41,719 bases of DNA from positions 1 to 41,719 of the forward strand of contig JAGIBE010000236.1 in assembly GCA_017744495.1 (NCBI GenBank). Direction: 5' to 3'. This stretch comes from Caulobacter sp. (GTDB lineage Bacteria > Pseudomonadota > Alphaproteobacteria > Caulobacterales > Caulobacteraceae). The translations under genes were made by a program, and so were the position numbers. Shown piece after piece: positions 1 to 41,719 of this stretch; position 1 is the first letter of the stretch, and each line of letters begins with the position of its first letter. Below the pieces are notes generated by a model. That model was not told the DNA's origin and ran no database searches. It worked only from the letters and a program-made list of their open reading frames with translations.

Positions 1-144
1 GAATGCGCCCAGCAGCATCAGCATGCCGGCGACGGGCGCCAGCGACCGCTTGGATCGCCGCAGCGCCAGGATGCTCCAGACGCATAGCAGGACGACGGCG
101 GCGCCGAAGGCGATCAGGATAATCGTGGCCTGCAGGGTTCCCAT
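1..144 (-). CDS. Small membrane protein, partial (N-terminus only)
   Basis: A leftward open frame starts with ATG at 144 and runs off the left edge, so only 48 residues are visible. They begin MGTLQATIIL and form a hydrophobic helix (about residues 5-28), then a short basic stretch (LRRSKRS), then the start of a second hydrophobic segment (MLMLLGAF). That pattern fits a small inner-membrane protein with at least two helices. I do not recognise the family. The start codon follows the pyrimidine/purine-mixed intergenic DNA shared with the divergent gene at 287. The hydrophobic pattern makes it more than a chance frame, but its full length and role cannot be judged here. Confidence 0.5.
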   Translation of the reverse strand, partial: MGTLQATIILIAFGAAVVLLCVWSILALRRSKRSLAPVAGMLMLLGAF

Positions 145-286
145 AAGGCGGATATGGCGACGCTTCCCCGCGCCGCAACGCCGCCCTCGCGCGAAACCGG
201 GAACGGGCTTAGGGTGTTCCTAGTGTTCGGCCCAAGGCCGCGTACGACGGCCTGGTCCGAACCTCAACGACAAGCGGAGGTGACGT

Positions 287-544
287 ATGGACGCCGATTT
301 CAACGACACTGGCAAACCCGAGCTGCTCGCCCATGAGCGGACCTATCACGGATTCAGCATCCTCCTGCGATGGTGCATGCTGGGCCTGGCCACCACCATC
401 TCGACCCTGACCCTGTGGTTCGCCAGCCCCGCCGGCTTCTGGGGCGGCCTGATCATCGGGATCGTGGTGTTCGCGATCGGCTACGCCATCCTGGTCCGCC
501 GCGAGGAACAGCAGCCCCTGAACCTGTGGGTCGAGGGACGGTAG
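287..544 (+). CDS. Small two-helix membrane protein, aa3-type cytochrome c oxidase subunit IV-like
   Basis: This is an 85-residue protein. A soluble acidic N-terminus leads into an HERTYHGF motif at residues 17-24, followed by two hydrophobic helices at about 27-46 and 51-70 and a short polar tail. A His-x-x-Thr-(Tyr/Phe) motif just before the first helix is typical of the small bacterial aa3-type cytochrome c oxidase subunit IV family, which associates with the oxidase in the inner membrane. That family usually has one or two helices and fewer than 100 residues, so the size fits. A good ribosome-binding site (GGAGG, about 276-280) supports the ATG at 287. No other oxidase gene is visible, so the name rests on the motif alone. 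Confidence 0.55.
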   Translation: MDADFNDTGKPELLAHERTYHGFSILLRWCMLGLATTISTLTLWFASPAGFWGGLIIGIVVFAIGYAILVRREEQQPLNLWVEGR

Positions 545-553
545 AAATCCGAC

Positions 554-630
554 GGGGACATGCCCTTGGGCGTGTCCCCAGATTTCGCGCCGAGCCAGGC
601 GGTTGGGGACACGCGCGAGCACATGTCCCC
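554..630. repeat. Paired GGGGACA inverted repeats (REP/REPIN-like)
   Basis: The first hairpin is GGGGACATGCCC (554-565), TT, GGGCGTGTCCCC (568-579). The arms match except for one position that would be a G-U wobble in RNA, and the loop would be the stable CUUG tetraloop. The second is GGGGACA (605-611) and TGTCCCC (624-630) around a 12-base loop. The right arm of the first and the left arm of the second are also complementary (GTGTCCCC/GGGGACAC), so the two units can fold on each other. Two head-to-head short palindromes in an intergenic gap are the layout of REP doublets or REPINs mobilised by REP-associated transposases. No such transposase gene is in this window. Confidence 0.6.
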
Positions 631-737
631 GTCACTGCGGCGATCAACTCGCTGAAATCCTGACGCTAAATCTTTATTCCCCGCACCCACTCGCGGCGGC
701 CGCATAATGGTCTCACCTCGTCGCGGGGAAAGGGCGC

Positions 738-878
738 ATGGCCAGCGACCAGTTGCGGCGGCGGGGGGCGATCGAGCGGGACTGGGCTGGAGGGGGTTAC
801 TTCAGCGTGTCCGGGGAGCCTGGCGTTGCGGGCCCCGTCCGCCGTCGGCGTTGGTGGGGATCGGCGTGCGTGTCGTGA
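738..878 (+). CDS. Possible 46-residue protein, unrecognised
   Basis: A short ATG frame is preceded by a plausible ribosome-binding site (GGGGAAAGG, about 725-733). The product is Arg- and Gly-rich and reads MASDQLRRRGAIERDWAGGG at its start, with an RRRRWW cluster near the end. It has no signal peptide, helix or family motif that I recognise. Arg/Gly enrichment is what a random frame in GC-rich DNA would give, so this is only a possibility. It is listed because it is the only frame with a ribosome-binding site in a gene-poor gap. Confidence 0.2.
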   Translation: MASDQLRRRGAIERDWAGGGYFSVSGEPGVAGPVRRRRWWGSACVS

Positions 879-1101
879 TGATCCGCGTCCGCCATCGCCG
901 GAGCTCGCCGGAAACGGCGAACCGGTTTCCCGGCTAGGCCTGAACAGGGCCGCCTACCGGGTCGCTGGCGGATAACGATGGCGCGGAGCGATCGGGCTTC
1001 GTCGAAACGGTACACACAACTCACACTCCGGACGTCGTCCGGCGCTCCGCGGCCCTTTCCAACTCGCAGCCGATTGGCGTGGGATCACAGCCGCGTGCCC
1101 C

Positions 1102-1956
1102 CTACTTCTCCAACCGCGCCACCAAGCTGGAGGTATCCCAACGGTTTCCCCCCATCGCCTGGATCTCGCCGTAGAACCCGTCGATCATCGCCGTCGCTTC
1201 GAGCTTGGCCCCGTTCACCCCGGCCTCGGCCAGGGCGATGCCCAGGTCCTTGCGCATCCAATCGACCGCGAAGCCGAAGTCGAATTTGCCCTCCGACATG
1301 GTCTTCCAGCGGTTCTCCATCTGCCACGACTGGGCCGCGCCCTTGGAGATGGCCGCCAGGACATCGTCCGTCGGCAGGCCGGCGCGCTTGGCGAAGTGCA
1401 GGGCCTCGGCCACGCCCTGGACCACGCCGGCGATGGCGATCTGGTTGCACATCTTGGTCAGCTGACCCGCCCCCGACGGCCCCATCGGCCGGATGGCCTT
1501 GGCATAGGCTGTCAGCACCGGCTCGACCCGGGCATAGGCCGCCGGTTCGCCGCCGGCCATGATCGTCAGCTGGCCGTTCTCAGCGCCCGCCTGGCCGCCG
1601 GACACCGGGGCGTCGATGAACCAGCGGCCCGCCGCGCGGGCGGCGGCGTCCATCTCGCGGGCCACGGTGGCCGAGGTGGTCGTGTGATCGACGATCACCC
1701 CGCCTTCAGCCATGGCCGGCAGCACCTGCGCCACCACGCCGCGGACGTCGTCGTCATTGCCCACGCACAGGCAGACCAGCTCAGCCCCGGCCACCGCCTC
1801 GGCGATCGTCGGCTTGGCCGCGGCGCCATGCTTTTCGACCCAGCGGGCGGCCTTTTCGGGCGTGCGGTTGAAGACGGTGACCTCGTGACCGGCGGCCTTC
1901 AGGTGGCCCGCCATCGGAAAGCCCATCACGCCCAGGCCGATAAACGCCGTCTTCAT
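1102..1956 (-). CDS. NAD(P)-dependent oxidoreductase, 3-hydroxyisobutyrate dehydrogenase family
   Basis: This 284-residue protein belongs to the beta-hydroxyacid dehydrogenase family (MmsB, GarR, tartronate semialdehyde reductase), which oxidises 3-hydroxy acids or reduces the matching semialdehydes. The Rossmann motif GLGVMG sits at residues 8-13. The substrate-binding motif DAPVSGG lies near 115, and the catalytic lysine is in GQLTKMCNQ near 168. The length is normal for the family (about 290-300). The likely reaction is the 3-hydroxyisobutyrate/methylmalonate semialdehyde step of valine breakdown, but sequence alone cannot separate this from glyoxylate/succinic semialdehyde reductases. The gene stands alone, divergent from motB. 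The ATG at 1956 follows an AGAGGAG-like ribosome-binding site (as read on the minus strand). Confidence 0.85.
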   Translation of the reverse strand: MKTAFIGLGVMGFPMAGHLKAAGHEVTVFNRTPEKAARWVEKHGAAAKPTIAEAVAGAELVCLCVGNDDDVRGVVAQVLPAMAEGGVIVDHTTTSATVAREMDAAARAAGRWFIDAPVSGGQAGAENGQLTIMAGGEPAAYARVEPVLTAYAKAIRPMGPSGAGQLTKMCNQIAIAGVVQGVAEALHFAKRAGLPTDDVLAAISKGAAQSWQMENRWKTMSEGKFDFGFAVDWMRKDLGIALAEAGVNGAKLEATAMIDGFYGEIQAMGGNRWDTSSLVARLEK

Positions 1957-2072
1957 GTCGACAACTCCTCTTGGAAGAGGCCCGACATCGCCCTTCGCGG
2001 CTCTGATCGCAACGGCATTTTAACGTCCGGACGTCACCTTCGCTCGAACAGGGTTAAACAGGCTTAAGCGCA

Positions 2073-2975
2073 ATGGCCGTCAGCGGCGACCAGCCGATCA
2101 TTGTCATCAAGAAGGTCAAGAAGGGCGGCGGCCATGGTCACCATGGCGGCGCCTGGAAGGTGGCCTATGCCGATTTCGTGACGGCGATGATGGCCTTCTT
2201 CCTGCTGATGTGGCTGCTGAACACGACCAGCCCGGAGCAGAAGCAGGGCATCGCCGACTATTTCGCGCCGGCCTCGATCTCGTCCAGCACCAGCGGCTCG
2301 GGCGGCATCCTGGGCGGCACCTCGCTGGGCGACGACGGCGCCAAGGCCGACGGCAAGATGTCGGTCATCCAGCAGATGGCCCCCGAAGCCCCTACCGAAA
2401 CCGACAAGGACGGCCAGAGCACCGCCTCGGCCAATCTGGACTCGGCCAGCGAGCAGGCCCTGCGCGACGCCCTGGCCAAGAAGGAACAGGACAGCTTCGC
2501 CTCGGCCGCCCAGTCCCTGCGCCAGTCGCTGCAGGAGATGCCGGAACTGGCCGAGCTCTCGAAACAGATCTTGATCGACCAGACCCCGGAAGGCCTGCGC
2601 ATCCAGTTGGTCGACCAGGACGGCCGCTCGATGTTCAAGGAGAACTCGCGCGAGCCGAACGACAGGGCCCGCCTCCTGCTGCGCGCCGTGGCCAAGGTGA
2701 TCAACCAGCTGCCCAACCGCATCACGATCTCGGGCCACACCAGCGCCAGCGCGGCCGGCAAGCGGTCCGACAGCGACTGGGCCCTATCGGCCGGCCGCGC
2801 CGACGCCTCGCGTCAGATCCTGCGCGGCGCCGGGGTGGACGAGGACCGCATCTACCAGGTCTCGGGCAAGGCCAATTCCGAGCCGCTGTACGCGGACGAT
2901 CCCACCCTGCCCGGCAACCGCCGTATCTCCATCGTGCTGCTGCGCGAAAAGCCGGTGCTTCCCGATGGCCTGTGA
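2073..2975 (+). CDS. motB: Flagellar motor stator protein MotB
   Basis: This 300-residue MotB anchors the MotA/MotB proton-conducting stator to peptidoglycan. A basic cytoplasmic start (IKKVKKGGGHGHHGG) leads into the single membrane helix, YADFVTAMMAFFLLMWLL. It carries the proton-carrying aspartate at D34 (the equivalent of E. coli D32). A Ser/Gly-rich periplasmic linker follows, then an OmpA-like peptidoglycan-binding domain from about 165 to 290. In that domain the usual GHTD reads GHTS (ISGHTSAS), so one commonly conserved acidic residue is replaced. The later motif GNRRISIVLL, which contacts peptidoglycan, is intact. motA is not adjacent. No strong ribosome-binding site is seen before the ATG at 2073, so the mRNA may have a short leader or none. 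Confidence 0.95.
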   Translation: MAVSGDQPIIVIKKVKKGGGHGHHGGAWKVAYADFVTAMMAFFLLMWLLNTTSPEQKQGIADYFAPASISSSTSGSGGILGGTSLGDDGAKADGKMSVIQQMAPEAPTETDKDGQSTASANLDSASEQALRDALAKKEQDSFASAAQSLRQSLQEMPELAELSKQILIDQTPEGLRIQLVDQDGRSMFKENSREPNDRARLLLRAVAKVINQLPNRITISGHTSASAAGKRSDSDWALSAGRADASRQILRGAGVDEDRIYQVSGKANSEPLYADDPTLPGNRRISIVLLREKPVLPDGL

Positions 2976-3099
2976 GGCGACACGCGACGTGATGCCGCTG
3001 AAGCGATCAGCACAGCTTGCGCAACCGCCGCGGATGCCGCCTAATCGCTTATGGGCCCGGGTTCGCGGGCGAGGCCACTAAAGGGATCGGGCGCCTTCC

Positions 3100-3951
3100 G
3101 TGACGCAGCATTTTCCGACGCGACAGCTGCGCTTCTTCCTCACGGCGCCCACGCCTTGCCCCTATCTGCCGGGCCGCGAGGAGCGGAAGGTCTTCGCCCA
3201 CCTGCCGCTGTCCGACGGTCCCACGGTCAATGACAGCCTGACCCAGGTCGGCTTCCGCCGCTCCCAGAACATCGCCTACCGCCCCGCCTGCGAGACTTGC
3301 CGCGCTTGCCAGTCGGCCCGCGCCCCGGCCGGCGACTACGTTTTCTCGCGGTCGGAACGCAAGGTTCTGACCCGCAACGCCGACCTGGAACGCCACCTGG
3401 TCGAGGCCGAGGCGACGCTGGAGCAGTTCGAGCTGCTGCGCCGCTACCTGCTGACCCGTCACGCCGACGGCGGCATGGCCGAGATGACCTGGCCCGACTA
3501 TGTGGCCATGGTCGAGGACACGGCGGTTCGCACCCACCTGATCGAATACCGCCTGCGCTCGCAGGACCGCGGCCCCGGCGACCTGATCGCCTGCGTACTG
3601 GTCGACGTGCTCGCAGACGGCCTGTCGCTGGTCTACAGCTTCTACGATCCCAGCTTGACCAAGCGCAGCCTGGGCTCGTTCATCATCCTGGACCACATCC
3701 TGCAGGCCCAGCTGAACGCCCTGCCCTACGTCTATCTGGGCTACTGGGTGCCGGGCAGCGAGAAGATGGCCTACAAGGCGCGCTTCTCGCCGCTGGAGAT
3801 CCTCAAGCCCGGCGGCTGGGCCCTGATGTCGGCCCGCGAACGCGGCGCCCGTCCGCCCAAGCCGGTCGGCTGCGGCTCGAACGCCGGGGTCGAACTCAGC
3901 GACGCCGAACCGGCCGAACTGGGCGGCTTCCCAAGTCCGGGGAAGCCCTGA
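3100..3951 (+). CDS. bpt: Aspartate/glutamate leucyltransferase (arginyl-tRNA-protein transferase family)
   Basis: This 283-residue protein moves an amino acid (leucine in characterised Bpt proteins) from aminoacyl-tRNA onto proteins with N-terminal Asp or Glu, marking them for ClpS/ClpAP degradation in the N-end rule pathway. The N-terminal domain has PCPYLPGREERKVFAHL (about 19-35) and the Cys pattern CETCRACQ (about 65-72). The C-terminal GNAT-like domain contains SLVYSFYDPSLTKRSLGS and LGYWVPGSEKMAYKARFSP, both hallmarks of the ATE/Bpt family. The start is GTG at 3100, where the conserved N-terminus begins; no clear ribosome-binding site precedes it. It converges on the SDR gene with only 5 bases between stops. 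Whether it adds Leu or Arg cannot be settled by eye. Confidence 0.9.
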   Translation: MTQHFPTRQLRFFLTAPTPCPYLPGREERKVFAHLPLSDGPTVNDSLTQVGFRRSQNIAYRPACETCRACQSARAPAGDYVFSRSERKVLTRNADLERHLVEAEATLEQFELLRRYLLTRHADGGMAEMTWPDYVAMVEDTAVRTHLIEYRLRSQDRGPGDLIACVLVDVLADGLSLVYSFYDPSLTKRSLGSFIILDHILQAQLNALPYVYLGYWVPGSEKMAYKARFSPLEILKPGGWALMSARERGARPPKPVGCGSNAGVELSDAEPAELGGFPSPGKP

Positions 3952-3956
3952 GCGCC

Positions 3957-4727
3957 CTAACGCGCGAACGACACCCCGCCGTCCACGGTGACGGCGGACC
4001 CCGTCACATAGTCCCCGGCCCGCGAGGCCAGGAAGATCGCCGTGCCGGCCATGTCCTCGGTCGTGCCGATCCGCCCGGCCGGAATGGCCTTGGCCACCGC
4101 GTCGGCATGATCGCGGGCCACCCGGTTCATATCGGACGCGAAGGCGCCCGGTGCGATGCAGCTGACCGCGATATTGTCGGACGCCAGCCGCAGGGCCATG
4201 CGCTTGGTCATGTGCAGCAAGCCGGCCTTGGACGCGCCGTACGGATAGGTCTCCTCCTTGGCCACCGACTGGCCGTCGATCGAGGCGATGTTGATCACCT
4301 TGGCCACATGGTCCTTGCCCGCCTCGCGCAGCAGGCCGATCAGGGCCTGGGTCAGGAAGAACGGGGTCTTCATGTTCAGGTCCACGACCTTGTCCCAGCC
4401 GCTCTCGGGAAAGGCGTCGAACTCGGCGCCCCAGGCTGCGCCGGCGTTATTGACCAGGATGTCCAGCTTGTCCTCGCGCTCGGCGATCCGGGCCACCAGG
4501 CCGTTGATGCCTTCCAGGGTCGAGACGTCGGCCGGCAGCGAGATGCATTCGCCCAAGGCCGACAGCTCCTCGGCGGCGGCGTCGCAGGGCGCGGCCTTCC
4601 GGGCCGAGACGTACACGCGGCGGGCGCCGTAGGTCAGGAAGCCCTCGGCGATCATCTTGCCGATGCCGCGCGAGCCGCCGGTGACCAGGGCCACGCGGCC
4701 CTTCAGGGAAAACAGGTTCTGCATCAT
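3957..4727 (-). CDS. SDR family oxidoreductase
   Basis: This is a classical short-chain dehydrogenase/reductase of 256 residues. The cofactor motif TGGSRGIG is at 16-23, the NNAG motif near 91, the catalytic Ser in INIASIDG near 147, and the YxxxK pair in YPYGASK near 161. The C-terminal IAPGAF and VDGGVSF segments are typical of the FabG-like group, so it probably interconverts a hydroxy and a keto group with NAD(P)H. It is the last gene of the leftward run serine hydrolase, quinone oxidoreductase, nitronate monooxygenase, SDR, only 12 bases after the monooxygenase. Two adjacent ATG codons (4727 and 4724) could both serve as start. The substrate is unknown. Confidence 0.9.
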   Translation of the reverse strand: MMQNLFSLKGRVALVTGGSRGIGKMIAEGFLTYGARRVYVSARKAAPCDAAAEELSALGECISLPADVSTLEGINGLVARIAEREDKLDILVNNAGAAWGAEFDAFPESGWDKVVDLNMKTPFFLTQALIGLLREAGKDHVAKVINIASIDGQSVAKEETYPYGASKAGLLHMTKRMALRLASDNIAVSCIAPGAFASDMNRVARDHADAVAKAIPAGRIGTTEDMAGTAIFLASRAGDYVTGSAVTVDGGVSFAR

Positions 4728-4739
4728 GGCTGGGCTTTC

Positions 4740-5678
4740 TCAGAAACTGCGGCTGGCGGCGAGCGCGCCCAGCCGCTGGGTGATGTCGAAGAACTGAGCG
4801 ACGGTCTCGTCGATGATCTGGGCGGCCGGCTTGACCTCGTCTATCAGCCCGACAGTCTGGCCCGCCAGGGCCGGCGCGGCCTCCATGTCGCCGCCGAAAT
4901 AGACGCCCAGGATGCCCTTCAGGGCATCGGGCGGCATAAGTCCCGCATCATGGATTTCCTTGGTTCGCTCGGACTTCAGAGCCCGGATGCAGGGGCTGGC
5001 CTTCTTGTTCAGCACCCAGGTGCCGGTCTCTTTGGAGCCGGTGATCGCGGCCTTGTAATTGGCGTGGACAGGGCTTTCGGCGGCGCTGACGAAGCGGGTG
5101 CCCATCTGCACGCCCTCGGCGCCCAGCGCGAACGCCGCAGCCATGCCGCGACCGTCGCAGATACCGCCGGCGGCGATCAGCGGCACGTCGACTCGGGCGC
5201 GGATGGCCTGCAGCAGCACAAGGGTCGAGACCTCCTCGGGGTTCTTGAAGCCCCCGCCCTCGGCGCCCTCGACCACCAGGCCGTCAACGCCGGCCTCGAC
5301 GCATTTGACCGCCGCATCGACCGTGGGCACGGCGTGATAGACGACGATCCCGGCGTCCTTCAGCGGCCCTACGAACTTGGCCGGGCTGCCGGCCGAGGTG
5401 GTGACGAACTTGACGCCGCTCTCGCAGACGAAGCGCAGTATGGCGTCGTCGCGCAGGAACAGGATCGGCAGGTTCACCCCGAACGGCAGGCCGCTGTCCG
5501 CCATCTTGCGGATCTCGGCCTTGCAGTTCTCGGTCTCGCCGGACGAGGTCTCGATGACCCCCAGCCCGCCGGCCCGCGACACGGCGCTGGCCAGCGGATA
5601 GCGAGCGATCCATCCCATCGGGGCCTGGACGATCGGATACTTGGCGCCCGTATGGGCCAGGACGCGGTTGCCTCTCAT
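4740..5678 (-). CDS. Nitronate monooxygenase family (2-nitropropane dioxygenase-like) flavoprotein
   Basis: This 312-residue FMN-dependent TIM-barrel enzyme belongs to the nitronate monooxygenase/enoyl-reductase-like family. The N-terminal KYPIVQAPMGWIARYPLA motif, the internal GLVVEGAEGGGF (lysine/glycine loop for FMN phosphate), IAAGGICDGRG and ALGAEGVQMGTRF are all typical. The frame stays open far upstream in GC-rich DNA. The ATG at 5678 is the real start because the family alignment begins there and it overlaps the upstream stop as ATGA (5675-5678), a translational-coupling layout. Members of this family next to SDR and quinone-reductase genes often act in catabolic pathways rather than on nitroalkanes, so the substrate is open. 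Confidence 0.88.
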   Translation of the reverse strand: MRGNRVLAHTGAKYPIVQAPMGWIARYPLASAVSRAGGLGVIETSSGETENCKAEIRKMADSGLPFGVNLPILFLRDDAILRFVCESGVKFVTTSAGSPAKFVGPLKDAGIVVYHAVPTVDAAVKCVEAGVDGLVVEGAEGGGFKNPEEVSTLVLLQAIRARVDVPLIAAGGICDGRGMAAAFALGAEGVQMGTRFVSAAESPVHANYKAAITGSKETGTWVLNKKASPCIRALKSERTKEIHDAGLMPPDALKGILGVYFGGDMEAAPALAGQTVGLIDEVKPAAQIIDETVAQFFDITQRLGALAASRSF

Positions 5679-6637
5679 GGGATCAACAGCACCCGGCCGA
5701 CGGCCTGGCGGCTTTCGATATAGGCGTGGGCGGCGGCGGCCTCCGACAGCGGGAAGGTCCGATCGATCAGGACCTTCAGCTCGCCCCGCGCGGCTTCGTC
5801 GATCAGCGTCTGGATCATGTCGTGCACGCGGTCGGTCATGATCTCGGCGCCCAGGAAGACGCCGGTCAGGCTGCGGTTGCCGCCCATCAGGGACGAGACA
5901 TCCACCTTGGTCGGCTCGCGCCCGGCCTGGCCGACCAGCGAGATGCGGCCGCGATAGCCGAGGGCCAGGATGCTGGCCTGCAGGGTTTGGCCGCCGACCG
6001 GATCGACCACCAGATCGACGCCGTTGCCGCCGGTCAGCTTCATCACCTGCTCGACCACGTCGTCGCGGCGATAGTTGATCCCATGATCCAGGCCGAAGGG
6101 CTTCAGGCGTTCCAGGCGCTCGTCGCTGGAGGCGGTGGCCAGCACCGTCGCCCCGGCCCGCTTGGCCAGCTGGATCGCGGCGACGCCGACAGCCCCGGCG
6201 CCGGCCTGGACCAGCACGGTCTCGCCGGACTTCAGGTGGCCCGCGCCGAACAGGCACTCATGCGCCGTGCCGAACGGCACCGGGATCGCGGCGGCCTTGC
6301 GGACGTCGAAACCGTCCGGGATCGGCCAGGCGTTGCGGGCCGGCACGCTGCGCAGCTCGGCATGCGAGCCAAACGCGTTCACGGTCACCACCTTCTGGCC
6401 GACCTTCAGGTGCGTGACCTCGGCCCCGACCTCGACGATCTCGCCGGCCGCCTGATAGCCGACGATGTGCGGGCTGCCCGCCATCACCCCTCCGCCGCGG
6501 TTGAGGGTGTCGCCGCCCTCGATGCTGACCGCCTCGACGCGGATCACCACCCCGCCCGGATAGCAGGGCGGATCAGGAACCTCCTCGTACTTCAGCACCT
6601 CCGGCGATCCGGTCTCGTAATAGACGGCGGCCTTCAT
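5675..6637 (-). CDS. Zinc-independent NADPH:quinone oxidoreductase (MDR superfamily)
   Basis: This 320-residue medium-chain dehydrogenase/reductase is of the quinone oxidoreductase/zeta-crystallin type. It starts MKAAVYYETGSPEVLKYEEV, the usual QOR opening. It has the nucleotide-binding stretch VLVQAGAGAVGVAAIQLAKR (about 142-161) and lacks the structural-zinc Cys cluster of zinc alcohol dehydrogenases. It probably reduces quinones or alpha,beta-unsaturated carbonyls with NADPH. Its stop overlaps the start of the monooxygenase gene by four bases, and the serine hydrolase stop lies 45 bases upstream, so all belong to one leftward cluster. A second NMO-type enzyme fused to it was considered and dismissed; the long upstream frame is only an open shadow. 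Confidence 0.9.
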   Translation of the reverse strand: MKAAVYYETGSPEVLKYEEVPDPPCYPGGVVIRVEAVSIEGGDTLNRGGGVMAGSPHIVGYQAAGEIVEVGAEVTHLKVGQKVVTVNAFGSHAELRSVPARNAWPIPDGFDVRKAAAIPVPFGTAHECLFGAGHLKSGETVLVQAGAGAVGVAAIQLAKRAGATVLATASSDERLERLKPFGLDHGINYRRDDVVEQVMKLTGGNGVDLVVDPVGGQTLQASILALGYRGRISLVGQAGREPTKVDVSSLMGGNRSLTGVFLGAEIMTDRVHDMIQTLIDEAARGELKVLIDRTFPLSEAAAAHAYIESRQAVGRVLLIP

Positions 6638-6682
6638 GAAACGCTCCCTGGACTTTGTTTTCGTTGGCCTTCGAGGGCCTGC

Positions 6683-7999
6683 CTATTTCGCCGGATCGAC
6701 CAGGGCCTGATAGACCAGGGTCGAAGCGTCATCGCTGATCTTGGCCAAGGCTGGATCGATCTCCTTGGCCAGGATGTGGATCATCCCCAACATGAAGAGG
6801 TCGTTCTTCGGGTCGATCCAGAACCACGTCCCGGCCGCCCCGCCCCAGCTATAGGTCCCCTCGCCCTGCAGCGTACCGTCCCGGGCCGGGTTGGTGACCA
6901 CCGCGAAGTCGAGACCGAAGCCAACGCCCTTGGCCGGCGAGAACGAGGCGTCAGGCGCAGCCATCACGATGTCGCTCAGGTGGTTGGAGGCCATCAGCCT
7001 GATCGTGCCGGGTGACAGGATGCGGGCCCCATCCAGTTGGCCGCCGTTCAGCAGCATCTGGGCGAAGCGGGCGTAGTCGGCCGTGGTCGAGACCAGGCCG
7101 CCGCCGCCCGAGGCGATGGCCGGCGGCTTGGTGACGTCCAGCACCATGAAGTTGTCGGCCGGGACCAACTTGCGGCTCTTGGGATCGGGGATATAGAGCG
7201 CGGCCAACCGGTCGCTCTTGGCTGTCGGGACATAGAAGGCCGTGTCGGTCATCTTCAGCGGATCGAAGATGCGGCTCTTCATGAAGTCGGCCAGGCTCAT
7301 ACCCGACAGCCGCTCGACGATCAGACCCTGGATGTCGACCGAAACGCTGTAGCGCCATTCCGTGCCCGGCTGGCTGGCCAGCGGCAGCTTGACTAGCTTG
7401 TCGAGGAACTCAGCCTGCGTCTTGGAGCCCAGCAGGCCGCTGTCGCGATAGGCCTTCTCGACCGGTTGATCCGTACGCAGACCATAGGCGAAGCCCCCGG
7501 TGTGGCTCATGATCTCGCGCATGGTGGGCGCGCGCGTCGCCGGCTCGGTGATGAACGTCCCGTCGGGGTTCTGGCCCTTGTAGACCTGCAGATGGGCGAA
7601 CTCGGGCACGAACTTGGTGACCGGATCGTCCAGCCGCCACTTGCCTTCCTCGAACAGCATCATCATCGCCACGCCGGTCACCGGCTTGGTCTGGGAATAG
7701 ATGCGGAAGATCGTGTCCTTGGTCATCGGCGCGCCGCCGATCGCCTTCCTGCCGTAGGTCTCGTAGCTGACGACCTTGCCGTGGCGGACCACCATGGTGA
7801 TCGCTCCGGGCAAATGCCCTTGGTCGACCAGCCCCTGCATGTAGCCGTCCAGACGTTTGAGGCGTTCGGACGAGAAGCCCTCGGCCTCTGGGACCGCCGG
7901 CGTCAGGATCGCGGCGGGCGCGGGCTTGGGCGCGGCCTGCGCCATCGGGGCCAGGGTCAACGCCGCCAGCGCCGCCGCCATCGTCAGCCGAATCCGCAT
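6683..7999 (-). CDS. Exported serine hydrolase, beta-lactamase/EstB family
   Basis: This 438-residue protein has a cleavable signal peptide (MRIRLTMAAALAALTLAPMA, then QAA). The class C beta-lactamase-fold SxxK motif is S102-Q-T-K105 in FRIYSQTKPVTG. The second motif is WRYSVSVD (Tyr-Ser-Val replacing Tyr-x-Asn), and GGAAGT near the C-terminus replaces the KTG strand. That variant pattern is usual for EstB-type esterases and D-aminopeptidase-like hydrolases, so an esterase or transesterase role is more likely than antibiotic resistance. I chose the ATG at 7999 over 8029 because GGAGGGAAGG lies directly before it and the signal peptide starts there. It is the first gene of the leftward cluster ending in the SDR. 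Confidence 0.87.
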   Translation of the reverse strand: MRIRLTMAAALAALTLAPMAQAAPKPAPAAILTPAVPEAEGFSSERLKRLDGYMQGLVDQGHLPGAITMVVRHGKVVSYETYGRKAIGGAPMTKDTIFRIYSQTKPVTGVAMMMLFEEGKWRLDDPVTKFVPEFAHLQVYKGQNPDGTFITEPATRAPTMREIMSHTGGFAYGLRTDQPVEKAYRDSGLLGSKTQAEFLDKLVKLPLASQPGTEWRYSVSVDIQGLIVERLSGMSLADFMKSRIFDPLKMTDTAFYVPTAKSDRLAALYIPDPKSRKLVPADNFMVLDVTKPPAIASGGGGLVSTTADYARFAQMLLNGGQLDGARILSPGTIRLMASNHLSDIVMAAPDASFSPAKGVGFGLDFAVVTNPARDGTLQGEGTYSWGGAAGTWFWIDPKNDLFMLGMIHILAKEIDPALAKISDDASTLVYQALVDPAK

Positions 8000-8089
8000 C
8001 CTTCCCTCCAAACGATTGTTTGGGACCACCTTAGCTGGCTTTGGAAACGCGGCAATGGACGACGTCGTCAGCCGCCCCAGGAAGGGGAA

Positions 8090-8164
8090 TGGTGCCGGAT
8101 GCAGGGATCGAACCCGCGACCTTCGGTTTACAAAACCGCTGCACTACCGCTGTGCTAATCCGGC
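8090..8164 (-). tRNA. tRNA-Thr (anticodon UGU)
   Basis: On the minus strand the 75-base sequence folds as a full cloverleaf. The acceptor stem is GCCGGAT/ATCCGGC, fully paired. The D arm is GCAC-AGCGGTA-GTGC, the anticodon arm GCGGT-TTTGTAA-ACCGA, and the T arm GCGGG-TTCGATC-CCTGC, followed by discriminator A and an encoded CCA. The loop TTTGTAA puts TGT at positions 34-36, so it reads ACA (and related) threonine codons. The outermost anticodon-stem pair (27-43) is a G-A mismatch. It sits between the serine hydrolase gene and the receptor terminator. Confidence 0.95.
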
Positions 8165-8207
8165 GCGCCCTTATCGAGCGGGCGTTCTCCTTAGCCGCAA
8201 CACGCGC

Positions 8208-8243
8208 AAAAGAAAACCGCCCGATCCACGAGGGACCGGGCGG
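8208..8243 (-). terminator. Rho-independent terminator of the TonB-dependent receptor gene
   Basis: Read leftward, the stem CCGCCCG (8243-8237) pairs with CGGGCGG (8223-8217), with three further pairs inside a mismatch and the loop CTCGT. It is followed at once by TTTTCTTTT (8216-8208). It lies 24 bases past the receptor stop codon and before the tRNA, so it insulates the tRNA from receptor transcription. Confidence 0.88.
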
Positions 8244-8267
8244 CGAAGTCATGTGGTCGGAGAAGAA

Positions 8268-10790
8268 TTAGAAGGTCTTGCGCAGCGTCACGCCGTAGGT
8301 GCGCGGCGGGGTCGGATAGCCGCTGTAGCTGCCGTCCTGGGCCACGGTCGGGAAGGTGGCGATCAGGCTCTCGTCGTCCGTCAGGTTGCGGCCCCAGAAC
8401 GTCAGCTCCAGACCGTGCGCGTCGTCGGTCACGCCCAGGCTGGCGTTGACGACGTTCTGCCCCCAGGTCCCGACGTCCGGCGGCGTCGTCTCGCTGAGCT
8501 GCACCTTGCTGGTGTAGTCGTACTCGACACGCAGGAAGCCGGCATAGCCTTTGCCCAGGTCGTGCGAGACCGTGGCCGAGGTCGACACGGTCCACTTCGG
8601 GATGCCGGCCGGCCGGTCGCCGGTCAGGTCGCGGAAGTTCGGACGCAGGCCGGTGGCCGGGTTCACCGGGCAGCGGGTGGTGTCGTAGTTCACGCAGGCG
8701 GCGCCGATGAACGAGTCGTAGGTCGGGTCCAGATAGGTCGCCGACGCCGTCAGCGACAGCCAGTCCAGCGGACGGTAGGCGCTGTCGACTTCGAAGCCCT
8801 TGACCGATTCCTCGCCGGCGTTGACCAGGCTGTAGCCGATGCCGGTATAGGCGTTGGACTGGAAGCCCTTGATCGACTGATCGAAGATCGCGAGGTTCAG
8901 GTAGCCGCCCTGGAAGTTGGCCTTCAGGCCGGCTTCGTAGACGCTGACGTCCTCGGGCGCGGCGGTGCGGCCCACGCCGTTGGCGTTCGGCGGCCGGCTG
9001 TCGGACGACAGGTTGTAGGCCCCGGCCTTCCAGCCCGTCGAGTAGCTGACATAGGCGTTGACCGGACCGAAGTCGTAGGCGGCGCGGATCGCATAGGTGA
9101 CCTTGTCGCCCTTCAGCTCGCCGGACTCGTTGGCGTTCGGATAATTGACCGGCGCATGGTTGGTCGTGTTGCCATAGTAGAACTGCAGGCTGCCCAGCGC
9201 GCCGTACAGGTTGCCCGGCAGGCCCAGGGCCGTGAACTGCGGGATGTTCTGCAGGTTCAGGGACGAGAACGGGTCGCGCAGGACCACGTCCGAGACCACG
9301 CGCTTGCGGTCGTTCAGGTAGGCCAGGCCGCCGGTGATCGTCAGCTTGTCGGTGATCTTGTAGTCGGCCTGACCGAACAGCGAATAGGACCGCTGCTTCA
9401 TCGAATAGTCGTCGTCGATGCCCTGGCCGGCCTGGAAGTAGGTCGAGCCCGGATGGATCGACGGCGTGACCAGGCTCTGCAGGAACTCCAGGGCGTAGAG
9501 GTTCGACCTGCCGGTCAGGGCCGGGCGGATGCTCGCCGGCAGCGCTGAGAGCAGAGCCGCCGGAACCTGGCCGCTCAGACCTTCGGCGTAGGCACGGATG
9601 TCGGACCCGTAGTTGATGGTGCGGCCGGTATCCAGGCGCTCGTCCTGATAGAAGCCGCCGACCAACCAGTTGAACGGGCCGTCGCTGCTGGAGGCCAGGC
9701 GCAGTTCCTGGGTGAAGGTCTTGATGTCGTTGCCGTCGCCCTTATTGGCCAGGTCGGCGCCGGTGAAGTCCACGTCCTGGTACGATGCGCTGGTCTGCTC
9801 GCGATAGGCGGTGATCGAGGTCAGCTTGGCGAAGCCGAGGTCCTGATCCCACTGGCCTGAGATGCCCTTGCCGGTCAGGCGGTTGGACGGGTCAGTGTTG
9901 AAGACGACGTCGCGGTCGAAGATCTTCGTCGGATCGCTGATCGGCTTGCCCAGGCCGTAGGGCGCGGGCGCGCCGATGAACTGGGTGGCCGGGCCGTTGT
10001 AGATCGAGTTAACCGCGCAGCAGACCTCGGTGATCTTGTTATAGTCGGCGATGATCCGGACCTGGGTCTGGTCGGTCGGCACCCACAGCAGGTCGCCGCG
10101 GATGGACCAACGATCGCGGTCGTTGACGTCGTTGCCGGTGGTCAGGTTGGTTGCGTAACCGTCACGCTCGTTGAGGCCGCCCGACAGGCGCACGGCGACG
10201 GTGTCGCTCAGCGGGCCGGTGACGGTCGCCTTCACCTGGCGAGTGTCGTAGTTACCCAGAGTGAGCTCAGCCTTGCCGCCGAAGTCGAATTGCGGCTGCT
10301 TGGTTACGATGCTGATCGCGCCAGCCGAGACGTTCTTGCCGAACAGAGTAGACTGCGGGCCACGCAGGACTTCGATGCGCTCGACCTCGGGCAGATCATC
10401 CAGGGCGGCGGCCGAACGCGAACGGTAGACGCCGTCGATGAACACGCCGACCGAGCTTTCGATGCCGTCGTTGCCGTTGCCGTTGCCGAAGCCGCGGATG
10501 ATGAAGTTGGTCTGGCTGGCGGCGTTGAACTGCGAGACCTTCAGCGACGGAACGACCGACTGCAGGTCGAGCAGGTCGCGGATCTGGGCCCGCTCCAAGG
10601 TCTTCTGACCAGTGACCGCCACCGAGATCGGCACGTCCTGCAGCGTCTGCTCGCGCTTGGTGGCCGTGACGATGATCTCCTCGACGGCCGAGACGGCGTT
10701 GGCGGGCGGAGGCGTCTGGTTCTGGGCCAAGGCCGGACCGGCCACGGCGAGGGCCAGCAACGACGCGCCGACGAAATGCACCTTCTTCAC
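8268..10790 (-). CDS. TonB-dependent outer-membrane receptor
   Basis: This 840-residue receptor moves a large or scarce nutrient across the outer membrane using TonB/ExbBD energy. It has a signal peptide (MKKVHFVGASLLALAVAGPALA, cut before QNQ), a TonB box (EEIIVTATKR, about 37-46), and a plug domain ending in RIEVLRGPQSTLFGKNVSAG. A long beta-barrel follows and ends in TLRKTF with the terminal Phe needed for barrel assembly. The VTATKREQTLQDVPISV opening is the type very abundant in Caulobacter and sphingomonads. The substrate cannot be read from sequence. The GTG start at 10790 has an AGGGAG ribosome-binding site eight bases away (10798-10803). The divergent TetR gene at 11183 is its likely regulator, and a strong terminator follows. 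Confidence 0.95.
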   Translation of the reverse strand: MKKVHFVGASLLALAVAGPALAQNQTPPPANAVSAVEEIIVTATKREQTLQDVPISVAVTGQKTLERAQIRDLLDLQSVVPSLKVSQFNAASQTNFIIRGFGNGNGNDGIESSVGVFIDGVYRSRSAAALDDLPEVERIEVLRGPQSTLFGKNVSAGAISIVTKQPQFDFGGKAELTLGNYDTRQVKATVTGPLSDTVAVRLSGGLNERDGYATNLTTGNDVNDRDRWSIRGDLLWVPTDQTQVRIIADYNKITEVCCAVNSIYNGPATQFIGAPAPYGLGKPISDPTKIFDRDVVFNTDPSNRLTGKGISGQWDQDLGFAKLTSITAYREQTSASYQDVDFTGADLANKGDGNDIKTFTQELRLASSSDGPFNWLVGGFYQDERLDTGRTINYGSDIRAYAEGLSGQVPAALLSALPASIRPALTGRSNLYALEFLQSLVTPSIHPGSTYFQAGQGIDDDYSMKQRSYSLFGQADYKITDKLTITGGLAYLNDRKRVVSDVVLRDPFSSLNLQNIPQFTALGLPGNLYGALGSLQFYYGNTTNHAPVNYPNANESGELKGDKVTYAIRAAYDFGPVNAYVSYSTGWKAGAYNLSSDSRPPNANGVGRTAAPEDVSVYEAGLKANFQGGYLNLAIFDQSIKGFQSNAYTGIGYSLVNAGEESVKGFEVDSAYRPLDWLSLTASATYLDPTYDSFIGAACVNYDTTRCPVNPATGLRPNFRDLTGDRPAGIPKWTVSTSATVSHDLGKGYAGFLRVEYDYTSKVQLSETTPPDVGTWGQNVVNASLGVTDDAHGLELTFWGRNLTDDESLIATFPTVAQDGSYSGYPTPPRTYGVTLRKTF

Positions 10791-10820
10791 GTTTCTACTC
10801 CCTGGAATCTGTTCTTGTTT

Positions 10821-10979
10821 TCAGCGCGCGACGCTGTCGCCACACGGACCGGCCCGCCCCGTGCGGACACGAGGGGCTCGGCGATTTCGGATTCGGTTGA
10901 GCGGTACGGCGATGACCTCGCACGGCGCGTCACCCAGGATCAGGGCGCGGACACGGTCCTGCGCGGCGTTCGCGGCCAT
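10821..10979 (-). CDS. Possible 52-residue upstream ORF in the receptor leader
   Basis: A complete ATG-to-TGA frame lies in the receptor's 5-prime region on the same strand, 30 bases before the receptor start. It is preceded by GGGGGAA seven bases before the ATG. The predicted product begins MAANAAQDRVRALILGDAP, then CEVIAVPLNRIRN, and ends in an Arg-rich tail. The first 35 residues look protein-like, while the tail looks like generic GC-rich coding. It may be a leader peptide that couples translation to the receptor, a remnant, or chance. No family is recognised. Confidence 0.3.
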   Translation of the reverse strand: MAANAAQDRVRALILGDAPCEVIAVPLNRIRNRRAPRVRTGRAGPCGDSVAR

Positions 10980-11035
10980 TCAGTTTCCCCCGGAGCCGCG
11001 AGCGCCCGTGTCGGCGCTTTCACGTCCCAGAACGG

Positions 11036-11072
11036 ATTCTAGTACACCCCAGATATTCTAGAGCAAGTTAGA
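11036..11072. promoter_or_regulatory. Receptor promoter and candidate TetR operator
   Basis: This is an AT-rich island in otherwise GC-rich DNA between the divergent receptor and tetR genes. ATTCTAG occurs twice with a 19-base period (11036-11042 and 11055-11061), and TCTA/TAGA (11057-11060, 11069-11072) form an inverted pair. Leftward, TTGCTC (11066-11061), a 16-base gap and TACTAG (11044-11039) make a plausible sigma70-type promoter for the receptor, with a leader of about 240 bases. The repeats overlap both elements, as expected of a repressor site. The assignment to the adjacent TetR protein is inference. Confidence 0.4.
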
Positions 11073-11182
11073 AATTTTAGGATGAAATTGAACATCGGTT
11101 TTCAGCACGCTTGCCCAAAGCCGCGTCCGCCCGCTACCACTGCGGAAGTTCCGTAAAGAGAACACCAGGGGAGCGCGCAATC

Positions 11183-11839
11183 TTGACCGGGGAAGACGAG
11201 ACCGCGACGGCCACGCCGGACGGTCACAAGCCACTGTCGCACAGTCCAAAATCGGCCAAGAAGCGGGACGCTATTCTTCGGGCGGCCACCGAGATCATCA
11301 ATGTAAAGGGCTATGCCCTGGCTACCATGACCGAGATCGCGGCGGCGCTCGATCTGCGGGACGCGGCGCTCTACTATTACTTCCCCAACAAGCAGGCCCT
11401 GGTCTTCGCTTGTCACCAGAGCTCGCTGGAGCGGTTCGAGCGGGTGCTGAGTGAGACGAACCAGGATGGCGGGGCCGGCTTCGAAAGACTGGAACGGTTT
11501 CTGCGGGCCCTACTGGTGGAATCCGCCCGCAACGGCCCCCTGCTCTACTTCGGCGATCGGTCCTATCTGGACGAGGATCAGCGCCACGCGATCGCCGCCT
11601 GCAGCGAGCACCTGACCCGCCGCCTGGAGCGGATCATCCAGGACGGCATGGACGACGGCTCGATTACGCCTTGCGAGTCGTCACTGGTCGTCCAGTTGCT
11701 GCTCGGCATGCTGATCTGGTTGGCCAAATGGGTTCCGACCGTCGAGGGCGTGACGGTGGATCGGCTGATGGCCGCGATCGGCGTCGTAGGCTTGCGAGGG
11801 CTCAAGAACGACGCTGCGGGCCTGCACGGCCGCGCCTAG
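11183..11839 (+). CDS. TetR/AcrR family transcriptional regulator
   Basis: This 218-residue regulator has an N-terminal helix-turn-helix: the AAALDLRDAALYYYFPNKQAL segment is the typical TetR recognition helix followed by YYYFPNK. The ligand-binding half has hydrophobic helices and ends near LRGLKNDAAG. The start is probably TTG at 11183, because AGGGGAG (11167-11173) lies nine bases before it. An in-frame TTG at 11111 lacks such a site. The N-terminal 25 residues are Thr/Ala-rich and polar. It is divergent from the TonB-dependent receptor, so it most likely controls that gene in response to an imported compound. Its TAG stop lies in a CTAG shared with the convergent small gene. Confidence 0.88.
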   Translation: MTGEDETATATPDGHKPLSHSPKSAKKRDAILRAATEIINVKGYALATMTEIAAALDLRDAALYYYFPNKQALVFACHQSSLERFERVLSETNQDGGAGFERLERFLRALLVESARNGPLLYFGDRSYLDEDQRHAIAACSEHLTRRLERIIQDGMDDGSITPCESSLVVQLLLGMLIWLAKWVPTVEGVTVDRLMAAIGVVGLRGLKNDAAGLHGRA

Positions 11840-12060
11840 GCGCCCAGCAGCGCCTCGTAGCGGGCGACGTTCTCGGCCAGCCACTGACGCAGCCGCTCTA
11901 GTTCGCCGATATGGACGTGGGTCTCGTCCTGCACTTCGCCTTCGTCCGTGCGCGAGCCGACCTGCAGCTTGCCGCTGCGCAGGGCCTCCAGGCGCTGGTC
12001 GAGGGCCTCCTGCTCGGCCTTGTGTCGCTCGACGACGCGATTGATTTCGGCCTTGTCCAT
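11836..12060 (-). CDS. Conserved-looking 74-residue hypothetical protein
   Basis: This small soluble protein starts MDKAEINRVVERHKAEQEAL and ends GELERLRQWLAENVARYEAL. Charged helix-forming segments (2-30 and 50-72) flank a polar middle (VGSRTDEGEVQDETHVHI). There is no signal peptide or membrane segment. I do not recognise the family; its heptad-like Leu/Ala spacing could make a helical hairpin or coiled coil. The ATG at 12060 has GGAG eight bases upstream and is preferred over the Arg-rich extension to 12105. It lies downstream of the small-RNA candidate on the same strand, and its TAG stop shares CTAG (11836-11839) with the end of tetR. Confidence 0.6.
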   Translation of the reverse strand: MDKAEINRVVERHKAEQEALDQRLEALRSGKLQVGSRTDEGEVQDETHVHIGELERLRQWLAENVARYEALLGA

Positions 12061-12166
12061 ACTCGATCTCCACTGGGGCCGTCGACGACGTCGAAGCGGC
12101 TTCACGCTTGAAGATCGAGTTTAAGGCCGTGCCTGGCTCGCGTCGATCCAAGGCCCCAAAACCGGC

Positions 12167-12195
12167 AAAAAAATGCCCGGCGCGAAGGCCGGGCA
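12167..12195 (-). terminator. Intrinsic terminator of the small-RNA candidate
   Basis: An eight-pair perfect stem, TGCCCGGC (12195-12188 read leftward) with GCCGGGCA (12181-12174), encloses a six-base loop and is followed by TTTTTTT (12173-12167). No annotated gene ends just upstream on this strand, which is why a short transcript is proposed. Confidence 0.8.
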
Positions 12196-12251
12196 GTCAT
12201 TAGGGAGGAAACGCCCAGGAAGGGCAGGAGCGCCAAGGGCGGCTCCACGCG
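12167..12251 (-). ncRNA. Candidate structured small RNA with anti-Shine-Dalgarno linker
   Basis: Read leftward from about 12251, the segment has three hairpins in a row and no credible reading frame. Hairpin 1 is GGAGC (12246-12242) with GCTCC (12231-12227), plus an inner GCC/GGC. Hairpin 2 is GCCC (12225-12222), loop TTCCT, GGGC (12216-12213). Then comes an unpaired linker with CCTCCC (12208-12203), complementary to a ribosome-binding site. Last is a perfect terminator stem with a seven-T run (12173-12167). Compact size, a C-rich loop, an exposed CCUCCC and an intrinsic terminator together are the layout of alphaproteobacterial trans-acting sRNAs that mask ribosome-binding sites. It could instead be an attenuated leader of the 74-residue gene 107 bases downstream. 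The 5-prime end is inferred from a predicted promoter. Confidence 0.55.
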
Positions 12252-12255
12252 TTGA

Positions 12256-12283
12256 TAACTAGTGCGCCGGGGCGGTCGATCAA
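12256..12283 (-). promoter_or_regulatory. Possible promoter of the small-RNA candidate
   Basis: Read leftward, TTGATC (12283-12278), a 16-base gap and TAGTTA (12261-12256) resemble a sigma70-type promoter and would start RNA near 12249. The match to TTGACA/TATAAT is moderate. Confidence 0.35.
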
Positions 12284-12516
12284 GGGCAAGAGCGCCGCGC
12301 ATTATGGTGAAGCTGCAAAGAGCGCTGGGTTGTACACAATGCGGGCGCCAGTGCCGAAGCTGCTCAAACCCTGAGCGTATGACCTTCGCGCAACGCGCGA
12401 AAAGGCGGCGCCGTGCGTCAGGCAGCTGGTGGCGAGTCGATTTCGTGGAAGCCGTTTCCGTCCCGCGGTTCAAGCCACGAGCTCTGCGTGGACAGCCACT
12501 TTCCGGCCAGCTAAGC

Positions 12517-12546
12517 CTTCCGCCGTTCGAACGGCCAAGGCGGAAG
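12517..12546 (+). promoter_or_regulatory. Hairpin covering the esterase ribosome-binding site
   Basis: CTTCCGCC (12517-12524) pairs perfectly with GGCGGAAG (12539-12546) around a 14-base loop that itself contains the palindrome GTTCGAAC (12525-12532). The right arm is the only purine-rich element before the ATG at 12551, so in mRNA the stem would hide the ribosome-binding site. No terminator U-run follows. Confidence 0.4.
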
Positions 12547-12550
12547 ACCA

Positions 12551-13459
12551 ATGAACGCGCCCCTGACCAGCGTCTTCGCCGAACGAGTAGCCGGGGCCCA
12601 TCGCTTTGGGCTCGAGCGTGTCCGCCGCGCCGTGCGTTTCGCTATCGCTCATCGCGACCGCAAGCTTCCTCGCCTGGCGCAGATTCGCAATCTCGACTAC
12701 CCCGCCGCCAGCGGCCGACGCGCAGCCCGACTTTACGTGCCGATGCAGGCTCCCGCGACGGGGCCGGCGATCCTGTTCTTCCACGGCGGTGGCTTCGTCA
12801 TCTCCGACATCGAGACTCATGACGCCCTCTGCCAGCGCTTGGCCGACGCCGCCGGTGTGCGCGTGTTGTCCGCCGCCTACGGCCTCGCGCCCGAACACCC
12901 CTTCCCGTCACAGCTCGACGACGCCCGGGCGGCGCTGGGCTGGCTGGCGGACCGGGCCGGCGAGCTGGGCGTCGATCCCGACCGCCTAGCCGTGGCCGGC
13001 GACAGCGCCGGAGCGTACTTGGCCGCCACCGTGGCCCACGAGGCCAACAACCGGCGCGCCGGCGCGGTGAAGGCCCAGGGCCTGTTCTATCCGCTGGTCC
13101 ATCTGGACGACCAAATCTGGGCCGAGACCCTGCTGCGCGACGCCCGGCTGATCGGCCGCCTGGCCGTGGCCTACATCAACGCCCAACTGGCCAGCGCCCG
13201 CGCGCCCTCCCTGCTGGACACCGTGGGTCCAGCCACCCCGCCGACCTTCGTGGTCAGCGGCAGCCTGCTCGACCCCGTCCATCCCGACGCCGTCACCTAT
13301 ACCAGGGCGCTCGAAGCCGCCGGCGTGCCGGTCGAGCTGAAGACCTATCCGGGTCAGGCCCACGGCTTCGTCAACTTCACCCATGTCCTGCCGTCGGCGG
13401 TCGAGGCCGTCGCGACGCTTGGCGCCCAGTTGGGGAAGGCGCTACGAGACGGCCCATGA
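12551..13459 (+). CDS. Alpha/beta hydrolase, hormone-sensitive-lipase-type esterase
   Basis: This 302-residue esterase belongs to the GDXG (HSL/family IV) group. The oxyanion-hole motif HGGG is at 78-81, the nucleophile S152 lies in AGDSAG, the acid is in the SLLDPVHPDA segment near 240, and the catalytic His is in GQAHGF near 276. The usual YRLAPEHPFP motif appears as YGLAPEHPFP. No signal peptide is seen, so it is likely cytoplasmic and acts on short-chain esters. Its stop overlaps the start of the YaiI-family gene by four bases (13456-13459), which begins a tightly coupled trio with yaiI and arfB. The ribosome-binding site is held in a hairpin. Confidence 0.9.
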   Translation: MNAPLTSVFAERVAGAHRFGLERVRRAVRFAIAHRDRKLPRLAQIRNLDYPAASGRRAARLYVPMQAPATGPAILFFHGGGFVISDIETHDALCQRLADAAGVRVLSAAYGLAPEHPFPSQLDDARAALGWLADRAGELGVDPDRLAVAGDSAGAYLAATVAHEANNRRAGAVKAQGLFYPLVHLDDQIWAETLLRDARLIGRLAVAYINAQLASARAPSLLDTVGPATPPTFVVSGSLLDPVHPDAVTYTRALEAAGVPVELKTYPGQAHGFVNFTHVLPSAVEAVATLGAQLGKALRDGP

Positions 13460-13911
13460 CCGTTCTTTACATCGACGCCGACGCCTGCCCCGTGAAGGAC
13501 GAGGTCTACAAGGTCGCCGCGCGCTACGGCCTGAGGACCTTCGTGGTCTCCAACAGCTGGATCCGGGTCCCGCAGACGCCCGCCATCGAGCAGATCGTGG
13601 TCGACGCCGGCCCCGACATCGCCGACGACTGGATCGCCGAACGGGCCGGCCCCGGCGACGTGGTCATCACGAACGACATTCCGCTGGCCGATCGCGTCCT
13701 GAAGGCCGGCGGCCAGGCTCTGGGCGCCAATGGCCGTCCGTTTACGCCCGACTCCATCGGCTCGGCCCTGGCCTCGCGGATGATCGGCGAGCATCTGCGC
13801 TCGATGGGCGAAGTCACGCGCGGCCCGCAGGCCTTCGGTCCCGCCGACCGCTCGCGGTTCCTGCAAGCCCTCGACCAGGCCGTGGTCAAGGCCAGGCGCG
13901 TGGTCCGATGA
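13456..13911 (+). CDS. yaiI: UPF0178 / DUF188 family protein (YaiI-like)
   Basis: This 151-residue protein starts MTVLYIDADACPVKDEVYKV, the signature opening of the YaiI/UPF0178 family. Conserved ITNDIPLADRVL (about 74-85) and GRPFTPDSIG (about 96-105) follow. Its clustered acidic residues (D7, D9, D75) resemble a PIN-like nuclease active site, and members are proposed to be PIN-domain relatives, but the biochemical role is not established. The start overlaps the esterase stop (ATGA) and the stop overlaps the arfB start (ATGA), so the three genes are probably translated from one message. Confidence 0.92.
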   Translation: MTVLYIDADACPVKDEVYKVAARYGLRTFVVSNSWIRVPQTPAIEQIVVDAGPDIADDWIAERAGPGDVVITNDIPLADRVLKAGGQALGANGRPFTPDSIGSALASRMIGEHLRSMGEVTRGPQAFGPADRSRFLQALDQAVVKARRVVR

Positions 13912-14330
13912 TCGAGATCACCTCCTGGCTGCGTATCGAGGACGACGAGATCGTCGAGAAGGCCACGCGCGCCTCCGGTCCGGGCGGCCAGCACGTCAAC
14001 AAGACCAGCACGGCGATCGAGCTGCGCTTCGATGTCCGCAACTCCCCCACCCTGCCGGAAGACGTGAAGACCCGACTGGAGGCCCTGGCCGGCAGCCGCC
14101 TAACCCAGGACGGCGTGATCGTCCTGTTCGCTCAGGGCAGCCGCTCCCAGGAGATGAATCGCCAGGACGCCCGCGACCGGCTGGTCGAGCTGATCCGCCG
14201 CGCGACCGAAAAGCCCAAGCCTCGACGACCGACCAAGCCGACCTACTCCAGCAAGCTCAAGCGTCTGGAGACCAAGGGCAAACGGGCTGGCGTCAAGGCG
14301 CTCCGCGGCCGTCCACGGAGCGATGATTAG
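13908..14330 (+). CDS. arfB: Alternative ribosome-rescue factor ArfB (peptidyl-tRNA hydrolase)
   Basis: This 140-residue ArfB/YaeJ-type protein enters ribosomes stalled on broken mRNA and releases the nascent chain. The catalytic GGQ is at 26-28 in SGPGGQHVNKTSTAIELRFD. The C-terminal tail is strongly basic (KPKPRRPTKPTYSSKLKRLE... KGKRAGVK), as needed to occupy the empty mRNA channel. The length matches the family (about 140) and is far too short for RF1/RF2. It is translationally coupled to yaiI by an ATGA overlap. Together with smpB at 27.6 kb the window carries two parallel ribosome-rescue routes; Caulobacter is known to use such a backup for trans-translation. Confidence 0.93.
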   Translation: MIEITSWLRIEDDEIVEKATRASGPGGQHVNKTSTAIELRFDVRNSPTLPEDVKTRLEALAGSRLTQDGVIVLFAQGSRSQEMNRQDARDRLVELIRRATEKPKPRRPTKPTYSSKLKRLETKGKRAGVKALRGRPRSDD

Positions 14331-14339
14331 GCCGGAGCT

Positions 14340-14864
14340 TCAGCCGCGATCCCAGGCGGGGACCACCGGCCCCGGTCCGTAAGACAACACCTCGTGCTTC
14401 CACTCCGGCTCGGTGATCAGTCCGCCGAGAATCTTCTGGAGGTAGGTCGCGAGGTTGGTCTGCTCCTCCTCCGTCAACTCGGCGCAGACTTCCTGGTTGA
14501 TCGGGTGAATGTCCTCACGGATGCGGCCCAGAATCTCTTGGCCTTCCGGCGTCAGACGAACCACTACCTTGCGCCGGTCCGAGGCCTGGGTTCCGCGCTC
14601 GACCAGGCCGTCGCGGATCAGGCCGTCGACCGACCGGGTCAAGGTCGTGCGGTCCGCGGCCGACAACCGCGCCAGCCGCGTCATCGAGCATTCCCCGAAG
14701 CGCGCCAGGGACGCCAGCGCGACCCACTTGGGATACGAGATCCCGTGTTGCGCGATGCAGTCGGCCGCCAGGGCGCGCCGATGCTGTTCAGTCTGGTACA
14801 TCAGATAGCTGACATAGGTCGGCAACGGCAAACCACCGCCCTCCCCCTGCTTCTGCTCTGACAT
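14340..14864 (-). CDS. MarR family transcriptional regulator
   Basis: This 174-residue winged-helix regulator carries the recognition helix in CSMTRLARLSAADRTTLTRS, the wing in RGTQASDRRKVVVRLTPEG (the DxRxxxxxLT signature of MarR) and helical dimerisation ends. MarR proteins usually repress an adjacent or divergent gene and release DNA when bound to a phenolic or other ligand. The ATG at 14864 follows GGGGGGAACC and is preferred over the GTG at 14876. It converges on arfB with 9 bases between. No obvious target gene is divergent; the nearest rightward gene is the cytochrome at 16.2 kb, so its regulon is not evident from context. Confidence 0.88.
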   Translation of the reverse strand: MSEQKQGEGGGLPLPTYVSYLMYQTEQHRRALAADCIAQHGISYPKWVALASLARFGECSMTRLARLSAADRTTLTRSVDGLIRDGLVERGTQASDRRKVVVRLTPEGQEILGRIREDIHPINQEVCAELTEEEQTNLATYLQKILGGLITEPEWKHEVLSYGPGPVVPAWDRG

Positions 14865-15057
14865 GGTTCCCCCCACGCCAAATGGCGCGTCTTCATCTCA
14901 CACGCGGAAGCCACACACAATCAAGGCTCCGCTTGCGCGATCACGAATGCGCGCGTTTGCATCTATTGGAACCCGGCGCCGTTCCGCCTGGCGTGAACGG
15001 CAGCGAACACCGTTCGATCGCCCCTAACGTCACCGCTAACCATACAGTTCCAGACGA

Positions 15058-15091
15058 CACGGCCCCCGCGAACAAGTTCGCGGGGGCCGTG
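15058..15091 (-). terminator. 34-base near-perfect palindrome, probable terminator
   Basis: Sixteen bases (15058-15073, CACGGCCCCCGCGAAC) are exactly complementary to 15076-15091, leaving two central bases. It lies 32 bases past the stop of the leftward 77-residue gene and is the likely end of the gcrA-like transcript. Neither side has a clean U-run (leftward TCGTCTGG, rightward CATTTCTCG), so it may be a weak bidirectional or mRNA-stabilising stem. Confidence 0.55.
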
Positions 15092-15123
15092 CATTTCTCG
15101 CTCATCTTGGGCTGAAAGCCCGA

Positions 15124-15357
15124 TCAGGCGGCGCGACTGGCGATCGCTTCGGGCGCCGTGGCGTTGCGGACCCGGGCCCGGGTCAACCAGTCGTCGGGAT
15201 AGGTTTCACGCACCACGATCGACTTGAACTGCCCCACCGGGATGCGGGTGGCCTCGCCGGGGTTCAGGTCGCGTGACACCGAGTGACCGGCGAACTCTTC
15301 GATGATGGTGATCACCTGGCTGCTGCCGGCGGTGTTTTCGATCAAGACCATGTTCAT
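15124..15357 (-). CDS. 77-residue hypothetical protein in the gcrA-like transcript
   Basis: This small soluble protein starts MNMVLIENTAGSSQVITIIE. A conserved-looking core of FAGHSVSRDLNPGEATRIPV and FKSIVVRETYPDDWL is beta-strand-rich, and the C-terminus is Ala-rich. There is no signal peptide, membrane segment or known motif. It starts 22 bases after the gcrA-like stop on the same strand, so the two are probably co-transcribed, with the palindrome at 15058-15091 as end. The start could be 15357 or the ATG at 15351. Function unknown; the context suggests a cell-cycle or regulatory link, but that is inference. Confidence 0.65.
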   Translation of the reverse strand: MNMVLIENTAGSSQVITIIEEFAGHSVSRDLNPGEATRIPVGQFKSIVVRETYPDDWLTRARVRNATAPEAIASRAA

Positions 15358-15379
15358 TGGGGGCGTCCCGAGCTTGGGT

Positions 15380-15868
15380 TCAGGCGGTGTGGCGTTCGAT
15401 CTGGGCGGCCGGCTGGCGGGCCCAGGCCTTCAGCTCCGACGGCGAGGCCAGCTTGCGGAAAGCGCCGCGGGCGTGCTCGTCGCAGTACGATCCGCGGGCG
15501 GTCTTTTCGCGACCGCAGAAGCCGAAGTCGTGGGAGTCGGGATTGCCGATCGGCCAGCGGCAGGAATGGGTTTCGAGCCCGAGGATGTTCGAGGTCGGCG
15601 CCATCTCGGCGATTTCGATCACACGAACCGAGGAACGGACGGGAGCGGCGTCGCGGACCACCCGAGCGTGGGGCTGGGGGCGGACGGCGGTGCGCACCGC
15701 GGTGCGCTGACGGGCGGGAATGTCGCGAACGGTGATGCCCAGACGATGCACCTTGCCGATCACGGCGCTACGGCTGACGCCGCCTAGTTGGCGCGCCACC
15801 TGACTGGCGCTCATCCCCTCGAGCCACAGCTTGCGAAGCGTGGCGGTGCGCTCTTCATTCCAGTCCAT
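15380..15868 (-). CDS. GcrA-family cell cycle regulator (paralogue-like)
   Basis: This 162-residue protein has the GcrA plan. An N-terminal DNA-binding domain has the family signature WNEERTATLRKLWLEGMSAS and GGVSRSAVIGKVHRLG, followed by a variable Arg/Pro-rich linker. The C-terminal sigma70-contacting module is CRWPIGNPDSHDFGFCG and YCDEHA. GcrA binds RNA polymerase sigma70 and activates promoters carrying CcrM-methylated GANTC. The linker is Arg/Val-rich (RTAVRTAVRPQPHARVVR) rather than the Ala/Pro-rich linker I recall for C. crescentus GcrA, and the C-terminal module differs at several positions, so this is probably a second family member rather than gcrA itself. I see no GANTC site just upstream. 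Confidence 0.85.
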   Translation of the reverse strand: MDWNEERTATLRKLWLEGMSASQVARQLGGVSRSAVIGKVHRLGITVRDIPARQRTAVRTAVRPQPHARVVRDAAPVRSSVRVIEIAEMAPTSNILGLETHSCRWPIGNPDSHDFGFCGREKTARGSYCDEHARGAFRKLASPSELKAWARQPAAQIERHTA

Positions 15869-16046
15869 GATTTTTTCCTACCCGGTCGCCGGAGCAGCCC
15901 CTCCGACGACTTTCTGGGTACGTTTATGGTTAATTCCGGTCAATTTTTTATGTGCATACCCACGGTTTGTAATCGGGCATTTTGCTTTTACATTCTGTGG
16001 GATAACGCGCGTTGTCGCAGGGCGCTCTCTGAAAGATGGCGAGACC

Positions 16047-16072
16047 TTGACCGCATAACGACGTTATATATT
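16047..16072 (+). promoter_or_regulatory. Probable promoter of the cytochrome c gene
   Basis: TTGACC (16047-16052), a 14-base gap and TATATT (16067-16072) fit the short spacing used by Caulobacter housekeeping promoters. The hairpin GGCCCA-CATT-TGGGCC (16081-16096) would lie at the very 5-prime end of the mRNA. The surrounding 290-base gap (15869-16158) is AT-rich and otherwise empty. Confidence 0.45.
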
Positions 16073-16158
16073 GGATGCGGGGCCCACATTTGGGCCAGGA
16101 AATGAATGCGGCGCCGCGCCGCACAGCTTGCGGCATAATGTCAGTCGGGGACCAGTAC

Positions 16159-16662
16159 ATGCGTCAGCTTCACCTCGCCGCGGCGGCGGTCGTCAGCCTT
16201 CTGGTGGCCGGTTGCTCGAAACCCAGCGGAGAGACCTCGGCCGGCGGATCTGCCGGTTCGACATCCACGGCGGCGGCGCCCACCGACGCCGAGAAGCAGG
16301 CCCTGCTCGCCGCCCTTCCCGCTCCCTACAACACCGGCGACTTGATGAACGGCCAGAGCAAGTTCGCGCTCTGCCGGTCGTGCCACACGATCACCGAAGG
16401 CGGGCCCAACATGACCGGCCCCAACCTCTACGGCGTGTTCGGACGCAAGGCGGGCAGCAAGTCCGACTACAAATATTCGGCCGCCGTCGCCGCCGCCGGC
16501 TTCGACTGGGACGCCGACCATCTGGACAAGTGGTTGGACAATCCGCGAGGCTTCCTGCCCGGCACCAAGATGACCTTCGCGGGTCTTCACGACCCCAAGG
16601 ACCGTATTGATCTGATCGCCTATCTGAAGGTCGAAACGGGCTACAAGCCACCCAAGGGCTAG
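16159..16662 (+). CDS. Lipoprotein cytochrome c (class I, c2/cy-like)
   Basis: This 167-residue protein has a lipoprotein signal (MRQLHLAAAAVVSLLVAGC, lipid-bearing C19). A Ser/Thr/Ala-rich tether (about 20-42) leads into a class I cytochrome c domain: heme attachment at C72-R-S-C75-H76, TGPNLYGVFGRKAG, the heme-iron ligand M138 in PGTKMTFAG, and the C-terminal helix LIAYLK. Membrane-tethered c-type cytochromes of this kind carry electrons between the bc1 complex and oxidases. The ATG at 16159 has GGGGA eight bases upstream and gives a normal signal peptide; the earlier starts at 16102 or 16138 would add a long n-region. It is followed after 3 bases by the NTF2-like pair. Confidence 0.88.
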   Translation: MRQLHLAAAAVVSLLVAGCSKPSGETSAGGSAGSTSTAAAPTDAEKQALLAALPAPYNTGDLMNGQSKFALCRSCHTITEGGPNMTGPNLYGVFGRKAGSKSDYKYSAAVAAAGFDWDADHLDKWLDNPRGFLPGTKMTFAGLHDPKDRIDLIAYLKVETGYKPPKG

Positions 16663-16665
16663 GCC

Positions 16666-17025
16666 ATGGATCCGCAAGCTATGCTCGCGCCGTTCTACGA
16701 GGCCTACAATCGCCGCGACATCGCCGTGGCGAGCCATTTCCTGACGTCCGATGTCGACTGGCCCGACATGGCCGAGGGCGGACGCCTCACGGGGCCCGAC
16801 GCCCTGGCCGCCTACTGGACGCGCAACGATCAGTCGATCCAGGTCGAGTTGGCGCCCTACGCCTACGGCGTCGCGCCGGATGGTCGCCTGACCGCGGATC
16901 TGGTGCTGACGATCCACAACAGGCGTGGTCAGTTGTGGTCGGAGACCACTGTGCGACACCTGTTCACCTTGCGCGAAGGACTGATCTCCAGAATGGACAT
17001 CGAGCCCCTGGAAAAGAGGAACTGA
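16666..17025 (+). CDS. NTF2-like (SnoaL-type) protein, first of a tandem pair
   Basis: This 119-residue cone-shaped-fold protein reads FYEAYNRRDIAVASHFLTSDVDW, GRLTGPDALAAYW, and GQLWSETTVRHLFTLREGLI with MDIEP near the end. This is the usual order of the SnoaL/NTF2-like domain, which binds small hydrophobic molecules and serves either as an enzyme (isomerase, cyclase) or as a stress/ligand-binding protein. No catalytic residue set I recognise is present. It starts 3 bases after the cytochrome stop and ends 3 bases before its paralogue, so all three form one operon. Confidence 0.75.
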   Translation: MDPQAMLAPFYEAYNRRDIAVASHFLTSDVDWPDMAEGGRLTGPDALAAYWTRNDQSIQVELAPYAYGVAPDGRLTADLVLTIHNRRGQLWSETTVRHLFTLREGLISRMDIEPLEKRN

Positions 17026-17028
17026 CCG

Positions 17029-17394
17029 ATGGATGCGGCGTCGGATCTGGTGCACCGGTTCCTCGACGCTCTCGATCGGCGCGACCTGGACGCCGTCGCC
17101 GCGTTGATCCATCCCGAAGGCCGCTTCCGCGACTACCTGAACCGCGGCGAGGTGAGCGGCCCCGAAGGCATCCGCGATTTCCATCGCCGGCTGTTCGAGA
17201 CCCTTGACGTCCAGATCGATAAGATCGCCGTCACGCCTCTTGGCGACGGCCGCGTCCACGCCACCCTGCAGGTGGCCGTGCGCGACCAAGCCGGCCATCT
17301 GTGGTCGGACACCCGCGTGCATGTGATCTACGAAGTCGTCGACGGCCTGATCCGGACCCAGACCCTGGATCCGCCCGAGCGCCCTGCCTCGTGA
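17029..17394 (+). CDS. NTF2-like (SnoaL-type) protein, second of a tandem pair
   Basis: This 121-residue protein is clearly related to its upstream neighbour. FLDALDRRDLDAVAALIHPEG parallels the first helix. GHLWSDTRVHVIYEVVDGLI matches GQLWSETTVRHLFTLREGLI, and TLDPPER matches DIEPLEK. The pair therefore looks like an old tandem duplication, and NTF2-like proteins commonly dimerise, so a heterodimer is possible. The function and ligand are unknown. The ATG at 17029 lies 3 bases after the first copy's stop. Confidence 0.75.
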   Translation: MDAASDLVHRFLDALDRRDLDAVAALIHPEGRFRDYLNRGEVSGPEGIRDFHRRLFETLDVQIDKIAVTPLGDGRVHATLQVAVRDQAGHLWSDTRVHVIYEVVDGLIRTQTLDPPERPAS

Positions 17395-17422
17395 TTGACC
17401 TATCGCACGGTTCTGGTAGCCA
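17395..17422 (+). promoter_or_regulatory. Possible promoter of the pepsin-like peptidase gene
   Basis: TTGACC (17395-17400), a 16-base gap and TAGCCA (17417-17422) lie just after the NTF2-like stop and 28 bases before the peptidase start. The -35 match is good and the -10 moderate. The gene could also be read through from the cytochrome operon. Confidence 0.3.
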
Positions 17423-17450
17423 AGATGACACAACGTACACGGGAGTTCTC

Positions 17451-18467
17451 ATGCGTTTGGTCGCGGTGGCCGCCCTCGTCCTGAGCCTCGGCTCGTCGAT
17501 CGCGGCTCGCGCCGCCCAGCCGACGGAGCGCGTCGAGATTCCGATCCACCAGACCCGGTTCCCAGGCGGGGTGGTCCGGTACTGGATCAAGCTGAGCGTG
17601 GACGGCGCTCCGCCGATCGAGGCCATGCTCGACACCGGCTCGACCGGCCTGCATCTGCTGCCGGGCGCCCAGCCCCACACAGCACCGAGCGGTCGCCCGT
17701 CGCGCGCCTCTTACGGCAACGGAGTGATCCTGAAGGGTCAAACCTCACCGGCTCAGCTGACCCTTGACGGCCAGATCACCCTACGCGCCGACGTCGACTG
17801 GACCAGCCAGGTCGAGTGCATGGAGGAACGTCCCCACTGCCCCGCCGAAGGCGTGCCCCTGGCTGATTACCGCATCGGCGGCGGTTCGCGAGGAGGCTTC
17901 CAAGCCATTCTCGGCGTGGGCATGCGCCGTGGGGCGGCGGACAATCCGTTGGCGCGGACGGCCAGCGGCGCCTGGATCGTCGTCCTGCCGGCCCTGGACG
18001 ACGACAGGCCGGGCAAGCTGATCGTCAACGCCACGGCCGACGATCGCGCCCGCTTCCCACTGCTGGTCAAGCTGCAGCGCCAGGAGAACGGCGGCGACTA
18101 TTGGTGGGACAACGCCACCCCCGCCTGCATCAGCTATGGGAGCGAGAAGCCGATCTGCGGATCGGCCATGCTGGACAGCGGCGCGCCAAACCTCCGCTTC
18201 ACCTACGACAAGGGGCCCGAGCACGCCGCCTGGCCAGCCGGGGTGCGCGCCACCCTCGTCTTCGGCGCCGTCGACAAACCGGTGCTGCGCCAGAGCTTCG
18301 TCGTGGGCGACGCCCCGGGCAGCCGCGTCGAGTTCGCCCGGCGTATGAAGAACGCGCCCTGGGCCGGCCTCAACACCGGCTTCCTACCGTTCCAGGGCCT
18401 GGCGGTGTTCTATGACACGCGGGACGGCATGATTGGCCTGGCCTCGCGCGCCGATTTCGCTCCCTAG
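17451..18467 (+). CDS. Secreted pepsin-like (A1-type) aspartic peptidase homologue
   Basis: This 338-residue protein has a signal peptide (MRLVAVAALV to about AARA, residues 1-21). The first catalytic motif is D61-T-G-S-T and the second D242-S-G-A-P, 181 residues apart; in pepsin the pair D32/D215 is 183 apart. A flap-like YGNGVILKGQ starts at Y88. AILGVGM near 152 matches pepsin ILGLAY. C226 and C236 precede the second Asp as C206/C210 do in pepsin, and C123/C130 follow the first motif as C45/C50 do. NTGFLPFQG and FYDTRDGMIGLA at the end match the closing strands of pepsin. There is no visible propeptide and no third disulfide. It probably acts in the periplasm or outside; activity is inference. 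Its TAG is shared with the convergent gene. Confidence 0.75.
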   Translation: MRLVAVAALVLSLGSSIAARAAQPTERVEIPIHQTRFPGGVVRYWIKLSVDGAPPIEAMLDTGSTGLHLLPGAQPHTAPSGRPSRASYGNGVILKGQTSPAQLTLDGQITLRADVDWTSQVECMEERPHCPAEGVPLADYRIGGGSRGGFQAILGVGMRRGAADNPLARTASGAWIVVLPALDDDRPGKLIVNATADDRARFPLLVKLQRQENGGDYWWDNATPACISYGSEKPICGSAMLDSGAPNLRFTYDKGPEHAAWPAGVRATLVFGAVDKPVLRQSFVVGDAPGSRVEFARRMKNAPWAGLNTGFLPFQGLAVFYDTRDGMIGLASRADFAP

Positions 18468-20818
18468 ATCAGGAGGTCGGCGCACGCGTCCAGAATGGCG
18501 TCGGCATCCAGGCGGTACTTGGCGTAGAGGTCCGGCAGGTCGCCCGACTGGCCGAAGGCTTCCAGACCCAGGGCTCGCAGGCGCATGCCGCGCACCGACC
18601 CCAGCCACGACAGCGTCGAGGGCGCGCCGTCGATGACCGTCACCAGGCCGGCCTCGCGCGCCAGCGGGGCCAGCAGGGTTTCGATAGTCGAGACGCGCGG
18701 TCCGCCGTCCGTCCAACGCGCACGGCCGGCGGCTGTCCAATCCCGATGCAGGACGTCCGCGGAGGTCACCGCCAATAGGCCCACGCCCGGTTCGTCCTCC
18801 AGCACCGCCTCAAAGGCCGCCAACGCCTCAGGCGCCAGGGCGCCGGCATAGACGATGGCCAGGCGCGCGCCAGGTGATGGCGGCCGCAACCAATAGGCGC
18901 CGTCGATCACGCCCTGGCGCCAGGCGTCGTCCGTGCGCTCGGGCTGGTCGATCACCCGGGTGGAGAGCCGCAGATAGGTGGAAGCCCCCTGCTCGGCCTG
19001 GATCTGGCCGAAGGCGTGGGCCATCAGCACAGCCGTCTCATCGGCGAAGGCTGGCTCGTAGCTGTCCAGGCCCGGTTGGCTCATGCCGATCAGCGGCGAG
19101 CCGATCGACTGGTGCGCGCCGCCTTCGGGGGCCAGGGTCAGGCCCGACGGCGTCGCCACCAGCAGGAACCGGGCGTCCTGGTAGCAAGCATAGTTCAGGG
19201 CATCGAGCCCCCGGGCGATGAAGGGATCGTACAGGGTGCCGACCGGGAACAACCGTTCGCCGAACAGCGGCGCGGTCAGGCCCAGGGCGGCCAGAGCGAT
19301 GAACAGGTTGTTCTCGGCGATGCCCAGCTCGACGTGCTGGCCCGTCTCGGCCTTGGACCAGACCTGGGCCGAAGGGATGCGCCGGCGCTTGAACACGTCG
19401 TCATGCGCGCGGCGCTGGAACACACCCCGGCGGTTCACGAAGCCGCCCAGGTTGGTCGACACCGTGACGTCCGGCGAGGTGGTCACCACCCGGCCCGCGA
19501 ACTCGTCGTCGCGGCGGGCGATCTCGAACATCACCTTGCCGAAGGCGGCCTGGGTCGATTGCTCGCCGCCGCCCAGCACCGGCGCCAGCAGTTCGTCCGC
19601 CGTCGGGATGGCGATCTGGGGCGCGATATGCTCGCGCTCCACTTGGGCGGCGAACGGCGCCCTTGCGACCAGACCCTTCAGCGCCGTGTGCTCGGCGGCC
19701 GACAGGCCCGACAGCGCATCCCACTCCTCGCCCTCGACCACGCCCAATCGAGAGCGCAGTTCGGCGATCTGGGTCTCGGTCATCAGGCCGGCGTGGTTGT
19801 CCTTGTGGCCCTGGAACGGCAGGCGCAGGCCCTTGACGGTGTAGGCGATGAAGAAGCGCGGCGCGTCGTCCTGGCTGGCCCGCTCGAAGGCCTCGAGGAT
19901 GGTCTCCATGCAGTGGCCGCCCAGCTCGGTCATCAGCTCGCCGAGATCGACGTCCTTGTAGGTCGCGACCAGGCCCAGGGCGTCGGAGTCGCCGGCCAGG
20001 TCGGTGTTCAGCCGCTCACGCCAAGCCGCGCCGCCCTGGTAGCTGAGGGCCGCGTAGAGGTCGTTGGGGGCAGTCTCGATCCACTGCTGCAGCGCCGCCC
20101 CGCCCGGCTTGGCGAAGGCTTCGCGCTGGCGCTTGGACCACTTCAGCGTCTCGACCGTCCAGCCGGCGGCTTCAAAGATCTCACCATAGCGGGTGAACAT
20201 CCGGTCCTGAGTGGTCGCGTCCAGGCTCTGGCGGTTGTAGTCGACGATCCACCAGGTGTTGCGGATGTCGTGCTTGCAAGCCTCGATCAGGGCTTCGTAG
20301 ATGTTGCCCTCGTCCAACTCGGCGTCACCGAGCAGCGAAATCATCCGCCCGATCCGCTCGGGCTTCACCGCGCCGCGGGCCGCCAGATAGTCCTGGCTCA
20401 GCGAGGCGAAGGCGGTCATGGCCACGCCCAGGCCCACCGAGCCGGTCGAGAAGTCGACGTCGTCGGTATCCTTGGTGCGCGAGGGGTAGGACTGCGCGCC
20501 GCCCAAAGCGCGGAACGCCTTCAACTTCTCCAGACTCTGGCGGCCGAACAGGTGCTGGATGGCGTGGAACACAGGGCTGGCGTGCGGCTTCACCGCCACG
20601 CGGTCCTGCGGCCGCAGCGCCTTCATGTAGAGCGCGGTCATCAGGGTGGTCATCGAGGCGCAGGACGCCTGGTGACCGCCGACTTTCAGCCCGTCGCGGC
20701 TTTCACGCAGGTGATTGGCGTTGTGGATCGTCCACGAGGCCAGCCAGAGAATGCGTTCCTCGATGCGACGCAGAAGCGCAAGCTCCTGCCGCTTCGCCGC
20801 CAAAATGGCTTCAGCCAT
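18464..20818 (-). CDS. AceE-like thiamine diphosphate enzyme (transketolase superfamily)
   Basis: This 784-residue enzyme is related to homodimeric pyruvate dehydrogenase E1 (AceE) and transketolase. The diphosphate/magnesium motif reads GDAELDEGN (164-172) to DYNRQS (N195), as in AceE (GDGEMDE to NCNLQ). HASPVFHAIQHLFG and SVGLGVAMTAF are also AceE-like, and the central pyrimidine-binding and C-terminal transketolase domains follow. It is about 100 residues shorter than AceE, and the N-terminal region used to bind the E2 subunit is reduced. No E2/E3 gene is adjacent. It may therefore be a free 2-oxo-acid or ketose-metabolising enzyme rather than part of the pyruvate dehydrogenase complex. 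It ends in CTAG shared with the peptidase gene and sits 14 bases after the efflux pump stop. Confidence 0.8.
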   Translation of the reverse strand: MAEAILAAKRQELALLRRIEERILWLASWTIHNANHLRESRDGLKVGGHQASCASMTTLMTALYMKALRPQDRVAVKPHASPVFHAIQHLFGRQSLEKLKAFRALGGAQSYPSRTKDTDDVDFSTGSVGLGVAMTAFASLSQDYLAARGAVKPERIGRMISLLGDAELDEGNIYEALIEACKHDIRNTWWIVDYNRQSLDATTQDRMFTRYGEIFEAAGWTVETLKWSKRQREAFAKPGGAALQQWIETAPNDLYAALSYQGGAAWRERLNTDLAGDSDALGLVATYKDVDLGELMTELGGHCMETILEAFERASQDDAPRFFIAYTVKGLRLPFQGHKDNHAGLMTETQIAELRSRLGVVEGEEWDALSGLSAAEHTALKGLVARAPFAAQVEREHIAPQIAIPTADELLAPVLGGGEQSTQAAFGKVMFEIARRDDEFAGRVVTTSPDVTVSTNLGGFVNRRGVFQRRAHDDVFKRRRIPSAQVWSKAETGQHVELGIAENNLFIALAALGLTAPLFGERLFPVGTLYDPFIARGLDALNYACYQDARFLLVATPSGLTLAPEGGAHQSIGSPLIGMSQPGLDSYEPAFADETAVLMAHAFGQIQAEQGASTYLRLSTRVIDQPERTDDAWRQGVIDGAYWLRPPSPGARLAIVYAGALAPEALAAFEAVLEDEPGVGLLAVTSADVLHRDWTAAGRARWTDGGPRVSTIETLLAPLAREAGLVTVIDGAPSTLSWLGSVRGMRLRALGLEAFGQSGDLPDLYAKYRLDADAILDACADLLI

Positions 20819-20832
20819 GCTTCCTCACCCGG

Positions 20833-23800
20833 TCAGACGGGTGAGGCTTGCCCCTCACCACTCTTCTCGCGGGCTTCATACTCTTCGATCTGCCGCGCCG
20901 TCCACTCCGGAGACTTCGTGAAGCGCGCCAGCAGATTGTAGAACACCGGCACCACGAACAGCGTCAGCAGGGTCGCGAAGATCGCGCCGGTGAAGATCAC
21001 CGCTCCGATCGTCTTGCGACTGCCCGCCCCCGCGCCCGCCCACAGCATCAGTGGCAGGGCCCCCATGGCGGCCGAAATCGAGGTCATGATGATGGGGCGC
21101 AGACGCAGGGCCGCCGCCTCGATCACCGCCTCCCGGACCTTCAGCCCCTCGTCGCGCAGCTGATTGGCGAACTCGACGATCAGGATGCCGTTCTTGGCGG
21201 CGATGCCGACCAGGATGATCAGGCCGATCTGGCTGTAGGTGTTGATGGTCGAGCCGGTGATCAGCAGGCCGAACAGGCCGCCCAGCGCCGCCAGCGGCAC
21301 GGTCAGCATGATGACGGCCGGATGGATCCAGCTCTCGAACTGCGCGGCCAGCACCAGGAACACCAGCAGCAGCGCCAGGCCGAAGGCCAGGCCCACGGCG
21401 CCGGAGGCTTCCAGATAGTCTTTCGCCTGGCCGCCCCATTTGACGCTGACGCCGGGGGTCGGATGCTCGGCGGCCTGAGCCTGGAAGAACTTCACCGCGT
21501 CAGCCACCGTGTAGCCGGGGTTCAACTGGGTGGTCAGGGTCACCGCGCGCAGACGGTCGACGCGCGGACGGTCGGGGGTGTCGCCGCGCAATTCGGTGGT
21601 GACCACCGTCGACAACGGCACCAAAGCGCCGGACATCGTCCGCACCTGCAGGCGGTTGAGATCTTCCAGACCACGACGCTGCTCCAGCGCCGTCTGCAGG
21701 ATGACGTCATATTCCTGGCCGGTCTTGATGTAGGTCGTGACCTGACGCGAGCCGAACATCGTCTCGAGCGCCCGGCCGATCGACTGGGCCGAGATGCCCA
21801 GGGTCGCGGCCTTGTCGCGATCGATCTGCACCGACAGGCGCGGCGCGGTCGGCTCGTAGTCGAGACGCGGACGCGACAGGCCTGGATTGGCCTGGGACGC
21901 TTCCAGGATCGGCTTCAGCCAGTTGGCCAGCTGGACGTAATCGTTGCCGACGGCGATCAGGTCGACGTTGGTGCCGCCGCCACCACCACCGCCGCCGCCA
22001 CGCTGGAAGGCGCCGCGCACCGAGGCCACGGCCCGGACGCTGGTGATCTTCGATAGGCTCTTGTTGAGCTCGGCGGCGACCTGGTCAGCCGACTTGTTCC
22101 GTTCGCCCCAGGGCTTCAGCGCCACGACGGCGTTGCCGGTGTTGAATTGGTTCTGGCCGAAGCGCGGCACGGTGATGATCGTCCGCTCGGCCACGCCGTC
22201 CTGGCGATACTGGTCGAGAATGCTCTCGATCCGATCGGCGACCTTGACCGTCGCGTCGAAGCCGCTGCCCTCCGGGCCGTTGATCGACACATCGACACGG
22301 CCCCGGTCTTCGGCAGGCACCAGCTCCTGGGGCAGCAGGGCGAACAGGCCGCCGGCGCAGACCGCCAAAACCAGGACCGACAGGCCGGTCACCAAGGTGG
22401 CCGAGCCCTTGCCCAGCAGGCCTTCCAGCGAATGGCGATAGCTGTCCTTGAGGGCGTCCATCGCCTTGTCCACGCGGCTGGACAGCCAGTTGGCGCTGGC
22501 GGGCTTGAGCAGTTTGGACGCCATCATCGGCGACAAGCTCAGCGCCAACAGGGCCGAGAAGCCCACGGCGGCGGCGATGGCCACGGCCAGCTCGACGAAC
22601 AGCCGGCCGATATAGCCGGGCAGGAACATCAGCGGCGCGAACACCGAGATCAGGACGATGGTCGTGGCCACGACGGCGAAGAACACCTGACGGGTGCCGC
22701 GCAAGGCCGCCACGGTCGCCGGCTCGCCTTCGTCCACGCGGCGCTGGATGTTCTCGACCACGACGATGGCGTCATCGACCACCAAGCCGACGGCCAGCAC
22801 CAGGGCCAGCAGTGTCAGCAGGTTCAGCGAGAAGCCCAGCGGAGCCAGGACGATGAAGGTCGATAGGATGCAGATTGGCGCCACGATCGACGGGATCAGA
22901 GCCGAGCGCCAACTGCCCAGGAATAAGAGGTTCACTAGGGCCACCAGGGCGATCGAGATGCCCATAGTGATCCAGACCTCGTGGATCGCCTCGGCGGTGA
23001 ACACCGAGTTGTCGATCGCCACGATCATCTGCGAGCCGGCCGGCAGGGTCTTGTTGATCGTCTCGACTTCCTCGCGGACCGCCTTGGAGATCGCGACGTC
23101 GTTGGCCTGGGACTGGCGGGTCAAGGCGATACCGACCTGGGGCACGCCGTTGCCGCGGAACAGTTTGCGGCGTTCGTCCGCGCCTTCCTCGACCCGCGCT
23201 ACGTCGCCCAGGCGGACCACGAAGCCGTTGGAGTCGCCGGCGCGAAGCGGCAGCTTCAGGAAGTCCTCGGGCTTGGAATAGGCGCGGCTGACCCGGATCG
23301 TGAAGTCCTTGGTCGCGCCTTCCAGCGCCCCGGCGGGCAGCTCCACGTTCTGGGCGTTCAGGGCGTTCTCGACGTCATCGACCGTCACGCCCCGCGCGGC
23401 CATGGCGTCGGCGTCCAGCCAGATGCGCATGGCGTACAGCGGCGCGCCGTAGAGGTTGGCCTGAGCCACGCCTGGGATCGTCGACATCCGCTCGACCAGA
23501 TAGCGGTCGGCGTAGTCGGCCAGCTCCAGCGTGCTGAGCGTGCTGGAGGTCAGGTTCAGCACGATAATCGGCGAGCTGTCGGCGTTGGCCTTGGCGATCT
23601 GCGGCGGGTCCGCCTGGTCGGGCAGGTTCGCCGCCACCCGGCTGACCGCGTCGCGCACGTCGTTGGCGGCCGCGTCGAGGTCGCGGTCGAGGGTGAAGGT
23701 GATGGTGATCTGCGAGCGGCCGTCGCGCGACGAGCTGTTGACGCGGTCGATGCCCTGAATGCCCGCGACCTGGCGCTCAATGATCTGGGTGATCCGCTCC

Positions 23801-23976
23801 TCGATGACCTCGGCCGAGGCTCCACGATAGCTGGTCGAGATCGATACGACGGGCGGATCGACGCTCGGCAGTTCGCGGATCGGCAAGCTCTTGAAGGCCG
23901 CTAGGCCGACCACGCAGAGGATGATCGCGGCGACCGCCGCGAAGACCGGGCGGCGAACGGAAAGGTCCGAAAGCAT
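20833..23976 (-). CDS. RND efflux transporter, inner-membrane pump (AcrB/MexB type)
   Basis: This 1047-residue pump of the hydrophobe/amphiphile-efflux RND family moves drugs, solvents or signals out in exchange for protons. It opens MLSDLSVRRPVFAAVAAIIL and has the two large periplasmic loops and about 12 membrane helices. The proton-relay pair is in LAVGLVVDDAIVVVENIQRR (the TM4 Asp-Asp), and the C-terminal half has VGIAAKNGILIVEFANQ (TM10 Lys). An unusual run of nine glycines (RGGGGGGGGGTN) lies in the second periplasmic loop near 667-675. The ATG at 23976 shares one base with the adaptor stop (TGATG), so pump and adaptor are coupled. No outer-membrane channel gene follows; a distant TolC-type protein would be needed. 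Confidence 0.95.
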   Translation of the reverse strand: MLSDLSVRRPVFAAVAAIILCVVGLAAFKSLPIRELPSVDPPVVSISTSYRGASAEVIEERITQIIERQVAGIQGIDRVNSSSRDGRSQITITFTLDRDLDAAANDVRDAVSRVAANLPDQADPPQIAKANADSSPIIVLNLTSSTLSTLELADYADRYLVERMSTIPGVAQANLYGAPLYAMRIWLDADAMAARGVTVDDVENALNAQNVELPAGALEGATKDFTIRVSRAYSKPEDFLKLPLRAGDSNGFVVRLGDVARVEEGADERRKLFRGNGVPQVGIALTRQSQANDVAISKAVREEVETINKTLPAGSQMIVAIDNSVFTAEAIHEVWITMGISIALVALVNLLFLGSWRSALIPSIVAPICILSTFIVLAPLGFSLNLLTLLALVLAVGLVVDDAIVVVENIQRRVDEGEPATVAALRGTRQVFFAVVATTIVLISVFAPLMFLPGYIGRLFVELAVAIAAAVGFSALLALSLSPMMASKLLKPASANWLSSRVDKAMDALKDSYRHSLEGLLGKGSATLVTGLSVLVLAVCAGGLFALLPQELVPAEDRGRVDVSINGPEGSGFDATVKVADRIESILDQYRQDGVAERTIITVPRFGQNQFNTGNAVVALKPWGERNKSADQVAAELNKSLSKITSVRAVASVRGAFQRGGGGGGGGGTNVDLIAVGNDYVQLANWLKPILEASQANPGLSRPRLDYEPTAPRLSVQIDRDKAATLGISAQSIGRALETMFGSRQVTTYIKTGQEYDVILQTALEQRRGLEDLNRLQVRTMSGALVPLSTVVTTELRGDTPDRPRVDRLRAVTLTTQLNPGYTVADAVKFFQAQAAEHPTPGVSVKWGGQAKDYLEASGAVGLAFGLALLLVFLVLAAQFESWIHPAVIMLTVPLAALGGLFGLLITGSTINTYSQIGLIILVGIAAKNGILIVEFANQLRDEGLKVREAVIEAAALRLRPIIMTSISAAMGALPLMLWAGAGAGSRKTIGAVIFTGAIFATLLTLFVVPVFYNLLARFTKSPEWTARQIEEYEAREKSGEGQASPV

Positions 23977-25115
23977 CAGGCCGCCTTCGGCTTGTGGCCG
24001 CCCTTGCCGCCCTGACCGCCTTGGGCCTTGTCGCCTTTGCCGCCGCCGGGACTGACCGGCGCGCCGTCCTGAACACGGTTGAGGCCGTCGCCGACGATCT
24101 TGTCGCCCGCCTTCAGGCCCGAGGTGATTTCAATGAAGCCGTCGGCGCTGATGCCGGTGGTCACTGCCGCGCGGCGGGCGACCATCCCTTTGGGCCCCTT
24201 GGCGATCAGGAACACCGAGGCCTGGTTGCCTTCGAACTGCACGGCGGCTTCGGGGACAGCGACGCCTTGGTGCTGACCCTGGTCCACGCTGACCTTGATC
24301 AGCATGCCGGGTTTCAGGCGACCGTCGCCGTTCGGGAACTCGGCACGAGCCTTCAGCGCGCGGGTGGCGGGGTCGATGCGGGTGTCGATCTGGGCGATGC
24401 GGCCGATGAACGTCTCGCCCGGCAGCGCATCCGGTTTGGCGGTGATGGTCAAACCCTCCCGCAGGATCGGCAGGTAGCGGTCGGGCACAGAGAAGTCGAC
24501 GCGGATGACCGAGACGTCATCCAGACTGACGATCGCCGTCCCGGGGCTGATCAGAGCGCCTGGCGCTATGTCGGAAATGCCGACGCGGCCCGCGAACGGG
24601 GCGCGGATCACCTTGTCCCGCTTCTGGGCGCTGGCGGCGGCCAGGGCGGCGCGGGCGGTGTCGCGGGCGGCGAGGTATTGGTCCGCCGAGGCGCGCGGCG
24701 CGATGCCCTTCTCAGCCAGGGTCTTCCAGCGCGTGTACTCACGATCGGCCTGGGCCAGCTGCGCCTGGGCCTGGGCGATGCCGGCGTCCTCCTGGTCCCC
24801 CTTCAGCTCGACCAGCACCTGGCCTTTCGAGACGGCTTGACCGTCGCTGAAGTGGACGGCGGTGATCAGCTCGGCGGTGCTGGAGGTGATGGTGACCGAC
24901 TGGCGGCCCTTGGCCACGCCCAGAACCTCGACCCGATCGGTAAAGGCGCGCGGCTGGGCCACGACCATCGACACCGGCGTCGCGCGTCCGCCGCCACCAC
25001 CTGGCCCGCCTTGCCCCGGCGCCTTGCCGCCGAAGGCCAGTTTCAGTCCGCCGACCAGCAGCATCAGCAGGACAGCGATAACGGCCCCGACGAGGAAGAA
25101 ATGTCTGCGGATCAC
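23976..25115 (-). CDS. RND efflux periplasmic adaptor (membrane fusion protein)
   Basis: This 379-residue HlyD/AcrA-family adaptor links the RND pump to an outer-membrane channel. An N-terminal membrane anchor (about 7-28) and a Gly-rich linker (GKAPGQGGPGGGGGR) precede the lipoyl half-motifs VHFSDGQAVSKGQVLVELKG and VIRAPFAGRVGISDIAPGAL. The coiled-coil hairpin lies between them, rich in Gln/Ala (IAQAQAQLAQADREY). Beta-barrel and membrane-proximal domains follow. The C-terminus is Gly/Lys-rich (GGGKGDKAQGGQGGKGGHKPK), a basic tail not usual for AcrA. It has no lipobox Cys, so it is anchored by the helix. It is the first gene of the pump operon, which is transcribed leftward from the promoter at about 25150-25177. 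Confidence 0.93.
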   Translation of the reverse strand: MIRRHFFLVGAVIAVLLMLLVGGLKLAFGGKAPGQGGPGGGGGRATPVSMVVAQPRAFTDRVEVLGVAKGRQSVTITSSTAELITAVHFSDGQAVSKGQVLVELKGDQEDAGIAQAQAQLAQADREYTRWKTLAEKGIAPRASADQYLAARDTARAALAAASAQKRDKVIRAPFAGRVGISDIAPGALISPGTAIVSLDDVSVIRVDFSVPDRYLPILREGLTITAKPDALPGETFIGRIAQIDTRIDPATRALKARAEFPNGDGRLKPGMLIKVSVDQGQHQGVAVPEAAVQFEGNQASVFLIAKGPKGMVARRAAVTTGISADGFIEITSGLKAGDKIVGDGLNRVQDGAPVSPGGGKGDKAQGGQGGKGGHKPKAA

Positions 25116-25149
25116 GAAAAGCTCCGGGCGCCGGGAAGGAACGGCTCAG

Positions 25150-25177
25150 CTAGTACAAAACGGTCAATAACCGTCAG
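25150..25177 (-). promoter_or_regulatory. Efflux operon promoter with inverted repeat in the spacer
   Basis: Read leftward, CTGACG (25177-25172), a 16-base gap and TACTAG (25155-25150) form a plausible promoter 35 bases before the adaptor start. ACGGT (25160-25164), CAATA, ACCGT (25170-25174) is an inverted repeat inside and at the edge of the spacer, the usual place for a repressor site. No regulator gene adjoins the operon. Confidence 0.4.
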
Positions 25178-25231
25178 CCCTAGCCTGCGTCCAGTGACAC
25201 ACGGATGACCAAATATTACACCGTTGAAATA

Positions 25232-26038
25232 TCAGAACCGACGCCACACGGCCAGGACCGGGCCGTGGTCGATCGGAGTCTCCCGTCCCGAAACGGTCTG
25301 TCGCCATCCCGCCTGCAGACTCCACGCGCCCAAGTCGCGCGTGGCCGACACCTCGCGCTTGCGCCACCGTGAGCCAACGGGTTCGGATTCAGCCTTGCCG
25401 GCATAGGTCTGGACCATCAGAAGCCAGCGGGGTGTGGGCCGCAGCCCCAGTGTGGCGTCGATCCTAGTCTCATCCGCCAGACCGCTGCGCTTGAGGCGGG
25501 CGATCTGCAGCTCGGCGAACCCTTGCGCGCCGCGCCACTGCCGGGAGGTTCCCGCCAGGAGGCGCGCTTCCAGGTCCAGATCGCCCTGCCCCTGTCCCGG
25601 CGCCGCATAGCCGGCGTTGCGCCCGACGCCATCCTTGTTGGCGCCCAGATAAAAGCTGACCGCTGATCGATCCGTATGCAGCAATGCATAGCGGACACCC
25701 AACTCGATCGGTCCTCGCCCCTCATAGTCGACGAAGTTGTCGTGCCCTCGGGTCAGGGCGACCTTCGTCTGCAGGGTCAGGCGGTCGGTCAGACCGTACT
25801 CGCCGTAGATCGAAAGCGTCTCGTCATGCCGAGGCGCGATCGGCGCCTCGGCGCCGTCCGGATCGTAGCCCCTGTCCGCCTTTTGTCCCTCATACTTCAA
25901 AATAGCCAGGCCCTCGCCGTCCTTCATCGGCCAGGCGCCGGCCCAGGCCATGTCCGGCGAGCCGAGCAGCGCGCAAAAGAAAGCCGCCGCGACCCCGAGG
26001 ATCGCGACGGCGTTTCGTTTTCGGCGTTTAGGCGTCAA
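25232..26038 (-). CDS. Predicted outer-membrane beta-barrel protein, unrecognised family
   Basis: This 268-residue protein has a basic start (TPKRRKRN), a hydrophobic signal segment (AVAILGVAAAFFCALL) and a cleavage-like AWAG. Alternating-polarity strands follow, such as ETLSIYGEYGLTDRLTLQTK, PIELGVRYALL and WSLQAGWRQTV, and the chain ends in a terminal Phe (VLAVWRRF). That is the profile of a small outer-membrane barrel of the kind annotated as transporter or MetA-pathway-like proteins. The start appears to be TTG at 26038, overlapping the aldolase stop as TTGA (26035-26038), because no ATG or GTG exists before the signal peptide. Its role is unknown. It is translationally coupled to the aldolase-family gene. 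Confidence 0.65.
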   Translation of the reverse strand: MTPKRRKRNAVAILGVAAAFFCALLGSPDMAWAGAWPMKDGEGLAILKYEGQKADRGYDPDGAEAPIAPRHDETLSIYGEYGLTDRLTLQTKVALTRGHDNFVDYEGRGPIELGVRYALLHTDRSAVSFYLGANKDGVGRNAGYAAPGQGQGDLDLEARLLAGTSRQWRGAQGFAELQIARLKRSGLADETRIDATLGLRPTPRWLLMVQTYAGKAESEPVGSRWRKREVSATRDLGAWSLQAGWRQTVSGRETPIDHGPVLAVWRRF

Positions 26039-26811
26039 TCCGCGTAGCCGGGGGACTCCCGGTCGAGTTTGCGCAGGCAGCCGGGCCAGGCCAGGCCGGC
26101 GATCATGCCGAGCCCCATGCCTGTCTGGCTGCGGACCTCGGCCTGGGCCGCCTCCGGCGCCTCCAGAACGTTGCCGCGACCGCCGCTGAGCGCCATCACC
26201 TGCTGGGCGCAGGCGCGTTCCAGATAGAACATCCCCAGCCAGCACTCCGCCGCCGTCATCCCCGTGGACAGGGTGCCGTGGTTGCGGAGCATCATCAGCT
26301 TCCTTTCCCCCAGATCGGCGACTAGCCGTTCGCGCTCGTCAAGATTGAGCGCGATACCTTCATAGTCGTGATACGAGAGCTGAGGCAAGACAATTAATGC
26401 GTGTTGCGACAGGGGAAGCAACCCCTCCTTGTTCGCCGACACCGCCACGCCTTGGTCGGTGTGCAGGTGCATGACGAACTGGGCGTCCTCGCGGGCGGCG
26501 TGGATCGCCGAGTGGATCGTGAAGCCCGCCGGATTGATGAAGTACGGCGTCTTGTCGATCATATTGCCGTCCAGATCGACCTTGACCAGGCACGAGGCGG
26601 TCATCTCGCCGAAGAACATGCCGTAGGGATTGATCAGGAAGTGATGCTCGGGACCCGGGATGCGAGCCGAGATGTGGGTGAAGATCATGTCGTCCCAGCC
26701 GTGGACGGCGACCAGGCGATAAAGCGCGGCCAAGTCCACGCGGGCCTTCCATTCGGCCTCGCTGACCTTGTCCTTGAGCGTCGTGGCGATGGGCGATGCA
26801 CCGTCGGCCAT
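26035..26811 (-). CDS. Class II aldolase/adducin family protein
   Basis: This 258-residue protein has the class II aldolase/adducin fold. The zinc-ligand pair is in FVMHLHTDQG (His-x-His near 116), and a third His lies in RNHGTLSTG near 176. THISARIPGPEHHFLINPYG contributes the phosphate-binding loop, as in fuculose-phosphate aldolases. It may cleave a phosphorylated or free aldol, or lack aldolase activity, as many alphaproteobacterial members do. The ATG at 26811 has an excellent ribosome-binding site (GGAGGATCC, about eight bases before). It is the first gene of a two-gene unit with the outer-membrane protein. Confidence 0.88.
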   Translation of the reverse strand: MADGASPIATTLKDKVSEAEWKARVDLAALYRLVAVHGWDDMIFTHISARIPGPEHHFLINPYGMFFGEMTASCLVKVDLDGNMIDKTPYFINPAGFTIHSAIHAAREDAQFVMHLHTDQGVAVSANKEGLLPLSQHALIVLPQLSYHDYEGIALNLDERERLVADLGERKLMMLRNHGTLSTGMTAAECWLGMFYLERACAQQVMALSGGRGNVLEAPEAAQAEVRSQTGMGLGMIAGLAWPGCLRKLDRESPGYAD

Positions 26812-26940
26812 GAGTGGATCCTCCGTAAGTTATCGTTGTTAGCTTAAGGGTCGCGCCGCGCGCCGCTTGCGTCAAGCGGCGATGGTCCCTCGCGCGAGCC
26901 TGTGTTAGCCCGTGCGCCTTCGTCGCGTTCGAGACTTCCC

Positions 26941-27612
26941 ATGATCCCCTGGCAGCACCTGGACACCGCCAAGGTCCCCGGCGACGGCGGCGAGCTGAAG
27001 CTCATGCGGCGCGGGACCGAATATTCGATCATGGCCGGATCGATCGAATTGATGAACAGCCGGCTCAGCGGTTCGGAAGAGGCCATGGCCACCCTGGCCT
27101 TCGAACGCGTCGGCCAACGCCCCAAGGCGCGGGTGCTGATCGGCGGCCTGGGCATGGGCTTCACCCTGCGCGCGGCCCTCTCCGCCTTCGGGCCCGACGC
27201 TCGGATCGTGGTCGCCGAGTTGGTGCCGGCGGTCGTCGACTGGGCGCGGGGCCCGTTGGGCGACCTGCACGGCGCCAGCCTGGACGATCCGCGCGTGACC
27301 CTGCGCGTGGGCGACGTCGGCGAAGCGATCGGCGCCGAGGCCGGCGGCTACGACGCCATCCTGCTGGACGTCGACAACGGCCCCGGCGGCCTATCGCGCA
27401 AGGAGAACGACGGACTCTACAGCCCCAACGGCCTGGCCGCCGCCAAGCGCGCCCTGCGCCCCGGCGGCGTCCTGGAGGTCTGGTCCTCGACCCGCGACAA
27501 CGGCTTCACCGCTCGCCTGAAGCGCGCGGGCTACGCCGTCGAGGAGATCGGCGTCCGCGCCCACAAGGGGCGCGGTGCGCGGCATGTGATCTGGATGGCC
27601 ACTCGGCCCTGA
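26941..27612 (+). CDS. Spermidine synthase-like / SAM-fold methyltransferase-like protein
   Basis: This 223-residue protein has the Rossmann-like nucleotide fold of the spermidine-synthase superfamily. RVLIGGLGMGFTLRAAL (about 66-82) is the glycine motif, VVAELVPAVVDWAR holds the acidic ribose-binding residue, and YDAILLDVDNGPGGL (about 139-153) is the catalytic-loop region. It lacks the N-terminal beta-hairpin domain length of true spermidine synthases (about 280-300 residues) and is annotated in relatives only as spermidine synthase-like. The ATG at 26941 is chosen because the conserved opening MIPWQHLD begins there. It is divergent from the aldolase gene and convergent with smpB, 13 bases away. 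Confidence 0.8.
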   Translation: MIPWQHLDTAKVPGDGGELKLMRRGTEYSIMAGSIELMNSRLSGSEEAMATLAFERVGQRPKARVLIGGLGMGFTLRAALSAFGPDARIVVAELVPAVVDWARGPLGDLHGASLDDPRVTLRVGDVGEAIGAEAGGYDAILLDVDNGPGGLSRKENDGLYSPNGLAAAKRALRPGGVLEVWSSTRDNGFTARLKRAGYAVEEIGVRAHKGRGARHVIWMATRP

Positions 27613-27625
27613 ATTCAGGCGCGGG

Positions 27626-28084
27626 TCAGTCCCCGCGGTCGCCCTTCATCAGCCGCGCTTTGTCACGCTGCCAATCGCGGGCGGCCTCGGTCTCGCGCTT
27701 GTCGTGGTTCTTCTTGCCCTTGGCCAGGCCGATCTCCAGCTTGGCCAGGCCCTTGTCGTTCCAATAGAGCTTGAGCGGGATCAGCGTGCGGCCGTCGCGC
27801 TGGACCGCGCCGATCAGCTTGTCGATCTGCTTGCGGTGCAGCAGAAGCTTCCGATGCCGGCGCGGCTCGTGGTTGAAGCGGTTGGCGTGGCCGTAGGGCG
27901 GGATGTCGGCGTTGATCAGCTTGATCTCGCGACCTTCAACCGAGGCGTAGGACTCGGCGATGTTCGCCCGCCCTACGCGCAACGACTTCACTTCCGTGCC
28001 GGTCAGCATCAGCCCGGCCTCGACGGTCTCCTCGATGAAGTAGTCGTACCGCGCGCGGCGGTTCTCAGCGATCGGCTTGGTCAT
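27626..28084 (-). CDS. smpB: SsrA-binding protein SmpB
   Basis: This 152-residue SmpB partners with tmRNA in trans-translation, rescuing stalled ribosomes and tagging their products. It starts with [18 protein letters not shown] and has the signature [34 protein letters not shown] follows, and the C-terminal basic tail ([10 protein letters not shown]...[11 protein letters not shown]) folds into the decoding centre. In Caulobacter, trans-translation is tied to cell-cycle timing. Its ATG shares one base with the dapA stop (TGATG), giving dapA-smpB coupling. ssrA itself is not in the window. Confidence 0.97.
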
Positions 28085-28968
28085 CAGACCAGACCCGCCT
28101 CGCGCATGGCTTCCAGGATCGCCGGCTTGACCGCCTCGCTGCAGGGCGAGATCGGCAGGCGGGTGTCAGCCTCGCAGAGGCCCAGATGCGCCATGGCGAA
28201 CTTGGTCGGCGACGGCGAGGCGTCCAGGAACAGCGCCTTGTGCAGCTTCACCAGGCGGTCTTGCCAGTAGAGCGCGGTCTCCCATTCGCCGTTCAGGCAG
28301 GCGTTGATGAAGGTCGCGCAGGCGTCGGGAGCGACGTTGGAGGTCACCGAGATCACGCCGTGGCCGCCGTGGGCGACATAGCCCAAGGCCGTGGGGTCGT
28401 CGCCCGACAGCATCACCCAGTCCGGACCGCACATGATCCGCTGGAAGCTCGCGCGGGTCAGATCGCCGGTGGCGTCCTTGATGCCGACGATGTTGGGCAG
28501 CTTGGACAGGCGCTCCAGCGTTTCGTTGGCGATATCCGAACCGGTGCGGCCGGGCACGTTGTAGACCAGCACCGGCAGTTGAACGGCGTCGTTGATGGCC
28601 TTGTAATGCTGATAGACGCCTTCCTGGCTGGGACGCACATAGTAGGGCGAGACCACCAGGGCGGCGTCGGCGCCGACCGCCTTGGCATGGGCGACCAGCT
28701 CGATCGCCTCGGCGGTCGAGTTGGAGCCGGCGCCGGCGATCACCGGCACGCGGCCGCGCGCGGTCTGCACGCACAGTTCCACGACGCGCTTGTGCTCCTC
28801 ATGCGACAGGGTGGCGGTCTCGCCGGTGGTGCCGACCGGCACCAAGCCGTGCACCCCGCCGGCGATCTGGCGCTCGACCAGGGCAACAAAGGCTTTCTCG
28901 TCTACCGCCCCGTCGCGGAATGGCGTGACCAGCGCCGGGATGACGCCCTTGAACGGAGAATGAGCCAT
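28084..28968 (-). CDS. dapA: 4-hydroxy-tetrahydrodipicolinate synthase
   Basis: This 294-residue DapA condenses pyruvate with aspartate semialdehyde, the first committed step to diaminopimelate and lysine. The TIM-barrel signature [19 protein letters not shown] is at about 38-56. The Tyr relay is in [18 protein letters not shown], and the Schiff-base lysine in [12 protein letters not shown] is near 162. The length matches E. coli DapA (292). I chose the ATG at 28968 because the conserved [13 protein letters not shown] opening begins five residues later; the frame upstream to 29100 is not family-like. It heads the dapA-smpB unit, divergent from the lytic transglycosylase gene, which also concerns cell-wall metabolism. 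Confidence 0.96.
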
Positions 28969-29230
28969 GACTTGCAATTTGCCGTGAGAAACGCGCCGCG
29001 ACGGTTGCGGCCTGAGGATGGGGGCGGACAATATGTCTCGCTCCCCCTTTCCCGCAACCGGTCCGTGCCGCTCTGCACCGATTTGGGGATGTTTCTGCAT
29101 AGGTCAATCCGCCGCGAAGCGGTCTATAAGCGCCAAACAGGGTCACGAACGCCGCAAATCGGCCCCTCGATCATCCGAAAACGGCGAGAATGCAGCCCGA
29201 CAGGGCCAGAGAATCAAAGGAGGCGGCGTT

Positions 29231-31402
29231 TTGGCGTCAGGGTTGGGTAAGGTGTTGCTGGGCGGAGCCGCCCCCCTGGTGTTGTGTGGAGTCGCGCTGT
29301 TCGGCGTCGCGCTTGCCCAGGACGACGACCTGCCCCGCTCGCCCCAGCCCTACACGCCGTCAGGCCTGATCACCACGCCGCCGACCGCCACCTACGCCAC
29401 GCCCGCCGAGGCCGACGCCGCCAACCTGCGCACCGCGGTCACGAGCCGCGACCCGGCCACCATCCGCATGGCCATGTCCAGCATCCAGGACCCGCTGTCG
29501 CGCAAGATCGCCCTGTGGGCCCTGGTCGACGCTGGGGCCGAGAGCATGGGCTTCTTCGAACTGGACCAGGCGCGACGCGACCTGTCGGGCTGGCCCCGCG
29601 CCCAACGTCGCGAGAACGCCGCCGAGAAGGCCCTGGTCACCTCGGGGCTGGACGCCCAGCGCATGATCGCCTGGTTCGGTGGGCGTGACCCGCAAACGGC
29701 CGAAGGCGCGATGTCCCTGGCCGCCGCCTATCAGGCCGCCGGCCGGAGCAGCGACGCCAGCAACCTGATTCGCCGCTGGTGGCGCGACCAGGTGTTCGAG
29801 CTGGACGCCCAGCGCGGCATGCTGGCCCGGTTCGGCACGCTGCTGACCACCGACGACCACGTCCGCCGCGCCGACATCCTGCTGTATGGCCCCCAAGGTC
29901 CGGCCGCCCGCGACATGGTCGCCCTGCTGCCGCCGGACCAGCAGGCGGCGGCCCAGGCACGGATCGCCCTGCGCTCGAACGCCAGCAACGCCAACGACCT
30001 CTACGCCGCCCTGTCGCCCGCCCAGCAGGCCCAGCCCGGCGTCGTCTTCGAACGCGCCTCCTATCTGCGCCGCAAGGGGCTGGACACCCTGGCCCTGCCG
30101 CTGGTCAGCCAGTTCCCCGCCCCGCCGCCCACCGAGGACGCCGCCTCCGCCATCTGGCGCGAGCGCAAGCAACTGGTGATGTCCGCGCTGAAGAACGGCG
30201 ACAACGCCGGCGCCTACGCGGCCGCCAACGCCCGCCTCAAGGGCGGGGCCGACGCGGCCGAGAGTGAGTTCTTCGCCGGCTGGATCGCCCTCACCCGCCT
30301 GAAGGACGCTGACCGCGCCGCCAACCACTTCGCTCGCATCTCTGAAATCGGCGCCTCGCCGATCACTCGCGGCCGGGCGCTTTACTGGCAGGGCCGCGCG
30401 GCCGAGGCGCAGGGCGACCGCATCGCGGCCCAGGCCTTCTATGCCGAGGGTGCGCGCTACATCACCACCTTCTACGGCCAACTCGCCGCCGAGAAAGCCG
30501 GGATCAAGGAAATCCGCCTCGACAAGGACCCGACGATCACCCAGGCCGACCGCGCCCGCTTCGAAGGTCGCGAGTTGGTGCGGGCCGTCCGCGCCCTGAT
30601 GGCCGCCGGCGCGCGCGATCAGGTCCGAATCTTCGTGCTCTACATCGACGACCAGTTGCCCACCGCCGAGGAAGAGGCCCTGCTGGTCGACCTGGCCCGC
30701 AACTACGGCGACCAGGACCTGGCCATGCGGGCGGTGCGCACCGCCGCCCAGCGCGGCTTCACCTTGCCCGAGCGCGGCTACCCGTTGCTGGACCATCTGT
30801 TCACGCCAGGGCCGGGCGCGGCTGAGACAGCGTTCGTCTATTCGATCTCGCGCCAGGAAAGCAATTTCGACCCCAACGCCCGCTCCGGCGTCGGGGCGCG
30901 CGGCATGATGCAGTTGATGCCGTCGACGGCGTCCCTGGTCGCCCGCCAGATCGGCGAGAGCTACAGCGCCGATCGGCTGTCGGACCCGTTCTACAACATG
31001 CGCCTGGGCTCGACCTATCTGGGCAGCATGGTCAACAATTTCAGCGGCTCGTACATCATGGCGGCCGCCGCCTACAACGCCGGTCCCGGCCGGCCCGCCC
31101 AGTGGGTCACCCTCTGCGGCGACCCGCGCGGCGCGACCACCGATCCGCTCGACTTCATCGAGTGCATCCCGTTCTCCGAGACCCGCAACTACGTGATGCG
31201 GACCATCGAGACGACCATGGTCTACCGCGCCCGCCTGAACGGCGGCGTGACCCCCCTGACCCTTTCGAGCGATCTGAAGCGCGGCGGCTACAGCTATGCG
31301 GGCCCGGCAGGAGCCACGGCCAGCGGCCTGCCGCCGATCGGCGGGGCGACGCCCTCGACCACCGCCATCCCGCAGGGCGGCTACGTTCCGGGCACGCGCT
31401 GA
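29231..31402 (+). CDS. Soluble lytic murein transglycosylase (Slt family)
   Basis: This 723-residue periplasmic enzyme cuts peptidoglycan glycan strands to 1,6-anhydro-muropeptides. The signal peptide (GKVLLGGAAPLVLCGVALFG, cut near ALAQ-DDD) is followed by a long alpha-helical superhelix (Slt70 U/L domains, about 60-530). The C-terminal SLT catalytic domain carries E543 in YSISRQESNFDPNARS, then GVGARGMMQLMPSTA and AAAYNAGPGRPAQW. The start is TTG at 29231: AAGGAGG (29217-29223) lies seven bases before it, and the signal peptide begins there. No ATG in this frame is as well placed. The C-terminal tail is Gly/Pro/Ser-rich. It converges on the ABC ATPase gene with 3 bases between stops. Confidence 0.93.
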   Translation: MASGLGKVLLGGAAPLVLCGVALFGVALAQDDDLPRSPQPYTPSGLITTPPTATYATPAEADAANLRTAVTSRDPATIRMAMSSIQDPLSRKIALWALVDAGAESMGFFELDQARRDLSGWPRAQRRENAAEKALVTSGLDAQRMIAWFGGRDPQTAEGAMSLAAAYQAAGRSSDASNLIRRWWRDQVFELDAQRGMLARFGTLLTTDDHVRRADILLYGPQGPAARDMVALLPPDQQAAAQARIALRSNASNANDLYAALSPAQQAQPGVVFERASYLRRKGLDTLALPLVSQFPAPPPTEDAASAIWRERKQLVMSALKNGDNAGAYAAANARLKGGADAAESEFFAGWIALTRLKDADRAANHFARISEIGASPITRGRALYWQGRAAEAQGDRIAAQAFYAEGARYITTFYGQLAAEKAGIKEIRLDKDPTITQADRARFEGRELVRAVRALMAAGARDQVRIFVLYIDDQLPTAEEEALLVDLARNYGDQDLAMRAVRTAAQRGFTLPERGYPLLDHLFTPGPGAAETAFVYSISRQESNFDPNARSGVGARGMMQLMPSTASLVARQIGESYSADRLSDPFYNMRLGSTYLGSMVNNFSGSYIMAAAAYNAGPGRPAQWVTLCGDPRGATTDPLDFIECIPFSETRNYVMRTIETTMVYRARLNGGVTPLTLSSDLKRGGYSYAGPAGATASGLPPIGGATPSTTAIPQGGYVPGTR

Positions 31403-31405
31403 CGG

Positions 31406-32161
31406 CTAGCGCCGCTTGGCCGCGACGACCAGTCCGGCTGGGGTTTCGATCAACGCGCCGTCCAACCGGAAGACGGACGCCAGGACGACGGGCGACAGGG
31501 CCTCGACCGGCGCGCCCTGCGCCGCCACGCGGCCATGATCCAGTACCAGCACCCGGTCGCAGGCGCGGGCCGCCAGACCCAGGTCGTGCAGCGTGACGAC
31601 CACCGCTGCTCCCGCCGCAGCCTCGGCGCGCAGCAGGTCGAGGGTCAGGAGCTGGGCGTCGGGGTCAAGACCGGCCACGGGCTCGTCGGCGACCAACAGA
31701 GGCGCGCGGGTGGCCAACAGCCTCGCCAGCAGCACCCTGGCCCGCTCGCCGCCCGACATGTCGAGCACGCCGCGATCGGCCAGGTCCGAGACGCCGACCC
31801 GTTCCAGGCGCTCGCGAGCAACGTCCAGCGCGTGCTCCGGCGGAAGATCCGGCGCCCCGAGGGCGGCGACGTCCAGGGCCGGCAGATTCCAAGCCAGCCG
31901 GCGTTCTTGCGGCAGATAGCCGACCAGCCGTGCTCGCTCGACGGGGCTGAGGCCGGCGATGGGACGTCCGGCCAGCCGCGCCGCACCGGCTTCCAGCGGC
32001 ATCAGCCCCAAGCCTGCCCGCAGCAGGCTGGTCTTGCCCGCGCCGTTGGGTCCGATCACCCCCAGCACCTCGCCCGGCGCGACCTGCAGTGACGCGCCGT
32101 CCAGCACCATGGCCTCGCCACGCCGGACCTTCGCGCCCTCAATCGACCAGACCGCCGTCAT
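31406..32161 (-). CDS. ABC transporter ATP-binding protein (BtuD/FecE/HmuV-type)
   Basis: This 251-residue ATPase drives an importer for corrinoid, heme or ferric siderophore. Walker A is GPNGAGKT (37-44), the Q-loop is in VGYLPQERRLAWNL, the signature is MSGGERARVLLARLL (Met replacing the usual Leu), Walker B is PLLVADEPVAGLD, and the switch His is in VVVTLHDLGLAARACD. The ATG at 32161 overlaps the permease stop as ATGA (32158-32161), better than the ATG at 32170. It is the last gene of the leftward operon tetR, binding protein, permease, ATPase. The Leu-to-Met change in the signature is tolerated in this family. Confidence 0.92.
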   Translation of the reverse strand: MTAVWSIEGAKVRRGEAMVLDGASLQVAPGEVLGVIGPNGAGKTSLLRAGLGLMPLEAGAARLAGRPIAGLSPVERARLVGYLPQERRLAWNLPALDVAALGAPDLPPEHALDVARERLERVGVSDLADRGVLDMSGGERARVLLARLLATRAPLLVADEPVAGLDPDAQLLTLDLLRAEAAAGAAVVVTLHDLGLAARACDRVLVLDHGRVAAQGAPVEALSPVVLASVFRLDGALIETPAGLVVAAKRR

Positions 32162-33144
32162 GACCGCCAACTCCGCGCCGCCCGCCAGGCCAACAGGGCG
32201 AAGACCGGGGCGCCGAACAGGGCCGTGACCACGCCCAACTTCAGCTCCTGCTCCGTCGGGATCACCCGGGCGGCCAGGTCGGCGGCGACCAGCAGGACCG
32301 CGCCGGTCAGCGCCGAAGGCCGCAGCAGCCGGCCCGGATCGTCCCGAACGGCGGCGCGCACCAGGTGCGGGGCGGCCAGACCGACGAAGCCGATCACCCC
32401 CGCCGCCGCGACCGACGCGCCGGCCAGCAGGGCCGAGCCCGCCACCGCCGCCACTCGCAGCCGCGCCATCGGCAGGCCCGACATCTGGGCGGCTTCCTCA
32501 CCGAGGGTCAGCATCCGCAGGCCTCGGGCCGCGTAGAGGCAAAGGCCGGCGCCGATCACCATCGGCGGAAGGGCGCGCAGGATGTCGGTGAAGTCACGGT
32601 TCTCGACCGAGCCCATCAGCCAGGCCAAGACCTCGGCCACCGCCACTGGCGAGGGCGACAGGTTGAAGACCAGGGCCGTCAGGGCGCCGGCGAAGGCCGA
32701 TAGGGCCACGCCGAACAGGATCAGCACCTCGGGCTCGCGGAACCGCGCCGCCAAGCCCACCACCGCCGCGCCCGCCAGCAGCGCCCCGACCAGGGCGGCC
32801 AATTCGATCGCGCCCGGCAAGGCCGCCAGCCCGCTGGCGATGGCCAGGGACGCGCCCAGCCCCGCCGAGGCCGAGACGCCCAGCACGCCGGGCTCGGCGA
32901 GGGGGTTGCGCAGCAGCCCCTGCATCGTCGCCCCCGCCAGGCCCAGGCCAGCGCCGACCAGGGCGGCCATCAGCACGCGCGGCAGACGGATGGCCCACAG
33001 CACCTCGCCGGGCGCCGAGGCCGGGTCGGTCAGGGCCTGGTGATACTGGGCGGCGCTCAGCGGGCTCTCACCCAGGCTGACGGCGACCGCAACCGCGACC
33101 ACGAGGACCAGCAACAAGACCAGCTCCAGACGGCGCGGGCTCAT
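32158..33144 (-). CDS. ABC transporter permease, FecCD/BtuC family
   Basis: This 328-residue polytopic permease has about ten membrane helices. The FecCD signatures are LPRVLMAALVGAGLGLAGA, MQGLLRNPLAEPGVLGVSAS and GVIGFVGLAAPHLVRA (the coupling region with the ATPase). This family imports vitamin B12, heme or siderophores. The ATG at 33144 overlaps the binding-protein stop (ATGA, 33141-33144), and its own stop overlaps the ATPase start, so the three transporter genes are tightly coupled. The substrate cannot be decided from the permease. Confidence 0.94.
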   Translation of the reverse strand: MSPRRLELVLLLVLVVAVAVAVSLGESPLSAAQYHQALTDPASAPGEVLWAIRLPRVLMAALVGAGLGLAGATMQGLLRNPLAEPGVLGVSASAGLGASLAIASGLAALPGAIELAALVGALLAGAAVVGLAARFREPEVLILFGVALSAFAGALTALVFNLSPSPVAVAEVLAWLMGSVENRDFTDILRALPPMVIGAGLCLYAARGLRMLTLGEEAAQMSGLPMARLRVAAVAGSALLAGASVAAAGVIGFVGLAAPHLVRAAVRDDPGRLLRPSALTGAVLLVAADLAARVIPTEQELKLGVVTALFGAPVFALLAWRAARSWRS

Positions 33145-33953
33145 CGCGTCGCCTCCGCCAGGACCCGCGCCCCGTCGGCGGCGAACCAGGCCGAGCAGCC
33201 CAGCATGGCGCCCGGCAGCGAAGCGACCACCCGGCCGCGCGTGGCCTGGCGCAGGGCCGCGTGACGTCCCGGCCCCCATCGGTCGGCGCCGGCTCGGGTG
33301 AGGTCGAAGAAGCCCAGCACCACCGCCTTGGGCGGGTTCAGCACCAGGCTCTCCAGCGGCGCGGGCGAGAAGTAGGGTTGGGTCGAGGCGTTGGTGAAAC
33401 CCGCCGCCCGCAACATGGCGTCGATCATGGTGTTGGGACCGGCCGTGTAGCCGCCTGGCGTCAGGTAGAAGGCGGCGCGTCCCCTGCCCGCTCCGGCCGC
33501 ACGGGCCAGATCGGCGTCCATGCGGGCCAGCAGCGCCTCGCCCTCAACCTGACGGTCCAGGGCCTGGGCGACCTGGCGGACGTTGGCCCGGACGCCGTCG
33601 AAGTCGGTGGCGTCGCCCAGGCTGACCGTCCGCACGCCACGGCGGGCGACGGCGGCCGTCAGCCGGGCGTCGCCGCCCCACTGGCGCACCACGACGTCGG
33701 GCCCGGCGCCGAGCACCGCCTCGATGGTCGTCCGCCTTTGCGGCAGGCCGACAGCCTTGGCGCGGAGAAAGGAGTCCGGCGCATCGGCGCGCGGCGAGAC
33801 GCCGACGATCGCCTCACGCGGCGCCAAGGCCAGAACGTATTGATCGGCGCAGGAGTCCAGCGACATCACCCGCCGAGCCGGGGCCTGGGAAGCGGCGGAG
33901 CCCGCTACGGCCGCCAAGCCGACGACCAGGCCGGCGAGCAAGGCGGCGCGCAT
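33141..33953 (-). CDS. Periplasmic substrate-binding protein, BtuF/FecB-like
   Basis: This 270-residue class III (helical-backbone) binding protein has a signal peptide (MRAALLAGLVVGLAAVAGSA, cut near SQA-PAR). The domain starts RVMSLDSCADQYVLALAP, and TIEAVLGAGPDVVVRQWGG follows in the usual place. There is no lipobox, so it is a soluble periplasmic protein. DSCADQ in place of the common PSLTE suggests a subfamily variant. Its likely ligand is a corrinoid or siderophore, by association with the FecCD permease and ATPase, with which it overlaps. No TonB-dependent receptor is adjacent, so the outer-membrane step is encoded elsewhere. Confidence 0.88.
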   Translation of the reverse strand: MRAALLAGLVVGLAAVAGSAASQAPARRVMSLDSCADQYVLALAPREAIVGVSPRADAPDSFLRAKAVGLPQRRTTIEAVLGAGPDVVVRQWGGDARLTAAVARRGVRTVSLGDATDFDGVRANVRQVAQALDRQVEGEALLARMDADLARAAGAGRGRAAFYLTPGGYTAGPNTMIDAMLRAAGFTNASTQPYFSPAPLESLVLNPPKAVVLGFFDLTRAGADRWGPGRHAALRQATRGRVVASLPGAMLGCSAWFAADGARVLAEATR

Positions 33954-33958
33954 GGACG

Positions 33959-34594
33959 TCAGTCCGTGACCAGACCGTGCAGCAGCCCCTCGAGGGTGAC
34001 CTTCATCAGCTCCTCGCGCGGAGCCCAGTTGCGGTCCGGCATGGTGATCAGCAGGGCCACGAGGCCATGACAGGCGGCCCACAGCACCTGGGCCGCGCTC
34101 TCGCCCGAGCCGGTGCGCAGGCGGCCGGCCGCGGCGATCTCGTGGATCGGCCCGCTGAACTCGGCGAAGCAGCGGTCGCCCAGCTCGGCCGTGGCGGCCT
34201 GCTTTTCCTTGGAGATCACGTCGCGCGAACCGCAGAACACCAGCTGATAGGTGTTGGGATTGTCCAGGGCGAAGCGCATGTACGCCTCGAGCATCAGCTT
34301 GACCCGCGCCACCGCGTCGATCGGCCGGTGGGCGATGTCGACATTGACCGCCAGCAGCTGGCCGATCGCGTCGTCGCTGATCTCCAGCAGAATCTGGTCC
34401 TTGTCCCGGAAGTGCATGTACAGCGCTGTCGACGACACCCCCACGGCGTCGGCGATCTTGCGGATCGTCGCCCCGGCATAGCCCTCGGCGATGAAGATCT
34501 TCTCGGCCGCGGCCAGGATCTCTCCGCGACGCAGATGCCCATCCCCTTTGGGCTTCCGCGCCGACTTGTGCGGCTTCTTCAACGCGACCGTCAC
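33959..34594 (-). CDS. TetR/AcrR family regulator heading the ABC importer operon
   Basis: This 211-residue regulator has a basic N-terminus (KKPHKSARKPKGDGHLRR), then the TetR helix-turn-helix: AGATIRKIADAVGVSSTALY followed by MHFRDKDQIL. The ligand-binding half is helical and ends in the TetR_C-type LLHGLVTD. The start is probably GTG at 34594. Its stop lies 5 bases before the binding-protein ATG, so regulator and importer share a message and the regulator is likely autoregulatory. A perfect palindrome at 34678-34689 in the divergent promoter region is a candidate operator. A TetR rather than Fur in this position hints that control is by a ligand, not iron. Confidence 0.88.
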   Translation of the reverse strand: MTVALKKPHKSARKPKGDGHLRRGEILAAAEKIFIAEGYAGATIRKIADAVGVSSTALYMHFRDKDQILLEISDDAIGQLLAVNVDIAHRPIDAVARVKLMLEAYMRFALDNPNTYQLVFCGSRDVISKEKQAATAELGDRCFAEFSGPIHEIAAAGRLRTGSGESAAQVLWAACHGLVALLITMPDRNWAPREELMKVTLEGLLHGLVTD

Positions 34595-34677
34595 GATATG
34601 GCGTTCCCCTACCTAGTCCCCAAATCCGACACTAAACGGGAATCACCCAAAGGTCGCAACTCTCAAGGATTTAGCTG

Positions 34678-34689
34678 AAACACGTGTTT
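34678..34689. promoter_or_regulatory. Candidate operator, perfect 12-base palindrome
   Basis: AAACACGTGTTT is a perfect palindrome in the gap between the divergent tetR and glycosyltransferase genes, six bases from the TTGACA box at 34696. The size and position suit a TetR-family dimer site. Binding by the adjacent regulator is inference. Confidence 0.4.
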
Positions 34690-34695
34690 TTCCGT

Positions 34696-34727
34696 TTGAC
34701 ACGCCATGGTTGCGGATTCGTTATCTA
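34696..34727 (+). promoter_or_regulatory. Possible promoter of the glycosyltransferase gene
   Basis: A perfect TTGACA (34696-34701) is followed by TATCTA (34722-34727) after 20 bases, longer than ideal. RNA would start near 34734, which puts the first in-frame ATG (34706) inside the promoter and favours the ATG at 34760. Confidence 0.35.
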
Positions 34728-34759
34728 CTCGCTGGATCCGATATGGCGCGGCGGGGGCT

Positions 34760-36220
34760 ATGGCGCGAGAGGAAAGAGACCAGCAGCGGCGCGCGTTCGG
34801 AGCCGCGACAGCTGAAGCATTCTGGATCGAAGCGCCGAGTAAGGACGCGGTCAAGGCCACGCCGCTGCTGGACGGCGCGCATCGGCGTCTGTCGCGGGGA
34901 CAGGTGATCGGCCTGGTGGCCGCTGTGCTGCTCGTGCCCCTCCTAATCGCACTGCGACCTCATGCGACGTTCGAGAGCTTCCATCTCCTCTTCTTCCTTG
35001 GATTCATGAGCCATTCGGCGATCAAGCTGGTCGCCGCCTTCACGCCCCAGGCCTCGACCAGCGCGCCGCCGCTCCCCGACGACGCCCTGCCCGCCTACAC
35101 GGTCATCGCGCCGCTCTATCGGGAGGCGGCGGTGGCGGCCGAGTTGATCGCCAACCTGGCCCGCCTGGACTATCCGCGCGATCGCCTGCAGGTGCTGATC
35201 ACCTTGGAGGCCAACGATCACGAGACCCAGGCCGCCTTCGGCGCGCTGGAGCTCCCGGTCGGCTTCCAGGTGCTGGTCGCGCCGCCCGGCTCGCCCCAGA
35301 CCAAGCCCCGCGCCTGCAACGTCGCCCTCGAACGGGCGCACGGCGACTTGGTCGTCATCTATGACGCCGAGGACGCGCCGCATCCCGGCCAGCTCCGCGA
35401 AGCCGCCGCGCGGTTCGCCCACGCCGACTCCGGCCTGGCCTGTCTTCAGGCTCCGCTGCGGATCGAGCCCGATCCACGCTTCCTGCCCGACCAGTTCGCC
35501 CTGGAATACGCTGTGCTGTTCGAGGTTTTCCTGCCGGCCCTGGCCCGGTGGCGCCTGCCCTTCCCTCTAGGCGGAACCAGCAACCATTTCCGAGCCGACG
35601 CCCTGCGCGCCGTGAACGGCTGGGACCCATACAATGTCACCGAGGACGCCGACATCGGGTTTCGTCTCGCGGCGGAGGGCTACAGGCTGGGCGTCCTGTC
35701 CCAGCCTACCTTCGAGACCGCGCCGACCTGCTTCAGGATCTGGAAGCCGCAGCGCGCCCGCTGGATCAAGGGCCATCTCCAAACCTTGGCGGTCCATGCC
35801 CGGGGCTCCGCCATCCGCTCACCGAGCGGTCTCGCCGCGCTGGTCCTGACCCTGGCCCTGCCGGTGATCTCGTCCCATCTGCACGGCCCGTTGTTCGCCT
35901 GGCTGATGCTGCAAGGTCTGGGCTCGATGTTCGACCTGTGTCCCGAGGTCCCGCTGATGGACTGGATGCTGCTGTTCTTCGGCTGGACCTGCGTGGCCAT
36001 CGCCGGGACGCAGGCCCAGCGGCGGGCCGGACATCGCCAACGGATGCTGCCCCTGCTGGGCGCGATCTTCTATTGGCCGCTCCAGAGCCTGGCGGCGGCC
36101 GAGGCGCTCCGACAGTTCGTCGTCTCACCCTTCCACTGGGACAAGACCCCTCACACGCCCCGCTCGGCCAATCCTCTGCTGCACCGCCTGCTGGCGCGGA
36201 CTGGACGGGCCTTGCCCTGA
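34760..36220 (+). CDS. Family 2 glycosyltransferase, cellulose-synthase superfamily
   Basis: This 486-residue membrane enzyme probably polymerises or adds sugars from a nucleotide donor at the inner membrane. Two helices (about 48-65 and 74-95) precede the GT-A domain. YTVIAPLYREAAVAAELI opens it. KPRACNVAL and the metal motif DAEDAP (202-207) follow, then GGTSNHFR, the catalytic TED (294-296) and QRARW (331-335), with three or more C-terminal helices. This is the motif order of processive or XagB-like members, which make or export exopolysaccharide. No PilZ domain or partner gene is present. I prefer the ATG at 34760 over 34706 because the latter overlaps the predicted promoter; the choice is not secure. 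Confidence 0.87.
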   Translation: MAREERDQQRRAFGAATAEAFWIEAPSKDAVKATPLLDGAHRRLSRGQVIGLVAAVLLVPLLIALRPHATFESFHLLFFLGFMSHSAIKLVAAFTPQASTSAPPLPDDALPAYTVIAPLYREAAVAAELIANLARLDYPRDRLQVLITLEANDHETQAAFGALELPVGFQVLVAPPGSPQTKPRACNVALERAHGDLVVIYDAEDAPHPGQLREAAARFAHADSGLACLQAPLRIEPDPRFLPDQFALEYAVLFEVFLPALARWRLPFPLGGTSNHFRADALRAVNGWDPYNVTEDADIGFRLAAEGYRLGVLSQPTFETAPTCFRIWKPQRARWIKGHLQTLAVHARGSAIRSPSGLAALVLTLALPVISSHLHGPLFAWLMLQGLGSMFDLCPEVPLMDWMLLFFGWTCVAIAGTQAQRRAGHRQRMLPLLGAIFYWPLQSLAAAEALRQFVVSPFHWDKTPHTPRSANPLLHRLLARTGRALP

Positions 36221-36238
36221 GCGCGTATTGGCGGGGTC

Positions 36239-37144
36239 ATGGATCCCATCATCGCCGCCGCCCCGCTTGTCATGCGCACCATCGGCTGGGCCGACTACGC
36301 CCTGCTCGACAGCGGCCATGGCAAGAAGCTGGAGCGCTACGGCCGCTACACCGTCGTCCGCCCCGAGCCGCAGTGCTTCTGGAAGCCGCGCCTGGACCCG
36401 AAGGTCTGGGAGGCCGCCGACGCCGTCTTCGACCCCACCGACGAGGACGAGGCCGGACGCTGGCGCTTCAAGGGCAAGCCGCTGGAGAGGTTCCCCCTGG
36501 CCTGGGGCGAGGCCAAGTTCCACGGCCAGTTCACGCCCTTCCGCCATCTGGCCTTCTTTCCCGAGCAGGCCGCCAACTGGGCCTGGCAGGACCAACGCGT
36601 CCGCGCCATCAAAGGCAAGCAGCCCAAGGTGCTGAACCTGTTCGGCTACACCGGCGTGGCCAGCCTGGTCTGCGCCGCCGCCGGCGCCGCGGTGACCCAC
36701 GTGGACGCTTCGAAGAAGTCGGTCGGCTTCGCCCGCGAGAACGCCGCCTTCGCCGGCCTCGCCGACAAGCCGATACGCTGGATCGTCGAGGACGCCCGCC
36801 GCTTCGTGGCCCGCGAGGTGCGCCGCGGCTCGCAGTATGATGGCATTATCCTGGACCCGCCGAAGTTCGGCCGCGGCGCCGACGGCGAGGTCTGGCGGCT
36901 GTTCGAGGACTTGGCCGAGCTGACCGCCAACTGCGCCCAGATCCTTAGCCCCGACGCCTCGTTCCTGCTGATGAACGCCTATGCCGCCCGGGTGTCAGGC
37001 GCGGCGATGTCGGGCCTGCTGGCCCAGGAGCTGAAGGGCCGAAGCGGCGTCATCGACTGGGGCGAACTGGCCCTGGTCGAGGAGAAGGGCGACCGCCAGA
37101 TCGGCCTGTCGTTCTTCGCCCGCTGGTCTTCGGAGCAAGGCTGA
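36239..37144 (+). CDS. SAM-dependent rRNA methyltransferase-like protein (RlmI/RlmL-K family)
   Basis: This 301-residue class I methyltransferase is of the RlmI-related type. The SAM-binding motif I is VLNLFGYTGVASLVCAAAGA (about 131-150), the ribose-binding acid is in THVDASKKSV, and the catalytic-loop motif IV is IILDPPKFGRG (about 202-212), as in cytosine-5 RNA methyltransferases. It lacks the PUA domain found at the N-terminus of RlmI; its N-terminal 120 residues are of a different, compact type. It probably modifies rRNA. Its stop shares a base with the following SpoU gene (TGATG at 37142-37146), so two RNA methyltransferases are coupled. Confidence 0.85.
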   Translation: MDPIIAAAPLVMRTIGWADYALLDSGHGKKLERYGRYTVVRPEPQCFWKPRLDPKVWEAADAVFDPTDEDEAGRWRFKGKPLERFPLAWGEAKFHGQFTPFRHLAFFPEQAANWAWQDQRVRAIKGKQPKVLNLFGYTGVASLVCAAAGAAVTHVDASKKSVGFARENAAFAGLADKPIRWIVEDARRFVAREVRRGSQYDGIILDPPKFGRGADGEVWRLFEDLAELTANCAQILSPDASFLLMNAYAARVSGAAMSGLLAQELKGRSGVIDWGELALVEEKGDRQIGLSFFARWSSEQG

Positions 37145-37935
37145 TGAACGCCAAGACCGTCACCTCCCTTTCGAACAATACCGTCAAGGCCGTCCGCGCC
37201 CTGCATATGCGCAAGGAGCGCGAGGAGAGCGGGCTGTTCCTGGCCGAGGGCCTGAAGATCGTCATCGAGGCGATCGACTGCGGCCACGCGCCCAAGATCC
37301 TGATGTACGGCCGCGACGCCGCCGACCATCCGATGCTGCAGAAGGCCAGCCAGGCCTGCCTGAAGGCCGGCGGCGAGGTCATCGAGGTCAATCGCGAAAT
37401 CCTCGAAAAGGTCTCGCGGCGCGACAATCCGCAGGCCGTGGTCGGGGTGTTCAAGCAGGTCTTCACGCCGCTTAGCGCCATCGTGCCCGAGAGCGCCCCG
37501 TGCTGGGTGGCCATGCAGGCCGTGCGCGATCCGGGCAACCTGGGCACCGTGATCCGCACCGCCGACGCGGCCGGCTGCGGCGGGGTGATCCTGGTCGGCG
37601 ACTGTGTCGATCCCTATTCGGTCGAGGGCGTGCGGGCCACCATGGGCTCGATCTTCGCCGTGAAGATCGCCAAGGCCACGATCCCCGAGTTCCTGGCCTG
37701 GCGCGAGACCTGGCCCGGCAGCGTGGTGGGCACCCTGCTGACCGCCACGGTCGATCACAAGAGCGCCGACTATGTGAAGCCGTCGCTGATCCTGATGGGC
37801 AACGAGCAGCAGGGCCTTCCGCCCGAACTGGCGGCCGCCTGCGACGTCAACGTCAAGATCCCGATGCGCGGCCGGGCCGACAGCCTGAACCTGTCGGTGG
37901 CGACGGGGATCATGATCTATACGGTGACGGGGTAG
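37144..37935 (+). CDS. SpoU/TrmH-family RNA 2-prime-O-methyltransferase
   Basis: This 263-residue knotted (SPOUT) methyltransferase methylates ribose in tRNA or rRNA. The N-terminal substrate-binding domain reads KAVRALHMRKEREESGLFLAEG. SPOUT motif 1 is AVRDPGNLGTVIRTADAAG (about 131-149), motif 2 is ILMGNEQQGLPPEL (about 218-231) and motif 3 is IPMRGRADSLNLSVATGIM (about 240-258). Asn, Arg and the knot residues are all present. The N-terminal domain resembles RlmB/TsnR-like enzymes that bind rRNA, so 23S rRNA is the more likely target. It is coupled to the upstream methyltransferase and converges on the DUF2147 gene. Confidence 0.92.
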   Translation: MNAKTVTSLSNNTVKAVRALHMRKEREESGLFLAEGLKIVIEAIDCGHAPKILMYGRDAADHPMLQKASQACLKAGGEVIEVNREILEKVSRRDNPQAVVGVFKQVFTPLSAIVPESAPCWVAMQAVRDPGNLGTVIRTADAAGCGGVILVGDCVDPYSVEGVRATMGSIFAVKIAKATIPEFLAWRETWPGSVVGTLLTATVDHKSADYVKPSLILMGNEQQGLPPELAAACDVNVKIPMRGRADSLNLSVATGIMIYTVTG

Positions 37936-37946
37936 GCTTTGACCTG

Positions 37947-37968
37947 TCCCTCCCCTCGTGGGGAGGGA
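37947..37968. repeat. Perfect CCCTCCCC/GGGGAGGG hairpin between convergent genes
   Basis: TCCCTCCCC (37947-37955) and GGGGAGGGA (37960-37968) pair perfectly around TCGT. It lies in the 46-base gap between the convergent methyltransferase and DUF2147 genes and may end transcription in both directions, though no U-run follows. The same CCTCCC...GGGAGG theme recurs at 41550-41568, pointing to a dispersed intergenic repeat. Confidence 0.55.
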
Positions 37969-37981
37969 GAACCCGGCTGGC

Positions 37982-38413
37982 CTACTTGATCCGCGTCCAC
38001 TTCTCGGTCTTGCACAGCGGGGCGACGATGCAGCCCTTGAGCTTCAGCTCGTTGGCCGAGAGCACCGTGATCGTGCCCGAATAGGTGCCGCCGTCGGCCG
38101 CGTTGTAGACCTTGCCGCCGGTCCACTTGGTGGGGCCGCCGGTGAAGTCGTACAGCATCTGCATGTTCTTCAGCGGACGGGTGCGCAGCGACGGGTCCTT
38201 GTTCTTGGTGTCCTTGATCGTCGGATCGCTCTTGATGTGGTCCGAGTTGACCAGCTTGCCGCACAGGCTGTTGCCGCAGCGGCTGATCTCGACCTGACCG
38301 CCGTTGGTCTGGGTCTGCCACAGGCCCGTGACGTCTTGAGCGAAGGCCGGGGCGGAGACCGCAAAAGTAGCGGTGGAAAGAGCCAGGGCGGCGGCGACGA
38401 TGGGCAGTTTCAT
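37982..38413 (-). CDS. Exported DUF2147 family protein
   Basis: This 143-residue protein has a signal peptide (MKLPIVAAALALSTATFAVS, cut near AFA-QDV). One DUF2147 domain follows, with DVTGLWQTQTNGGQVEISRCG, LCGKLVNSDHIKSD and YSGTITVLSANELKLKGC. Four cysteines (in SRCGNSLCG and KGCIVAPLCK) probably form two disulfides in the periplasm. Members are lipocalin-like beta-barrels of unknown ligand. The ATG at 38413 follows GGAGAGGA and is better placed than the frame start at 38494, which would hide the signal peptide. It stands alone, with about 110 empty bases upstream. Confidence 0.9.
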   Translation of the reverse strand: MKLPIVAAALALSTATFAVSAPAFAQDVTGLWQTQTNGGQVEISRCGNSLCGKLVNSDHIKSDPTIKDTKNKDPSLRTRPLKNMQMLYDFTGGPTKWTGGKVYNAADGGTYSGTITVLSANELKLKGCIVAPLCKTEKWTRIK

Positions 38414-38521
38414 GGGGGTCCTCTCCCTGTTGTTGTCACCTTCTAACGCCTGTTCGGCTGAACCGGCCATGAATTGGCGCCCAAGGTCGAACAAGTCTCG
38501 CCGATCTCCCTATCCAGCCCC

Positions 38522-39126
38522 CTATCCCGCTCGGCGCCGAAGGCCCGGGCTGGAACAGGTCGTGTAGCTGTCGGCGTTCAGCCGCCCGGCTGTCATGCCC
38601 AGCGCCTCGGGCAGCGCGCGGATATGCGACGCCCCCGTCGCCTCCACCGCCGCCAGGGCCACGGCCCCACAGGCATAGGCGTCCTGCGCCGCGTCATGGT
38701 GCTTGAAGTCCACGCCCAGAAAGCCGCAGACCGCGTCCAGCTTGGCCGACGGCAGCTGCGGCCAGGTGTTCTTGGCCACCTGTACCGTGCAGATGTAGTC
38801 GAAGCGCGGGTAAGGCAGACCGTAGAGCTCGCAGGTCCGGCGCATCACGCTGATGTCGAACGCGGCGTTGTGGGCGATCACCGTGGCCGTCTCGATCCGC
38901 TCGCGCAGCCGACCCAGCACGGCCGGAAACTCCTCGGCGTCCTCCACGTCTGCGGGCCGGATGCCGTGCACGGCGATGTTCCAGCCCGAAAACCGCATGT
39001 CGATCGGCCGGATGTAGTGGTGCTCGACCTCGACGACCGCGCCGTCCTCGATCCAGGCCAACCCGATGGCGCAGGGGCTGGAGCGCTGCTCGTTGGCGGT
39101 CTCGAAGTCGATGGCGACGACGGGCA

Positions 39127-39127
<1 letters not shown>
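38522..39127 (-). CDS. DnaQ-like 3-prime to 5-prime exonuclease (DEDDh)
   Basis: This 201-residue exonuclease is of the DNA polymerase III epsilon fold. Exo I is D7-F-E9-T in VVAIDFETAN, Exo II is in VIAHNAAFDISVMRRT (Asp near 93), and Exo III epsilon (DEDDh) is in HHDAAQDAYACGAVAL (His and Asp near 147-152). The central IRPIDMRFSGWNIAVHGIRP matches DnaQ-type relatives. The C-terminal tail (ALGMTAGRLNADSYTTCSSP) is longer than the nuclease core. It probably acts in DNA proofreading or repair, or in RNA trimming; it lacks the polymerase-binding region of full epsilon. Its ATG at 39127 shares a base with the ligA stop (TGATG), so ligase and nuclease are coupled. Confidence 0.9.
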
Positions 39128-41511
<2,384 letters not shown>

Positions 41512-41548
41512 CTAGCCGGAGGCGGTCAGTCGAGGGAGCCTTTTCAGT

Positions 41549-41595
41549 CCCTCCCCCTATGAGGGAGGCAATCGCGCAGCGACCGGTGGGGGGAG
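41549..41595. repeat. Intergenic GC-rich repeat element (Caulobacter-type CCTCCC/GGGGG)
   Basis: CCTCCC (41550-41555) and GGGAGG (41563-41568) form a hairpin, followed by GCGCAGCGACCGGTGGGGGG. A CCTCCC...GGGAGG stem, then a short CGCAGCG unit and a GGTGGGGG tail, is the form of a dispersed intergenic repeat in Caulobacter-like genomes. The rest of the gap to 41719 shows no gene; it has a GGATCGTCGATCC palindrome near 41600 and further CCCTCC runs. Confidence 0.5.
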
Positions 41596-41719
41596 AATTG
41601 GGATCGTCGATCCGGGCTGTGACCGCCATCCGATCCCTCCCTCCACAGGGAAAGGGGCTTTCCTGGACGCGGCTTCGCCGCCTCACGCGATCTCTCGCTG
41701 AGCTGATGGGAGGGTGCGA

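Follow-up and report, generated by a model that had tools for sequence, protein, structure and literature searches.

The question raised by this locus is whether the short non-coding stretch beside a 74-residue gene, in a 41,719-nucleotide piece of Caulobacter DNA (the whole of which is here called the window), encodes a small RNA in its own right and, if so, of which kind. An earlier note on the same DNA had described two hairpins, a linker with CCUCCC and an eight-pair terminator followed by seven U, and all of these are indeed present on the minus strand. The transcription start near 12248 is predicted from the promoter layout. The features are as follows.

12256 to 12283, minus strand: promoter-like block, conserved, with a −35-like TTGATC (12283-12278), a 16-nt spacer and a −10-like TAGTTA (12261-12256)
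12167 to 12248, minus strand: sRNA gene of about 82 nt, ends predicted; member of αr8 (RF00519), conservation 0.98 over ten genomes
12246 to 12227, minus strand: hairpin 1 (the 5′ hairpin), from the fold, GGAGC/GCUCC plus an inner GCC/GGC, with one bulge
12212 to 12226, minus strand: hairpin 2, from the fold, UGCCC/GGGCG, the GGGCG being invariant in 72 of 72 aligned rows
12211 to 12196, minus strand: linker between hairpin 2 and the terminator, containing UUUCCUCCCU
12202 to 12211, minus strand: seed UUUCCUCCCU, an anti-Shine-Dalgarno 10-mer with a predicted unpaired probability of 0.89-1.00
12195 to 12167, minus strand: intrinsic terminator, kept in ten genomes, with a stem at 12195-12174 (8 pairs, 7 of them G-C) and seven U at 12173-12167
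12118 to 12151, minus strand: a promoter-like block belonging to the 74-residue gene itself, TTGGATCGACG ... CTTAAACT, between terminator and gene
11836 to 12060, minus strand: 74-residue gene, the downstream neighbour, with no Pfam family and taken to lie outside the sRNA unit

Taken singly, the window sequence makes a weak case for the element, with fold and terminator statistics near chance. The fold z-score of the RNA is −1.87, 10 of 200 shuffles folding equally well; two terminator-like sites are observed against 2.2 expected, and a scan for the strict sigma-70-like consensus found no promoter. The comparative evidence is strong. A 100-base query from the window matched 10 of 75 genomes of the genus at 140-181 bits, and the next match among those listed, at 103 bits, belongs to a different locus class (class I, see below). 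Over these ten genomes, whose loci we call class V, the columns of the RNA are conserved at 0.98 on average and those of TTGATC and of TAGTTA at 0.917, against 0.738 in the 16-nt spacer, 0.70 over 50 nt upstream and 0.65 over 60 nt downstream, and the terminator, both hairpins and the seed are intact in the whole alignment. Since the hexamers are conserved and the strict scan is empty, the promoter is described here as a conserved block, not as a consensus match.

The family of the RNA is a named one. The Rfam model RF00519 (suhB, described as mmgR) matches positions 12160-12232 of the minus strand with 50.8 bits (cut-off 41, E = 1.1e-7, cmscan) over its whole length, 1-77 of 77, and the element scores above the cut-off of no other RNA family. 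The traits of αr8 RNAs are found here as well, namely a predicted single-stranded UUUCCUCCCU right after hairpin 2, itself a weak hairpin, and a Rho-independent terminator with an 8-pair stem and seven U. The window genome holds three RF00519 copies over the cut-off, and at least 55 of the 61 genomes searched have a match (under stricter filters and among the matches listed). The element is an αr8 member and, with a probability of roughly 85%, an sRNA with its own promoter, which is predicted to cover the ribosome-binding sites of metabolic mRNAs by means of UUUCCUCCCU. Blocking of ribosome-binding sites by an exposed CCUCCC, much as the earlier note described for alphaproteobacterial sRNAs with CCUCC, is the mode of action of the characterised relative SisA (PMC12559287). 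The window seed is identical to that of SisA, which, together with the RF00519 score, supports the proposal of a translation-repressing sRNA, the repression being predicted by analogy. A covariance and conservation check of the kind suggested in that note showed that CCUCCC is conserved and that the letters of stem 1 vary with pairing retained; the note had missed the named family, the siblings in the same genome and the matching sponge RNA. The family is a known one, the mode of action is most likely that of SisA, and what is new would be a sibling class at its own locus. In the literature searched on αr8 and its siblings no study names the class V locus; a 2016 phylogenetic survey of αr8, to which PMC12559287 and PMC7143759 refer, may include it.

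To place the window copy among its siblings, we have taken the listed same-genus matches to RF00519 and six same-order loci, leaving out other same-order matches. Of the resulting 124 loci, 20 fall short of the cut-off and 104 exceed it, 98 of the latter from the genus or the window genome and 6 from the order. Classes were defined by common flanking frames, and the 104 over-threshold loci fall into five main ones. Class I adjoins an N-formylglutamate amidohydrolase gene (Pfam checked at one locus) and has 35 genus and 6 order loci; class II has 23 loci; class III consists of groups of 14 and 5 loci, joined because their upstream and RNA sequences match. The remainder comprises class IV with 8 loci, class V with 7, one group of 3 and 3 single loci. 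Siblings other than class V adjoin other genes. The neighbour of sisA is the N-formylglutamate amidohydrolase gene (PMC12559287); no amidohydrolase lies beside the window copy, whose neighbours encode the 74-residue protein, a TetR-type protein and an alpha/beta hydrolase. Classes I, II, III and IV occur together in eight genomes, and we take this set for the likely SisA-D, the comparison with published neighbours covering sisA.

Some of these loci have peculiarities of their own. Class II loci (L003 and others) are without the 5′ hairpin and carry a promoter-like GTTGTC ... GCTATA block near the RNA, and their seed ends in CA or UA instead of CU. Two loci, L046 (G002, contig C2) and L103 (G026), are single over-cut-off αr8 copies without common neighbours, the former on the smaller of its genome's two contigs.

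In a tree built from 89 columns, a branch (100/100) separates class V from the rest and another (97/86) separates I and V jointly, with many other forks unresolved. Class IV was found in 8 and class V in 7 sampled genomes and the two together in none, an absence that is provisional and applies to the matches listed. Because a tree grouping IV with V is not rejected (p 0.346), separate origins of these classes are not established. Class V is a fifth sibling class, not found in the sampled Caulobacter genomes with the SisA-D-like set of four; it adds a class that the four of the model strain may not cover. More speculatively, and we hold this to be rather doubtful, two Caulobacter lineages may each have gained a different fourth sibling (IV or V) under a common and nearly invariant sponge, with class V as a sisA-lineage copy under a new promoter. 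If so, selection would act on the number of siblings against sponge dose, each sibling being wired to its own signal.

Three other explanations of the locus have to be weighed. The window RNA might be a surplus copy, silent or in decay, that has persisted by chance while its siblings carry out the function, and both the occurrence of class V in only 10 of the 75 genus genomes and the seed common to all siblings would agree with this. A decaying copy is, however, hard to reconcile with the ten genomes, in which the RNA (0.98) and the promoter hexamers (0.92) are better conserved than spacer and flanks (0.65-0.74), or with the lack of damage to terminator, hairpins and seed, and we consider it improbable. 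A SorX-type sRNA (RF02784) shares the layout of hairpin, CCUCCC linker and terminator, and its model matches the window RNA from end to end; yet the score of 25.8 bits is below that model's cut-off of 46.6, whereas RF00519 exceeds its own. On these covariance-model scores membership of SorX was rejected, and it is the least probable of the alternatives, hardly to be entertained.

The earlier note had itself offered another reading, in which the element is a transcription-attenuating leader acting in cis on the 74-residue gene. Element and gene are on the same strand, the terminator lies 98 nt ahead of the start codon in the window, and the neighbourhood is retained throughout class V, the gene being downstream of the RNA in 10 of 10 genomes. 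The gap between them varies, however: five genomes have 66, 91, 92, 98 and 98 nt, the remaining five 399-455 nt. In all ten the gene has its own promoter-like block past the terminator. This block reads TTGATCGACG in nine genomes and TTGGATCGACG in the window genome, followed by a second hexamer that is TAAACT or TAAGCT in nine and TACACT in G035; we call it promoter-like because its spacing of about 19-20 nt (hand count) is long. In G012, moreover, a 57% identical gene lies on contig C101 and the three RF00519 matches on other contigs, and the siblings elsewhere adjoin other genes. The attenuator reading was rejected on the variable gap (66-455 nt), the separate block and the unlinked gene of G012, and is very unlikely, if slightly less so than SorX membership.

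Two further observations concern the 74-residue gene and its surroundings. Five named loci encode relatives of the protein (96, 95, 92, 91 and 76% identity), all of them in Caulobacter. The five long-gap genomes (L152, L153, L155, L156 and L157) have a conserved frame of 57-59 residues between sRNA and gene, secreted-looking, with a signal-like start (MTFAKLFGTA or a close variant) and a tail rich in His and Arg; it is absent from the window.

The siblings show which parts of the RNA are held constant. The stretch GGGCGUUUCCUCCC is invariant in 72 aligned distinct rows, an alignment made without class II and without the 20 under-threshold loci. Every one of the 104 over-threshold loci contains GGGCGUUUCCUCC, and 77 of them the full UUUCCUCCCU; the other 27 end the seed in CA (17), UA (8) or CC (2), so the 10-mer varies at its last two letters and is not invariant within the family. 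Most of the 5′ hairpin falls beyond the Rfam model. An ungapped stem of at least 5 pairs (G-U allowed) beside hairpin 2 was found in 67 of 68 distinct upstream stretches; controls with single letters shuffled averaged 27.1 and never exceeded 41 of the 68, a statistic that ignores kinship among the sequences. An alignment-free script was used for this count because in the MAFFT alignment A2 the class V 5′ arm is, by eye, one column off register. The paired arms differ among siblings: GGAGC/GCUCC in class V, and GAGGCG/CGCCUC, GAAGCG/CGCUUC, GACGCC/GGCGUC and GCAGC/GCUGC in others. As exceptions, the longest stem is another, more distant one in L074, L077 and L094, and L075 has only 4 pairs. This hairpin, for the most part absent from that model, belongs to the conserved parts of the RNA, with letters that change and pairing that persists.

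Motifs resembling αr8 were also seen behind protein-coding genes. At L142 and L188 (contigs C133 and C215 of the window genome), UUCCUCCC lies 7-45 nt behind TonB-dependent receptor genes and is followed immediately by a terminator hairpin and U-run; L137 and L187 have a similar but less clean arrangement, and the Pfam barrel of TonB-dependent receptors is present at all four. These elements could be 3′-UTR-derived RNAs with the αr8 anti-Shine-Dalgarno motif. At L117, L129 and L136 (G033, G021 and G035), under-threshold RF00519 matches directly follow Hsp20-family genes, Pfam HSP20 being found in all three; with UCUCCCCUC and a terminator, they resemble αr8 within the 3′ UTR of a heat-shock gene. 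Others, at L120, L132 and L133 (G006, G003 and G001), lie behind chemoreceptor genes with CCUCCC and a terminator; Pfam MCPsignal was found in all three of these frames, two of which end in DWEEF, and L119, L122, L128 and L131 join the group by common flanks.

For the targets of the RNA, the window genome was searched with patterns complementary to the seed. There are 14 sites for AGGGAGGAA against 3 for the reversed pattern: two are αr8 genes read on the other strand, seven lie 3-6 nt before the start codons of frames of at least 70 residues, and a further one lies 10 nt ahead of a doubtful 122-residue frame. The pattern GGGAGGAAA has 18 sites, again against 3 for its reverse, including two αr8 genes, one CrfA-like RNA and five sites 2-5 nt before frames of at least 278 residues. 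Together the seven and five start-proximal sites make up ten genes. The nine that were domain-scanned encode an enoyl-CoA hydratase, an acyl-CoA dehydrogenase, a 3-hydroxyacyl-CoA dehydrogenase, a TonB-receptor plug, a glycosyl hydrolase 3, an MFS protein, a GMC oxidoreductase, a P450 and a flavin-monooxygenase-like protein. Of the four sites for the full complement AGGGAGGAAA, two are αr8 genes; the others are the ribosome-binding sites of the enoyl-CoA hydratase and of the acyl-CoA dehydrogenase.

Among the candidates tested, the acyl-CoA dehydrogenase mRNA is the best conserved. In 9 of the 10 class V genomes its leader offers 11 pairs in a row, counting G-U, and in the remaining one 9; in nine other genomes the longest run anywhere in the stretch examined is 6-9, with two paralogues left out and one genome unscored. 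The hydratase was rejected as a conserved target, its 11-nt pairing being found in 2 of 10 class V and 0 of 7 other genomes (17 of 20 genomes scored). As the class V genomes are related and the seed is common to the siblings, the dehydrogenase pairing does not single out the window copy; and since seed complements also overlap ordinary Shine-Dalgarno sequences, we assign no target to this copy specifically.

A partner that might hold the RNA in check is encoded in the same genome. In C. crescentus the carbon-starvation RNA CrfA sponges SisA through a pairing site at G49-C63, of which G49-G54 were replaced in an experiment (PMC12559287). Contig C110 of the window genome has one GGGAGGAAA within a hairpin GGCGUUUC-GGGGAG-GAAACGCC; a terminator comes after the hairpin and TTGACA lies upstream. 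The GGGGAG falls at about positions 48-53 (hand count from a guessed start). Because this layout and position resemble those of CrfA, we take the C110 RNA for CrfA, and an orthologue is likely, the identification being by layout only. It offers the window RNA 15 contiguous Watson-Crick pairs, so that complementarity to the G/A-rich loop of CrfA, a trait of the SisA-D circuit, is found here too if the layout identifies that RNA correctly. Such a CrfA-like RNA was found in 73 of the 75 genus genomes, and among the 30 of these loci that were compared the loop does not differ. The window locus gives concrete predictions, in non-model species, of the way in which one sponge could serve several siblings.

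Taken together, the element is most probably a genuine sRNA gene, from a family already known, and one that works as SisA does, by an ordinary mechanism. The RNA would be transcribed from its own promoter, would act on Hfq by analogy with SisA, and would pair through UUUCCUCCCU with the ribosome-binding sites of metabolic mRNAs, repressing their translation; the CrfA-like RNA would soak it up through the 15 pairs, and its targets would be shared with the siblings. The current view of how such RNAs work is left unchanged.

Among known systems, SorX (RF02784) is like the window RNA in layout and CCUCCC linker and unlike it in score, 25.8 bits against the cut-off of 46.6. The 'cuckoo' CCUCC RNAs also carry an exposed anti-Shine-Dalgarno motif in a short terminated RNA and belong to a family other than αr8. 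The same motif and build are found in AbcR (αr15), again another family (PMC7143759). MmgR of Sinorhizobium meliloti shares the Rfam model, seed and size class, but is a single copy tied to nitrogen and carbon status and PHB (PMC7143759), whereas the window copy is one of three. The closest comparison is with the four C. crescentus members SisA-D, which carry UUUCCUCCCU and differ in promoters and expression according to the authors, SisA repressing many mRNAs (PMC12559287); binding to Hfq was seen by EMSA for SisA (R0014) and R0157 (PMC11005374). The window locus differs from SisA-D in the letters of its 5′ stem and in a locus class not seen in the sampled four-class genomes, and it is like them in family, in UUUCCUCCCU after a hairpin, in the Rho-independent terminator, in complementarity to CrfA and in an own promoter for each sibling, here a predicted one (PMC12559287).
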